Assembly: GCF_001640365.1 (NCBI RefSeq)
Contig: NZ_LWMI01000010.1
Coordinates: 1-64,000 of the forward strand
Direction: 5' to 3'
Length of the DNA stretch: 64,000 nucleotides
Source: Candidatus Arsenophonus triatominarum
Lineage (GTDB): Bacteria; Pseudomonadota; Gammaproteobacteria; Enterobacterales; Enterobacteriaceae
This document shows, piece after piece, positions 1 through 64,000 of this stretch. Each line of letters opens with the position of its first letter. Position 1 is the stretch's first letter. A model generated the notes under the pieces. That model was not told the DNA's origin. It did not search any database and worked only from the letters and a program-made list of their open reading frames with translations. The translations under genes were made by a program, and so were the position numbers.

Positions 1-1292
<1,292 letters not shown>

Positions 1293-1383
1293 ATTGAAAT
1301 TAAATTCTGTTCCGACTCATTGGTCATCACTTGCGAACAGTGCATCGCCCAAGACAAAAGCTACGAGAGTTTTTACTGTCTTT

Positions 1384-1575
1384 CACGAGTTTCGCACCAA
1401 TAAAAAAACGCTCTATTTTTAAGTTTAATTCAGCATAATATATAAATAGACAAAATCTTATAAATTAAGAGCAACTTATTGTAATTTAAATAAATTTATA
1501 CGTTTTAGTAACTTGCAAATTAACCATTGCTTTTAAGCCATTTCTGGAATTTTATATGCCTGTGCGAAACTCGTG
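1384..1575 (+). repeat. IS4-type MITE, copy M1
   Basis: 192-bp non-coding element with 14-bp inverted ends cacgagtttcgcac / gtgcgaaactcgtg and an AT-rich core. It is flanked by the 5-bp direct repeat TCTTT. Removing it plus one TCTTT restores the istB sequence. Here + is the orientation beginning cacgagtttcgcaccaata. Confidence 0.95.
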
Positions 1576-1723
1576 TCTTTATTAAAAGGTGAACAACAAC
1601 AACGAGATGAACGAACTCGCAATCTCTTTAGTTGGATGGCGGGATTCCCAACGCACAAAGAACTTAGTACGTTCGATTTTAAGTTTGTAACGGGCGTTCC
1701 TAAGCAATAAATACAGGAATTAA

Positions 1724-3210
<1,487 letters not shown>

Positions 3211-3316
3211 TGAAAGATAAGCGGGCGCTCAGGAGCAATAACCGAGTAAAGCAGTGGATCAATTTTGATTGATCGTATTTAGCTAAAAAGTGGATCAGTT
3301 TTCGGTGATCGTTGAC

Positions 3317-4083
3317 ACCCTTGCACACTTATGGCAGACAGCTCAATCAACATCCGCATATCCATGTCTCCGTCACCCGGGGTGGTTTGGATAGTAAACA
3401 TGGTGTATGGCGTGAGCTGTTCTTCAAAAAAAGAGTAGTCGAAGAAATTTGGCGAGGCGCTGTCATCAGGCTGCTGCGTCACAGTTATGACCTGATAAAT
3501 CCTAGCAGGCTTCCCTGTCTTGGGCATATCCGTGACCGGAAGCGGTGGTGGCGTTACTTAAAGGCGCAGTACGGACGTTACTGGAAAGTGCACTTTGCCT
3601 AGAAAACGAAAGGGGAGTGGCATAGCGTAAAATAACCTAGGTCGTTACCTTAAACGCCCACCGATATCTGCGTCAAAACTGCGGCATTACCGAGGAGGAG
3701 CGGTTGTCCATCATTACTATGACTACAGGACTGGGCAGCACCGGCAGCATACCCTACCTCAGGAAGAGATGATTAGGCGTTATATTAGCCATATTCCGGC
3801 GAGGCATTTTAAGATAGTGCGTTACTACGGTTTTTTGTCGAATCGCAAAAGACGCGTGTTATTGTCGAAGGTGTATAAGGCGTTGGAGATGACGGCGCGT
3901 AAAAAACCGGAGAAACCTGGTTTTGCAGTGCTGATGAAAGGGTTTCTGCGCACCGATCCGTACAAATGTATTCTGTGTGGTGACAGGCTATTTTTTACCA
4001 GCGCCCAGGCTGGCAAACAGGCAATGAAATTGTTGTCAGAAAGACTGGATAACCTGGAGAAAAAACGAGGGTTACTTAGCTAA
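3317..4083 (+). pseudogene. IS91-family (Y2/HUH-type) transposase fragment
   Basis: Two open segments, 3318-3602 and 3769-4083, plus a frameshifted link carry the IS91 pattern: LNQHPHIHVSVTRGGL (HxH metal-binding motif), LPCLGHIRD, QYGRYWKVHFA, GRYLKRPPIS, then IRRYISHIPARHFKIVRYYG and a C-terminal DPYKCILCGDR zinc-like motif. IS91 transposases act by rolling-circle transposition. The N-terminus is missing because the IS21 relic abuts it at about 3316. It is broken in at least one place (stop at 3602). Confidence 0.75.
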
Positions 4084-4365
4084 AACTAGGGTTAATGTCT
4101 CTAAAATTAGGGTGTTAGATGAAAAAACACACTATCTGATGAAAATTCGACCTGCAACAGTTTCAATAAACCGATTCTCTCTCCTTTTAGCAATAATGGA
4201 TGGCTTTTACTCCTCACCTTAAGTGCGATTCAATTTCCTAACCATCAAGTTAATTATTTATTATTTTAACAGTTAGTTTGATCAATTTTATGGCTTTAGT
4301 ACGGTATTTTATATTAAATGATAAAGGAAACTAAGATTTAGTGCTTATCGTTTGAAGGAGTAAAT

Positions 4366-4804
4366 ATGTATAAAATAATTCTCGTTCCAATTGATATCCC
4401 AGAAAAAGAACTAATAAAAAAAGCACTCAAACATGCGCTTTATATTGCTAGATTATCTGATGCTAAATTGCATTTCTTGCATGTTGCCCCTGATATGTCT
4501 CGTTATTCAATGAGTTATAGTTATCATTATAATTTATTAGCTAATTTTGCCAAGAAAACGATCGAAAGTTCAGAAAAACAATTAAAACAAATAGTTAAGC
4601 ATATTGATTATCCTAAAGAAAAAATTTCTTACTCGGTGGAGATGGGGTTACCTAGAGATAAAGTTTTATCAGAAGCAGAAAAAATAGGTGCTGATTTGAT
4701 AGTAGTTGGCTTCCCGCCGACCAAATATTGCCACGCATTTGCTAGGTTCGAATGCTTCGGCTATTGTTTCTAATGCCTCGATTTCGATATTGATAGTTCG
4801 GTAG
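4366..4804 (+). pseudogene. uspF: Universal stress protein, UspF-like, one-base frameshift
   Basis: UspA-superfamily proteins bind ATP and are induced in stress. The start has a strong GAAGGAG ribosome site. The protein opens MYKIILVPIDIPEKE and continues with HFLHVAPD and GADLIVVG. One extra base near 4711 shifts the frame and gives a stop at 4773. In the +1 frame the rest is SRRPNIATHLLGSNASAIV then ILIVR and a stop at 4804, which includes the family's nucleotide-binding G-S-N-A block. Corrected length is about 145 residues, against 144 in E. coli. Either a recent pseudogene or a sequencing error. UspF fits better than UspG from the IPAH/SHRP-like region, but this is a recollection. Confidence 0.8.
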
Positions 4805-4970
4805 CTAATATTATTATAATGCAAAAAATTAGTTAATTTACCTGCTTTTTTAGTTAAGTTAATTATATTAAATGAAAAAAATCGTAGTAAATTATTTCGT
4901 TGTTGTAAATCAGATTATTTGTGAAAAGTATTGCTAATTTTGTTCTAAAAAGAGCGCTATTAATTATGTT
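4805..4970. other. AT-rich spacer between uspF remnant and MITE
   Basis: I see no gene here. It ends in ATGTT, the left target duplication of MITE copy M2. Confidence 0.5.
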
Positions 4971-5161
4971 CACGAGTTTCGCACAGGCATATAAAATTCC
5001 AGAAATGGCTTAAAAGCAATGGTTAATTTGCAAGTTACTAAAACGTATAAATTTGTTTAAATTACAATAAATTGCTTTTAATTTATAAGATTTTGTCTAT
5101 TTATATATTATGCTGAATTAAACTTAAAAATAGAGCGTTTTTTATTGGTGCGAAACTCGTG
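4971..5161 (-). repeat. IS4-type MITE, copy M2
   Basis: 191 bp in the cacgagtttcgcacaggcat orientation, with ATGTT directly repeated on both sides. It sits about 75 bp upstream of the yjjP start, so it may lie in or near the yjjPB promoter. Confidence 0.95.
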
Positions 5162-5238
5162 ATGTTGTCTGCTACTGAGCAATAACTTAATTGCTATCAT
5201 TACTATTAATAAAATTCTGCAGGTGTATAGGCTACAAA

Positions 5239-6036
5239 ATGGAATATATTGAATCTAATTATCATACTGAAACAGAAAAGCAGAGAAAAATTACTCGCCT
5301 TTGTATTCAATGCGCTCAGCTCCTTTTTCAACACGGCGCTGAAAGTATGTTAGTGGAACAATTATCAACCCGATTAGGTATTGCCTTAGGCGTGGATCAA
5401 GTTGATAGCGCAATATCTTCTAATGCGATTGTTTTAACAACTGTAATTAACGGTCGCTGTATGACGTCAACCCGTAAAAATATTGATCATGGCATAAATA
5501 TGCATGTGGTAACTAAGGTTCAGCACACGGTGATATTGGCTGAATATAAATTGTTAGATTGCGATAAGGTTCAGCAGCGTCTGGCTGAAATAAAACCACT
5601 ATGTTATCCTCGTTGGTTACTGGTGCTTATGATCGGATTATCTTGTGGCTGTTTTTGTAAGCTGAATGGGGGTGGCTGGGATGGTTGCTTTGTCACTTTT
5701 ATTGCCAGCGGTTGTGCAATGTACATTCGACAAATTCTTACAGCTCAATATATGAATCCATTGATTATTTTTTGTATTACCGCCTTTGTGGCTACTACAG
5801 TATCTGGTTTTGTATTAAATATTCCTTATTTTTCCAATACATCGACGATTTCTATGGCAGCCAGTGTTTTATTGTTAGTTCCTGGATTTCCATTAATTAA
5901 TTCTGTGGCAGATATGTTTAAAGGTCATATTAATACTGGATTAGCGCGTTGGGCAATGGCGAGTTTGCTGACATTAGTGACTTGTATCGGTATAACCATG
6001 GCTATGGCGGTTTGGGGATTAAGAAATTGGGCATAA
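5239..6036 (+). CDS. yjjP: YjjP, threonine/serine exporter (ThrE) family, N-domain subunit
   Basis: Inner-membrane protein of the ThrE superfamily. In E. coli YjjP works with YjjB as a split ThrE exporter; succinate export has been reported for the pair. The soluble front part contains [28 protein letters not shown] and TSTRKN, followed from about residue 120 by hydrophobic helices ([32 protein letters not shown]). I chose ATG 5239 because the alignment to the E. coli protein begins there (about 265 residues); an in-frame ATG at 5191 would add 16 unrelated residues. The 3' end overlaps yjjB by about 25 bp, so the two are translationally linked. A MITE lies just upstream. Confidence 0.9.
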
Positions 6037-6497
6037 TATTTTTACTCACTTTGATTGAAAAAATGTTATTAGCTGCCATACCTGCAGCCGGTTTTGCCAT
6101 GGTCTTTAATGTGCCAGTACGGGCGTTAAAATATTGTGCTTTGTTGGGGGCTATAGGTTATGGTTTTCGTATGATACTGATGGAAATGAGCTTTCGTATT
6201 GAATGGGCAAGTTTTTGCGCGGCAATTTTAATTGGCATTATTGGTATTCAATGGTCACGTTGGTGGTTGGCGCATCCGAAAGTGTTTACCGTTGCGGCGA
6301 TTATTCCTATGTTTCCAGGTATAAGTGCTTATATCGCGATGATATCGTTAGTAAAAATTGCTCATTTGGGCTATAACGCTGAATTACTTGAGACATTAGT
6401 AACACATTTTATTAAAACCTTATTTATTGTCGGTGCTTTATCGGTTGGTTTATCTATTCCCGGGTTATGGTTATATCGTAAGCGTCCACGAGTTTAG
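6012..6497 (+). CDS. yjjB: YjjB, threonine/serine exporter family, C-domain subunit
   Basis: Membrane partner of YjjP. It starts inside the end of yjjP and ends with the family-typical [16 protein letters not shown]. Conserved blocks are [44 protein letters not shown] and ISAYIAMIS, with about five hydrophobic helices. The start is uncertain. No ATG fits the family N-terminus, and TTG at 6012 or 6027 gives the expected length of roughly 157-161 residues. An ATG at 5949 in this frame would add 21 residues read entirely out of yjjP coding sequence, which I think is not used. Confidence 0.85.
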
Positions 6498-6670
6498 TTT
6501 TGTATTGAATTTAGGGTAATATCAAATTGTTGCTCACCGGATATTATAATTTGAATATTAAGTTCTTCTTCTGAATATTTAGCAATAATGACCTTAACAT
6601 CATTTTCTTGAGCATGTTTTTTAGTTACATCAATTAGTTATTCTTTTAAGTGTTTTATTAATGTATTCAT
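6494..6670 (-). pseudogene. Small unrecognised ORF with an in-frame stop
   Basis: On the minus strand ATG at 6670 opens MNTLIKHLKE, then TAA, then a clean 47-codon frame (HAQENDVKVIIAKYSEEELN...) to a stop at 6494, touching the yjjB stop. The acidic and lysine-rich content and the upstream purine-rich stretch look coding. I do not recognise the family. It could be a small-protein pseudogene or chance. It is the only candidate in the 391-bp gap between yjjB and endA; the rest of that gap is AT-rich. Confidence 0.35.
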
Positions 6671-7100
6671 TTTATTTCCTAAATGAAAATTAAATTTTAT
6701 TTTTATATAACCTATTTTAAATAATTAATTATATTTTTATACAAAAAAAAGATAAAGTTTTTATAGATATTCATCATATAAAATAAGAAAATAAAATTAA
6801 GTTTTTTCATATAGTTGTCGATAATAATGAAAAAATTATATGACTAAAATAGTCGATTTATTTATTAATTTTAACCAGGACGTTAATTTTGAAATTAATA
6901 CATTTTTTAACGGTAATAATTACCGTGATGATAGTTTTTTGTACGCCATTTAATTTATTAGCAACACCGATTACTTTTGATGAAGCAAAAAAATTGCCCG
7001 TAATGAAATTTACTTTGATCAAGCTGGCGGAAATCAAGGAACGCTCTATTGTGGATGCCAATGGTAATGGATGGGTAAAAGTGGTGGTAGGGTAGATTTA

Positions 7101-7980
7101 TAGCTAGGCGACTTAATTTTGATTACAGCATATGTATTAAAAACAGGTCATCGATAGTGCATCCTGTTTCCATCTTTTTACGTTTAGCTTGAGACCATTT
7201 ATGTTCTATAGGATTTAAATCTGGTGAATACACAGGCAAATATTCTATCTGGTGTCCTGCGTTTATAATTGCCTGTTCAATATTCTTACCTTTGTGAAAG
7301 CTAGCGTTGTCCATAAAAATAACAGAATTTTCAGGAAGTTCTGGGAGCAATATTTTTGTGATCCAAACATAAAAAACATCACGATTAATATTGCAATCAA
7401 ATAATCCGATAGCAAAAAGGGTTGTTCCCAATAAAGCGCCAATAACATTTGTTCTTCCCTTAGCACCCAGTTTTTCAGGCCAAAACAACGGTGACCTTTT
7501 GGGGAATAGCCGTGAGTTCGTGGAGTGTCATGTGAAAAACCACTTTCATCAATAAAAACAACAGATTTATCTTTTTTTTCATACTGTTGTCTTTTTTGCT
7601 GATGTGCCAGCCTGTCGCTTTCGTTGGTTTTTGGATGGAATAGAGTTTTTTTTATAGGTTAATCCCAGCTTTTTAAGGGATTGCCAAATAGTCTTTTTAC
7701 AAACACCGAATCGCTCTGCCCGTTCCTTTTGGTAAGCATCTGGATACTGTTCCACATCTTTTGCTAAAGCATTTTTATCGAGCTTCCTCTTACGTGGCGT
7801 TGAATTTTTTGGCTCTGGTCGTTTAAGCCAACGTACTAAAGACGCTTTTCCAATACGGAATTGTTTCGCAGTTTCTCGAATTGTTAAACCTTCGGCTTTC
7901 CTTACAGATATTACTTTACGTCGAAAATCAATTATATAACTCATAACACACCTTGTAATCAAAATTAAGTCGCCTAGCTA
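7101..7980 (-). mobile_element. IS630-like element, copy 1 (880 bp)
   Basis: Terminal repeats tagctaggcgacttaatttt / inverse, with TA on both sides (7099-7100 and 7981-7982), the usual IS630 target. It is one base shorter than the other copies because agcacccag replaces agcaccccag near 7470. Inserted in endA. Confidence 0.95.
7123..7944 (-). pseudogene. IS630-like transposase, copy 1, frameshifted
   Basis: The orfA part (MSYTIDFRRKVISVRKAEGL, a helix-turn-helix) matches the other copies except for a valine-to-isoleucine-type codon change (IIDF). The orfB part carries MDNASFH and NPIEHKW of the DDE domain. A missing C near 7470 breaks orfB upstream of these, in addition to the shared A8 frame junction near 7655. 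Probably inactive. Confidence 0.85.
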
Positions 7981-8562
7981 TAACTAGCTATGGTTACCAA
8001 GTAAGAAAACAAATAAATAGAGCACAGCGAATAGAGTGGGAACATATTGTGCCGGCATGGGTATTTGGTTATCAGCGCCAATGTTGGCAAAAAGGGGGAC
8101 GAAAGAATTGTGTAATGACAGATCCTGTTTTTCGCGCCATCGAAGCCGATCTGTATAACATTGCGCCTTCTATTGGTGAAGTAAATGGTGATAGAAGCAA
8201 TTTTAATTATGGTCAATTAGCCTCGTCAGTTTTATCGCTTTATGGCCAATGCCAAAGCCGGGTGGATTTTAAAAATCGTATTTTTGAGCCCAGAAATGAA
8301 GTAAAAGGCCAGGTTGCTCGTGTTATGTTTTATATGTATGACCGATATAATCTTACTATGTCAAAACAACAACAGCTATTAATTGCCTGGGATCGACAAT
8401 TTCCGGTTAATCGTTGGGAAAAGTTGCAAAATGAGCGAATTGGCAAAATTACAGGGCACTATAACCTATAACCAGTTTGTGACCGGTGAATTAACCTGGC
8501 AATTAGGCCATAGAAATCAGGCGGCCGGTTTGTCAGTTGCAACTGCTGAAATAGAAAAAAAG

Positions 8563-8767
8563 CAATTAAAACAAAAAGTAATGTTTCTGATATGGCGCGC
8601 AATTATCTTACTGCCGCGATTAAAGGTAATCAAATTAGCCAAATATACCACTTTTCTCATTGTCAGGGATATAAGGTTTTATCAGCCAAAAATAGTATTG
8701 TTTTTGAAAATGAGTAGGCCGCTATTGCTGCGGGTTATCGATTAGCCAAAAATTGCCCGCGACAATA
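8563..8767 (+). pseudogene. Fragment with a GN-S-IYH-C-GYK motif, family uncertain
   Basis: One frame gives NYLTAAIKGNQISQIYHFSH, then CQGYKVLSAKNSIVFENE, a TAG stop, then AIAAGYRLAKNCPR and TAA. The layout (GN.xS.IYH..x.C..Y then AI.AGYR.AKNC) resembles the short Ada-like zinc module at the C-terminus of several nucleases. It lies directly after the endA remnant, so it may be the remains of an adjacent or fused nuclease gene. The start is lost and the stop interrupts the motif. Confidence 0.4.
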
Positions 8768-9225
8768 AAAAAATACTTATTATCAAACAAATAGCTTATT
8801 ATCAAGTTGATCTTATTAACTGTGGTTATTAATAAATTATCAGATGACTTAAGGTGATTGTTTGTGTAATAAAGTTGACAGGCAAGCAATAATCTACAAT
8901 ATTTTTTGTATCAGAGATGTTAAAATATTTTTATAGTCAATTAATGGATATAAAATAATATTAGGCTCTTGAGGATGTTTTATAGTCGTAGTTCTGTGTT
9001 TGATGATGTTCAGCATAGGGGATATGGATGATAAAATGTTTAAAATATACTCTTCAGTCATTAACCGGTTGTAAGTTATCCATAGCATGCAAGATGGAGA
9101 AATTTGTAACCGGTTTTTTCGTGCAAATCATAAAATTGGAGACAATCCTTTGTTTTAAATAGCTTTTTTGTGTAGATATTCAAATATTATTACCATCGAC
9201 ATATAGACTATCGAAAGGTAAAACT
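8768..9225. other. Intergenic region, 458 bp
   Basis: AT-rich with no supported gene. It contains a TTGACA hexamer at about 8875 with AT-rich hexamers 14-17 bp downstream, which could be part of a promoter for the phoH remnant, but the spacing is poor. The minus-strand frame at 8894-9088 has no recognisable content. Confidence 0.4.
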
Positions 9226-9597
9226 GTGAGTAGACAGAAAGCTGCAACAAGAGCACGCCGAGAATTAAGAAGATCTTATAAGAAAAGAGAGTCGCTCGTC
9301 TCGTTTAAAAGAGATCAACAATGTGGCATCTTTTGCTGATTTTACAGGTATTGAAACAATTGGTATGGCATGTGAAACTCGTGATCGTTCTCCCATTATT
9401 CCTCGCAGTGAAGCACAAAGAAAATATATTGAAGCTATTAAGTGGCAAAAATTGATTTTGGCAAATGGTGAAGCAGGATGTGGTAAAACATTTATTAGTT
9501 CTGCAATGGCGGCTGATGCTCTTATCAATAAAGAAATCAATAAAATTACCGTAACTCGCCCAGTGCTGCAAGCAGAGGAGGATTTAGCACGAGTTTC
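9226..9597 (+). pseudogene. phoH: PhoH-like P-loop ATPase, truncated and frameshifted
   Basis: PhoH proteins are P-loop NTPases, often with RNA-related roles. GTG 9226 opens SRQKAATRARRELRRSYKK, matching the E. coli PhoH N-terminus. A frameshift near 9285 moves the reading to SSRLKEINNVASFADFTG, ETIGMACETRDRSPIIPRSEAQ, the Walker A region LANGEAGCGKTFIS and TRPVLQAEEDL. The gene is then cut at 9598 by the left end of an IS4-type element. The remaining C-terminal half is not in this window. Confidence 0.85.
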
Positions 9598-9691
9598 GCA
9601 ATCTCCAAAAAAGAAGTATAAATTTAAAAACAAGAAAAAATCAGGGTGTTTATATTTTGTCAGTTTATCCATGCATTAAAAATATCTATAA
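9598..9691 (+). mobile_element. IS4-type element, left-end fragment
   Basis: It begins cacgagtttcgcaatctcc and matches the left end of the fuller copy at 12514 for about 94 bp, then stops where MITE M3 begins. It is a truncated end, not a mobile unit. Confidence 0.85.
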
Positions 9692-9866
9692 CACGAGTTT
9701 CGCACCAATAAAAAAACGCTCTATTTTTAAGTTTAATTCAGCATAATCTTATAAATTAAAAGCAACTTATTGTAATTTAAACAAATTTATACGTTCTAGT
9801 AACTTGCAAATTAACCATTGCTTTTAAGCCATTTCTGGAATTTTATATGCCTGTGCGAAATTCGTG
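9692..9866 (+). repeat. IS4-type MITE, copy M3 (internal deletion)
   Basis: 175 bp; it lacks the atataaatagacaaa segment of the core. The right end reads gcgaaattcgtg, one mismatch. Its flanks do not form a duplication: the left is IS4-type DNA, the right is IS982 DNA. It is therefore a recombination junction rather than a simple insertion. Confidence 0.9.
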
Positions 9867-10309
9867 TAATTATCAATCATTTGGGGGAAATACTCAGTTT
9901 TTGACTTACACCAGGAAACACAGATGATCGGAAACCATTACCTGAGCTGATAAAAGATCTTTCTGGTTATTTGTATGCGAATAAAGGGTATTTATCGGCT
10001 TCACTGAAACAGCAACTGAAAACAATGGGAATTAATCTTATAACGAATATCAAGAAGAAAATGAAGCCTGTTGAACAGACTTGTTTCGACAAAGCCATCT
10101 TGCGTCATCGTTCTGTCATTGAAACGGTATTTGATGAGTTAAAAAATCTTTGTCAGATAGCGCATACGCGGCACCGCTCTCCTGCTAACTTTGTAGTGAA
10201 TTTATTAACAGGGCGGGTTGCATATTGTTTAATTCCATCTAAACCAAAGATACCTGTGGCAGGAACATATCTTCAAGCATAATTGATAATGCTTATCCCG
10301 AACTCAGGT
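9867..10309 (+). mobile_element. IS982-like element, 3' part
   Basis: It carries the C-terminal half of an IS982-type transposase (YANKGYLSASLKQQLKTMG, INLITNIKKKMK, FDELKNLCQIAHTRHRS) and ends with cttatcccgaactcaggt, the element's terminal repeat. The 5' half is missing, and a base loss near 9900 breaks the frame. Inactive. Confidence 0.85.
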
Positions 10310-10325
10310 TAATTACGATATTATT

Positions 10326-10502
10326 ATGAGTCATAACAGTAAAGTGTCTACTTCAGATAAAGCTCATCCGACAGATCGTGTTTATCGCGTGGTATGGCAA
10401 AAAATTTGTGAGGCCCTTTGGGAAAGAGGTTACACTTTTGGCACGCTTCCGGTAGCCAAGGGTTGTAATCATAGTGATACTCAATTTTGTACTCGGCTTT
10501 GA
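10326..10502 (+). CDS. Hypothetical 58-residue ORF, unrecognised
   Basis: ATG AGT CAT AAC opens a short frame with DRVYRVVWQKICEALWERG and a stop at 10502, just before the ychF terminator. I do not recognise it. The reverse strand is also open here (10348-10548), but that frame would start with GTG inside a perfect terminator stem, so the plus strand is the better guess. It may be a remnant. It fills most of the gap between the IS982 fragment and ychF. Confidence 0.3.
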   Translation: MSHNSKVSTSDKAHPTDRVYRVVWQKICEALWERGYTFGTLPVAKGCNHSDTQFCTRL

Positions 10503-10538
10503 TGGAGCTAGCATCAAAAATTGAGCCATAATCAATAG

Positions 10539-10567
10539 AAAACCCCACGCAAATTGCGTGGGGTTTT
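10539..10567 (-). terminator. Rho-independent terminator of ychF
   Basis: Perfect 14-bp stem AAAACCCCACGCAA / TTGCGTGGGGTTTT with a minimal loop, about 60 bp past the ychF stop. T-runs on both strands make it potentially bidirectional. Confidence 0.85.
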
Positions 10568-10625
10568 AGTGTTTTTGCGGTCTTTATAGATTATGTTGAG
10601 ATGCCATAAAGCCGGCCAGAATGGA

Positions 10626-11717
10626 TCAAACATTAAACAAAAAGTTCATCACATCGCCATCTTGTACAATATAATCTTTCCCTTCGGCGCGCATTTTGCC
10701 GGCTTCTTTGGCGCCTTGCTCACCGTTATAGTGAATAAAATCGGTAAATGAGATTGTCTGGGCGCGGATAAAACCTTTTTCAAAGTCGGTGTGGATTTTA
10801 CCGGCCGCATGCGGTGCGGTGGCACCAACGGGGATGGTCCAGGCGCGAACTTCTTTGACCCCGGCAGTGAAGTAAGTTTGTAAATTAAGTAACTTATAAC
10901 CGGCGCGGATCACACGATTTAGTCCCAGTTCTTCAATACCCAGCTCAGCCATAAATTCGTCGCGTTCATCTTCATCCAGTTCGGCGATATCGATTTCAAC
11001 GGCAGCACATACTGGCACCACAACCGAGTCCTCTCTTTCAGCAATGGCCCGCACTGCATCTAGGTGGGGATTATTGTTAAAACCATCTTCACTCACATTG
11101 GCAATATACATAGTTGGTTTGAGGGTTAAAAAGCTGAGATAGCGGATGGCGGCTTTTTCTTCTTTACTCAACGCTAGAGTTCGTAGCATCTCTGCGTTTT
11201 CAAGATGCGGTAAACATTTTGTCAAAATGTCTAATTCAATTTTTGCTTCTTTGTCGCCACCTTTAGCTTTTTTCTGAATGCGATGAATAGCACGTTCACA
11301 GGTATCTAAGTCAGCTAATGCCAATTCAGTATTAATGGTATCAATATCCGCTAGTGGATCGACCTGGCCGGCAACATGGACAATGCTATCATTGTCGAAA
11401 CAGCGAACAACATGGCCGATCGCTTCAGTTTCACGAATATTAGTTAAAAATTGATTGCCTAAACCTTCGCCTTTAGATGCGCCTTTTACCAGTCCGGCAA
11501 TGTCGACAAATTCCATTGTGGTGGGTAGTACTCGCTGTGGTTTGACAATTTGCGCCAATTGATCAAGACGAGGATCGGGCATCGGTACCACACCGGTATT
11601 AGGCTCGATAGTACAAAAAGGGAAGTTTGCTGCCTCGATGTCGGCTTTGGTCAGTGCATTAAAAAGCGTTGATTTTCCTACATTGGGCAGACCAACGATA
11701 CCGCATTTAAATCCCAT
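10626..11717 (-). CDS. ychF: Redox-regulated ATPase YchF (OLA1/Obg-type)
   Basis: Complete 363-residue P-loop protein, the same length as in E. coli. It binds ribosomes and prefers ATP over GTP. Visible motifs are the G1 P-loop [14 protein letters not shown] at residues 8-21, the G3 [20 protein letters not shown] near residue 75, and the ATP-specific NVSE motif (IANVSEDG) near 200 in place of NKxD. The C-terminal TGS-like domain ends [20 protein letters not shown]...MNFLFNV. It lies downstream of pth (116-bp gap) in the usual enterobacterial pth-ychF order, with a strong terminator after it. Confidence 0.97.
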
Positions 11718-11833
11718 AAATATGTTACCTTAGTTTTTATCTGTTCAATCGCGTATCGCTAATTGATAAATATGAGTGAATTTATCGATGATTATACACG
11801 TAAAAGTTACCCTGCCGATATGATGTAATAGTA

Positions 11834-12427
11834 TTAACTCGATGCCTTAAAAGCGTGTAATTGGTTTACTGCTTTATTAATGCCTTCATTAAGCAGGATC
11901 GGTGTGCAACGTATTGCTTCATCAATGGTATCATCGATTAATTTTTGTTCCTGGAGGGTGGGTTTATTCAACACAAAGCCTACAACTTTATTTTTATCAC
12001 CGGGATGACCAATGCCGATGCGTAAACGGTAAAAATTAGGGTTGTTGCCCAGTTTATTTTGAATATCTTTAAGACCATTATGTCCGCCATTGCTGCCGCC
12101 TAATTTTATTTTGGCGGCGCCTGGCATTAAATCTAATTCGTCATGGGCGACAAGAATTTCAGCTGGCTTTATACGATAAAAACTGGCTAATGCTAACACT
12201 GATTTTCCACTAAGATTCATATATGTTGTCGGTATCAGTAAGCGAACATCATTATTTGCCAAGTTGATTCTGGCGGTATGACCAAAAAATTTACTTTCTT
12301 CTTTTAGTAATTGATTATGTTGTTTGGCTAATAATTCGACATACCAGGCGCCTGCATTATGCCGAGTTAGCGCATATTCAGAACCTGGGTTAGCCAGACC
12401 GACGATCAGTTTTATGTTATTCACCAT
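11834..12427 (-). CDS. pth: Peptidyl-tRNA hydrolase
   Basis: Cleaves peptidyl-tRNA released from stalled ribosomes and so recycles tRNA; essential in bacteria. It has 197 residues (E. coli 194). Motifs are [21 protein letters not shown] with the catalytic His, [22 protein letters not shown] with the catalytic Asp, [14 protein letters not shown] and [17 protein letters not shown] precedes the ATG by a few bases. In E. coli ychH, dauA and prs follow upstream. Here an IS4/MITE cluster sits between pth and the ychH remnant, beginning only 86 bp upstream of the pth start, so its promoter may be affected. Confidence 0.97.
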
Positions 12428-12513
12428 ATTCTTCCACTATTGAGCGGTTTTAAATAAAGAACATAGCTTACCTTTTCTGATAACCGACTACAAAAAGTTA
12501 AATTTGATGACAG

Positions 12514-13492
12514 CACGAGTTTCGCAAGCTCCAAAAAAGAAGTATAAATTTAAAAACAAGAAAAAATTAGGGTGTTTATATTTTGTCCGGTTATCCATGC
12601 ATTAAAAATATCTGTAAAACATTCTTACAAGTAAGCAGTGTAAGATACTCTGGTTTGGCGTTATCAGAAGTAAGCCCATCGCCTTTATCTCATGACACTA
12701 TTAGTCGATGGCTAAAAAGTAGATGCTTTCGACCTAAAGACCTATGGCGATTAGTTCAACCTTCTATGAACAAAAAAAGCCCTTGGGTACTAATTGCCGA
12801 TGATACATTGATTGCCAAAACACGTAGTAAAAAAATAGAGATGGTCCATTATCAATATTCAGGTAATGGACATGATGTTATTGCTGGCATAGGTTTAGTT
12901 AATTTACTTTGGCATAATCTAACAACTGTTGAATCAATTCCTATTGATTATCGTATTTATGATAAAGATTCTGATGGAAAAACAAAAAACATGCACTTTT
13001 CCGAAATGCTCGCTCTTGCTAAAAAAAGAGGGATCAAGCCTGAAGCGGTAGCGATGGATGCCTGGTATTCTAGCCGGGATAATCTGAAATCAATTCGCTC
13101 TCGTGGTTGGGTTTGGGTAACTACGCTGAGAAAAAATCGGATTGTTAACCGTAATATACAATTGAACAAGTTAGACATCTCAGAAGAAGGAACCTTAATA
13201 CACTTACGAGGTTATGGTTGGGTGACAGTTTTCAAATTTACAGCCAAAAACGGCCGTATTGATTACAGAGTAACAAACAAAGACAATCCCACCCGTCAAT
13301 ACGTCAAATCTATCATGGATGCCCGTTGGTTTGTTGAAGTTTATCATCGAGAAGTTAAACCAAATTGTGGTATTGAACGCTGTCAGGCTCGCACGAGTCG
13401 GGCGCAAAGAAATCATATTTTTCTCGCAATTTCTGCGTGGTTTGAACAACATAAACGCCGTATATCTGAAAAATAACTCTTTATCAACAAAA
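12514..13492 (+). mobile_element. IS4-superfamily element, most complete copy (right end lost)
   Basis: It starts with cacgagtttcgcaa, the same terminal sequence as the MITEs. The right end should read ...gttttgtgcgaaactcgtg, as at 36137, but this copy is interrupted at 13493 by MITE M4. The missing end lies inverted at 13850-13936. Full elements would be about 1.1 kb. Confidence 0.8.
12583..13476 (+). CDS. IS4-superfamily DDE transposase, C-terminal frameshift
   Basis: 297 residues from a TTG start. The DDE layout is visible: WVLIADDTLIAKT (first Asp), VAMDAWYSS (second Asp) and WFVEVYHREVKPNCGIERCQ (Glu in a Y-H-R-E-V-K context). A lost A near 13470 (ISEK then stop) removes the last 30 or so residues (ITLYQQNWDVIKNAITEHIR...) seen in the copy ending at 36119. 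It could be partly functional, but no fully intact copy exists in this window. IS4 or IS701-like; I cannot settle the subgroup. The 5-bp duplications of its MITEs argue against the 4-bp rule of IS701. Confidence 0.75.
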   Translation: MSGYPCIKNICKTFLQVSSVRYSGLALSEVSPSPLSHDTISRWLKSRCFRPKDLWRLVQPSMNKKSPWVLIADDTLIAKTRSKKIEMVHYQYSGNGHDVIAGIGLVNLLWHNLTTVESIPIDYRIYDKDSDGKTKNMHFSEMLALAKKRGIKPEAVAMDAWYSSRDNLKSIRSRGWVWVTTLRKNRIVNRNIQLNKLDISEEGTLIHLRGYGWVTVFKFTAKNGRIDYRVTNKDNPTRQYVKSIMDARWFVEVYHREVKPNCGIERCQARTSRAQRNHIFLAISAWFEQHKRRISEK

Positions 13493-13684
13493 CACGAGTT
13501 TCGCACCAATAAAAAAACGCTCTATTTTTAAGTTTAATTCAGCATAATATATAAATAGACAAAATCTTATAAATTAAAAGCAACTTATTGTAATTTAAAC
13601 AAATTTATACGTTCTAGTAACTTGCAAATTAACCATTGCTTTTAAGCCATTTCTGGAATTTTATATGCCTGTGCGAAACTCGTG
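13493..13684 (+). repeat. IS4-type MITE, copy M4
   Basis: 192 bp in the + orientation. The left flank is IS4-type 3' coding sequence (ttatcaacaaaa) and the right flank is IS4-type 5' coding sequence, with no matching 5-bp repeat. It forms one arm of an inverted MITE pair with M5. Confidence 0.93.
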
Positions 13685-13849
13685 GTTATCAGAAGTAAGC
13701 CCATCGCCTTTATCTCATGACACTATTAGTCGATGGCTAAAAAGTAGATGTTTTCGACCTAAAGACCTATGGCGATTAGTTCAACCTTCTATAGACAAAA
13801 AAAGCCCTTGCATACTAATTGCCGATGATACATTGATTGCCAAAACACG
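13685..13849 (+). mobile_element. IS4-type transposase 5' fragment
   Basis: 165 bp matching codons LSEVSPSPLSHDTISRWLK... to DDTLIAKT of the transposase. It ends where an inverted IS4-type terminus begins. Read from the ATG inside M4 it makes an open frame beginning MPVRNSWLSEV. A decayed fragment. Confidence 0.85.
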
Positions 13850-13936
13850 CACGAGTTTCGCACAAACCTAATTTGGGTATACTAATAAACCCCTGATCTG
13901 CTCAGCAATAGCATTTTTGATTACATACCAATTTTG
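13850..13936 (-). mobile_element. IS4-type element, right-end fragment (inverted)
   Basis: It reads cacgagtttcgcacaaacct, then the reverse of the element's last 87 bp (atcaaaaatgctattgctgagc), and stops at ccaatttt just before MITE M5. It complements the end missing from the copy at 12514-13492. Confidence 0.8.
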
Positions 13937-14128
13937 CACGAGTTTCGCACAGGCATATAAAATTCCAGAAATGGCTTAAAAGCAATGGTTAATTTGCAAG
14001 TTACTAGAACGTATAAATTTGTTTAAATTACAATAAGTTGCTTTTAATTTATAAGATTTTGTCTATTTATATATTATGCTGAATTAAACTTAAAAATAGA
14101 GCGTTTTTTTATTGGTGCGAAACTCGTG
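13937..14128 (-). repeat. IS4-type MITE, copy M5
   Basis: 192 bp in the opposite orientation to M4, 252 bp away. Its right flank is the ychH remnant. There is no matching target duplication, as expected if the segment between M4 and M5 has been inverted. Confidence 0.93.
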
Positions 14129-14282
14129 TTTAGATCTATCCGAATCTTTAGCAGAAATATCACTGATTAGTCTTTTTATTGGTGTTTTGATTTGGTTAGC
14201 TGGTGCCAGGGTGAGTGGTCATGAGGGCATTGCTGATCGTTATTGGTGGCTGCGAAATTTTGACGAACGCCATCGTCGGTAA
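14129..14282 (+). pseudogene. ychH: YchH inner-membrane stress protein, 3' remnant
   Basis: The frame SLISLFIGVLIWLAGARVSG, then HEGIADRYWWLRNFDERHRR and a stop, matches the second transmembrane helix and the HE..CDRYWW..H tail of E. coli YchH. The first helix and start are missing, replaced by MITE M5. Its place between pth and prs is the E. coli position, which supports the call. Confidence 0.8.
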
Positions 14283-14299
14283 TCTATCTTACAGTAAAT

Positions 14300-14330
14300 A
14301 AAAACCCCGTGATAAATATCAAAGGGTTTT
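14300..14330 (-). terminator. Likely terminator downstream of prs
   Basis: AAAACCC / GGGTTTT stem with a 16-base loop, followed on the minus strand by GTTTTTATTT, about 60 bp past the prs stop. It may also serve ychH on the other strand. Confidence 0.6.
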
Positions 14331-14389
14331 CGGTAGTATTAAGTTAATAAATGCGGCAGCTAAAAATTTAACTGTGCGTGATTTATTAT

Positions 14390-15370
<981 letters not shown>

Positions 15371-15390
15371 TTATCGACCAAAAAATATTA

Positions 15391-16269
15391 TTATTGATGG
15401 TCTCGATATTTGGAAATCCCAGCGCGGAATGTATGCAAAGGAGACTGGTTAACGCCTTGCGCAACGAAACCCTGCACCCACTCTGGGGCTTTATTTAACA
15501 CCTTACGGGCAGCAGCTTCAGTTTCGAATTCAGCAAAAACGCAAGCACCTGTGCCGGTAAGACGTGATGATGTATATTCTAGCAGCCATGAAATAAGCTC
15601 TTCAACCTCAGGGAAACGTTTTCTTGCGATTGGTTCACAATCATTTGCGTATGGCCCTTGTAACAATGCGCTTAACGAGCGTTTTGCGAAATTACGTTTT
15701 AATTCCGGATCAGCAAAAATTTGTTGGGTAGCAATATTTATTCCAGGGTGAGCCACTAAATACCATTTTTCTGCAGGACTGGCTGGCAAAAGTTGATCAC
15801 CGATGCCTTGCGCGAAAGCGGCATGACCTATTACGAATACCGGAACATCGGCGCCGAGCTGACGGCCAAGCTCGGCTAGAGTATTATCATCAATATGAGT
15901 TTGCCAATGGTGATTTAAGGCAATCAATGTGGTTGCTGCGTTAGAGGAGCCACCACCTAAACCACCACCCGTGGGTAATCTTTTCTTAACATAAATATCT
16001 GCACCTTGATGACTATCAGCGCGATCTACTTCAATGCAATAGAGCTGTAATAAACGCGCTGCTTTGACAATAAGGTTATTTTCTGCTGGCAGATTAGTAA
16101 AGGGTGTAAGCAGCCGAATTTGATTATCTTCACGTGGTTTGATTGTGATTTCATCACCATAATTAAGAAATTGGAACAGGGTCTGAAGTTGATGGTAACC
16201 ATCAGCTCGACGGCCGGCAATATAGAGAAATAAATTAAGCTTTGCTGGTGAGGGCCAGGTTAATGTCAT
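15391..16269 (-). CDS. ispE: 4-diphosphocytidyl-2-C-methyl-D-erythritol kinase
   Basis: Fourth step of the MEP isoprenoid pathway, a GHMP-family kinase. About 292 residues (E. coli 283). Motifs are [13 protein letters not shown] with the catalytic Lys region, the ATP loop [18 protein letters not shown] near residue 100, and the C-terminal [13 protein letters not shown] chose the ATG at 16269 because it overlaps the lolB stop as ATGA, the normal enterobacterial coupling. An ATG 15 bases upstream is possible. The protein has a short insertion relative to E. coli around [15 protein letters not shown]. Confidence 0.96.
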
Positions 16270-16919
16270 TCGTTTAGCGTCCAACTGTCCATTTTTAACT
16301 TAATACGTTGTTTACCTTGTGTTAATTCAATCCTGCTAGGTAGTTTATGCTGGCTATCCTGATGATAAGCAAGGTAGTTCAAATGCCAGGTTTCGCCATT
16401 TTGCCTATATTCGATGGTTTTTAACAGCCCATTTTCGTCTAGTGTGAATGATGTGGCATTTGTGGGTAAACCGATTAACCAATAGGGCAGGTTTTCAATT
16501 GGAATTTCCATACCTGTTAATTGATAAATCATCTGTGCTGGATGATGGTTGACATATTTTTTACCTTCTCTATCCATTAGCTGAGTAACGCCAGGTGTTA
16601 CATTGAGCTCTAATTCTGTTGTCCCTAATGGATTGGTTAGTAACAGGCGGTAATTAGACAGCGTATATTGTTGCCAAAAGAATTTGGCATAGGTTTTATT
16701 CTTTGGGTCAATATAGGCAAAAGCACCACGGGTTTGAAATTTTGTCAACTTGACCAGTTGCTGCTGGTGGCTTATCCATAATGGATTGGTTATTGAGCCG
16801 TTTTTTTCAGTTTTTAATTGTTGATTGAATGTACAAGCGGTCAAAAAAACAGCAATTAGTGGGATAAATTTGCAACAATAGTGACGTAAACTAGCAAACT
16901 GCTTGGCAATGAGTATCAT
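16266..16919 (-). CDS. lolB: Outer-membrane lipoprotein LolB
   Basis: Receives lipoproteins from LolA and inserts them into the outer membrane. A signal peptide with lipobox VFLTAC makes it a lipoprotein itself. Blocks shared with E. coli LolB are [47 protein letters not shown] and [12 protein letters not shown]. About 217 residues from ATG 16919, which has AGGAAA eight bases upstream; an ATG at 16937 is also in frame. It overlaps ispE by 4 bp. It is divergent from hemA, with MITE M6 between them. Confidence 0.93.
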
Positions 16920-16997
16920 TAAATATTTCCTATTCACATAAGTGATATTAATTTGTTGATATAGATCAGAAAATTATTAAGGTAAATGTAACTACAA

Positions 16998-17189
16998 CAC
17001 GAGTTTCGCACCAATAAAAAAACGCTCTATTTTTAAGTTTAATTCAGCATAATATATGAATAGACAAAGTCTTATAAATTAAAAGCAACTTATTATAATT
17101 TAAACAAATTTATACGTTTTAGTAACTTGCAAATTAACCATTGCTTTTAAGCCATTTCTGGAATTTTATATGCCTGTGCGAAACTCGTG
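16998..17189 (+). repeat. IS4-type MITE, copy M6, in the lolB-hemA divergent promoter region
   Basis: 192 bp flanked by TACAA on both sides, a clean insertion. It occupies the middle of the 441-bp gap between the divergent lolB and hemA starts. Both operons are essential, so promoters must survive outside it, on either side, or be supplied by it. The remaining gap (16920-16997 and 17190-17360) has AT-rich promoter-like stretches but nothing I can call firmly. Confidence 0.95.
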
Positions 17190-17360
17190 TACAATTGGGA
17201 AAAAATGCCCGATTTATTCATTTGCTTAGTTTAACATCTTTAATTGCCTAGTTGCATAAAGTAGAATACTACCTCAAAATTTCCTTATCAAAGTTATTGG
17301 TTTTATTTTTGTGTGCTTAACAGATGTTTAGAAACCATTTAGTTACTTGATTTAGTGAAT

Positions 17361-18623
17361 ATGACATTACTTGCACTCGGTATAAACCATAAAACCGCGC
17401 CTATAACGTTACGTGAACGGTTAATTTTTGGGCCGGAAAAAATTGAACACGCACTGGATAATTTACTTCAGCAGCCACTTGTTCATAGTGGCGTTGTGCT
17501 CTCTACATGTAACCGTACTGAGCTTTATCTATGCGTTGATTCACAAGAATCCCTACAAGATCAATTAATTGATTGGTTATGTAATTATCATCGTTTAAAT
17601 TTAAATGATGTTAGAACAAGTATTTATTGGCACCAAGATAATGCTGCTGTTAGCCACTTAATGCGTGTTGCCAGTGGATTAGATTCATTAGTCTTAGGTG
17701 AGCCGCAAATTTTAGGTCAAGTTAAACAAGCATTTTCTAAATCTCAGCACTATACAAAGTTATCTAGTGAGCTGGAGCGTTTATTTCAACGCTCATTTTC
17801 AGTTGCTAAACGTATTCGTACGGAAACAGAAATTGGCGCTAATGCGGTTTCGGTTGCTTTTGTCGCTTGTACGTTAGCTCGTCAGATTTTTGAATCACTG
17901 TCTGAATTGCATATTTTACTGGTAGGTGCCGGCGAGACTATCGAACTGGCTGCGCGCCATCTGCGTGAACATCATGCTAAGCATTTGATTATAGCTAACC
18001 GAACTCGGGAACGCACTTCACGTTTTGCTAATCAAGTTGGTGCGGAAGTTATCACTTTAGCTGAAATTGATACCCGCTTAGCCGACGCGGATATTGTTAT
18101 TAGTTCTACTGCCAGCCCTTTACCGATCATTGGTAAAGGGATGGTTGAAAGGGCAATGAAAGCCCGCCGTAATAAGCCGATGTTGCTGATTGATATTGCT
18201 GTTCCGCGAGATATTGAACCTGATGTTGACAAATTAAATAATATTTATCTCTATAGCGTTGATGATTTGCATGCGATTGTGCAACGCAATGTCAAACAAC
18301 GGAAAATGGCGGCAGTTCAAGCTGAGCTTATTGTTGAGCAAGAAAGTGCTTATTTTATGGATTGGTTGCGTTCTCAGTCATCAGTCAATACAATTCGTGA
18401 TTATCGTGGTCAGGCAGAGCAAATTAGGGCTGAAATGGCAGAAAAAGCGCTTGCTTCGCTGCGAAATGGTGCAGATAGCGAGCAAGTGATCAATCAATTA
18501 ACCTATCAGTTAATGAATCGCTTGATCCACACACCAACCAAATCACTCCAGCAAGCAGCGACAGATGGTGATATTCACCGTCTTAATATTTTAAAAGATA
18601 GCTTAGGACTGGAGCAAAATTAA
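17361..18623 (+). CDS. hemA: Glutamyl-tRNA reductase
   Basis: First committed step of tetrapyrrole synthesis by the C5 pathway: reduces Glu-tRNA to glutamate-1-semialdehyde using NADPH. About 420 residues (E. coli 418). It opens [14 protein letters not shown]; the active-site Cys is in [13 protein letters not shown] (near residue 50). It also has [22 protein letters not shown], the NADPH site [17 protein letters not shown], and the C-terminal [14 protein letters not shown] dimerisation region. I chose the ATG at 17361 over the GTG at 17355 because the family starts there. Heads the hemA-prfA-prmC-sirB1-kdsA run. Confidence 0.97.
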
Positions 18624-18652
18624 ACTACCTTTAGTAAGGTCTAACATAACGA

Positions 18653-19735
18653 ATGAAGCCTTCAATAATTGCTAAGTTAGAAGCATTGCAGGAACGCTAC
18701 GAAGAAATTCAAGCACACCTGGTTGATGCTGAAGTAATCGCAGATCAAGAGCGTTTCCGTGCGTTGTCTAAGGAGTATGCGCAGTTAACGGATGCAACCA
18801 AATGTTTTCAGTTATGGCGCACTGTTCAGCAAGATATTGAGACGGCTGAAATATTATTGCATGATCCTGAAATGCGCGAGATGGCTCAGGACGAATTAAA
18901 AGAAGCGAAAAAGCGTAATGAGGAATTTGAACAACAATTACAGATTTTATTGTTACCAAAAGATCCCGATGATGAAAAAAATTGCTTTTTAGAAATTCGG
19001 GCCGGTACCGGTGGTGGTGAGGCGGCAATATTTGCCGGTGATCTTTTTAGAATGTATAGCCGCTATGCTGAATCCCGTCGCTGGCGGATTGAAGTTATGA
19101 ATGCCAGTGAAGGAGAATACGGTGGTTACAAAGAAATTATCGCCAAAGTTTCTGGTGATAGTGTATATGGCCGCCTAAAGTTTGAGTCAGGGGGACATCG
19201 TGTCCAGCGCGTACCGGAGACTGAATCTCAAGGGCGTATTCATACTTCTGCTTGTACAGTAGCCATTTTGGCTGAAATTCCAGCAACAGAGCTACCGGAT
19301 ATCAATCCTAGTGACTTAAGAATTGATACTTTTCGTTCATCAGGCGCTGGCGGACAGCACGTTAATACCACTGACTCCGCGATCCGTATTACCCATATTC
19401 CAACCGGAATTGTGGTCGAGTGTCAGGATGAACGTTCTCAGCATAAAAATAAAGCCAAAGCGCTGTCGGTTTTAGCTGCCCGTATTCGTGCATCGGAAGT
19501 GCAGAAACGCCGTGAGGCAGAAGCATCTGAGCGCCGTAATTTACTCGGCTCAGGTGATCGTTCCGATAGGATCAGAACTTATAATTTTCCCCAAGGCCGC
19601 ATTACTGATCATCGTATTAATTTAACTCTCTATCGTTTAGATGAGGTGATAGAGGGAAAATTAGATATGTTAATCCAACCGATTATTAACGAATATCAAG
19701 CAGATCAACTCTCTGCTTTATCAGAGCAGGATTAA
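18653..19735 (+). CDS. prfA: Peptide chain release factor 1
   Basis: Recognises UAA and UAG in the ribosomal A site and triggers peptide release. 360 residues as in E. coli. The GGQ motif is in [15 protein letters not shown] near residue 233; the codon-reading loop region and [20 protein letters not shown] are present. The stop TAA and the next gene's ATG share one base (TAATG), the usual prfA-prmC coupling. PrmC methylates the Gln of this GGQ. Confidence 0.98.
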
Positions 19736-20586
19736 TGAATTATCAGCATTGGTTAGCTTATGCGGCTAATAAACTTTGCTATAGTGATAGTGCTAAACGT
19801 GATGCTGAAATTTTGTTGCAATATATAACCGGAAAAACATGGACTTTCCTTATTGCATTTGGCGAAACAGAATTAACCTTTAAGCAACAACAACAGCTTG
19901 AACATCTATTGGCTCGTCGGGCTAAGGGTGAGCCTATCGCCTATTTAGTAGAAGAAAAAGAGTTCTGGTCGTTACCAATGAAAGTTTCACCTGTTACGTT
20001 AATACCTCGTGCGGATACAGAGTGCTTAGTTGAGCGAGCATTACAATTATTACCAGAAAAGCGAGCAGTAAAAATATTAGATTTGGGGACGGGTACCGGT
20101 GCTGTGGCGTTAGCTTTAGCATCAGAGTGTCCACAAGCGCAGATAGTTGGTATCGATATTAGTGATGCTGCAATTACGCTAGCCCAACTTAATGCAGATA
20201 ATTTGGTAATTAATAATGTCCAATTTTGCAAAAGTAATTGGTTTACTTCACTACCTATTCAGCAATTTGATATGATTGTCAGTAATCCACCTTATATTGA
20301 TGAATGTGATCCACATTTACAACAAGGTGATGTGCGTTTTGAACCTAAAACAGCATTAATATCAGCTAATCATGGGTTGGCTGATATTCAATTGATAATT
20401 GAACAATCGCGTAACTATTTAGCTAATAAGGGATGGCTTTTACTCGAACACGGGTGGTTGCAGGGAAGGCAAGTAAGGAAGTTATTTTCCTGTCATCATT
20501 ATCAACAGGTAGTAACTTTTCAGGATTATGGTGGTAATGATCGTATTACAGTAGGTCAATGGAAATGTGATGAAAACCATAGCTGA
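19735..20586 (+). CDS. prmC: Release factor glutamine methyltransferase PrmC (HemK)
   Basis: SAM-dependent methylation of the GGQ glutamine in RF1 and RF2. 283 residues. Motif I is ILDLGTGTGAVALALA near residue 115, and the substrate-binding NPPY is in IVSNPPYIDECDPHL near 185. The N-terminal helical domain precedes it, with VTLIPRADTECLVERAL at the join. It overlaps the start of sirB1 by about 17 bp, so ychQ (sirB2), which lies between these genes in E. coli, is absent here. Confidence 0.96.
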   Translation: MNYQHWLAYAANKLCYSDSAKRDAEILLQYITGKTWTFLIAFGETELTFKQQQQLEHLLARRAKGEPIAYLVEEKEFWSLPMKVSPVTLIPRADTECLVERALQLLPEKRAVKILDLGTGTGAVALALASECPQAQIVGIDISDAAITLAQLNADNLVINNVQFCKSNWFTSLPIQQFDMIVSNPPYIDECDPHLQQGDVRFEPKTALISANHGLADIQLIIEQSRNYLANKGWLLLEHGWLQGRQVRKLFSCHHYQQVVTFQDYGGNDRITVGQWKCDENHS

Positions 20587-21376
20587 TTTTGAATTTAATA
20601 AAGCACCACTGAGCGAAGGTATTATACTTGTTTCACGGATTATTCGGCCAGATTTTCCTGTTGAACAAGTCAATGCACAACTTAGGCTTCTGGTTGCCGA
20701 AGCAAGACAAACAATACAAGCTGATGATATAGAAATGCAAGTATCTATATTACTAAAGTTATTTTATCGAGACTGGCTTTTTAGCGGTGTAACGGGGGTT
20801 TATTCGCTTTCTGAGGCACTATGGCTGGATAAAGTGTTAATAGCAAGACAGGGGGCACCTGTTTCATTGGGGACGATTTTTTTGCATGTTGCCACTCAAT
20901 TGCAGTTGCCGGTGATGCCGATTATTTTTCTGACTCAGCTTATTCTATGTGTTCGCCGAGAAGATGGTACTTATTGGTATATTAACCCGATAAATGGTGA
21001 AACGCTCACCGAGCAGATGCTTGATTTATGGGTCAAGGGAACAATTAGCCCTTTTGCTCATCTGACGCGAAAAGATATAGAAGAAACTGCGCATAGAATT
21101 ATCATACGAAAAATGTTTGATACAATAAAAGCAGCGTTGATGGAAGAAAAAAAAATGGAACAAGCGCTAAGAGTTTGTGAAACATTATTAATTTTTGATC
21201 CGAAAGATCCTTATGAAATACGTGATAGAGGACTTATTTTTGCTCATCTTGAATGTAATCATGTTGCCATTTCTGATTTAAATTATTTTGTTGAGCAATG
21301 TCCAGAAGATCCTGTTTCTGAAATGATAAAAATGCAAATCTATTCAATAGAAGGGCAGCAGATTATATTGCATTGA
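20570..21376 (+). CDS. sirB1: SirB1 family protein (YchA)
   Basis: Transglutaminase-like plus TPR-type protein of unknown biochemical function. The first 150 residues carry FEFNKAPLSEGI, LFYRDWLFSGVTGVYSLSEALWLDKVL and GAPVSLGTIFLHVA; the C-terminal part has LLIFDPKDPYEIRDRGLIFAHLECNHVAISDL. About 268 residues (E. coli 269). ATG 20570 is preferred over the GTG one codon earlier. It lies in the prmC-kdsA interval as in other enterobacteria but is fused closely to prmC because ychQ has been lost. Confidence 0.93.
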   Translation: MKTIADFEFNKAPLSEGIILVSRIIRPDFPVEQVNAQLRLLVAEARQTIQADDIEMQVSILLKLFYRDWLFSGVTGVYSLSEALWLDKVLIARQGAPVSLGTIFLHVATQLQLPVMPIIFLTQLILCVRREDGTYWYINPINGETLTEQMLDLWVKGTISPFAHLTRKDIEETAHRIIIRKMFDTIKAALMEEKKMEQALRVCETLLIFDPKDPYEIRDRGLIFAHLECNHVAISDLNYFVEQCPEDPVSEMIKMQIYSIEGQQIILH

Positions 21377-21383
21377 TCATTAA

Positions 21384-22277
<894 letters not shown>

Positions 22278-22287
22278 TTGTTATTTT

Positions 22288-23190
22288 ATGCAGTTAAATG
22301 ATGTTGTTACTATGTTTGGTGCTGATCTTCAGCGCCGCTATGGTGAAAAAATTCATAAGATCAGTTTGCATGGTGGTTTTAATTGCCCTAATCGTGATGG
22401 CTCCTTAGGACGTGGCGGCTGTACATTTTGCAATGTTGCCTCTTTTTCCGATGAGCAGCAACAGCAATTTTCCATCCAGCAACAGATTGCGCAAAAAGTA
22501 AAAAAAATCCATCGTGCTCAACGTTATCTGGCTTATTTTCAAGCTTATACCAATACTTATGCTGAAGTTTCAATTTTAAAGGCGTTATATCAACAGGCAT
22601 TAAATCAGGCTAATATTGTTGGACTTTGTGTCGGTACGCGACCAGATTGTGTTTCGCAACCAGTATTGGATTTATTAGTAGAATATCAGCAGCAAGGATA
22701 TGAAATCTGGTTGGAACTAGGTTTGCAAACATCCCATGATAAAACCCTAAAAAAGATCAATCGAGGCCATGATTTTGCCAGCTATCAAAAAATTGCTCAA
22801 ATTGCCGGCAAAAAGGGATTAAATGTTTGTGTTCACCTAATTGTTGGCCTGCCAGGTGAAACAGCTAGGGAAAATCTGCAAACAATATTTCGTGTTATCG
22901 ATACCGGTGTTGATGGTATTAAATTGCATCCATTACATATTGTTGATGGTAGTATAATGGCGAAAGCTTGGCGTGCGGGGCGTTTGTTATCACTTGAATT
23001 AACTGAGTACGTTGAAATGGCCGGAGAAATGATCCGTCATACACCAAAAAATATTATTTATCATCGTATTTGTGCCAATGCGCATCGGCCGACTTTACTC
23101 GCGCCAGATTGGTGTGCAAATCGTTGGTTAGGTATGAATGCATTATATCAATATCTCTGTCAGTATGGCGGCCAGGGTTCTACAATTTAA
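22288..23190 (+). CDS. yhcC: YhcC-family radical SAM protein
   Basis: TIGR01212-type radical SAM protein of unknown substrate. The cluster-binding cysteines are in FNCPNRDGSLGRGGCTFCN (residues about 29-47; C-x14-C-x2-C, the spacing seen in YhcC). A TIM-barrel core follows: FQAYTNTYA, GLCVGTRPDC, WLELGLQTSHDKTLKKINRGH, VCVHLIVGLPGET and GIKLHPLHIVDGS. 300 residues, against about 309 in E. coli. It is 10 bp after kdsA and in the same direction, so it may be read from the hemA-kdsA operon. In E. coli yhcC lies elsewhere, so this neighbourhood is a rearrangement. Confidence 0.9.
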   Translation: MQLNDVVTMFGADLQRRYGEKIHKISLHGGFNCPNRDGSLGRGGCTFCNVASFSDEQQQQFSIQQQIAQKVKKIHRAQRYLAYFQAYTNTYAEVSILKALYQQALNQANIVGLCVGTRPDCVSQPVLDLLVEYQQQGYEIWLELGLQTSHDKTLKKINRGHDFASYQKIAQIAGKKGLNVCVHLIVGLPGETARENLQTIFRVIDTGVDGIKLHPLHIVDGSIMAKAWRAGRLLSLELTEYVEMAGEMIRHTPKNIIYHRICANAHRPTLLAPDWCANRWLGMNALYQYLCQYGGQGSTI

Positions 23191-23234
23191 GTTTGTGGAG
23201 GGAACTAAAATAAGTTGTTGGCAGATATTTTATA

Positions 23235-23324
23235 TGGCGGTGAGGGAGGGATTCGAACCCTCGATACGTTTTCACGTATACACACTTTCCAGGCGTGCTC
23301 CTTCAGCCACTCGGACACCTCACC
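23235..23324 (-). tRNA. tRNA-Ser (GGA)
   Basis: On the minus strand, acceptor GGTGAGG pairs with CCTCACC, discriminator G, and CCA is encoded. The 8-base anticodon-loop area reads ..CCTGGAAAG.., giving anticodon GGA. A long variable arm (ACGTGAAAACGT hairpin) and the TTCGAATCC T-loop are as expected for a class II serine tRNA. 90 nt including CCA. Confidence 0.96.
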
Positions 23325-23432
23325 GGTTATCATTCTAATATAGTAGGATACTAGAATGATGAGGCGCTACTATAGGAAAAAGCAGACTAACCGTCAATAA
23401 TATATTGCAACTTTTGTCTCTTTTTGCAGTTA

Positions 23433-24313
23433 TAGCTAGGCGACTTAATTTTGATTACAGCATATGTATTAAAAACAGGTCATCGATAGTGCATCCTGTT
23501 TCCATCTTTTTACGTTTAGCTTGAGACCATTTATGTTCTATAGGATTTAAATCTGGTGAATACACAGGCAAATATTCTATCTGGTGTCCTGCGTTTATAA
23601 TTGCCTGTTCAATATTCTTACCTTTGTGAAAGCTAGCGTTGTCCATAAAAATAACAGAATTTTCAGGAAGTTCTGGGAGCAATATTTTTGTGATCCAAAC
23701 ATAAAAAACATCACGGTTAATATTGCAATCAAATAATCCGATAGCAAAAAGGGTTGTTCCCAATAAAGCGCCAATAACATTTGTTCTTCCCTTAGCACCC
23801 CAGTTTTTCAGGCCAAAACAACGGTGACCTTTTGGGGAATAGCCGTGAGTTCGTGGAGTGTCATGTGAAAAACCACTTTCATCAATAAAAACAACAGATT
23901 TATCTTTTTTTTCATACTGTTGTCTTTTTTGCTGATGTGCCAGCCTGTCGCTTTCGTTGGTTTTTGGATGGAATAGAGTTTTTTTTATAGGTTAATCCCA
24001 GCTTTTTAAGGGATTGCCAAATAGTCTTTTTACAAACACCGAATCGCTCTGCCCGTTCCTTTTGGTAAGCATCTGGATACTGTTCCACATCTTTTGCTAA
24101 AGCATTTTTATCTAGCTTCCTCTTACGTGGCGTTGAATTTTTTGGCTCTGGTCGTTTAAGCCAACGTACTAAAGACGCTTTTCCAATACGGAATTGTTTC
24201 GCAGTTTCTCGAATTGTTAAACCTTCGGCTTTCCTTACAGATATTACTTTACGTCGAAAATCAATTGTATAACTCATAACACACCTTGTAATCAAAATTA
24301 AGTCGCCTAGCTA
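23433..24313 (-). mobile_element. IS630-like element, copy 2 (881 bp)
   Basis: TA target duplicated on both sides; terminal repeats begin tagctaggcgacttaatttt. Inserted between tRNA-Ser and the ycdY remnant. It is identical to copies 3-6 and 8 apart from a few substitutions. Confidence 0.95.
23455..24277 (-). CDS. IS630-like transposase, two frames (orfA/orfB)
   Basis: OrfA (about 121 residues from MSYTIDF) is a helix-turn-helix domain (GLTIRETAKQFRIGKASLVRWLK). The catalytic part (FIDESGFSHDTPRTHGYS, FMDNASFHKGKN, SPDLNPIEHKW: D, D, E) lies in the +1 frame. The switch point is a run of eight A (LTYKK/TLFHPK) in the overlap. With the shift the product is about 273 residues, normal for IS630. 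Confidence 0.85.
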
Positions 24314-24676
24314 TAACAAGATAAATAAAGAACAATCTATTGAAAATATATTCGATATTACCATCAAGGTTTTATTGTCCTTACTAATAAGTAAAATTAT
24401 TAAATGCATAGCATAAGTTGGAAAAAATAATGAATGAATTTTCCGTGATTTGCCGAATACTATGAACACTATTTTATCGTTCCCCAGATGATCCCGTTAC
24501 TAAACCTTTATTTGAATTGATTAGTCAAAATCAATTGGAATTGTCTTGGCCTTTAAAACAAGATGAATTATTAACTCAATTAGCCGCTAGTAGCCAGGAT
24601 TTAGCGTTAGTAATTAAAGATTTTGAGCAATTGTTTCTTGATCCTACCTCAGCTATTGCTAACGGCATTAGTCAAT

Positions 24677-25713
24677 AAGCGTGTTGCTTAATAGTGAAAT
24701 AAGGGTATTTCGGTGATTGAAGTAAATTTTAGGCTGTTCTGAGATGGAAATTCCAAAGACCGGCACTAAGGAGTAAAAAGGTATCATCAATAAAGGGTCT
24801 ACGATTCCGTAAAATTTGGGTCATACAACCGAGGCGCTTGATACCCGCGATGGCGTGTTCAACCGTAATACGGATGCCCGAGATTATTTTATTTTCTTGT
24901 TTTTGTTCAGGCGATAAAGGTCTTTTTCGAGTTCCTTTTTTTGGGATTTGTGTATTAGGATGCTGTTTATCTATACCTTGAAAACCGGTATCGGCCCAGA
25001 TGGTTACCTCAGGGGGAATATGGCGAATTATATCGACTTTATCGAGTAAGCGTTTATCGTGACGGCGCCCATTTTTGATCATGGGGATAAATCCAATTTT
25101 CCTCGTTTCGTCAGTCATAATAAGCCCTTTTCGAGTGGTCTGTCTTTTCTTTCCCGAATACATTTTTTTTCGCCGACGCAGATTCTTAGGCTTTTGGACA
25201 GGTCGCTCTGTCCCATCAATAAAGACGTCTTTAACTCCAGGAAAGGCGCGAAAAAATTCCTCAGCAGAGCGAATTTGACGAGCGGGCAAAACACATTCTC
25301 GCCCCAAGGTCATCTCTAAAACCGGCAATAATATTTTTACCCAGCGACATACCCGTGTTCTATCTAAACCAAAAAGAAGTCCTTGCAAATCATAAGTCGG
25401 ATAACATTTTAAATACAATAAAATAAAAAGCAGTTTATCTAATGGGGTTGGGATAAATCCTTTCTGCCCTGCACCCATTTGCCGCTCGTGATCTTTTCGA
25501 TTCTTTTTCCGATAAATCAAATAACAAGCTGAAAATTCAGCGGCTAAATTTTTCAATTCTTCGACTGATAATCCAATGATTGCTTTACATAAACGATTAT
25601 CTCGTAACAACCGCTCTTTGTTGATCATTTCAAACCGTTATTTTCTAAGTTAAACCTCTTTTTATTGTCTATAGCGTGACAAAAAATGCAAGTCTCTATT
25701 CAGCAACTATTTT
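24677..25713 (-). mobile_element. IS5-like element, copy 3, intact (1037 bp)
   Basis: AAT on both sides (24674-24676 and 25714-25716), inserted in ycdY. Ends are aagcgtgttgcttaatag and ctattcagcaactatttt. It is the only copy of the three with an uninterrupted transposase. Confidence 0.95.
24729..25628 (-). CDS. IS5-like transposase, intact
   Basis: 299 residues with an N-terminal helix-turn-helix (PTPLDKLLFILLYLKCYPTY, LFGLDRTRVCRWV) and a DDE_Tnp_4-type catalytic domain: VFIDGTERPVQKPK (first D), TIWADTGFQGID (second D) and ITVEHAIAGIKR (E). It is the likely source of transposition for the other two copies and the related MITE at 39065-39253. The family is given as IS5; the ISL2-like subgroup is plausible from domain order and the 3-bp duplication. 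Confidence 0.9.
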   Translation of the reverse strand: MINKERLLRDNRLCKAIIGLSVEELKNLAAEFSACYLIYRKKNRKDHERQMGAGQKGFIPTPLDKLLFILLYLKCYPTYDLQGLLFGLDRTRVCRWVKILLPVLEMTLGRECVLPARQIRSAEEFFRAFPGVKDVFIDGTERPVQKPKNLRRRKKMYSGKKRQTTRKGLIMTDETRKIGFIPMIKNGRRHDKRLLDKVDIIRHIPPEVTIWADTGFQGIDKQHPNTQIPKKGTRKRPLSPEQKQENKIISGIRITVEHAIAGIKRLGCMTQILRNRRPFIDDTFLLLSAGLWNFHLRTA

Positions 25714-25836
25714 AATATAGTGAAATATCAGCAACGGCAATTAATTAATTTTTAGTGGCAAATGGAATACCATTATCAGCGGAAAAGGCTGATCGTTTTG
25801 CTGCTTTATTATTGGCAGCATCTTGGTTGGAAGATA

Positions 25837-26717
25837 TAGCTAGGCGACTTAATTTTGATTACAAGGTGTGTTATGAGTTATACAATTGATTTTCGACGTA
25901 AAGTAATATCTGTAAGGAAAGCCGAAGGTTTAACAATTCGAGAAACTGCGAAACAATTCCGTATTGGAAAAGCGTCTTTAGTACGTTGGCTTAAACGACC
26001 AGAGCCAAAAAATTCAACGCCACGTAAGAGGAAGCTCGATAAAAATGCTTTAGCAAAAGATGTGGAACAGTATCCAGATGCTTACCAAAAGGAACGGGCA
26101 GAGCGATTCGGTGTTTGTAAAAAGACTATTTGGCAATCCCTTAAAAAGCTGGGATTAACCTATAAAAAAAACTCTATTCCATCCAAAAACCAACGAAAGC
26201 GACAGGCTGGCACATCAGCAAAAAAGACAACAGTATGAAAAAAAAGATAAATCTGTTGTTTTTATTGATGAAAGTGGTTTTTCACATGACACTCCACGAA
26301 CTCACGGCTATTCCCCAAAAGGTCACCGTTGTTTTGGCCTGAAAAACTGGGGTGCTAAGGGAAGAACAAATGTTATTGGCGCTTTATTGGGAACAACCCT
26401 TTTTGCTATCGGATTATTTGATTGCAATATTAATCGTGATGTTTTTTATGTTTGGATCACAAAAATATTGCTCCCAGAACTTCCTGAAAATTCTGTTATT
26501 TTTATGGACAACGCTAGCTTTCACAAAGGTAAGAATATTGAACAGGCAATTATAAACGCAGGACACCAGATAGAATATTTGCCTGTGTATTCACCAGATT
26601 TAAATCCTATAGAACATAAATGGTCTCAAGCTAAACGTAAAAAGATGGAAACAGGATGCACTATCGATGACCTGTTTTTAATACATATGCTGTAATCAAA
26701 ATTAAGTCGCCTAGCTA
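25837..26717 (+). mobile_element. IS630-like element, copy 3 (881 bp)
   Basis: TA on both sides; inserted in ycdY after GAAGA. Removing the element and one TA restores the ycdY frame exactly. Confidence 0.95.
25873..26695 (+). CDS. IS630-like transposase, two frames
   Basis: Same layout as the copy at 23455-24277. OrfA stops at 26238. The orfB frame is open from 26159, so the frames overlap by 80 bp around the A8 run at 26164-26171. Confidence 0.85.
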
Positions 26718-26836
26718 TAATGCGGCGCAGGATCCGCTATTAACACAAATTCAGTTATTTGATCAGTTTATTTTACCTGCGAGTGAATCATTTTTTAGCC
26801 AAGTGGAAACCCATGCAGTGAGTGATTTTTATCCTA

Positions 26837-27028
26837 CACGAGTTTCGCACAGGAATATAAAATTCCAGAAATGGCTTAAAAGCAATGGCTAATTTGCAAG
26901 TTACTAAAACGTATAAATTTGTTTAAATTACAATAAGTTGCTTTTAATTTATAAGATTTTGTCTATTTATATATTATGCTGAATTAAACTTAAAAATAGA
27001 GCGTTTTTTTATTGGTGCGAAACTCGTG
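26837..27028 (-). repeat. IS4-type MITE, copy M7
   Basis: 192 bp; left flank ycdY, right flank IS4-type transposase. No matching 5-bp repeat, so it is a junction between two rearranged pieces. Confidence 0.93.
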
Positions 27029-27630
27029 TGATAAAGATTCTGATGGAAAAACAAAAAACACGCACTTTTCCGAAATGCTCGCTCTTGCTAAAAAAAGAGG
27101 GATCATATCAGAAGCGGTAGTGATGGATGCCTGGTATTCTAGCCTGGATAATCTGAAATCAATTCGCTCTCATGGTTGGGTCTGGGTAACCACGCTGAGG
27201 AAAAACAGGATTGTTAACCATAACAAACAACTGAACAAGTTAGACATCTCAGAAAAAGGAACTCCAATACATTTACGAGGCTACGGTTGGGTGACTGTTT
27301 TCAAATTTACAGCCAAAAACCATAGTAACAAACAAAGATAATCCCACCCTTGAATACGTCAAATCTATCATGGATGCCCGTTGGTCTGTTGAAGTTTATC
27401 ATCGAGAAGTTAAACAAAATTGTGGTATTGAACGCTGTCAGGCTCGCACGAGTCGGGCGCAAAGAAATCATATTTTTCTCGCTATTTCTGCGTGGTTTGA
27501 ACAACATAAACGTCGTATCTCTGAAAAAATAACCCTTTATCAACAAAATTGGGACGTAATCAAAAATGCTATTACTGAGCACATCCGTGTTTTATTAACG
27601 TACCCAAATTAGTTTTGTGCGAAACTCGTG
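27029..27630 (+). mobile_element. IS4-type element, 3' part with right end
   Basis: It encodes DKDSDGKTKNTHFSEMLALAK, VMDAWYSSLDNL and VEVYHREVKQNCGIERCQ, ending at gttttgtgcgaaactcgtg. A deletion near 27320 (AKNHSNKQR, stop) breaks the frame before the catalytic Glu. The 5' half is missing. Confidence 0.85.
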
Positions 27631-27702
27631 ATGATGTTAATTAAAACCGGTAACGCTCTTTTTTAAATCAGAATTGTCAGGTTAAGTTAAGACTAAAACA
27701 AA
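27631..27702 (-). mobile_element. IS481-like element, terminal fragment
   Basis: About 72 bp matching the transposase-start end of the IS481-like copies (accggtaacgctctttttt, then taagttaagacta). The rest of the element is gone. It abuts the IS4-type end and precedes the murJ upstream region. Confidence 0.75.
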
Positions 27703-27821
27703 TAATGACCGATTTTTATCTGCTAGTTTAGCAAAAATAGTTATTCTAATTCATGGTCATGCTTACGGCTCGCTGATACACTTTATCAATCTATTATGGC
27801 CATCATTAATAAAGATATTGC

Positions 27822-29357
27822 ATGAATTTACTAAAATCGTTAGCAGCGATAAGCTCTATGACTATGTTTTCCCGTATCTTAGGATTTATTCGTGATGCGA
27901 TTCTCGCGCGTTTTTTTGGTGCTGGAGCGGCGACAGACGCTTTTTTTGTTGCTTTTCGATTACCGAATCTTTTGCGCCGAATTTTTGCCGAAGGCGCATT
28001 TTCCCAAGCATTTGTCCCCATTTTAGCAGAATATAAAAATCAGCAAGGTGACGAGGCTACTCGCACTTTTATTGCGTATGTTTCCGGTTTATTAACATTG
28101 ATTTTGGCCATCGTTACATTGGCAGGAATATTAGCGGCACCATGGATTATTTATATTACGGCACACGGTTTTACTGATACACCGGATAAATTTGATTTAA
28201 CAGTTCGTTTATTGAGAATCACTTTTCCTTATATTTTATTGATCTCTTTAGTATCGTTGGCTGGTGCTATTTTAAATACTTGGAACCGTTTTTCTGTTCC
28301 TGCTTTTGCGCCTACTTTACTTAATATCAGTATGATTATGTCAGTACTGTTGTTGGCATCATATTGTGAACCACCTATTATAGCGTTAGCGTGGGGAGTT
28401 TTTGCCGGTGGTATTTTACAGTTGCTGTATCAATTACCTTATTTACAAAAAATTGGCATGTTAGTTTTACCGCGTATCTCTTTTCGTAATAGCGGTGTGT
28501 GGCGAGTATTGAAGTTAATGGGGCCGGCGATTATTGGTGTTTCTGTAAGCCAGATTTCATTAATTATTAATACTATTTTTGCCTCATTTTTACAATCAGG
28601 CTCTGTCTCGTGGATGTATTATGCTGACCGATTGATGGAGCTCCCTACCGGTATTTTAGGGGTGGCACTTGGTACTATCTTATTACCTTCTCTGGCGAAG
28701 AGTTTTTCAACCGGTGATCATAAAGAATATCAGCGCCTAATGGACTGGGGGTTACGGCTTTGCTTTTTATTAGCGCTACCATGTGCGATTGCACTGGCTA
28801 TTTTAGCCGAACCGTTGACAGTGGCGCTTTTTCAGTATGGCAATTTTACCGCCTACGATGCGGTAATGACTCAACGGGCATTAATTGCTTACTGTGTCGG
28901 CTTAATGGGGTTAATTGTAGTTAAGGTATTAGCTCCAGGTTTCTATTCGAGACAAGATATTAAAACACCGGTTAAAATCGCGATTATTACCTTAATTTTG
29001 ACACAATTAATGAACCTTGCCTTTATTGGTTCGCTAAAACATGCTGGATTGGCCTTATCAATTGGCTTAGCGGCATGCTTTAATGCTTTGATGCTGTATT
29101 GGCAGTTACGTCACCAGGCAATTTTTTCCCCCTTAGCTGGTTGGGGAAAATTTTTGCTCAAGTTAATCGCCGCTTTAATTGTTATGGTAGCGGTATTGTT
29201 GTTGGTATTAAATTTTATGCCGCCATGGGAGCAGGGAAACATGCTGATGCGGATCACGCGGTTGTTATTGGTGGTTTTTGCCGGTGCAATGAGTTACTTT
29301 GCTGCGTTATTTATTTTTGGTTTTCGTTTGCGAGATTTTTCACTGCGGGCTATTTAG
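27822..29357 (+). CDS. murJ: Lipid II flippase MurJ (MviN)
   Basis: Moves lipid II across the inner membrane for peptidoglycan synthesis; essential in E. coli. 511 residues, as in E. coli. MOP-superfamily fold with about 14 hydrophobic helices. Conserved blocks are [22 protein letters not shown] with the functional Arg residues of the central cavity, [57 protein letters not shown] and [21 protein letters not shown]. The flanks are broken ycdY and IS debris upstream and a terminator plus tRNA-Val downstream, so it is a conserved island. Confidence 0.98.
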
Positions 29358-29392
29358 ACAAATAAATTTGGTTAAGTGATCACTTGTTGGAT

Positions 29393-29416
29393 GAAAAGCG
29401 TAAACGCGCTTTTTCA
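29393..29416 (+). terminator. Likely terminator of murJ
   Basis: TGAAAAGCG / CGCTTTTTCA hairpin with a T-run, about 36 bp past the murJ stop. Confidence 0.6.
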
Positions 29417-29479
29417 TTACCAATCGAAGCAAGCTGACTGACTTTACAATTTGAAAACGGTATTGGGGATAAACAGAAT

Positions 29480-29556
29480 TGGTGCGTCCGAGTGGACTCG
29501 AACCACCGACCCCCACCATGTCAAGGTGGTGCTCTAACCAACTGAGCTACGGACGC
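29480..29556 (-). tRNA. tRNA-Val (GAC)
   Basis: Minus strand: acceptor GCGTCCG pairs with CGGACGC, discriminator A, encoded CCA; anticodon stem CCACC-TTGACAT-GGTGG gives GAC; TTCGAGTCC T-loop. 77 nt. Confidence 0.96.
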
Positions 29557-29668
29557 AATAAAAATTACTATGGCAATAATGTGGAAACGAATATTAACGG
29601 GCAGTTGCCATTCTGGCAAGGGAAAAAATACAATTTTACGTCTAACTGCTCGTATTTAATGCTATTTA

Positions 29669-29904
29669 ACCTGAGTTCGGGATAAGCATTATCAATTATG
29701 CTTGAAGATATGTTCCTGCCACAGGTATCTTTGGTTTAGATGGAATTAAACAATATGCAACCAGCCCGGCTAATAAATTCACTACAAAGTTAGCAGGAGA
29801 GCGGTGCCGCGTATGCGCTATCTGACAAAGATTTTTTAACTCATCAAATACCGTTTCGATGACAGAACGATGACGCAAGATGGCTTTGTCGAAACAAGTC
29901 TGTT
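29669..29904 (-). mobile_element. IS982-like element, 3' part
   Basis: It starts with the terminal repeat acctgagttcgggataag and encodes the transposase C-terminus (HRSVIETVFDELKNLCQIAH ... PVAGTYLQA). It is cut by IS481-like copy A. The middle of this IS982 copy is missing; its other end may be the piece at 33072-33271. Confidence 0.85.
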
Positions 29905-31093
29905 TATAGTAGCTCAGACTTAATCTGACAGTTACCGGTTATTTATACAGTACCTGTCAGGTTAAATTTGATTTAAATCTTTCTCTCTCCAAAGTTGTTT
30001 TCCATCGTGTAAAGTTGCCATAGGAGTTCGACCGCAACACATTTTTCCTTGATGAGTGCGTTGGTTATTATATTCCGCTAACCATTTATCTAAATCAGCT
30101 TGTAATTCATTTAAAGCCCTATAGATTTTCTTACGAAAAGCCACCTGATAGAACTCTTGTAATACAGTTTTATGAAAGCGTTCACAAATCCCATTAGTTT
30201 GAGGTGAACGAGCTTTAGTTTTTGTATGATCAATATCATTGATAGCGAGATAAAGTTGATAATCGTGATGTTCAACTTTACCACAATACTCACTGCCTCT
30301 GTCCGTCAGTATACGTAACACTGGTAACCCATGCTAGGAATAAAAAGGGAGAACCTTGTCATTTAATAAATCTGCCGCCGTTATCGCGCTTTTTGTTGTG
30401 TAAAGCTTACAATGAACGACTTTACTGTAAGTATCAATGTAAGTTTGTTGATAAACACGACCAACTCCTTTTAAATGACCGACATAAAAAGTATCTTGTG
30501 AACCCAGATAACCTGCGCTGTTTCAATCTCACCACAGGCTTCATCATCTTGCGCTTTCTTTTCTAGAACACTGATTTGTGATTCTGACAGGATAATTCCT
30601 TCTGTTGCGATTTTATCTTCAAGCGCTTTTAGGCGTTTTGTAAAATTTTCGAGATTATGGCGCAGCCAAATAGAGCGAACGCCACTCCCCGAAACAAAAA
30701 TGCCTTTTTTTCTTAGTTCATTACTACTGCGGTGTTGATCGTGTGCAGGGTATTCAATCGCATACTCGACTACAGCGCTTTCAATCTGTTCATCTACTCT
30801 ATTTTTTACGTTAGGCACCCGTCGATTTTGATTAATTAAAGCGTCTATCCCACCATCGTTAACAAGTTCCTGGTAGCGATAAAACGTATCTCGGGATACC
30901 CCCATAATCTTACAGGCTTTTGAGACGTTATTAAGCTCTTCAGCGAGGTTAAGTAACCCGACTTTATGTTTGTGATAGGATTATTTGTTTGATACATAGA
31001 ATTACCTTTTATTTAATTATCTAATGATGTTAATTAAAACCGGTAACGCTCTTTTTTAAATCAGAATTGTCGGATTAAGTTAAGACTAATACA
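29905..31093 (-). mobile_element. IS481-like element, copy A (transposase broken)
   Basis: About 1190 bp with ends tagtagctcagactt and ttaagactaataca. The transposase has a stop in place of Tyr-Ser near 30337 (tgctaggaataaaaa), a lost segment near 30510 (QVIWVHK), and a one-base loss near the start (30980). Inactive. Confidence 0.9.
29962..30990 (-). pseudogene. IS481-like transposase, copy A
   Basis: Same protein as the intact copy at 50673-51713, in three open segments. The C-terminal part keeps ILTDRGSEYCG and QTNGICERFHKTVLQEFYQ of the rve integrase core. The frame is broken by a TAG at 30337 and frameshifts near 30510 and 30978. Confidence 0.85.
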
Positions 31094-31156
31094 ACATTTT
31101 CAGCTCTACATTGGCTCTGACGAAATCCCATGCGTAAACGACGCTCTGCATGCTGG
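31094..31156. other. Orphan 63-bp segment between IS481 and IS630
   Basis: It matches no repeat in this window. On the minus strand it reads HAERRLRMGFRQSQCRAENV without a stop, so it could be a scrap of a former gene. I do not recognise it. Confidence 0.4.
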
Positions 31157-31158
31157 TA

Positions 31159-32039
31159 TAGCTAGGCGACTTAATTTTGATTACAGCATATGTATTAAAA
31201 ACAGGTCATCGATAGTGCATCCTGTTTCCATCTTTTTACGTTTAGCTTGAGACCATTTATGTTCTATAGGATTTAAATCTGGTGAATACACAGGCAAATA
31301 TTCTATCTGGTGTCCTGCGTTTATAATTGCCTGTTCAATATTCTTACCTTTGTGAAAGCTAGCGTTGTCCATAAAAATAACAGAATTTTCAGGAAGTTCT
31401 GGGAGCAATATTTTTGTGATCCAAACATAAAAAACATCACGATTAATATTGCAATCAAATAATCCGATAGCAAAAAGGGTTGTTCCCAATAAAGCGCCAA
31501 TAACATTTGTTCTTCCCTTAGCACCCCAGTTTTTCAGGCCAAAACAACGGTGACCTTTTGGGGAATAGCCGTGAGTTCGTGGAGTGTCATGTGAAAAACC
31601 ACTTTCATCAATAAAAACAACAGATTTATCTTTTTTTTCATACTGTTGTCTTTTTTGCTGATGTGCCAGCCTGTCGCTTTCGTTGGTTTTTGGATGGAAT
31701 AGAGTTTTTTTTATAGGTTAATCCCAGCTTTTTAAGGGATTGCCAAATAGTCTTTTTACAAACACCGAATCGCTCTGCCCGTTCCTTTTGGTAAGCATCT
31801 GGATACTGTTCCACATCTTTTGCTAAAGCATTTTTATCGAGCTTCCTCTTACGTGGCGTTGAATTTTTTGGCTCTGGTCGTTTAAGCCAACGTACTAAAG
31901 ACGCTTTTCCAATACGGAATTGTTTCGCAGTTTCTCGAATTGTTAAACCTTCGGCTTTCCTTACAGATATTACTTTACGTCGAAAATCAATTGTATAACT
32001 CATAACACACCTTGTAATCAAAATTAAGTCGCCTAGCTA
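31159..32039 (-). mobile_element. IS630-like element, copy 4 (881 bp)
   Basis: TA on both sides. The flanks are unrelated: left is the orphan segment, right is the interior of an IS481-like element. It therefore marks a recombination junction between two IS630 copies or a deletion. Confidence 0.95.
31181..32003 (-). CDS. IS630-like transposase, two frames
   Basis: Same sequence layout as the other full copies, with the shared A8 frame junction between the helix-turn-helix and catalytic parts. Confidence 0.85.
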
Positions 32040-32041
32040 TA

Positions 32042-33071
32042 TTATATTCCGCTAACCATTTATCTAAATCAGCTTGTAATTCATTTAAAGCCCTATAGAT
32101 TTTCTTACGAAAAGCCACCTGATAGAACTCTTGTAATACAGTTTTATGAAAGCGTTCACAAATCCCATTGGTTTGAGGTGAACGAGCTTTAGTTTTTGTA
32201 TGATCAATATCGTTGATAGCGAGATAAAGTTGATAATCGTGATGTTCAACTTTACCACAATACTCACTGCCTCTGTCCGTCAGTATACGTAAAATAGGTA
32301 ATCCATGCTGGGTGTAAAAAGGCAGAACCTTGTCATTTAATAAATCTGCCGCCGTTATCCCGCTTTTTGTTGTGTAAAGCTTACAATGAACGACTTTACT
32401 GTAAGTATCAATGTAAGTCTGTTGATAAACACGACCAACGCCTTTTAAATGACCGCCATAAAAAGTGTCCTGTGACCCCAAATAACCCGGATATGCTGTT
32501 TCGATCTCACCATTGGCCTCATCGTCCTGTGCTTTTTTTTCAAGTGCGCTGATTTATGATTCTGACAGGATAATCCCTTCTGTCGCGATTTTATCTTCTA
32601 GCGCCTTTAGACGTTTTTTAAAATTTTCAAGATGATGACGTAGCCAAATAGAACGAACACCACTTCCCGAAACAAAAATTCCTTTTTTTCTTAGTTCATT
32701 ATTACTGCGGTGTTGTCCGTGTGCAGGGTATTCAATCGCATACTCAACTACAGCGCTTTCAATCTGTTCATCTACTCTATTTTTTACGTTAGGTACCCGT
32801 CGATTTTGATTAATTAAGGCATCGATCCCACCATCGTTAACAAGTTCTTGATAGCGATAGAAAGTATCTCAGGATCACCCATAATCTTACAGGCTTTTGA
32901 TACGTTATGAAGCTCTTCAGCAAGGTTAAGTAACCCGACTTTATGTTTGATGATAGGATTATTTGTTTGATACATAGAATTACCTTTTATTTTATTATCT
33001 AATGATGTTAATTAAAACCGGTAACTCTCTTTTTTAAATCAGAATTATCAGATTAAGTTAAGACTAATACA
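32042..33071 (-). mobile_element. IS481-like element, copy B (3' end replaced by IS630)
   Basis: It keeps the transposase-start end (ttaagactaataca) but lacks the last 160 or so bp. Its transposase frame (32085-32980) has a TAA near 32556 and a lost base near 32873 (ctcaggatcaccc against ctcgggatacaccc). Sequence divergence groups it with copies D and F rather than A, C and E. Confidence 0.88.
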
Positions 33072-33271
33072 CAACCGTTATTCAGCAAGACTTCATGCAT
33101 TTTTTTTGGCTCGAAGTCTTTACAAAAATCATCCATCAGGCAATAAAGTTCAGTAAGATTTTCCATCATTGTTACTCTTTAACCAGATTGTTAGAGTATT
33201 TTAACGAAATATGCGCATTCAACTATTTGAATAGCAAGACTTTCACTTTATTTCTTATCCCGAACTCAGGT
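33072..33271 (-). mobile_element. IS982-like element, 5' part
   Basis: Ends with cttatcccgaactcaggt. On the minus strand ATG ATG GAA AAT CTT ACT gives MMENLTELYCLMDDFCKDFE, showing the true N-terminus of this transposase family (missing from the other copies). Truncated by IS481-like copy B. Confidence 0.85.
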
Positions 33272-34096
33272 TATTTAGCATAAAAGCGCAATTTTTCATT
33301 TTTTATATCTTATACCCGTTTGACAACATAGCTTCGAGTGGAATGTCGTAATACAAATTCATTTGGCTGACGTTGAAGCCATAATATGTGAGAAAATATC
33401 ATGATAGCTGATGCCGTTAAGCCAATAATAAAACCGATCCAAAAACCTTTTGGTCCCAGATGCGGCACGATAAAGTCAGTTAAACCAAGTAGATAACCTG
33501 TTGGTAGGCCGAGCAGCCAGTAAGCAATGAAAGTGATAAAGAAAATTGAATGGGTATCTTTATAACCGCGTAATATACCGGCGCCAATGACTTGAATAGC
33601 ATCGGAAATCTGATAGATAGCAGCGAATAACATCAATTGTGATGCCAATAGGACGACTTCCGGATTGCGATTATACATTAATGCGATCTGCTCTCTAAGT
33701 GACGCTGTCACAATTTCGGTGCAGCAAGCTACCGTTAAATCTACTATAATGCTGGCATAGGCGGATATTTTTGCCTTTTCTGTTGAAGTACTGCCTAAAT
33801 TATAACCGACCCGGATCGTTGCTGCAATACCAAGAGAAATAGGAAACATAAACATTAACGAACTAAAATTTAACGCTACCTGGTGTCCTGCGACAGCGAT
33901 AATGCCTAATGGCGCGATCAGTAAGGCGACAATAGCAAACAGAGTCACTTCGAAGAAATAGGCTAGACCAATAGGTAAACCTAACGCGAACAAGCGTCTT
34001 AATAAAGAGAAGTCAGGTAATACAAACTGTTTATTAGCACGGATGTCACGTTGTGAAGGAGTATGGCGTATATACCAGCGCATCAAAAGAAACATA

Positions 34097-34122
34097 CACG
34101 AGTTTCGCACAGGCATATAAAA
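34097..34122 (-). repeat. IS4-type MITE, 26-bp terminal fragment
   Basis: cacgagtttcgcacaggcat plus six bases, then the IS481-like copy C begins. On the minus strand its ATGCCTGTGCGAAAC opens the 268-codon frame running into mdtK. Confidence 0.9.
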
Positions 34123-35306
34123 TGTATTAGTCTTAACTTAATCTGATAATTCTGATTTAAAAAAGAGAGTTACCGGTTTTAATTAACATCATTAGATAAT
34201 AAAATAAAAGGTAATTCTATGTATCAAACAAATAATCCTATCATCAAAGGTTACTTAACCTCGCTGAAGAACTTCATAACGTCTCAAAAGCCTGTAAGAT
34301 TATGGGGGTATCCCGAGATACGTTTTATCGCTACCAGGAACTTGTTAACGATGGTGGGATAGACGCTTTAATTAATCAAAATCGACGGGTGCCTAACGTA
34401 AAAAATAGAGTAGATGAACAGATTGAAAGCGCTGTAGTTGAGTATGCGATTGAATACCCTGCACACGGTCAACACCGCAGTAGTAATGAACTAAGAAAAA
34501 AAGGCATTTTTGTTTCGGGGAGTGGCGTTCGCTCTATTTGGCTGCGCCATAATCTCGAAAATTTTACAAAACGCCTAAAAGCGCTTGAAGATAAAATCGC
34601 AACAGAAGGAATTATCCTGTCAGAATCACAAATCAGTGCTCTAGAAAAAAAAGCACAGGATGATGAGGCCAATGGTGAGATTGAAACAGCGCATCCAGGT
34701 TATCTGGGTTCACAAGATACTTTTTATGTCGGTCATTTAAAAGGCGTTGGTCGTGTTTATCAACAAACTTATATTGATACTTACAGTAAAGTCGTTCATT
34801 GTAAGCTTTACACAACAAAAAGCGCGATAACGGCGGCAGATTTATTAAATGACAGGGTTCTCCCTTTTTATTCCCGGCATGGGTTACCGGTGTTACGTAT
34901 ACTGACGGACAGAGGCAGTGAGTATTGTGGTAAAGTTGAACATCACGATTATCAACTTTATCTCGCTATCAATGATATTGATCATACAAAAACTAAAGCT
35001 CGTTCACCTCAAACTAATGGGATTTGTGAACGCTTTCATAAAACTGTATTACAAGAGTTCTATCAGGTGGCTTTTCGTAAGAAAATCTATAGGGCTTTAG
35101 ATGAATTACAAGCTGATTTAGATAAATGGTTAGCGGAATATAATAACCAACGCACTCATCAAGGAAAAATGTGTTGCGGTCGAACTCCTATGGCAACTTT
35201 ACACGATGGAAAACAACTTTGGAGAGAGAAAGATTTAAATCAAATTTAACCTGACAGGTACTGTATAAATAACCGGTAACTGTCAGATCAAGTCTGAGCT
35301 ACTACA
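34123..35306 (+). mobile_element. IS481-like element, copy C (1184 bp)
   Basis: Both ends present (tgtattagtcttaactt and gtctgagctactaca). A 10-bp deletion near 34246 (catcaaaggttac) explains the shorter length and breaks the transposase start. It sits between a MITE fragment and an IS4-type fragment inside mdtK. Confidence 0.93.
34218..35249 (+). pseudogene. IS481-like transposase, copy C, 5' deletion
   Basis: The main frame from 34302 (MGVSRDTFYRYQELVNDG...) keeps the helix-turn-helix and the full rve core, 315 residues, identical to copy E except for a few residues. The true start at 34218 is out of frame after the 10-bp loss. Internal initiation at 34302 could still make most of the protein. 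Confidence 0.8.
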
Positions 35307-36137
35307 TGGCGATTAGTTCAACCTTCTATAGACAAAAAAAGCCCTTGGGTACTAATTGCCGATGATAGATTGATTGCCAAAACACGTAGTAAAAAAATAG
35401 AGATGGTCCATTATCAATATTCAGGTAATGAACATGATGTTATTGCTGGCATAGGTTTAGTTAATTTACTTTGGCATAATCTAACAACTGTTGACTCAAT
35501 TCCTATTGATTATCGTATTTATGATAAAGATTCTGATGGAAAAACAAAAAACACGCACTTTTCCGAAATGCTCGCTCTTGCTAAAAAAAGAGGGATCATA
35601 CCAGAAGCGGTAGTGATGGATGCCTGGTATTCTAGCCTGGATAATCTGAAATCAATTCGCTCTCATGGTTGGGTCTGGGTAACCACGCGGAGGAAAAACA
35701 GGATTGTTAACCATAACAAACAACTGAACAAGTTAGACATCTCAGAAGAAGGAACTCCAATACACTTACGAGGCTACGGTTGGGTGACTGTTTTCAAATT
35801 TACAGCCAAAAACGGCCGTATTGATTACATAGTAACAAATAAAGACAATCCCACCCGTCAATACGTCAAATCTATCATGGATGCCCGTTGGTCTGTTGAA
35901 GTTTATCATCGAGAAGTTAAACAAAATTGTGGTATTGAACGCTGTCAGGCTCGCACGAGCCGAGCGCAAAGAAATCATATTTTTCTCGTTATTTCTGCGT
36001 GGTTTGAACAACATAAACGTCGTATATCTGAAAAAATAACCCTTTATCAACAAAATTGGGACGTAATCAAAAATGCTATTACTGAGCACATCCGTGTTTT
36101 ATTAGCGTACACAAATTAGTTTTGTGCGAAACTCGTG
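35307..36137 (+). mobile_element. IS4-type element, 3' two-thirds with right end
   Basis: An open frame from 35370 (249 codons, to 36119) covers MVHYQYSGNEHDVIAG, VVMDAWYSS, VEVYHREVKQ and the full C-terminus NAITEHIRVLLAYTN. The N-terminus and first catalytic Asp block are truncated (DDRLIAKT replaces DDTLIAKT and the frame begins after it). Ends gttttgtgcgaaactcgtg. Confidence 0.88.
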
Positions 36138-36533
36138 AAAAAGAAAGCTAGCCATAAGCCTTGTTGTATATGATTGCCGATAACTTGACGTCGGCCTGAA
36201 CCATTTAATTGCTGCGCTACCACTGGTGTAAAGCCATTAATAAGCCGTGGCCAAACAAAATAGCAGGTAACCAGATAGACGTTCTTACCGCAACTGTTGA
36301 CATATCTATTTCACTGACTTTGCCTGCCATTACTGTATCGACAAAACCCATTGAGGTTTGTGAGAATTGAGCAAGAATAATCGGAATACCTAATACTAAT
36401 AGGCTGTGTGCCTCTTTAAAATATTTATTCACCCACCATATACCTTATTGAAAATGAATAGAAAACGGAAAAGGAATTGAACCCTTTAAAATTTGCTTAT
36501 TGTATCGATTTGGTGAAGTTAGCTATAAATAGA

Positions 36534-36725
36534 TACGAGTTTCGCACCAATAAAAAAACGCTCTATTTTTAAGTTTAATTCAGCATAATATATAAATAGA
36601 CAAAATCTTATAAATTAAAAGCAACTTATTGTAATTTAAACAAATTTATACGTTTTAGTAACTTGCAAATTAACCATTGCTTTTAAGCCATTTCTGGAAT
36701 TTTATATGCCTGTGCGAAATTCGTG
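36534..36725 (+). repeat. IS4-type MITE, copy M8, between mdtK and ribE
   Basis: 192 bp; first base C to T (tacgag) and one mismatch at the right end (gcgaaattcgtg). ATAGA is repeated on both sides. It lies in the divergent mdtK-ribE intergenic region, about 100 bp upstream of the ribE start. Confidence 0.93.
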
Positions 36726-36827
36726 ATAGAATAGAAAGCTGCCATATTTATTGTTTCTAGAGTGCTTATCTAGCATAACTAGCGTAGAATGAGTTTTTAT
36801 CTTTTATTAAAATTGGAAACTCAATAT

Positions 36828-37439
36828 ATGTATACAGGCATTGTGAAAGGTAAAGGAACACTAGTTGCTGTGGAAGATAGCGTTAATTTTCGTACTTATA
36901 CTGTCCAATTCCCCACTGGATTACTCGCAGGTTTAGAAACAGGTGCTTCTGTTGCTAATAATGGATGCTGTTTAACTGTTACCCATATTGATGGCGATAA
37001 GGTGAGTTTTGATTTAATGAAGGAGACTTTGCGACTGACAAACTTAGGCAGTTTAAAATTAGGCGATATGATTAATTTAGAAAGATCAGCAAAATATGGT
37101 GATGAAATTGGTGGTCATGTTATGTCGGGTCACATTATTACTACTGCCGAAGTAGCCAAAATTTTTAAAGCTGAAAATAATCTCCAAATTTGGTTTTATG
37201 TGCATGATAAACAATTAATGAAATATATTTTGCATAAGGGCTTTATTGGCGTTGATGGAATTAGCTTAACAGTAGGAGATGTGGTCAATAATCGTTTTTG
37301 CGTCCATCTGATCCCAGAAACCATTGCGCGCACCACAATTGTAGAAAAGCGTCTTGGAGAAAAGGTTAATATTGAAATTGATGCCCATACCCAAGCAGTA
37401 GTTGATACTGTTGAACGAGTGATGGCACAAAAAATATAA
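36828..37439 (+). CDS. ribE: Riboflavin synthase alpha chain
   Basis: Dismutates two 6,7-dimethyl-8-ribityllumazines to riboflavin (last step). 203 residues (E. coli 213; shorter C-tail). It is a tandem of two lumazine-binding barrels: MYTGIVKGKGTL, ETGASVANNGCCLTV and GHVMSGHI in the first, FIGVDGISLTVGDV and FCVHLIPETIARTT in the second. ATG 36828 begins the family motif (M-x-TGIV); an upstream ATG at 36789 would add 13 unrelated residues. In E. coli the gene is also called ribC. It neighbours mdtK divergently as in E. coli. Confidence 0.97.
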   Translation: MYTGIVKGKGTLVAVEDSVNFRTYTVQFPTGLLAGLETGASVANNGCCLTVTHIDGDKVSFDLMKETLRLTNLGSLKLGDMINLERSAKYGDEIGGHVMSGHIITTAEVAKIFKAENNLQIWFYVHDKQLMKYILHKGFIGVDGISLTVGDVVNNRFCVHLIPETIARTTIVEKRLGEKVNIEIDAHTQAVVDTVERVMAQKI

Positions 37440-37498
37440 TCATAGAGCGTGTTTTAAATAGTCGTCACGCTATTTTAATTAGGTTAAGTAATAGCTAA

Positions 37499-37543
37499 AA
37501 GAAGAAACAGGATTTGATAAACAATCGACCAAGGTTTCTTCTT
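37499..37543 (+). terminator. Possible terminator of ribE
   Basis: AAGAAGAAAC / GTTTCTTCTT 10-bp stem with a 25-base loop, 60 bp past the ribE stop. There is no long T-run beyond the stem, so it is weak. Confidence 0.4.
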
Positions 37544-37547
37544 ACTT

Positions 37548-38741
37548 TGTAGTAGCTCAGACTTGATCTGATAGTTACCGGTTATTTATACAGTATCTGT
37601 CAGGTTAAATTTGATTTAAATCTTTTTTTCTCCAAAGTTGTTTTCCCTCGTATAAAGTTGCCATAGGAGTTCGACCGCAACACATTTTTCCTTGAATAAG
37701 TGCGTTGGTTATTGTATTCGTCTAACCATTTGTCTAAATCAGCTTGTAATTCGGCTAATTTACCGAAGATTTTCTTACGAAAAGCCACCTGATAGAACTC
37801 TTGTAATACAGTTTTATGAAAGCGTTCACAAATCCCATTGGTTTGAGGTGAACGAGCTTTAGTTTTTGTATGATCAATATCGCTGATAGCGAGATAAAGT
37901 TGATAATCGTGATGCTCAACTTTACCACAATACTCACTGCCTCTGTCCGTTAGTATACGTAAAATAGGTAATCCATGCTGGGTGTAAAAAGGCAGAACCT
38001 TGTCATTTAATAAATTTGCCGCCGTTATCCCGCTTTTTGTTGTGTAAAGCTTACAATGAACGACTTTACTGTAAGTATCAATGTAAGTCTGTTGATAAAC
38101 ACGACCAACGCCTTTTAAATGACCGCCATAAAAAGTGTCCTGTGACCCCAAATAACCCTGATATGCTGTTTCGATCTCACCATTGGCCTCATCATCCTGT
38201 GCTTTTTTTTCGAGTGCGCTGATTTGTGATTCTGACAGGATAATCCCTTCTGTCGCTATTTTATCTTCTAGCGCCTTTAGACGTTTTTTAAAATTTTCAA
38301 GATGATGACGTAGCCAAATAGAACGAACACCACTTCCCGAAACAAAAATTCCTTTTTTTCTTAGTTCATTACTACTGCGGTGTTGTCCGTGTGCAGGGTA
38401 TTCAATCGCATACTCAACTACAGCGCTTTCAATCTGTTCATCTACTCTATTTTTTACGTTAGGTACTCGTCGATTTTGATTAATTAAGGCATCGATCCCA
38501 CCATCGTTAACAAGTTCTTGATAGCGATAGAAGTATCTCGGGATACACCCATAATCTTACAGGCTTTTGATACGTTATGAAGCTCTTCAGCAAGGTTAAG
38601 TAACCCGACTTTATGTTTGATGATAGGATTATTTGTTTGATACATAGAATTACCTTTTATTTTATTATCTAATGATGTTAATTAAAACCGGTAACTCTCT
38701 TTTTTAAATCAGAATTGTTAGATTAAGTTAAGACTAATGCA
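37548..38741 (-). mobile_element. IS481-like element, copy D (1194 bp)
   Basis: Full length with ends tgtagtagctcagactt and taagttaagactaatgca. It interrupts an IS982-like copy on its right side. Sequence variants link it to copies B and F (for example IFGKLAELQ in place of IYRALNELQ). Confidence 0.93.
37600..38645 (-). pseudogene. IS481-like transposase, copy D
   Basis: The C-terminal segment 37600-38151 keeps ILTDRGSEYCG and QTNGICERFHKTV; the tail QRTYSRKNVLRS is frameshifted by an extra base near 37695. Base losses near 38531 (agaagtatctcggg) and elsewhere break the N-terminal frame. Inactive. Confidence 0.85.
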
Positions 38742-39064
38742 AATGATGACACTGGTTGTTTTGTTTCATCAACTCCGATTCAGCCAATTCAAGGTATTTT
38801 ATCTCTATCATGTCCGTTTATATCTCAGGAAGGAATTTCCTAACTTGCCATCATATTCACGCTGCGTAGAGTTACTTCCGCGCAGTGCCTTAGCTTTAAC
38901 GGCACTGTTTGAGTCAATTAAGGGAAAGTGCACGGTTCTGTCGGTTGCCGATTCTACTCCGATAGTTGTGTGTGATAACTTACGGATTCGTCGGCATAAA
39001 GTCTTCGATGGGATAGCTGAACGAGGAAAAACCTCAACAGGTTGGTTCTTTGGTTTCAAACTTT

Positions 39065-39253
39065 AAGCATGTTGCTCAATAGTGAAATAAAGTTGCTTAA
39101 AATAAAAACAAGTTAGATACATCTAAAAAATACAAAAATAGTTTATTTTTTAATCTTACATAGGTTATTTTTAATGCAAAAATTGATGATTTTATCATCA
39201 TCGGCTGGTTTTTTTGTAAGTCATCATTAATTTTGCTATTGAGCAACAGGCTT
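39065..39253 (+). repeat. IS5-type MITE (189 bp)
   Basis: Inverted ends aagcatgttgctcaatag and ctattgagcaacaggctt closely match the IS5-like terminus aagcgtgttgcttaatag. TTT is repeated on both sides (3 bp, like the AAT repeats of the full element). No coding capacity. Inserted in an IS982-like transposase. Confidence 0.75.
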
Positions 39254-39447
39254 TTTATATAAGTATCAATCATTTGGGGGAAATACTCAGTTTTCGACTT
39301 ACACCAGGAAACACAGATGATCGGAAACCATTACCTGAGCTGATAAAAGATCTTTCTGGTTGTTTGTATGCGGATAAAGGGTATTTATCGGCTTCACTGA
39401 AACAGCAACTGAAAACAATGGGAATTAACCTTATAACGAATATCAAG

Positions 39448-40649
39448 CACGAGTTTCGCACAAACCTAATTTGGGTATACTAATAATCCCCTGATCTGCT
39501 CAGCAATAGCATTTTTGATTACATGCCAATTTTGTTGATAAAGAGTTATTTTTTCAGATATACGGCGTTTATGTTGTTCAAACCACGCAGAAATTGCGAG
39601 AAAAATATGATTTCTTTGCACCCGACTCGTGCGAGCCTGACAGCGTTCAATACCACAATTTTTTTAACTTCTAGATGATAAACTTCAACAGACCAACGGG
39701 CATCCATGATAGATTTGACGTATTGACGGGTGGGATTGTCTTTGTTTGTTACTAAGTAATCAATACGGCCGTTTTTGGCTGTAAATTTGAAAACAGTCAC
39801 TCAACCGTAGCGTAAGTGTATTGGAGTTCCTTCTTCTGAGATGTCTAACTTGTTCAGTTGTTTGTTATGGTTAACAATCCTGTTTTTCCTCCGCGTGGTT
39901 ACCTAGACCCAACCATGAGAGCGAATTGATTTCAGATTATCCAGGCTAGAATACCAGGCATCCATCACTACCGATCCCTCTTTTTTTAGCAAGAGCAAGC
40001 ATTTCGGAAAAGTGCGTGTTTTTTGTTTTTCCATCAGAATCTTTATCATAAATACGATAATCAATAGGAATTGATTCAACAGTTGTTAGATTATGCCAAC
40101 GTAAATTAACTAAACCTATGCCAGCAATAACATCATGTTCATTACCTGAATATTGATAATGAACCATCTCTATTTTTTTACTACGTGTTTTGGTAATCAA
40201 TGTATCATCGGCAATTAGTACGCAAGGGCTTTTTTTGTCTATAGAAGGTTGAACTAATCGCCATAGGTCTTTAGGTCGAAAACATCTACTTTTTAGCCAT
40301 CGACTAATACACGAGTTTCGCACTGACAAATAAACAAGTTATTTTTAAGTTCAATTCAACATAATATATAATTCGCAAAAATTGTTAATTCAAATATAAC
40401 TTATTGAAATAAATATATATTTTATATTATTTAGTATCTTGCGGATAAAACATTATTTTAGCTATTTTTAGAACTTTATATGTCTGTGCGAAACTCGTGT
40501 AATAGTGTCATGAGATAAAGGCGATGGGCTTACTTCTGATAACGCCAAACCAGAGTATCAATGCATGGATAACCGGACAAAATATGAACACCCTAATTTT
40601 TTCTTGTTTTGAACTTTATACTTTTTTTTTGGAGATTGCGAAACTCGTG
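39448..40649 (-). mobile_element. IS4-type element, both ends present, broken, with MITE M9 inside
   Basis: Right terminus cacgagtttcgcacaaacc at 39448, left terminus ggagattgcgaaactcgtg at 40649. The transposase is broken: a stop or shift near 39800 (actcaaccgtagcg), a deletion around 39970 and others. No target duplication is visible, since the two IS982 flanks are not continuous. Confidence 0.85.
40310..40499 (+). repeat. IS4-type MITE, divergent copy M9
   Basis: 190 bp with perfect 14-bp ends but a strongly diverged core (for example tgacaaataaacaagttatt). TAATA is repeated on both sides, inside the IS4-type transposase. An older or distinct MITE subfamily. Confidence 0.85.
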
Positions 40650-40771
40650 GTGAATTTATTAGCCGGGCGGGTTGCATATTGTTTAATTCCATCTAAACCA
40701 AAGATACCTGTGGCAGGAACATCTCTTCAAGTATAATTGATAATGCTTATCCCGAACTCAGGTTAATATTA

Positions 40772-40962
40772 CACGAGTTTCGCACAGGCATATAAAATTC
40801 CAGAAATGGCTTAAAAGCAATGGTTAATTTGCAAGTCACTAAAACGTATAAATTTGTTTAAATTACAATAAGTTGCTTTTAATTTATAAGATTTTATCTA
40901 TTTATATATTATGCTGAATTAAACTTAAAAATAGAGCGTTTTTTATTGGTGCGAAACTCGTG
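40772..40962 (-). repeat. IS4-type MITE, copy M10
   Basis: 191 bp flanked by TATTA on both sides. Left neighbour is the IS982 terminus, right is punR. Confidence 0.95.
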
Positions 40963-41248
40963 TATTAGATTTTTATCGCCATTTTTCTGATATCGAACTT
41001 TTTATTCAGCAGGAAGTTTATAATGGTGTATGGGAGGCATTAGTCGATGGCCGAGTGGATATAGCAATTGGTGCAACCCGTGCGTCACCGATTGGCGATA
41101 GATATAGTTTTCGTGATATGGGATTTATGCCTTGGTCATGTGTTGTCAGTATCAATCATCCTTTAGCACAAATGAGCGGGCTAATTAGCGATCAACAATT
41201 ACGTCTCTACCCCAGTTTATGTTTAGAAGATACCTCTCGCTACTTACC

Positions 41249-41439
41249 CACGAGTTTCGCACCAATAAAAAACGCTCTATTTTTAAGTTTAATTCAGCAT
41301 AATATATAAATAGACAAAATCTTATAAATTAAAAGCAACTTATTGTAATTTAAACAAATTTATACGTTTTAGTGACTTGCAAATTAACCATTGCTTTTAA
41401 GCCATTTCTGGAATTTTATATGCCTGTGCGAAACTCGTG
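41249..41439 (+). repeat. IS4-type MITE, copy M11
   Basis: 191 bp flanked by TTACC on both sides, inside punR. Excision of the element and one repeat restores the frame. Confidence 0.95.
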
Positions 41440-41485
41440 TTACCAAAACGAGAAACTTGGGCATTAGATAACCAAAAAAGGCTTA

Positions 41486-42366
41486 TAGCTAGGCGACTTA
41501 ATTTTGATTACAAGGTGTGTTATGAGTTATACAATTGATTTTCGACGTAAAGTAATATCTGTAAGGAAAGCCGAAGGTTTAACAATTCGAGAAACTGCGA
41601 AACAATTCCGTATTGGAAAAGCGTCTTTAGTACGTTGGCTTAAACGACCAGAGCCAAAAAATTCAACGCCACGTAAGAGGAAGCTCGATAAAAATGCTTT
41701 AGCAAAAGATGTGGAACAGTATCCAGATGCTTACCAAAAGGAACGGGCAGAGCGATTCGGTGTTTGTAAAAAGACTATTTGGCAATCCCTTAAAAAGCTG
41801 GGATTAACCTATAAAAAAAACTCTATTCCATCCAAAAACCAACGAAAGCGACAGGCTGGCACATCAGCAAAAAAGACAACAGTATGAAAAAAAAGATAAA
41901 TCTGTTGTTTTTATTGATGAAAGTGGTTTTTCACATGACACTCCACGAACTCACGGCTATTCCCCAAAAGGTCACCGTTGTTTTGGCCTGAAAAACTGGG
42001 GTGCTAAGGGAAGAACAAATGTTATTGGCGCTTTATTGGGAACAACCCTTTTTGCTATCGGATTATTTGATTGCAATATTAACCGTGATGTTTTTTATGT
42101 TTGGATCACAAAAATATTGCTCCCAGAACTTCCTGAAAATTCTGTTATTTTTATGGACAACGCTAGCTTTCACAAAGGTAAGAATATTGAACAGGCAATT
42201 ATAAACGCAGGACACCAGATAGAATATTTGCCTGTGTATTCACCAGATTTAAATCCTATAGAACATAAATGGTCTCAAGCTAAACGTAAAAAGATGGAAA
42301 CAGGATGCACTATCGATGACCTGTTTTTAATACATATGCTGTAATCAAAATTAAGTCGCCTAGCTA
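41486..42366 (+). mobile_element. IS630-like element, copy 5 (881 bp)
   Basis: TA on both sides, inserted in punR at CTTA/TTGTG. Frame-restoring on removal, so a recent insertion. Confidence 0.95.
41522..42344 (+). CDS. IS630-like transposase, two frames
   Basis: Same layout as the other full copies: helix-turn-helix orfA to 41887, catalytic orfB in the +1 frame, shared A8 run. Confidence 0.85.
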
Positions 42367-42634
42367 TATTGTGCCAGATTGGGAAAGTGGTTTAGCATGC
42401 TTAAAAATGGATTATGTTTAGGATTTGCGCCTAAACATCGGGTAGAGCAACTTTGCCGCAAAAATGAATTAAAGACATTGCAGATTAAGCAACCCTTACC
42501 TGATAGTCCGTGTTGTATCATATGGAATGAAGAAAAACGTTCCCCGACATTGTGTTGGCTACTGGATTATTTAGGTAATAACGAAGCATTCAATGCCGAG
42601 TGGTTAACTAATTGATAGCGTTTAAATCCAGGGA

Positions 42635-43660
42635 TCATCTTCGGTAGTCAATAAATGGACCATCGACAACTGAACGACGTTTAATAAGTTCTGGGTGTAT
42701 TTCAATAGTTTGCGCATCTTGGCGTTTATTAATAATGCGATCAAGCAGCATGGTAAAGGCCATTTGACCTAAACGTTCTTTGGGCTGATGAATGGTGGTC
42801 AATGCTGGGGTGAAAAAACGCGCATTACGCACATTGTCGTAGCCAATAATAGATATATCTTGTGGCACTCGAATTCCTAATTCATTCGCAGCGCTGATAG
42901 CCCCCATCGCCATAATATCACCACCACAGAAAATGGCAGTTGGTTTTTGTTGGTGACTTAATATTTGTTTCATCGCCTCGTAGCCGGAAGCTGGTTCGAA
43001 ATCACCCTCGACAATCCATTCGTTATGTGGCTGGATGTTAGCTTCCTTCATGGCATTGAGAAAACCTTGCCGCCGGCCATTGCCGGTATTGCGTTTTGAT
43101 GGTCCAGAGATAATACCTAAATCACGATGACCTCGTTCGATAAGATAACGCCCGGCAAGATAGCCACCATAAACTGCATTATCAATGATGACATCGGTAA
43201 AATAACCATGGGCTTGCCCCCAATCCATCACCACCATTGGAATATTGCGGTATTCCTCTAACATCTGGAGTAGTTGGTTGGGGTATTCTGAGCACATGAC
43301 AAGTAAACCATCAACCCGTTTTTGCGCTAACATTTGTAAATAGGCTTGTTGTTTATTTAGGTTGTTGTGCGAATTACACAGGATCAATGTATATCCTTGA
43401 CTAAAACAGTTGTTTTCGACTGATTCAATGACTTCTGCAAAGTAAGGGGCTTCATTAGATGTGGCTAATAAGCCAATGGATTTAGTATGATTAACTTTCA
43501 AACTACGAGCAACGGCACTGGGAGAGTAATTAAGTGTTTTAATGGCTGCCTTGACGATCGTTTTTGTCTCTTCGGCGACAAAACGGGTATTATTAATTAC
43601 ATGTGATACGGTGGTAGTTGAGACACCCGCAAGCTTTGCCACATCCTTAATTGTTGCCAT
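42635..43660 (-). CDS. purR: Purine repressor PurR (LacI family)
   Basis: Represses purine synthesis genes when hypoxanthine or guanine is bound. 341 residues, the E. coli length. The N-terminal helix-turn-helix [23 protein letters not shown] and hinge [11 protein letters not shown] are intact. The periplasmic-binding-like domain carries [30 protein letters not shown] and [22 protein letters not shown], with the corepressor pocket region around it. Convergent with the punR remnant (20 bp between stops). Its former neighbour regulator is dead while purR itself is kept. I saw no clear PUR box just upstream. Confidence 0.97.
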
Positions 43661-44035
43661 GATTATAAAGACTCCTGACCCATTCCCAATTCCTTTACTA
43701 TTGTTTAAAAATTACTGTTATTGATCTATAAAAATAGATAATTAAGTTATCAGTAAACTGATCATTTTGTCTGATTTGCAGTAAAAACAAAAGTATTAAT
43801 CAATCTTTGCTAGATGATATAATAGAAAATAGCTTTTGTTGTTGTATGATATTATGACATTTAATGATTTTTCAACGTCTAGGAATCTCAAAGATCCTGA
43901 AGCCGCATGAAATAGAGATTACAGACGGTAAAATTTGCTGTTTTTTTCATCAGAAAAGGGAATTAAGTCATTATTTTTGTGCTAATCGACTGATTTTTGA
44001 ACAACTCTGCTGAATTCAGGGAGATCTTCCCTGCA
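43661..44035. other. Region upstream of purR, 375 bp
   Basis: AT-rich with no supported gene. It contains a hairpin cagggagatcttccctg near 44017-44033. The purR promoter must lie here, with AT-rich candidates near 43730-43830. Confidence 0.4.
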
Positions 44036-44150
44036 TTACATCACGTAGCGCATTCGCGCTATTTCCACTGTGTTAGCAACCAGCTCCATTGTTGCCACTC
44101 CAGCCAAGGACCGCCGATAGACCATTTTCCCACCACACAGGATACATTTA
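44036..44150 (-). pseudogene. IS91-type transposase C-terminal fragment
   Basis: On the minus strand VKCILCGGKMVYRRSLAG and MELVANTVEIARMRYV match the C-terminal zinc-like tail of IS91-family transposases, similar in layout to DPYKCILCGDR at 3955-4080. It abuts an IS982 terminus. Confidence 0.65.
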
Positions 44151-44175
44151 ACCTGAGTTCGAGATAAGAAATAAA
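44151..44175 (+). mobile_element. IS982-like terminus, 25 bp
   Basis: acctgagttcgagataagaa plus five bases equals the 5' end of the IS982-like element (compare the inverse at 33247-33271). It then breaks at MITE M12. Confidence 0.7.
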
Positions 44176-44269
44176 CACGAGTTTCGCACAGGCATATAAA
44201 ATTCCAGAAATGGCTTAAAAGCAATGGTTAATTTGCAAGTTACTAAAACGTATAAATTTGTTTAAGTTA

Positions 44270-45150
44270 TAGCTAGGCGACTTAATTTTGATTACAGCAT
44301 ATGTATTAAAAACAGGTCATCGATAGTGCATCCTGTTTCCATCTTTTTACGTTTAGCTTGAGACCATTTATGTTCTATAGGATTTAAATCTGGTGAATAC
44401 ACAGGCAAATATTCTATCTGGTGTCCTGCGTTTATAATTGCCTGTTCAATATTCTTACCTTTGTGAAAGCTAGCGTTGTCCATAAAAATAACAGAATTTT
44501 CAGGAAGTTCTGGGAGCAATATTTTTGTGATCCAAACATAAAAAACATCACGGTTAATATTGCAATCAAATAATCCGATAGCAAAAAGGGTTGTTCCCAA
44601 TAAAGCGCCAATAACATTTGTTCTTCCCTTAGCACCCCAGTTTTTCAGGCCAAAACAACGGTGACCTTTTGGGGAATAGCCGTGAGTTCGTGGAGTGTCA
44701 TGTGAAAAACCACTTTCATCAATAAAAACAACAGATTTATCTTTTTTTTCATACTGTTGTCTTTTTTGCTGATGTGCCAGCCTGTCGCTTTCGTTGGTTT
44801 TTGGATGGAATAGAGTTTTTTTTATAGGTTAATCCCAGCTTTTTAAGGGATTGCCAAATAGTCTTTTTACAAACACCGAATCGCTCTGCCCGTTCCTTTT
44901 GGTAAGCATCTGGATACTGTTCCACATCTTTTGCTAAAGCATTTTTATCGAGCTTCCTCTTACGTGGCGTTGAATTTTTTGGCTCTGGTCGTTTAAGCCA
45001 ACGTACTAAAGACGCTTTTCCAATACGGAATTGTTTCGCAGTTTCTCGAATTGTTAAACCTTCGGCTTTCCTTACAGATATTACTTTACGTCGAAAATCA
45101 ATTGTATAACTCATAACACACCTTGTAATCAAAATTAAGTCGCCTAGCTA
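44270..45150 (-). mobile_element. IS630-like element, copy 6 (881 bp)
   Basis: TA on both sides (44268-44269 and 45151-45152). The right TA is also the first two bases of the TACAATA repeat of the neighbouring IS982-type MITE, so IS630 arrived second. Confidence 0.95.
44292..45114 (-). CDS. IS630-like transposase, two frames
   Basis: Same layout as the other full copies, with the shared A8 junction. Confidence 0.85.
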
Positions 45151-45157
45151 TACAATA

Positions 45158-45400
45158 ATCTGAGTTCGGGATAAGCGATAGTTGTGAGAAAATAAAAATA
45201 GCCGATTTATCAAAAGATATTTTAAAATCAAGAAGATAAAAAAGCAGGAAAATTCTTAGTGATAGGAGGTTAAAAAAGAAGCTATTTTTCTCTACTAAAA
45301 TCATGAAAAAAACCAAAATTAATACTGTTTTATGTAATTATTTTAAATTAACTATTTGAATATGTGATAAAAAATTAGGATCCTTATCCCGAACTCAGGT
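45158..45400 (+). repeat. IS982-type MITE (243 bp)
   Basis: Inverted ends atctgagttcgggataag and cttatcccgaactcaggt are those of the IS982-like element, with 7-bp TACAATA repeats outside. The right interior shares attcaaatagtt with the IS982 5' end. No transposase. Inserted in MITE M12. Confidence 0.8.
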
Positions 45401-45637
45401 TACAATAAGTTGCTTTTAATTTATAAGATTTTGTCTATTTATATATTATGCTGAATTAAACTTAAAAATAGAGCGTTTTTTTATTGGTGCGAAACTCGTG
45501 GTATGATTTATGTACTGCGATAGTTTCATTATTAGTGATCGTATCTTTTGTTTCTTTTATTTTATGAGCATCATATTGGCTTAACTGTCTGCTTTTTATC
45601 GCTACAACATTTTGGCTTAACCCGCATCATGGACAGC

Positions 45638-45658
45638 AGGCTGCACTACTGGCAGCCT
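45638..45658 (-). terminator. Hairpin downstream of argS
   Basis: Perfect 7-bp AGGCTGC / GCAGCCT stem 16 bp past the argS stop. No T-run follows on either strand, so its role as a terminator is uncertain. The DNA at 45501-45600 on the plus strand reads YDLCTAIVSLLVIVSFVSFIL then stop, possibly the end of a lost membrane protein. Confidence 0.35.
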
Positions 45659-45674
45659 ATAGTCTAATAAGGGA

Positions 45675-47405
45675 TTACATTTTTTCTACCGTTTCAATCC
45701 CTAATGTGTCTAAACCAATTTTTAAGGTTTTTTGCGTCAGTAATGCCAGTTTTAATCGACTTTCTTTTGATGCATTATTTTCTGCACCTAAAATTGGGCA
45801 ATGTTCATAAAAACTAGAAAATAAACCAGCCAGATCATATAAATAAGCACACATAATATGGGGTAAACCGTCGCGAGCAACGGTTAGTATTGTTTCTTCA
45901 AATTGTAATAAACGAGTCGCTAAGGCTTGTTCATACTGATTTGCTAAAATCACCGGCTCGCTTAGTGCTGTTGGATTAATATTAGCCCGTTTAAAAATGG
46001 AGGCCACACGGGTATAAGCATATTGCATATAAGGCGCGGTATTACCTTCAAACGCTAACATATTGTCCCAGTCAAAAATATAATCAGTGGTACGATTTTT
46101 CGATAGATCGGCATATTTTACTGCACCAATACCCACCGCCTGACTAATCGATTGTAACTCTTTTTCTAGCATAGCTGGATTTTTTTGCCGAATAAGATCA
46201 CCGGCCCGCTCAATTGCTTCATCAAGTAAATCGGCGAGCTGGATCGCTCCGCCGGCTCGAGTTTTAAACGGTTTACCATCTTTACCTAGCATCATACCGA
46301 ACATATGATGCTCTAATGACATTGTATCGGGAATATAGCCGGCTTTACGCACAATAGCCCAAGCTTGCATTAGATGTTGATGTTGTCGTGAATCTATATA
46401 ATATAACACCCGATCAGCGTGTAACATTTCATGACGATATTTAGCGCAGGCAATATCTGTTGTCGTATAAAGATAACCACCATCTTTTTTCTGGATGATA
46501 ACCCCCATGGCATCACCCTCTTTATTCTTAAATTCATCTAGATAGACAACAATAGCGCCATCACTTTTAACGGCTAACTTTTTAGCTGTTAAATCAGCGA
46601 CAATATCATGCAGCATATTATTATATAAGCTTTCACCCATCACATCGTCTTCCGTCAATGTGACATTTAAACGATGATAGGTGTGTTGATTTTGCGCCAT
46701 GGTAATATCAACCAATTTGCGCCACATTTTCCGACAATATTCATCACCAGATTGTAGTTTAACCACATAATTACGTGCAAGTTCAGCAAAGTTTTCATCT
46801 TCATCATAATGTTTTTTAGCTTCACGATAGAAAGTCTCGAGATCAGCTAAAGCCATATCGGTAGCATTTTCTTGTTGAACTTTTTCCAAGTACGCAATTA
46901 GCATACCGAACTGGGTGCCCCAATCGCCGATATGGTTAGCACGTATTACTTTATGACCTAAAAACTCTAATGTACGAGCAACAGCATCGCCAATGATAGT
47001 AGAACGTAAATGACCAACATGCATCTGCTTTGCTACATTGGGAGCGGAATAGTCAATAATGACGGTTTGTGGCGTAACGGTGCTAATTGCCAATTTTTCA
47101 TGTTGCAAAGTAAGTTCAATTTGTTCGGCTATCCATTGCTTATCAAGAAAAATATTAATAAAACCGGGTCCCGCTATTTCAACTTTATTGGCAATATTTT
47201 CCAGATTTAGTAGCGGCAGCATTTTTTCAGCTAATTGACGTGGAGGAATGCCGATTTTTTTAGCTGCAGACATGACACCATTAGCTTGGTAATCACCGAA
47301 TTGGGCTTTTGTTGAAGGGCGGATATGTGCCTCACTACCTTTAGGAGCCCCTGCGGCAATTAATGCATTACTAATTTTTTCTGAAAGAAGAGCCTGAATA
47401 TTCAC
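45675..47405 (-). CDS. argS: Arginyl-tRNA synthetase
   Basis: Class I synthetase charging tRNA-Arg. 576 residues (E. coli 577). The N-terminal add-domain is followed by the HIGH-type signature [23 protein letters not shown] near residue 125, [10 protein letters not shown], the ArgRS-typical [19 protein letters not shown] in place of KMSKS, and the DALR anticodon-binding C-terminus ending [10 protein letters not shown]. It is divergent from cutC; E. coli has yecM between them, which is absent here. Confidence 0.98.
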
Positions 47406-47928
47406 CTGTTTACCTTAATGATGAAGATAGCTGTCGTATTCAACTTAGTCAGATACAGCTATGAGGATCGTGATAAAAATAGCTGGCTTTATACCATAAT
47501 TAGCTATTCACATGCTACTATCAACTATTTGATCGATAACTCTATTGTAAAAAACAATATCAGATAGGATCGCTTTTTATCATCTTGTTAAATGACAATA
47601 GAGGATTTTTGATTTATCTAACTTTAAAAAATTACACGGCTGCAAAAATTGCAATTTTGATTAGAAATATTAATTTAAAAAAAGGGCTATGTTAAGTCTC
47701 TTTATTTTCCAGATTAAAATTTATCTTCATGAAAAGTTAAAAATATATTGAAAATTTGTTATCAATAGTTAATGATCTTTTATAATAAAATATTATCCTT
47801 TTCCATTAAAATTAATTACTTGTCTCAATTATTGTTTGAAATACGGGTATTTTATTTGCAGAATAGTATGCTTATTAATTGATAATTAAAAATAGAAATA
47901 ACAATAATTAATCAGAGGTGGCAGTATT
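47406..47928. other. Divergent argS-cutC intergenic region, 523 bp
   Basis: Very AT-rich, no supported gene. TATAAT occurs near 47780 within ttttataataaaa and could serve cutC. No remnant of yecM is recognisable. Confidence 0.4.
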
Positions 47929-48687
47929 ATGATAACCCTAGAAATTTGCTGCTATGGAGCTGAATGTGCGCTAATTGCGGAAAAATGTGGCGCAGATCGT
48001 ATTGAACTTTGTTCCAGTCCAGCTGAAGGTGGATTAACGCCTAGCTATGGTTGTTTAAAACAGACTAAAGATACAATAAAGATCCCCGTTCATCCAATTG
48101 TACGTCCTAGAGGAGGGGATTTTTGTTACAGCGATAGTGAGTTCGAAACTATTAAACATGATGTTAAATTTATCAGGCAGTTAGGTTTTCCTGGTGTGGT
48201 ATATGGCATATTGAATAGAGAAGGGCATATCGATATACCGCGTATGCGTATTTTAAAAGCATTATCTGGGGATATGGCCATTACTTTTCATCGTGCATTT
48301 GATATGTGCATTAGCCCAAAACAGGCCTATGTACAGCTGACAGAACTTGGTGTTGCCCGTATATTAACCTCAGGCCAGCAGCCGAATGCGGAATGGGGTT
48401 TACCGTTATTGAAAGAATTAAATGCATTATCTGGTAAAACCCCAAATGGCCCGATAATCATGGCGGGTGCTGAGGTAAAATTGTCAAATTTGCAGAAATT
48501 TATTGATGCAGGTTTACCGGAAGTACATACATCTGCTGGAAGAATGATGCCATCGACCATGAACTACCGCAAAGCAGGGGTAACGATGAGTTCCAATATG
48601 GAGATGGATGAATTTACTCATTATAGTGTAGATAGTGATGTGGTGGAAGCAATGAAAAATTTATTAGCTATTGCTAATAATAACTGA
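47929..48687 (+). CDS. cutC: CutC family protein (copper homeostasis)
   Basis: TIM-barrel protein once linked to copper tolerance in E. coli; its true enzymatic role is unsettled. 252 residues (E. coli 248). Motifs are [71 protein letters not shown] and [22 protein letters not shown] precedes the ATG by about 9 bases. In E. coli it lies between the torYZ genes and yecM-argS; here it is between argS and cmoB, so the torYZ and yecM genes are gone. Confidence 0.95.
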
Positions 48688-48704
48688 TTATAGGTTTAGC
48701 GCAA

Positions 48705-48725
48705 TGACGGTATTCAATACCGTCA
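48705..48725 (+). terminator. Terminator between convergent cutC and cmoB
   Basis: Perfect 10-bp stem TGACGGTATT / AATACCGTCA with a one-base centre. On the plus strand the sequence runs on to aagtttacctttttttgg. It may work for both genes. Confidence 0.6.
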
Positions 48726-48728
48726 AGT

Positions 48729-49699
48729 TTACCTTTTTTTGGCAACTAAAGTTGCGCGTAAAGGAGCCGGATAACCTTCAACTGTCAAATGCATGTTATT
48801 TGGGTCAAGAAAATTTGCTAATGATTCGGTTTCCATCCAGGCTGTTTTTCGCTGTTCTTGTACGGTTGTTACTGTTTGATCAACAATATGCACATCGCAA
48901 AAGCCACACTTTTTTAGCCAAATTTTAAGCATTTTGGCTGAGGGAATAAAATAAACATTACGCATTTGAGCATAACGTTCTTCAGGTATTAAGCATTGGT
49001 TTTCATCACCTTCAATAACTAAACTTTCCAGTACTAGCTCACCACCGGAAACTAATTGATTTTTTAGTTGATAGAGATGATCTAACGGTGAACGCCGATG
49101 ATAAAGTACACCCATTGAAAATACAGTATCAAAGGCAGCTAGCGTCGGTAATTGCTCGATACCTAGAGGCAATAGGTGTGTTTGTTGATTATTGCCAATT
49201 AATTTACGTATGGCTTCAAACTGACATAAAAATAGTTGGGTAGGATCAATACCGATGACAGTTTTTGCGCCTTCACCAATCATTCTCCACATGTGATAGC
49301 CATTACCGCAGCCGACATCAAGTACCTGTTTATCTGTTAATGGTGAAAGATGAGGCAGTATACGTTGCCATTTCCAGTCCGAACGCCATTCGCAATCAAT
49401 ATTAATATCGTAAAGGGAAAATGGGCCTTTGCGCCAGGGCATTAGGCTTTTTAGCAGTAAAGTGATCCGTTGCTTATCTTTTAAACAAAGTGGTAACTCA
49501 TTTTTGGCTGTCACTGCGGTTTTTAGATCTAAGCGAGTGGGTGTCATAGCGGGCAGATTTTGCACTATTTTTTGCCAACAATTAAATTGCCCATGTTGAG
49601 TGGTTTTTTTCCATTGTTCAATTTGGCATGGCAGCGTTTCTAACCAATGGCTAAGTGATCCTACGGCGATTTGTTGATAAAAATGTCCAAAATCTATCA

Positions 49700-49700
<1 letters not shown>
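48729..49700 (-). CDS. cmoB: tRNA U34 carboxymethyltransferase CmoB
   Basis: Transfers the carboxymethyl group from carboxy-SAM to 5-hydroxyuridine-34 in tRNA, making cmo5U. 323 residues, the E. coli length. Motifs are [28 protein letters not shown]-site [47 protein letters not shown] and [17 protein letters not shown] 49700 overlaps the cmoA stop (TGATG). A longer in-frame start at 49754 would read through cmoA. It forms a two-gene unit with cmoA. Confidence 0.97.
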
Positions 49701-50503
<803 letters not shown>

Positions 50504-50576
50504 TTATGTTAGGACATAAATTAAAACTCATTAACGTGGCAAAGAGTATAATGATGACCATGTTAATGAAATAAAT

Positions 50577-51770
50577 TGTATTAGTCTTAACTTAATCCGA
50601 CAATTCTGATTTAAAAAAGAGCGTTACCGGTTTTAATTAACATCATTAGATAATTAAATAAAAGGTAATTCTATGTATCAAACAAATAATCCTATCATCA
50701 AACATAAAGTCGGGTTACTTAACCTCGCTGAAGAGCTTAATAACGTCTCAAAAGCCTGTAAGATTATGGGGGTATCCCGAGATACGTTTTATCGCTACCA
50801 GGAACTTGTTAACGATGGTGGGATAGACGCTTTAATTAATCAAAATCGACGGGTGCCTAACGTAAAAAATAGAGTAGATGAACAGATTGAAAGCGCTGTA
50901 GTCGAGTATGCGATTGAATACCCTGCACACGGTCAACACCGCAGTAGTAATGAACTAAGAAAAAAAGGCATTTTTGTTTCGGGGAGTGGCGTTCGCTCTA
51001 TTTGGCTGCGCCATAATCTCGAAAATTTTACAAAACGCCTAAAAGCGCTTGAAGATAAAATCGCAACAGAAGGAATTATCCTGTCAGAATCACAAATCAG
51101 TGCTCTAGAAAAGAAAGCGCAAGATGATGAAGCCTGTGGTGAGATTGAAACAGCGCATCCAGGTTATCTGGGTTCACAAGATACTTTTTATGTCGGTCAT
51201 TTAAAAGGCGTTGGTCGTGTTTATCAACAAACTTACATTGATACTTACAGTAAAGTCGTTCATTGTAAGCTTTACACAACAAAAAGCGCGATAACGGCGG
51301 CAGATTTATTAAATGACAAGGTTCTCCCTTTTTATTCCCAGCATGGGTTACCGGTGTTACGTATACTGACGGACAGAGGCAGTGAGTATTGTGGTAAAGT
51401 TGAACATCACGATTATCAACTTTATCTCGCTATCAATGATATTGATCATACAAAAACTAAAGCTCGTTCACCTCAAACTAATGGGATTTGTGAACGCTTT
51501 CATAAAACTGTATTACAAGAGTTCTATCAGGTGGCTTTTCGTAAGAAAATCTATAGGGCTTTAAATGAATTACAAGCTGATTTAGATAAATGGTTAGCGG
51601 AATATAATAACCAACGCACTCATCAAGGAAAAATGTGTTGCGGTCGAACTCCTATGGCAACTTTACACGATGGAAAACAACTTTGGAGAGAGAAAGATTT
51701 AAATCAAATTTAACCTGACAGGTACTGTATAAATAACCGGTAACTGTCAGATCAAGTCTGAGCTACTACA
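50577..51770 (+). mobile_element. IS481-like element, copy E, intact (1194 bp)
   Basis: Ends tgtattagtcttaacttaat and atcaagtctgagctactaca form imperfect inverted repeats. It has an uninterrupted transposase. It truncates the 3' end of yecN. Confidence 0.95.
50673..51713 (+). CDS. IS481-family transposase, intact
   Basis: 346 residues. N-terminal helix-turn-helix (LAEELNNVSKACKIMGVSRDTFYRYQE), a second winged segment (HGQHRSSNELRKKGIFVSGSGVRSIWLRH), then an rve integrase core: YIDTYSKVVHCKLY (first D), ILTDRGSEYCG (second D), ARSPQTNGICERFHKTVLQEFY (E). The only full-length copy in this window, and the likely source for copies A-D and F in trans. Confidence 0.93.
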   Translation: MYQTNNPIIKHKVGLLNLAEELNNVSKACKIMGVSRDTFYRYQELVNDGGIDALINQNRRVPNVKNRVDEQIESAVVEYAIEYPAHGQHRSSNELRKKGIFVSGSGVRSIWLRHNLENFTKRLKALEDKIATEGIILSESQISALEKKAQDDEACGEIETAHPGYLGSQDTFYVGHLKGVGRVYQQTYIDTYSKVVHCKLYTTKSAITAADLLNDKVLPFYSQHGLPVLRILTDRGSEYCGKVEHHDYQLYLAINDIDHTKTKARSPQTNGICERFHKTVLQEFYQVAFRKKIYRALNELQADLDKWLAEYNNQRTHQGKMCCGRTPMATLHDGKQLWREKDLNQI

Positions 51771-52313
51771 AATAATAAATGTTAACCAGGATCATTAAAA
51801 TCATAGAACTATAAGTCGTTATTTGGCCAAAATGACGCCAAGTTCGTTCTCTATGTTTTAGGCCAAAGTAATGAAAAATTCTGGCGATGATAAAAATTAA
51901 CCCACAAAGATGAATAGCCCAAACGGGTGCACCATTCATCGCCATCATCAATAATAACAGCATAGAGATAGGAATATACTCAATCGCATTACTCTGAACG
52001 CGTAATGCTGTTTGTAATTCACAAAAACCATCATCACCGTAAGTAACTTGATACTGAGTTCTGAGTTTAATGACTTCCAAAGATAACTTAAACAATATTA
52101 AAGCACTAAATACAATGTACCACGAGTTTCGCACCAATAAAAAAACGCTCTATTTTTAAGTTTAATTCAGCATAATATATAAATAGACAAAATCTTATAA
52201 ATAATTAAACAAATTTATACGTTTTAGTAACTTGCAAATTAACCATTGCTTTTAAGCCATTTCTGGAATTTTATATGCCTGTGCGAAACTCGTGTGTACA
52301 GAGAACTAACCAT
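51771..52313 (-). pseudogene. yecN: YecN (MAPEG-family membrane protein), interrupted by MITE and cut by IS481
   Basis: Small inner-membrane protein of the MAPEG family. Joining across MITE M13 (52121-52294, TGTAC repeat) gives MVSSLYIVFSALILFKLSLEV, YGDDGFCELQTALRVQSNAIEYIPIS and ARIFHYFGLKHRERTW, the MAPEG pattern, and this is very close to E. coli YecN. The last 10 or so residues are replaced by the IS481 end, which supplies a TAG stop. An open frame still runs from a GTG in the MITE (MVRNSWYIVF...), so a near-complete protein could be made. Its place beside cmoA and aspS matches E. coli. Confidence 0.88.
52121..52294 (+). repeat. IS4-type MITE, copy M13 (174-bp form)
   Basis: TGTAC repeat on both sides. 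It lacks about 18 bp of the core (cttataaataattaaacaaa), the same deletion as M14. Confidence 0.95.
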
Positions 52314-52461
52314 TTTTTCCCAAATTTTATTAGGCAAAACAGTGAAATAATGATACATCTCAAAACTTCAACAGTTACCATAAATATAGTATTTAAATCA
52401 ATAAAAAGCTTTCAGATTGCGAATACGTTAAAAGTTATCTAGCCAATATGATAAGGCGTAC

Positions 52462-52494
52462 TTATTTTCCCAGTAGAAATTTCTGTATAATAGC
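52462..52494 (+). promoter_or_regulatory. Predicted aspS promoter, abutting MITE M14
   Basis: A consensus -10 TATAAT lies at 52486-52491, with TTTTCC about 17 bp upstream as a weak -35. A start site 6-8 bases later would fall on the first bases of M14. Prediction only. Confidence 0.45.
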
Positions 52495-52668
52495 CACGAG
52501 TTTCGCACAGGCATATAAAATTCCAGAAATGGCTTAAAAGCAATGGTTAATTTGCAAGTTACTAAAACGTATAAATTTGTTTAATTATTTATAAGATTTT
52601 GTCTATTTATATATTATGCTGAATTAAACTTAAAAATAGAGCGTTTTTTTATTGGTGCGAAACTCGTG
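52495..52668 (-). repeat. IS4-type MITE, copy M14 (174-bp form), in the aspS leader
   Basis: ATAGC repeat on both sides. Same internal deletion as M13 but inverted relative to it, 200 bp apart. It lies between the predicted aspS -10 and the aspS start (52766). Confidence 0.95.
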
Positions 52669-52765
52669 ATAGCGATATTTTTTGATTATGTTTAAATTAA
52701 TAGCACTAAAACGGCTAATGCAAGCGACTCTGCAAGTTGAGTATTTATGAGTAAAAGGATATTGT

Positions 52766-54529
52766 ATGCGGACAAATTATTGCGGGCAATTAGGTGTTGC
52801 TCACGTCGGACAAAAAGTGACTCTCTGTGGCTGGGTTAACCGCCAGCGTAATTTAGGTAAATTAATTTTTGTCGATATGAGAGATCGCGAAGGTTTAGTT
52901 CAAGTTGTTTTTGTGCAGGAAAATCATGCCGAACTTTTTACCCAAGCGTCACAGTTACGCAACGAATTTTGTATCCAGATCACAGGTATGGTACGAGAAC
53001 GTGAACAAATCAATAAAGAGATACCGACCGGTGAGATTGAAATTGTTGCACAAGCATTGACGATTATTAATCGTTCTGAACCATTACCGATAGATAGCAA
53101 TCAACAAAATTCCGAGGAAATAAGATTAAAATATCGTTATCTTGATTTAAGGCGGCCGGAAATGGCAACGCGCTTAAGAGAGCGAGCCAAAATTATTAGT
53201 TTTGTGCGTCGTTTTATGGATGCAGAAGGTTTTGTTGATATTGAAACGCCCGTTTTGACCAAAGCAACACCAGAAGGTGCGCGTGATTATCTTGTTCCAA
53301 GCCGCGTTCATAAAGGTGAGTTTTATGCTCTGCCGCAATCACCACAACTTTTTAAACAATTATTGATGATGTCTGGCTTTGAGCGCTATTATCAGATAGT
53401 AAAATGTTTTCGTGATGAAGATTTACGTGCTGATCGCCAGCCTGAATTTACTCAGATCGACGTAGAAACCTCTTTTATGACTGCAGAGCAAGTTCGTGAA
53501 GTGATGGAGCGTTTGATCTGTCAATTGTGGCAGGAAAATAAAGGTATTGAGTTAGGCACTTTTCCGGTAATGACTTTTGCTGAGGCCATGCAACGTTATG
53601 GTTCAGATAAACCAGACTTACGGAATCCTTTAGAATTGGTTGATATTGCTGATTTGGTCAATGCCGTTGAATTTAAAGTTTTTGCTGAAGCTGCCAATGA
53701 TCCAAAAGGCCGTGTGGCTACACTTTGTGTTCCAGGCGGGGCCACATTAACGCGTAAACAACTTGATGGTTATACTGAATTTGTTGCTATTTACGGCGCC
53801 AAAGGATTAGCTTGGATGAAGGTTAATTCACTGACTGAAGGTCAGGCAGATATTCAAAGCCCGATAGCTAAGTTTTTACCACCATCGGTGATTGATAATT
53901 TGTTAGCACGTACCCAAGCTAAAGCGGGTGATATTTTGTTATTTGGCGCTGGTAAACAAAATGTTATCAATGATGCAATGGGAGCGTTACGGTTGAAAGT
54001 AGGACGTGATTTAGCAATCACACAAAATAATAGCTGGAAACCGTTGTGGATTATTGATTTTCCAATGTTTGAAGAAGATGAAAATGGTGAGCTTAATGCT
54101 ATGCATCATCCTTTTACTGCACCGAAAGATTTTACCCCGGAGCAACTACAAACCAATCCTTTGGCGGCCGTGGCTAATGCCTATGATATGGTCATTAATG
54201 GTTATGAAGTTGGTGGCGGCTCAGTGCGTATCCACCATAATAAGATGCAACAAGCTGTTTTTGAAATTCTTAATATTAGCCAATCAGATCAGCAAGATAA
54301 ATTTGGCTTCTTGCTTGAGGCATTACAATATGGAACACCGCCACATGCCGGTATAGCATTTGGTTTAGATAGGCTTGTTATGTTATTAACGGGAACAGAA
54401 AATATTCGCGATGTGATTGCGTTTCCAAAAACAACCGCAGCCGCTTGTTTGATGACCGATGCACCCAGTGTGGCTAATCCGGCTGCATTAGCGGAATTGG
54501 CGATAACTGTTGCTCCAAAAACTAAATAG
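52766..54529 (+). CDS. aspS: Aspartyl-tRNA synthetase
   Basis: Class II synthetase. 587 residues (E. coli 590). N-terminal OB-fold anticodon domain ([33 protein letters not shown]), motif 1 around [25 protein letters not shown], motif 2 [22 protein letters not shown], the bacterial GAD insertion domain, and motif 3 [15 protein letters not shown] near the C-terminus. First gene of an apparent aspS-nudB-yebC operon (5-bp gap to nudB). A 174-bp MITE sits in its upstream region. Confidence 0.98.
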
Positions 54530-54534
54530 ATACT

Positions 54535-54972
54535 ATGCAATATAAACGGCCGGAATCAGTATTAGTTGTAGTTTATGTGCAATCGAGTCGTCAAGTACTG
54601 ATGCTACAGCGGTGTGATGATCCTGATTTTTGGCAATCAGTTACCGGTAGTCTTGAGGATAACGAAACACCAAGAGAAACGGCATTGCGTGAAGTTAAAG
54701 AAGAGATAGGCATTGATATTATCAAACAGCATTTGACGTTAGTTGATCTGCAACACAGTCTCTATTTTGATATTTTTTTTAAATTTCGCCACCGTTATGC
54801 TCCGGGTACAACCCAATGCAAAGAGCATTGGTTTTCTTTGGCCTTACCGCAAGAGCAGGATTTTTTATTGAAAGAACATTTGGCTTTTCGTTGGTTACCT
54901 GCTGCTCAGGCAGCAGCATTGACCAAGTCATGGAGTAACCGTCAGGCGATTGAACAATTTGTTTTAAAATGA
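54535..54972 (+). CDS. nudB: Dihydroneopterin triphosphate diphosphatase NudB
   Basis: Nudix hydrolase removing pyrophosphate from dihydroneopterin triphosphate in folate synthesis. 145 residues (E. coli 150). The Nudix box is GSLEDNETPRETALREVKEE followed by IGI (residues about 40-62), with all catalytic Glu residues. Other blocks are VLVVVYVQSSRQVLMLQRCDDPDFWQSVTG and KEHWFSLALP. It lies 5 bp after aspS and 30 bp before yebC, the conserved E. coli order. Confidence 0.96.
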   Translation: MQYKRPESVLVVVYVQSSRQVLMLQRCDDPDFWQSVTGSLEDNETPRETALREVKEEIGIDIIKQHLTLVDLQHSLYFDIFFKFRHRYAPGTTQCKEHWFSLALPQEQDFLLKEHLAFRWLPAAQAAALTKSWSNRQAIEQFVLK

Positions 54973-55002
54973 TTTTTATTGACGTATTTTGGGAGATATT
55001 TC

Positions 55003-55740
55003 ATGGCAGGTCATAGTAAATGGGCCAATACCAAACACCGAAAAGCGGCGCAAGATGCTAAACGGGGTAAAATTTTTACTAAAATTATTCGTGAACTGGT
55101 AACAGCGGCTCGTTTAGGTGACGCTGCATCAAACCCACGATTGCGTGCGGCGATTGATAAGGCATTATCTAATAATATGACGCGAGATACGTTAAATCGA
55201 GCAATCGCACGTGGTGTAGGTAGTGATGACAATGATAATCTGGAAACTATCATTTATGAAGGCTATGGCCCAGGTGGTACGGCTGTTATGGTTGAATGCT
55301 TAAGTGATAATCGTAATCGTACAGTTTCTGATGTCCGCCATGCCTTTACTAAATGCGGTGGTAATTTAGGTACCGATGGTTCGGTTGCTTATTTATTTAC
55401 TAAACGTGGCGTGATCTCATATGCACCAGGCATTGATGAAGATAACTTAATAGAAGCGGCATTAGAAGCGGGTGCCGATGATGTCAAATCTTATGATGAT
55501 GGCGCCATCAATGTTTATACTACGCTAGAATGCTTTGGTGATGTAAAAGATGCTTTAGATGCGGCCGGTTTTAAGGCTGAAGCCGCCGAGGTGACAATGA
55601 TCCCGTCAACCAAAGCAAATTTAGATGCTGACACTGCACCTAAACTTTTACGTTTAATCGACATGCTGGAAGATTCTGATGATGTACAAGAAGTGTATCA
55701 TAATGGGGAAATTTCAGATGAAGTTGCGGCTCAGCTATAA
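55003..55740 (+). CDS. yebC: YebC/TACO1-family protein
   Basis: Conserved protein (transcription regulator or translation factor easing polyproline stalls, depending on the study). 245 residues (E. coli 246). It opens [32 protein letters not shown] and carries [39 protein letters not shown] and [14 protein letters not shown] use ATG 55003, which has GGGAGA 9 bases upstream, not the ATG at 54979. A strong terminator follows. Confidence 0.97.
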
Positions 55741-55767
55741 TTAAATCAACTTTTTATATTAAGAGAT

Positions 55768-55797
55768 AGCATGCTGATTATCAGTATGCTTTTTCTT
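55768..55797 (+). terminator. Terminator after yebC
   Basis: AGCATGCTGA / TCAGTATGCT stem (9 of 10 pairs), three-base loop, then TTTTTCTTT. Confidence 0.8.
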
Positions 55798-55829
55798 TGC
55801 ATGTTTAACCTACTCAGTGAGTCAAGAAT

Positions 55830-56351
55830 ATGGCAATTATTCTTGGGATTGATCCTGGTTCGCGTATTACCGGTTATGGTGTTATTCGTCAACAAAGTCG
55901 ACAGTTGATCTATTTAGGTAGTGGCTGTATACGTACTCAGGCAGACGATCTGCCAACACGCTTACAACGTATTTATGCAGGTGTCACTGAAATCATTACC
56001 CAATATCGACCGGACAGTTTTGCTATCGAACAGGTGTTTATGGCAAAAAATGCCGATTCTGCTCTAAAATTAGGTCAAGCAAGAGGCGTGGCGATTTTAG
56101 CTGCAGTCAATAATCAATTACCAGTTTTTGAATATGCGGCGCGACAAGTAAAACAATCCGTTGTTGGCACGGGAGCGGCGGAAAAAAAACAAGTTCAGCA
56201 TATGGTCTGCTCAATATTGAAATTGTTATCGCATTCTCAAGCTGATGCTGCTGATGCTTTAGCTATTGCGATCACGCATTGTCATTTTAATCAAAATTTG
56301 GCTCGAATAGGTGAGCCAGAACTATCATTGGCTAAAAGACGCTTGCGTTAA
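55830..56351 (+). CDS. ruvC: Holliday junction resolvase RuvC
   Basis: Nicks Holliday junctions symmetrically together with RuvAB. 173 residues, as in E. coli. The catalytic acidic residues are in [14 protein letters not shown] (D7), [23 protein letters not shown] (E66) and [16 protein letters not shown] (two Asp). It is followed by a perfect terminator, so ruvAB probably has its own promoter. E. coli yebB between ruvC and ruvA is absent. Confidence 0.97.
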
Positions 56352-56353
56352 TG

Positions 56354-56379
56354 ACTGGATATAAATCCAGTATTTTTTT
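56354..56379 (+). terminator. Terminator after ruvC
   Basis: Perfect ACTGGAT / ATCCAGT stem with a four-base ATAA loop followed by ATTTTTTT. Confidence 0.8.
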
Positions 56380-56422
56380 ATAATATAAGCATTAGCAGAA
56401 TAACCTAAAAGAGGAAATCGAT

Positions 56423-57034
56423 GTGATTGGTCGCTTGCGAGGCACTATTTTGGAAAAACAGCCGCCTATTGTATTACTCGAACTAAATGGTGTAGGTTAT
56501 GAAGTTCATATGCCAATGACCTGCTTTTATGAATTACCAGAAATTGGTCAGGAAGTGATCTTGTGGACTCAATTTATCGTGCGTGAAGATGCACAGCTAC
56601 TATATGGCTTCAATGATAAGCAAGAAAGGGCATTATTTCGTGAGTTAATTAAGGTTAATGGGGTAGGTCCTAAATTAGCGCTGGCCATTTTATCCGGTAT
56701 GTCAGCTTATCAATTTGTTTCTGCGATAGAACAAGAAGCGATTTCTAGGTTGGTAAAATTACCGGGTGTTGGCAAAAAAACCGCAGAACGGCTGGTGGTT
56801 GAAATGAAAGACCGCTTTAAAGGACTTAATGTCGATCTATTTAATAATAGTGCGATAGATTTACCTGGCTCATCAGCAGCAAAACAAAATAGTCATATTG
56901 AAGCAGAGGCAGTTTCTGCATTGATTTCTTTAGGCTATAAACCACAAGATGCGAGCCGTATGATTGGCAAAGTTGCACATGGAGCTACTAACTGTGAAGC
57001 ATTGATCCGCGAAGCATTGCGAGCTGCATTATAA
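56423..57034 (+). CDS. ruvA: Holliday junction DNA helicase subunit RuvA
   Basis: Tetramer that binds the junction and loads RuvB. 203 residues as in E. coli. Domain [32 protein letters not shown]; two helix-hairpin-helix motifs, [15 protein letters not shown] and [16 protein letters not shown]; domain [20 protein letters not shown] ending [10 protein letters not shown] binds RuvB. Start is GTG at 56423 with GAGGAA upstream; an overlapping ATG gives an immediate stop. TATAAT-like DNA near 56378 may be its promoter. ruvB follows by 22 bp. Confidence 0.97.
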
Positions 57035-57056
57035 ATAATAAGTAAGGAACAAATCT

Positions 57057-58073
57057 ATGATTGAGGCTGATCGTTTAGTTTCTGCTGAGAATTTACCTGA
57101 TGAAGACGTGATTGATCGCGCTATTCGACCAAAACTCCTTACTGAATATGTCGGGCAACCTCAGGTTTGCCAACAGATGGAAATCTTTATCCAGGCAGCT
57201 AAATTACGAGCTGAAGCCCTTGATCACTTGCTGATTTTTGGTCCACCTGGGCTCGGTAAAACGACATTAGCGGGTATTGTGGCGAATGAATTGGGCGCAA
57301 ATTTACGTACCACCTCCGGCCCAGTATTAGAAAAGGCAGGGGATTTAGCGGCAATGCTAACTAATTTAGAACCGCATGATGTACTCTTTATTGATGAAAT
57401 ACATCGTTTGTCGCCGGTTGTAGAAGAGATCCTTTATCCGGCAATGGAAGATTACCAACTGGATATCATGATAGGAGAAGGGCCTGCTGCGCGTTCAATT
57501 AAAATTGATCTACCTCCTTTTACTCTAGTTGGTGCAACAACCAGAGCCGGCTCACTGACATCCCCGCTTAGAGATCGTTTTGGTATTGTTCAGCGTCTTG
57601 AATTTTATAATGTCGATGATTTACAGACGATTGTATTACGTAGTGCTCACTTTATGAGGTTAGAAATTTCTGATGCCGGTGCGAGACAAATTGCGATGCG
57701 CTCACGGGGAACGCCGCGGATAACTAATCGTTTGTTACGGCGAGTAAGAGATTTTGCCCAAATAAAAGGTGATGGTATTATTGATGGCGACATCGCTTCA
57801 CAGGCATTAGATATGCTTAATGTTGATTCAGCCGGTTTTGACTATCTTGATCGTAAATTATTGATAGCTATTATTGATAAATTTATGGGAGGACCGGTAG
57901 GATTAGACAATGTGGCCGCTGCAATTGGTGAAGAAAGGGAAACCATAGAGGATGTTCTTGAACCTTTCCTGATTCAACAAGGATTTATTCAGCGTACTCC
58001 CCGTGGTCGAATTGCGACTGATCATGCCTACCGCCATTTTGGACTTAATAAAGATCATGATGATGCTAATTAA
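57057..58073 (+). CDS. ruvB: Holliday junction branch migration ATPase RuvB
   Basis: AAA+ motor that drives branch migration. 338 residues (E. coli 336). Walker [23 protein letters not shown] (near residue 60), Walker [11 protein letters not shown], sensor 1 [22 protein letters not shown] with the arginine finger region, sensor 2 [18 protein letters not shown], and a C-terminal winged helix ending [17 protein letters not shown]. With ruvA it forms the usual operon. Confidence 0.98.
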
Positions 58074-58457
58074 GCTTATTAATGGGGTTAAATTTATTGC
58101 TTGTAATTTGCTAATATAATCATGCTAATTATTTTCAATGCAGCTTAACACCAGGTTAGGCTGCTATTTATAATATATGAATAAATAATAATTTATTTAT
58201 AATTATTATCTGTTATTTTTATTAACCATTTTTATTATCAATGAACTTCTTATTTAATTAATGCATTATTAATATAAATTGATGATATTTAACTCTCAAA
58301 AATAAGGAATAGTTTAATATTAATATAATTAATTATATTATTTTTATTGATGTTTTTGCCGTTGTTAAATAATAAATTTACGGTAGTTTTCATTTTTTCA
58401 TTATGTCTACTAACTATTTTTTAATAAATAAAATTAGCTAATTATGGAATAAACTGA
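58074..58457. other. AT-rich intergenic region after ruvB
   Basis: 384 bp, strongly AT-rich with many stops in all frames. A weak hairpin (gcagcttaac / gttaggctgc) near 58140-58163 could end ruvAB transcription. Probably also the promoter region of the broken Ail-like gene. Confidence 0.4.
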
Positions 58458-58513
58458 ATGAAAATAAAATTATTATTATCAATGTTAGTATTATAAGTTT
58501 TGCCAGAGCAATA

Positions 58514-59705
58514 TGTAGTAGCTCAGACTTGAGCTGACAGTTGCCGGTTATTTATACAGTATCTGTCAGGTTAAATTTGATTTAAATCTTTTTCTCGCCA
58601 AAGTTGTTTTCCCTCGTATAAAGTTACCATAGGAGTTCGACCGCAACACATTTTTCCTTGATGAGTGCGTTGGTTATTGTATTCGTCTAATCATTTGTCT
58701 AAATCAGTTTGTAATTCGGCTAAATTACCGAAGATTTTCTTACGAAAAGCCACCTGATAGAACTCTTGTAATACAGTTTTATGAAAGCGTTCACAAATCC
58801 CATTGGTTTGAGGTGAACGAGCTTTAGTTTTTGTATGATCAATATCGTTGATAGCGAGATAAAGTTGATAATCGTGATGCTCAACTTTACCACAATACTC
58901 ACTGCCTCTGTCCGTCAGTATACGTAAAATCGGTAATCCATGCTGGGTGTAAAAAGGCAGAACCTTGTCATTTAATAAATCTGCCGCCGTTATCCCGCTT
59001 TTCGTTGTGTAAAGCTTACAATGAACGACTTTACTATAAGTATCAATGTAAGTCTGTTGATAAACACGACCAACGCCTTTTAAATGATTGACATAAAAAG
59101 TGTCCTGTGACCCCAAATAACCCTGATGTGCTGTTTCAATCTCACCATTGGCCTCATCATCCTGTGCTTTTTTTTCGAGTGCGCTGATTTGTGATTCTGA
59201 CAGGATAATCCCTTCTGTCGCTATTTTATCTTCTAGTGCCTTTAGACGTTTTTTAAAATTTTCAAGATGATGACGTAGCCAAATAGAACGAACACCACTT
59301 CCCGAAACAAAAATTCCTTTTTTTTAGTTCATTACTACTGCGGTGTTGTCCGTGTGCAGGGTATTCAATCGCATACTCAACTACAGCGCTTTCAATCTGT
59401 TCATCTACTCTATTTTTTATGTTAGGTACCCGTCGATTTTGATTAATTAAGGCATCGCTCCCACCATTGTTAACAAATTCTTGATAGCGATAGAAAGTAT
59501 CTCGGGATACACCCATAATCTTACAGGCTTTTGATACGTTATGAGGCTCTTCAGCAAGGTTAAGTAACCCGACTTTATGTTTGATGATAGGATTATTTGT
59601 TTGATACATAGAATTACCTTTTATTCTATCATCTAATGATTTTAATTAAAACAGGTAACGCTCTTTTTTAAATCAGAATTGTCAGATTAAGTTAAGACTA
59701 ATACA
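58514..59705 (-). mobile_element. IS481-like element, copy F (1192 bp)
   Basis: Ends tgtagtagctcagactt and taagttaagactaataca. It lies between the putative signal-peptide piece of the Ail-like gene and an IS982 copy. Confidence 0.93.
58570..59609 (-). pseudogene. IS481-like transposase, copy F
   Basis: The N-terminal frame 59262-59609 opens MYQTNNPIIKHKVGLLNLAEE and breaks after SSNELKKRNFC through a base loss near 59320. The core frame 58691-59116 keeps ILTDRGSEYCG and QTNGICERFHKTV and stops early at LDK through a W-to-stop change (aatcatttgtc). Inactive. Confidence 0.85.
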
Positions 59706-60428
59706 CTTATTGCCTGATGGATGATTTTTGTAAAGACTTCGAGCCAAAAATGCATGAAATTTTGCTGAATAACGGTAGTAAGCGTCGTAGACGGTCTGCT
59801 CAGCTTTCGTTGGCTGAAATGATGACACTGGTTGTTTTGTTTCATCAACTCCGATTCAGACAATTCAAGGTATTTTATCTCTATCATATCCATTTATATC
59901 TCAGGAAGGAATTTCCTAACTTGCCATCATATTCACGCTGCGTAGAGTTACTTCCGCGCAGTGCCTTAGCTTTAACGGCACTGTTTGAGTCAATTAAGGG
60001 AAAGTGCACGGGTCTGTCGGTTGCCGATTCTACTCCGATAGCTGTGTGTGATAACTTACGGATCCGCCGGCATAAAGTCTTCGATGGGATAGCTGAACGA
60101 GGAAAAACCTCAACAGGTTGGTTCTTTGGTTTCAAACTTCATGTAATTATCAATCATTTGGGGGAAATACTCAGTTTTCGACTTACACCAGGAAACACAG
60201 ATGATCGGAAACCATTACCTGAGCTGATAAAAGATCTTTCTGGTTGTTTGTATGCGGATAAAGGGTATTTATCGGCTTCACTGAAACAGCAACTGAAAAC
60301 AATGGGAATTAACCTTATAACGAATATCAAGAAGAAAATGAAGCCTGTTGAACAGACTTGTTTCGACAAAGTCATCTTGCGTCATCGTTCTGTCATTGAA
60401 ACGGTATTTGATGAGTTAAAAAATCTTT
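59706..60428 (+). mobile_element. IS982-like element, 5'- and 3'-truncated
   Basis: The longest open IS982 transposase here runs from MDDFCKDFEPKMHEILLNNG to FDELKNL. It keeps LSVADSTPIAVCDN (first D), FGFKLH, RLTPGNTDDRKPL (second D) and YADKGYLS, then is cut by MITE M15 at 60429. The first 10 residues (seen at 33072-33271) are removed by IS481 copy F. The last 40 or so residues are lost and replaced by MITE-coded residues. Confidence 0.88.
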
Positions 60429-60620
60429 CACGAGTTTCGCACAAGCATATAAAATTCCAGAAATGGCTTAAAAGCAATGGTTAATTTGCAAGTTACTAAA
60501 ACGTATAAATTTGTTTAAATTACAATAAGTTGCTTTTAATTTATAAGATTTTGTCTATTTATATATTATGCTGAATTAAACTTAAAAATAGAGCGTTTTT
60601 TTATTGGTGCGAAACTCGTG
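60429..60620 (-). repeat. IS4-type MITE, copy M15
   Basis: 192 bp; left flank IS982, right flank the Ail-like remnant. Only CTTT is shared by the flanks, so probably not a clean insertion. Confidence 0.93.
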
Positions 60621-60654
60621 CTTTCATTAAGTTTTGGTCCTAGTTATCGTTTTA

Positions 60655-61317
60655 TAGCTAGGCGACTTAATTTTGATTACAAGGTGTGTTATGAGTTATA
60701 CAATTGATTTTCGACGTAAAGTAATATCTGTAAGGAAAGCCGAAGGTTTAACAATTCGAGAAACTGAGAAACAATTCCGTATTGGAAAAGCGTCTTTAGT
60801 ACGTTGGCTTAAACGACCAGAGCCAAAAAATTCAACGCCACGTAAGAGGAAGCTCGATAAAAATGCTTTAGCAAAAGATGTGGAACAGTATCCAGATGCT
60901 TACCAAAAGGAACGGGCAGAGCGATTCGGTGTTTGTAAAAAGACTATTTGGCAATCCCTTAAAAAGCTGGGATTAACCTATAAAAAAAACTCTATTCCAT
61001 CCAAAAACCAACGAAAGCGACAGGCTGGCACATCAGCAAAAAAGACAACAGTATGAAAAAAAAAGATAAATCTGTTGTTTTTATTGATGAAAGTGGTTTT
61101 TCACATGACACTCCACGAACTCACGGCTATTCCCCAAAAGGTCACCGTTGTTTTGGCCTGAAAAACTGGGGCGCTAAGGGAAGAACAAATGTTATTGGCG
61201 CTTTATTGGGAACAACCCTTTTTGCTATCGGATTATTTGATTGCAATATTAACCGTGATGTTTTTTATGTTTGGATCACAAAAATATTGCTCCCAGAACT
61301 TCCTGAAAATTCTGTTA
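60655..61317 (+). mobile_element. IS630-like element, copy 7, 5' part (663 bp)
   Basis: TA precedes the left end. The element stops at tctgtta, where copy 8 begins at its own TA target. It differs from the others by A-to-E (ETEKQF) and by nine A in place of eight before GATAAATCT. Confidence 0.92.
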
Positions 61318-61370
61318 TAGCTAGGCGACTTAATTTTGATTACAAGGTGTGTTATGAGTTATACAATTGA
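60691..61370 (+). pseudogene. IS630-like transposase, copy 7, truncated
   Basis: orfA is complete (to 61056). The extra A near 61060 gives an ATG-started catalytic frame (MKKKDKSVVFIDESGF...) that runs to PELPENSV, then into copy 8 end sequence (IARRLNFDYKVCYELYN). The second D block and the catalytic Glu are missing. Confidence 0.85.
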
Positions 61371-62198
61371 TTTTCGACGTAAAGTAATATCTGTAAGGAA
61401 AGCCGAAGGTTTAACAATTCGAGAAACTGCGAAACAATTCCGTATTGGAAAAGCGTCTTTAGTACGTTGGCTTAAACGACCAGAGCCAAAAAATTCAACG
61501 CCACGTAAGAGGAAGCTCGATAAAAATGCTTTAGCAAAAGATGTGGAACAGTATCCAGATGCTTACCAAAAGGAACGGGCAGAGCGATTCGGTGTTTGTA
61601 AAAAGACTATTTGGCAATCCCTTAAAAAGCTGGGATTAACCTATAAAAAAAACTCTATTCCATCCAAAAACCAACGAAAGCGACAGGCTGGCACATCAGC
61701 AAAAAAGACAACAGTATGAAAAAAAAGATAAATCTGTTGTTTTTATTGATGAAAGTGGTTTTTCACATGACACTCCACGAACTCACGGCTATTCCCCAAA
61801 AGGTCACCGTTGTTTTGGCCTGAAAAACTGGGGTGCTAAGGGAAGAACAAATGTTATTGGCGCTTTATTGGGAACAACCCTTTTTGCTATCGGATTATTT
61901 GATTGCAATATTAATCGTGATGTTTTTTATGTTTGGATCACAAAAATATTGCTCCCAGAACTTCCTGAAAATTCTGTTATTTTTATGGACAACGCTAGCT
62001 TTCACAAAGGTAAGAATATTGAACAGGCAATTATAAACGCAGGACACCAGATAGAATATTTGCCTGTGTATTCACCAGATTTAAATCCTATAGAACATAA
62101 ATGGTCTCAAGCTAAACGTAAAAAGATGGAAACAGGATGCACTATCGATGACCTGTTTTTAATACATATGCTGTAATCAAAATTAAGTCGCCTAGCTA
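61318..62198 (+). mobile_element. IS630-like element, copy 8 (881 bp)
   Basis: Complete, with TA on each side. Its left neighbour is truncated copy 7; its right flank continues the Ail-like gene that flanks copy 7 on the left. Confidence 0.95.
61354..62176 (+). CDS. IS630-like transposase, two frames
   Basis: Same layout as the other full copies with the A8 junction; catalytic blocks FIDESGF, FMDNASFH and NPIEHKW are intact in the +1 frame. Confidence 0.85.
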
Positions 62199-62477
62199 TA
62201 ATAGCTATATTAGTCTCTATGGGTTAATTGGAGCTGCTCGTGGTAGAGTTGAGGCAAAATCACCATTCACAAATGCTTTTAAAGACACTCAAATTGAATT
62301 AGTTTATGTGCGGGTTTACAAATTAATCCGGTGGAGAATTTAGCTATTGATGTTACTTATGAACATACCAAATTATCTTTTGAACATACTAATTTAAAAA
62401 ATATAAAAGTCGGCACATGGATGCTTGGTGTCGGTTACCGGTTCTAATTTGATTAGCAAAATAAAAACTCACTACAA

Positions 62478-62669
62478 CACGAGTTTCGCACCAATAAAAA
62501 AACGCTCTATTTTTAAGTTTAATTCAGCATAATATATAAATAGACAAAATCTTATAAATTAAAAGCAACTTATTGTAATTTAAACAAATTTATACGTTTT
62601 AGTAACTTGCAAATTAACCATTGCTTTTAAGCCATTTCTGGAATTTTATATGCCTGTGCGAAACTCGTG
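62478..62669 (+). repeat. IS4-type MITE, copy M16
   Basis: 192 bp with TACAA on both sides, between the Ail-like remnant and the 3' end of znuB. The rest of this 307-bp gap (62448-62477 and 62670-62754) shows nothing else. Confidence 0.95.
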
Positions 62670-62754
62670 TACAAGTCATAATTGATTGATTTGTAGTGAG
62701 GGAATAGGGTGTTTAAGCAATTTTAAAAATAATTTATTTTACCTCATGAATAGA

Positions 62755-63540
62755 TTAGTTTTTTATTTTAATAAATAAACTTAATACAAATAAAGCACTG
62801 GCACAGATCACAACTGAGGGCCCTGCTGGTGTATCGTAATAGGCAGACAGAGCAAGTCCAGCCGTCACTGCAAACATACCGATAATAATAGCAACTACTG
62901 CCATTTGCTCTGGTGTTTTGGCAAATCGTCTACCAGTAGCGGCAGGAATAATTAATAATGATGCAATAATTAAAGCCCCAACAAATTTCATGGCAATACC
63001 TATGGTAAGGGCAGTAACCAGCATTAATAATTCTTTAAGCTGCTGTATTTTTACTCCATCAACAAAAGCTAAATCCTGATTAACTGTTATTGACAGTAAA
63101 TTACGCCATTGCCAGACAATAATTGAGCAAACAATAGCAACACCTATCGCGATTGAAAAAACATCCTCGGTGGTTACCGATAATAGATCACCAAATAAAT
63201 AAGCCATCAAATCCATACGAACATTGTCCATTAAACTAACGACTACTAATCCAAGTGATAGGGCACTATGCGCCATTATGCCTAATAGGGTATCGATGGC
63301 TAGATGTGGGCGCTTTTCTAGCCAGGCTAATAAAATTGCAAGAAGAAGGGTGATAGCAATAACGGCATAAAACAGATTAACATTGAGTAATAAACCAAAA
63401 GCGATACCAAGTAATGATGCATGAGCGAGAGTATCACCAAAATATGACATACGCCGCCAGACAACGAAAGAGCCTAGCGGTCCTGCGGCAATGACTAACA
63501 GCATACCGGCTAACCACCCAGGTAGTAATAGTTCAATCAT
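62755..63540 (-). CDS. znuB: Zinc ABC transporter permease ZnuB
   Basis: Membrane subunit of the high-affinity zinc importer ZnuABC. 261 residues, the E. coli length. About eight hydrophobic helices; conserved blocks [71 protein letters not shown] and [27 protein letters not shown] 63540 is the family start (MIELLLPGW) and overlaps the znuC stop by 8 bp; a longer in-frame start at 63576 would sit deep in znuC. Convergent with ruvB in the ancestral order. Confidence 0.96.
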
Positions 63541-64000
63541 GATGACAGTTCCCTGTAGGTTTATCATCAATCTCATTATTTAAATCGCATTGATGATTAT
63601 GATGATGGTGGCGATAGATACCGATCTGTTCTATCCCACGATGGCCGAACATAGCAATAAATTCGGGATCTAAAGCCACATCCTCTGGCCGACCAGAGCA
63701 GCATATTTGTTTATTAATACAGAGTACTTTATCAGTTTTTGCCATCACAAGGTGGAGATCATGTGAAATCATAAAAACAGCACAATTTGATTCGGTACGA
63801 ATATTATCAATTAGATTATATAAAGCGACTTGACCATTGATATCTACGCCTTGTGTAGGTTCATCTAAAACAAGTAATTGTGGTTGATTCAGTAAAGCAC
63901 GGGCAAGTAGAACACGTTGAGTTTCCCCGCCTGATAGTTTTTGCATTTGTTGCTCGATAAGATGATCGGTGCCGACACGTATTAAAGCAGGAATAATATT
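63533..64000 (-). CDS. znuC: Zinc ABC transporter ATP-binding protein ZnuC (5' part beyond window)
   Basis: ATPase subunit of ZnuABC. The visible C-terminal 155 or so residues hold the ABC signature [16 protein letters not shown], Walker [14 protein letters not shown], the switch His in [12 protein letters not shown], and a His-rich tail (HHHHNHQC ... GNCHHD) that may bind zinc. Walker A lies outside the window. In the E. coli arrangement znuA is divergent beyond it. Translationally coupled to znuB. Confidence 0.95.

Follow-up and report, generated by a model that had tools for sequence, protein, structure and literature searches.

A MITE in the discriminator of the putative ancestral aspS promoter of Candidatus Arsenophonus triatominarum

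Organization of the aspS upstream region

The window analyzed here is a stretch of 64,000 nucleotides from contig NZ_LWMI01000010.1 of the Candidatus Arsenophonus triatominarum assembly GCF_001640365.1, which comprises 3,858,720 bases in 94 contigs. Genome sizes of 3.86 Mb (PMC6167482) and 3.9 Mb (PMC12090721) are given for this insect symbiont in the available excerpts of two papers. In the window, the essential gene aspS is divergent from a MAPEG-family gene that we take to be yecN, and a 174-bp MITE, named M14, lies between a TATAAT hexamer and the intact aspS. The features of the region are as follows:

51766 to 52137, - strand: remainder of yecN, MAPEG family (PF01124, E 9.5e-21), with an open frame that begins at a TTG or GTG of the M13 end
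52121 to 52294, - strand: M13, a further MITE that is an inverted, identical copy of M14 and has a TGTAC duplication of its own, in yecN after the sixth codon
52462 to 52467, + strand: candidate -35 TTATTT, spacer 18, poor (2/6 consensus matches)
52486 to 52491, + strand: TATAAT, assigned as the -10 hexamer of the ancestral aspS promoter from the congener alignment and the TATAAT counts upstream of aspS
52490 to 52494, + strand: left target-site duplication ATAGC, overlapping the -10 and present as a single copy at the empty site of relatives
52495 to 52668, + strand: M14, 174-bp MITE in the aspS promoter discriminator (perfect 14-bp ends, duplication, empty site)
52498 to 52500, + strand: predicted transcription start in the left terminal repeat, placed from the -10 position
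52669 to 52673, + strand: right target-site duplication ATAGC, read from the sequence
52674 to 52765, + strand: rest of the native aspS leader, with AAGGA before the start codon, from alignment to relatives
52766 to 54529, + strand: aspS, aspartate--tRNA ligase, 587 aa, intact (profile match NF001750, E 1.7e-264)

The TATAAT hexamer, the ATAGC repeats around M14 and the intact aspS had been named in the original prediction, and all of them were found exactly where it had placed them. The ends of M14, CACGAGTTTCGCAC and GTGCGAAACTCGTG, are inverted and complementary at 14 of 14 bp, and the ATAGC copies on its two flanks form a 5-bp target-site duplication, the left copy of which shares its first two bases with the end of TATAAT. 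This hexamer was unique on the + strand from 52302 to aspS in a sequence scan. The gap between it and M14 is 3 bp (AGC), so that the insertion point itself lies within the discriminator, upstream of the predicted start. By the insertion, the six bases 3' of the -10 were changed from AGCGAT, as in the empty site, to AGCCAC. The interior of M14 contains no ORF of 60 aa or more, and 174 bp are too short for a transposase. Terminal inverted repeats, a target-site duplication, a high copy number and an autonomous partner with the same ends, together with the absence of a transposase gene, identify M14 as a MITE.

The aspS product matches aspartate--tRNA ligase models over almost the whole length of the models, and it shares 97% identity with its counterpart in the Arsenophonus endosymbiont of Aleurodicus floccissimus. 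Three AspS matches were obtained in the genome, and among those listed one is full-length (100%) and one is partial (37% identity). The dN/dS values of 0.05-0.32 against six relatives, which cover mostly the time before the insertion, indicate that aspS is under purifying constraint relative to these sequences.

Empty site in relatives and the ancestral aspS promoter

The terminal repeat of M14 was present in none of the eight congeneric aspS loci that were fetched. Six of the eight could be aligned through the promoter, and all six show the empty site, without an insert and with ATAGC in single copy. The exact empty-site string TATAATAGCGATATTT occurs in four of the eight loci; the site of L035 (TATAATAGCAATATTT) is one base off this string and that of L037 (TAAAATAGCAACATTT) is three bases off, and the loci L038 and L039, from congeners with reduced genomes of 0.8-0.9 Mb, were unalignable upstream of aspS. 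TATAAT was found at the same position in five of the six alignable congeners, with TAAAAT in the sixth (L037).

The comparison was extended to the first 51 named aspS loci of a genome scan, from Enterobacterales (L098-L148, including one Arsenophonus, which is also L032). TATAAT within 200 nt upstream of aspS was found in 41 of them, whereas 200 composition shuffles gave 6.4 on average and at most 12 (6.6 and 16 in a repeat run). A strict context definition (TATAAT at 81-154 nt from the start codon, closely preceded by a TT-containing motif and followed at a short distance by five T) was satisfied by 34, against a shuffle mean of 0.03 and a maximum of 1; since the aspS loci are mutually related, the shuffle control overstates their independence and the contrast is not a probability. 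Seven of the 51 loci have TATAAT outside the strict definition, for example L106, where the context is different, and L122, where the usual context lies at 190 nt. No TATAAT was found within 200 nt of aspS in ten loci (L111, L113, L114, L120, L121, L135, L138, L139, L145 and L146), mainly from Serratia and Edwardsiella. When all 80 aspS loci returned were counted, the extra ones being mainly from Vibrionales and Pseudoalteromonas, TATAAT within 200 nt was present in 65 and absent from 15, and the strict definition was satisfied by 44.

Directly 3' of the -10, a mean of 4.4 of six bases are G or C in the 33 non-Arsenophonus loci of the first set that satisfy the strict definition. This combination of a strong -10 and a GC-rich discriminator is reminiscent of promoters under stringent control. 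The -35 is poor: besides TTATTT, the best of five spacings gives TTTTCC (spacer 15) with 3/6 matches. From this sequence comparison, the TATAAT at 52486-52491 is identified as the ancestral aspS -10. The original proposal, that this -10 is used and that the MITE becomes a 5' leader, thus gains strong comparative support from the conservation of the empty site, the -10 and its context, and its transcription start stands as a prediction. Nothing useful on the aspS start site was found in the open-licence literature.

MITE family, its probable partner IS and the transposon burst

M14 belongs to an abundant family. The window contains 41 occurrences of the 14-mer end with up to 2 mismatches, where shuffles give 0.22. 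In the genome, at least 273 perfect-ended copies of 170-200 bp were counted, against 0 for a reversed-pattern control; the pattern used was two perfect ends 142-172 bp apart. A non-random sample of 69 distinct perfect-ended copies was drawn from the window and from loci returned by searches (best M14 matches, first pattern matches by contig order, and copies near transposase loci); copies in which an end was mismatched or an additional terminal repeat lay in the interior, and those less than 25 bp from a locus end, were left out. An exact 5-bp duplication flanks 40 of the 69, and 59 measure 191-192 bp. A preference of the MITE for promoters was considered and was not supported in this sample. 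M14 alone among the 69 copies has a TATAAT that is directed into the element and lies no more than 15 bp from an end; in either orientation and within 25 bp, TATAAT was found at five copies. The flanks are 30% GC, and the target duplications are simply AT-rich.

M14 is a short form with an 18-bp deletion common to M13 and unlike the deletions in three other short copies (L017, L028 and L029). As all 174 bp of M13 and M14 are identical and the deletion is the same, a recent local hop of either copy, or of an unseen common parent, is probable.

Paired ends, with up to 2 mismatches allowed, delimit 1061-1068 bp at seven of the 12 transposase loci examined, and four of these seven have exact 5-bp duplications. 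The transposase family is IS701-type (NCBIfam NF049921), and an IS701-type IS of about 1061 bp with the same ends is the probable mobilizer of M14. This IS resembles the MITE in its 5-bp duplications and its 14-bp ends, of which one carries a single mismatch in L088; it differs in being about 1061 bp long and coding, and when one IS (L088) was compared with one full-length MITE, its interior was not convincingly similar beyond the ends. The IS701-type transposase has 158 matches in the genome, most of those listed being partial or with stops. A large transposon burst has taken place in this genome.

Related copies were found on plasmids of A. apicola and A. nasoniae (five records, 81-95% identity over 49-100% of M14). 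M14 matches were obtained in five of the 38 relatives searched: G005 has two nearly full-length copies at 82%, G001 has a match of 68 bp, and the matches in G002, G021 and G024 are short and weak. No description of the M14 family in Arsenophonus was recognized in the open-licence literature.

Several other arrangements of these ends were observed. Three elements (C1:23603-23791, C5:156131-156320 and C6:115788-115977) have the same 14-bp ends and a diverged interior, and apparently represent a second MITE subfamily. At 44176-45500 the same terminal repeats, spanning 1325 bp, enclose two fragments of IS630-like transposases, and no 5-bp duplication flanks them. Two or three MITE copies are clustered in about 1 kb at 40310-41439 and at 13493-14128, which suggests local hopping. 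The ORF at 33310-34116 (- strand) has its predicted first residues, MPVRNS, encoded by a 14-bp transposon end (34097-34110) and adjacent bases, so ends of this family can give a neighboring frame a start codon.

M13 and the divergent yecN-aspS region

M13, flanked by its own 5-bp duplication, splits yecN after the sixth codon. From the native start, translation would run from MVSSLY into the MITE, and this frame ends after 24 residues; past M13, the yecN frame is open from the in-frame TTG or GTG in the MITE end. The protein start is accordingly MVSSLYIVFSALI (MVSSLYIVF) in L032-L035 and (L)VRNSWYIVFSALI (VRNSWYIVF) in the window. At the other end, yecN of the window is 10 C-terminal residues shorter than in L033 and L034, and the copy of L032 is itself cut short. 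The transposase gene at 50673-51713, which adjoins yecN, matches an IS481 model and is nearly alike by eye to the one at 34302-35249.

The whole 200-bp divergent promoter region of yecN and aspS lies between M13 and M14, and the assembly shows it in its ancestral orientation. As the two copies are identical and inverted, recombination between them would flip the segment and swap the promoter facing aspS. Such an inversion is possible and is unseen in the assembly, and we consider it highly improbable that the segment works as an invertible promoter cassette before aspS.

Predicted transcription start and leader of aspS

The explanation that we favor, and consider likely from the sequence comparisons, is that aspS is still driven by its ancestral promoter and that its mRNA begins in M14 with a leader of about 268 nt. 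M14, as a non-autonomous transposon, would have inserted in the native aspS discriminator 3 bp downstream of the -10, and RNA polymerase would keep using the ancestral -35/-10 region. With the start placed at the usual 7-9 nt after the -10, at about 52498-52500, the bases from about -3 on, including the start site, would now come from the left terminal repeat of M14, and the leader would have grown from about 89 nt to its present length.

Since a start about 7 nt after the -10 leaves the first 3 nt of the left end outside the RNA, the terminal pairs would be 11 and not 14. The predicted fold likewise gave 14/14 terminal pairs for the whole element and 11 when the RNA begins at 52498; the earlier statement that the 14-bp ends can pair therefore holds for the complete element, and in the leader the M14 ends are expected to close a structure with about 11 pairs. 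The folding z score of M14 RNA against shuffles was -2.75 on the aspS strand and -3.91 on the opposite strand. Leader trimming by RNase III is possible, as is an altered regulation of the promoter through the changed discriminator (AGCGAT to AGCCAC).

The Shine-Dalgarno sequence is mostly paired in the prediction both with and without the MITE, the unpaired probabilities of its two G being 0.17 and 0.05 with M14 and 0.23 and 0.11 without it. Masking of the ribosome-binding site by M14 was rejected on account of this small change in predicted accessibility. Because the ribosome-binding site and the predicted local folding are nearly unchanged, aspS is expected to remain expressed. Two further roles of M14 were also rejected: a terminator, as the scan of 52000-52800 found no terminator-like site, and a known structured RNA element, as Rfam gave 0 matches at E up to 1 for 52100-52800. 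A T run inside M14 could lower read-through.

It is also conceivable, and compatible with continued use of the ancestral promoter, that the insertion is damaging and leaves aspS only weakly expressed, as a further step of decay in a symbiont genome under relaxed selection. The state of the genome, with at least 273 MITE copies and 158 transposase matches (mostly partial or with stops among those listed), and of the adjoining yecN, which is interrupted and without the 10 C-terminal residues present in L033 and L034, would agree with such decay. However, the -10, the leader and the ribosome-binding site have been retained along with an intact aspS, and we regard this outcome as unlikely.

The original prediction had offered as its alternative that the MITE supplies a new promoter, and an outward promoter of M14 might indeed drive aspS as in some Correia elements. 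The interior of M14 is AT-rich and includes a promoter-like site with 9/12 matches (TTTATA-16/18-TATATT/TATTAT at 52588-52617), and sigma-70-like promoters have been reported in several bacterial MITEs (excerpts of PMC10969869). However, six promoter-like sites were found in the 801 bases scanned (52000-52800) against 4.6 (sd 2.4) in shuffles, which is no excess; with a site count not above the shuffles, the idea was not supported and was dropped as the favorite. Furthermore, the ancestral -10 is untouched by M14, so no replacement promoter is needed. A MITE-borne promoter is thus decidedly unlikely.

Still less probable is a main aspS start downstream of M14, at 52669-52765, which would make the insertion irrelevant to transcription and which the original prediction had named as the finding that would speak against it. 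Much of this segment is retained in L032-L036, with small gaps in L033 and L036, but no + strand promoter-like site was found in it. The same scan also misses the native promoter with its poor -35 and is therefore weak, so the case rests on the conservation of TATAAT and its context upstream of M14. Finally, an assembly artefact caused by repeats is hardly credible even in a draft of 94 contigs with hundreds of near-identical repeats, as a separate matching 5-bp duplication flanks each of M13 and M14, the sequence on both sides is collinear with relatives, and the 18-bp deletion common to the two is absent from the three other short copies compared.

Chance, significance and comparison with known systems

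With 273 copies in 3.86 Mb and an assumed 2000 promoters, about 1.4 chance hits in some 10-bp discriminator are expected, and about 0.18 for an assumed 250 essential genes. The event is thus unsurprising at about 1.4 expected insertions, and chance alone can explain it. Its value lies elsewhere: closely related strains share the essential gene and its ancestral promoter and differ in whether a MITE is present in the discriminator, a natural experiment in which the effect of a start moved into a transposon end is directly measurable. It also suggests that a transposon burst in a symbiont can reshape the leader of an essential gene while the gene is unbroken. The case of M14 and aspS was not found in print in the open-licence literature.

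In Neisseria, a Correia/NEMIS element lies directly downstream of the mtrCDE promoter, and RNase III cleavage at the ends has been reported (excerpts of PMC10969869). As far as these excerpts describe it, the arrangement is like that at aspS: a MITE just past a host promoter, contained in the transcript (predicted here), with terminal repeats able to pair. M14 differs in being another element in another genus, with an IS701-type end and before an essential synthetase gene. Moreover, it lies in the discriminator, so that the start is predicted inside the terminal repeat. The 155-bp form of Correia has an IHF site; with WATCAANNNNTTR, which we take as the IHF consensus, no match was found on either strand of 52101-52770, and a Correia-like IHF site in the M14 region was discarded.

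ERIC elements are co-transcribed with neighboring genes in Yersinia and are thought to affect mRNA stability (excerpts of PMC2229807). Like them, M14 is an enterobacterial miniature repeat within a transcript, as predicted here; ERIC differs in being a 127-bp element whose effect, in the excerpted text, is on upstream transcripts and not on a promoter discriminator. MITEs just downstream of promoters are already known, and the aspS case, judged from the sequence, differs in the element, in the essential nature of the gene and in the insertion within the discriminator.
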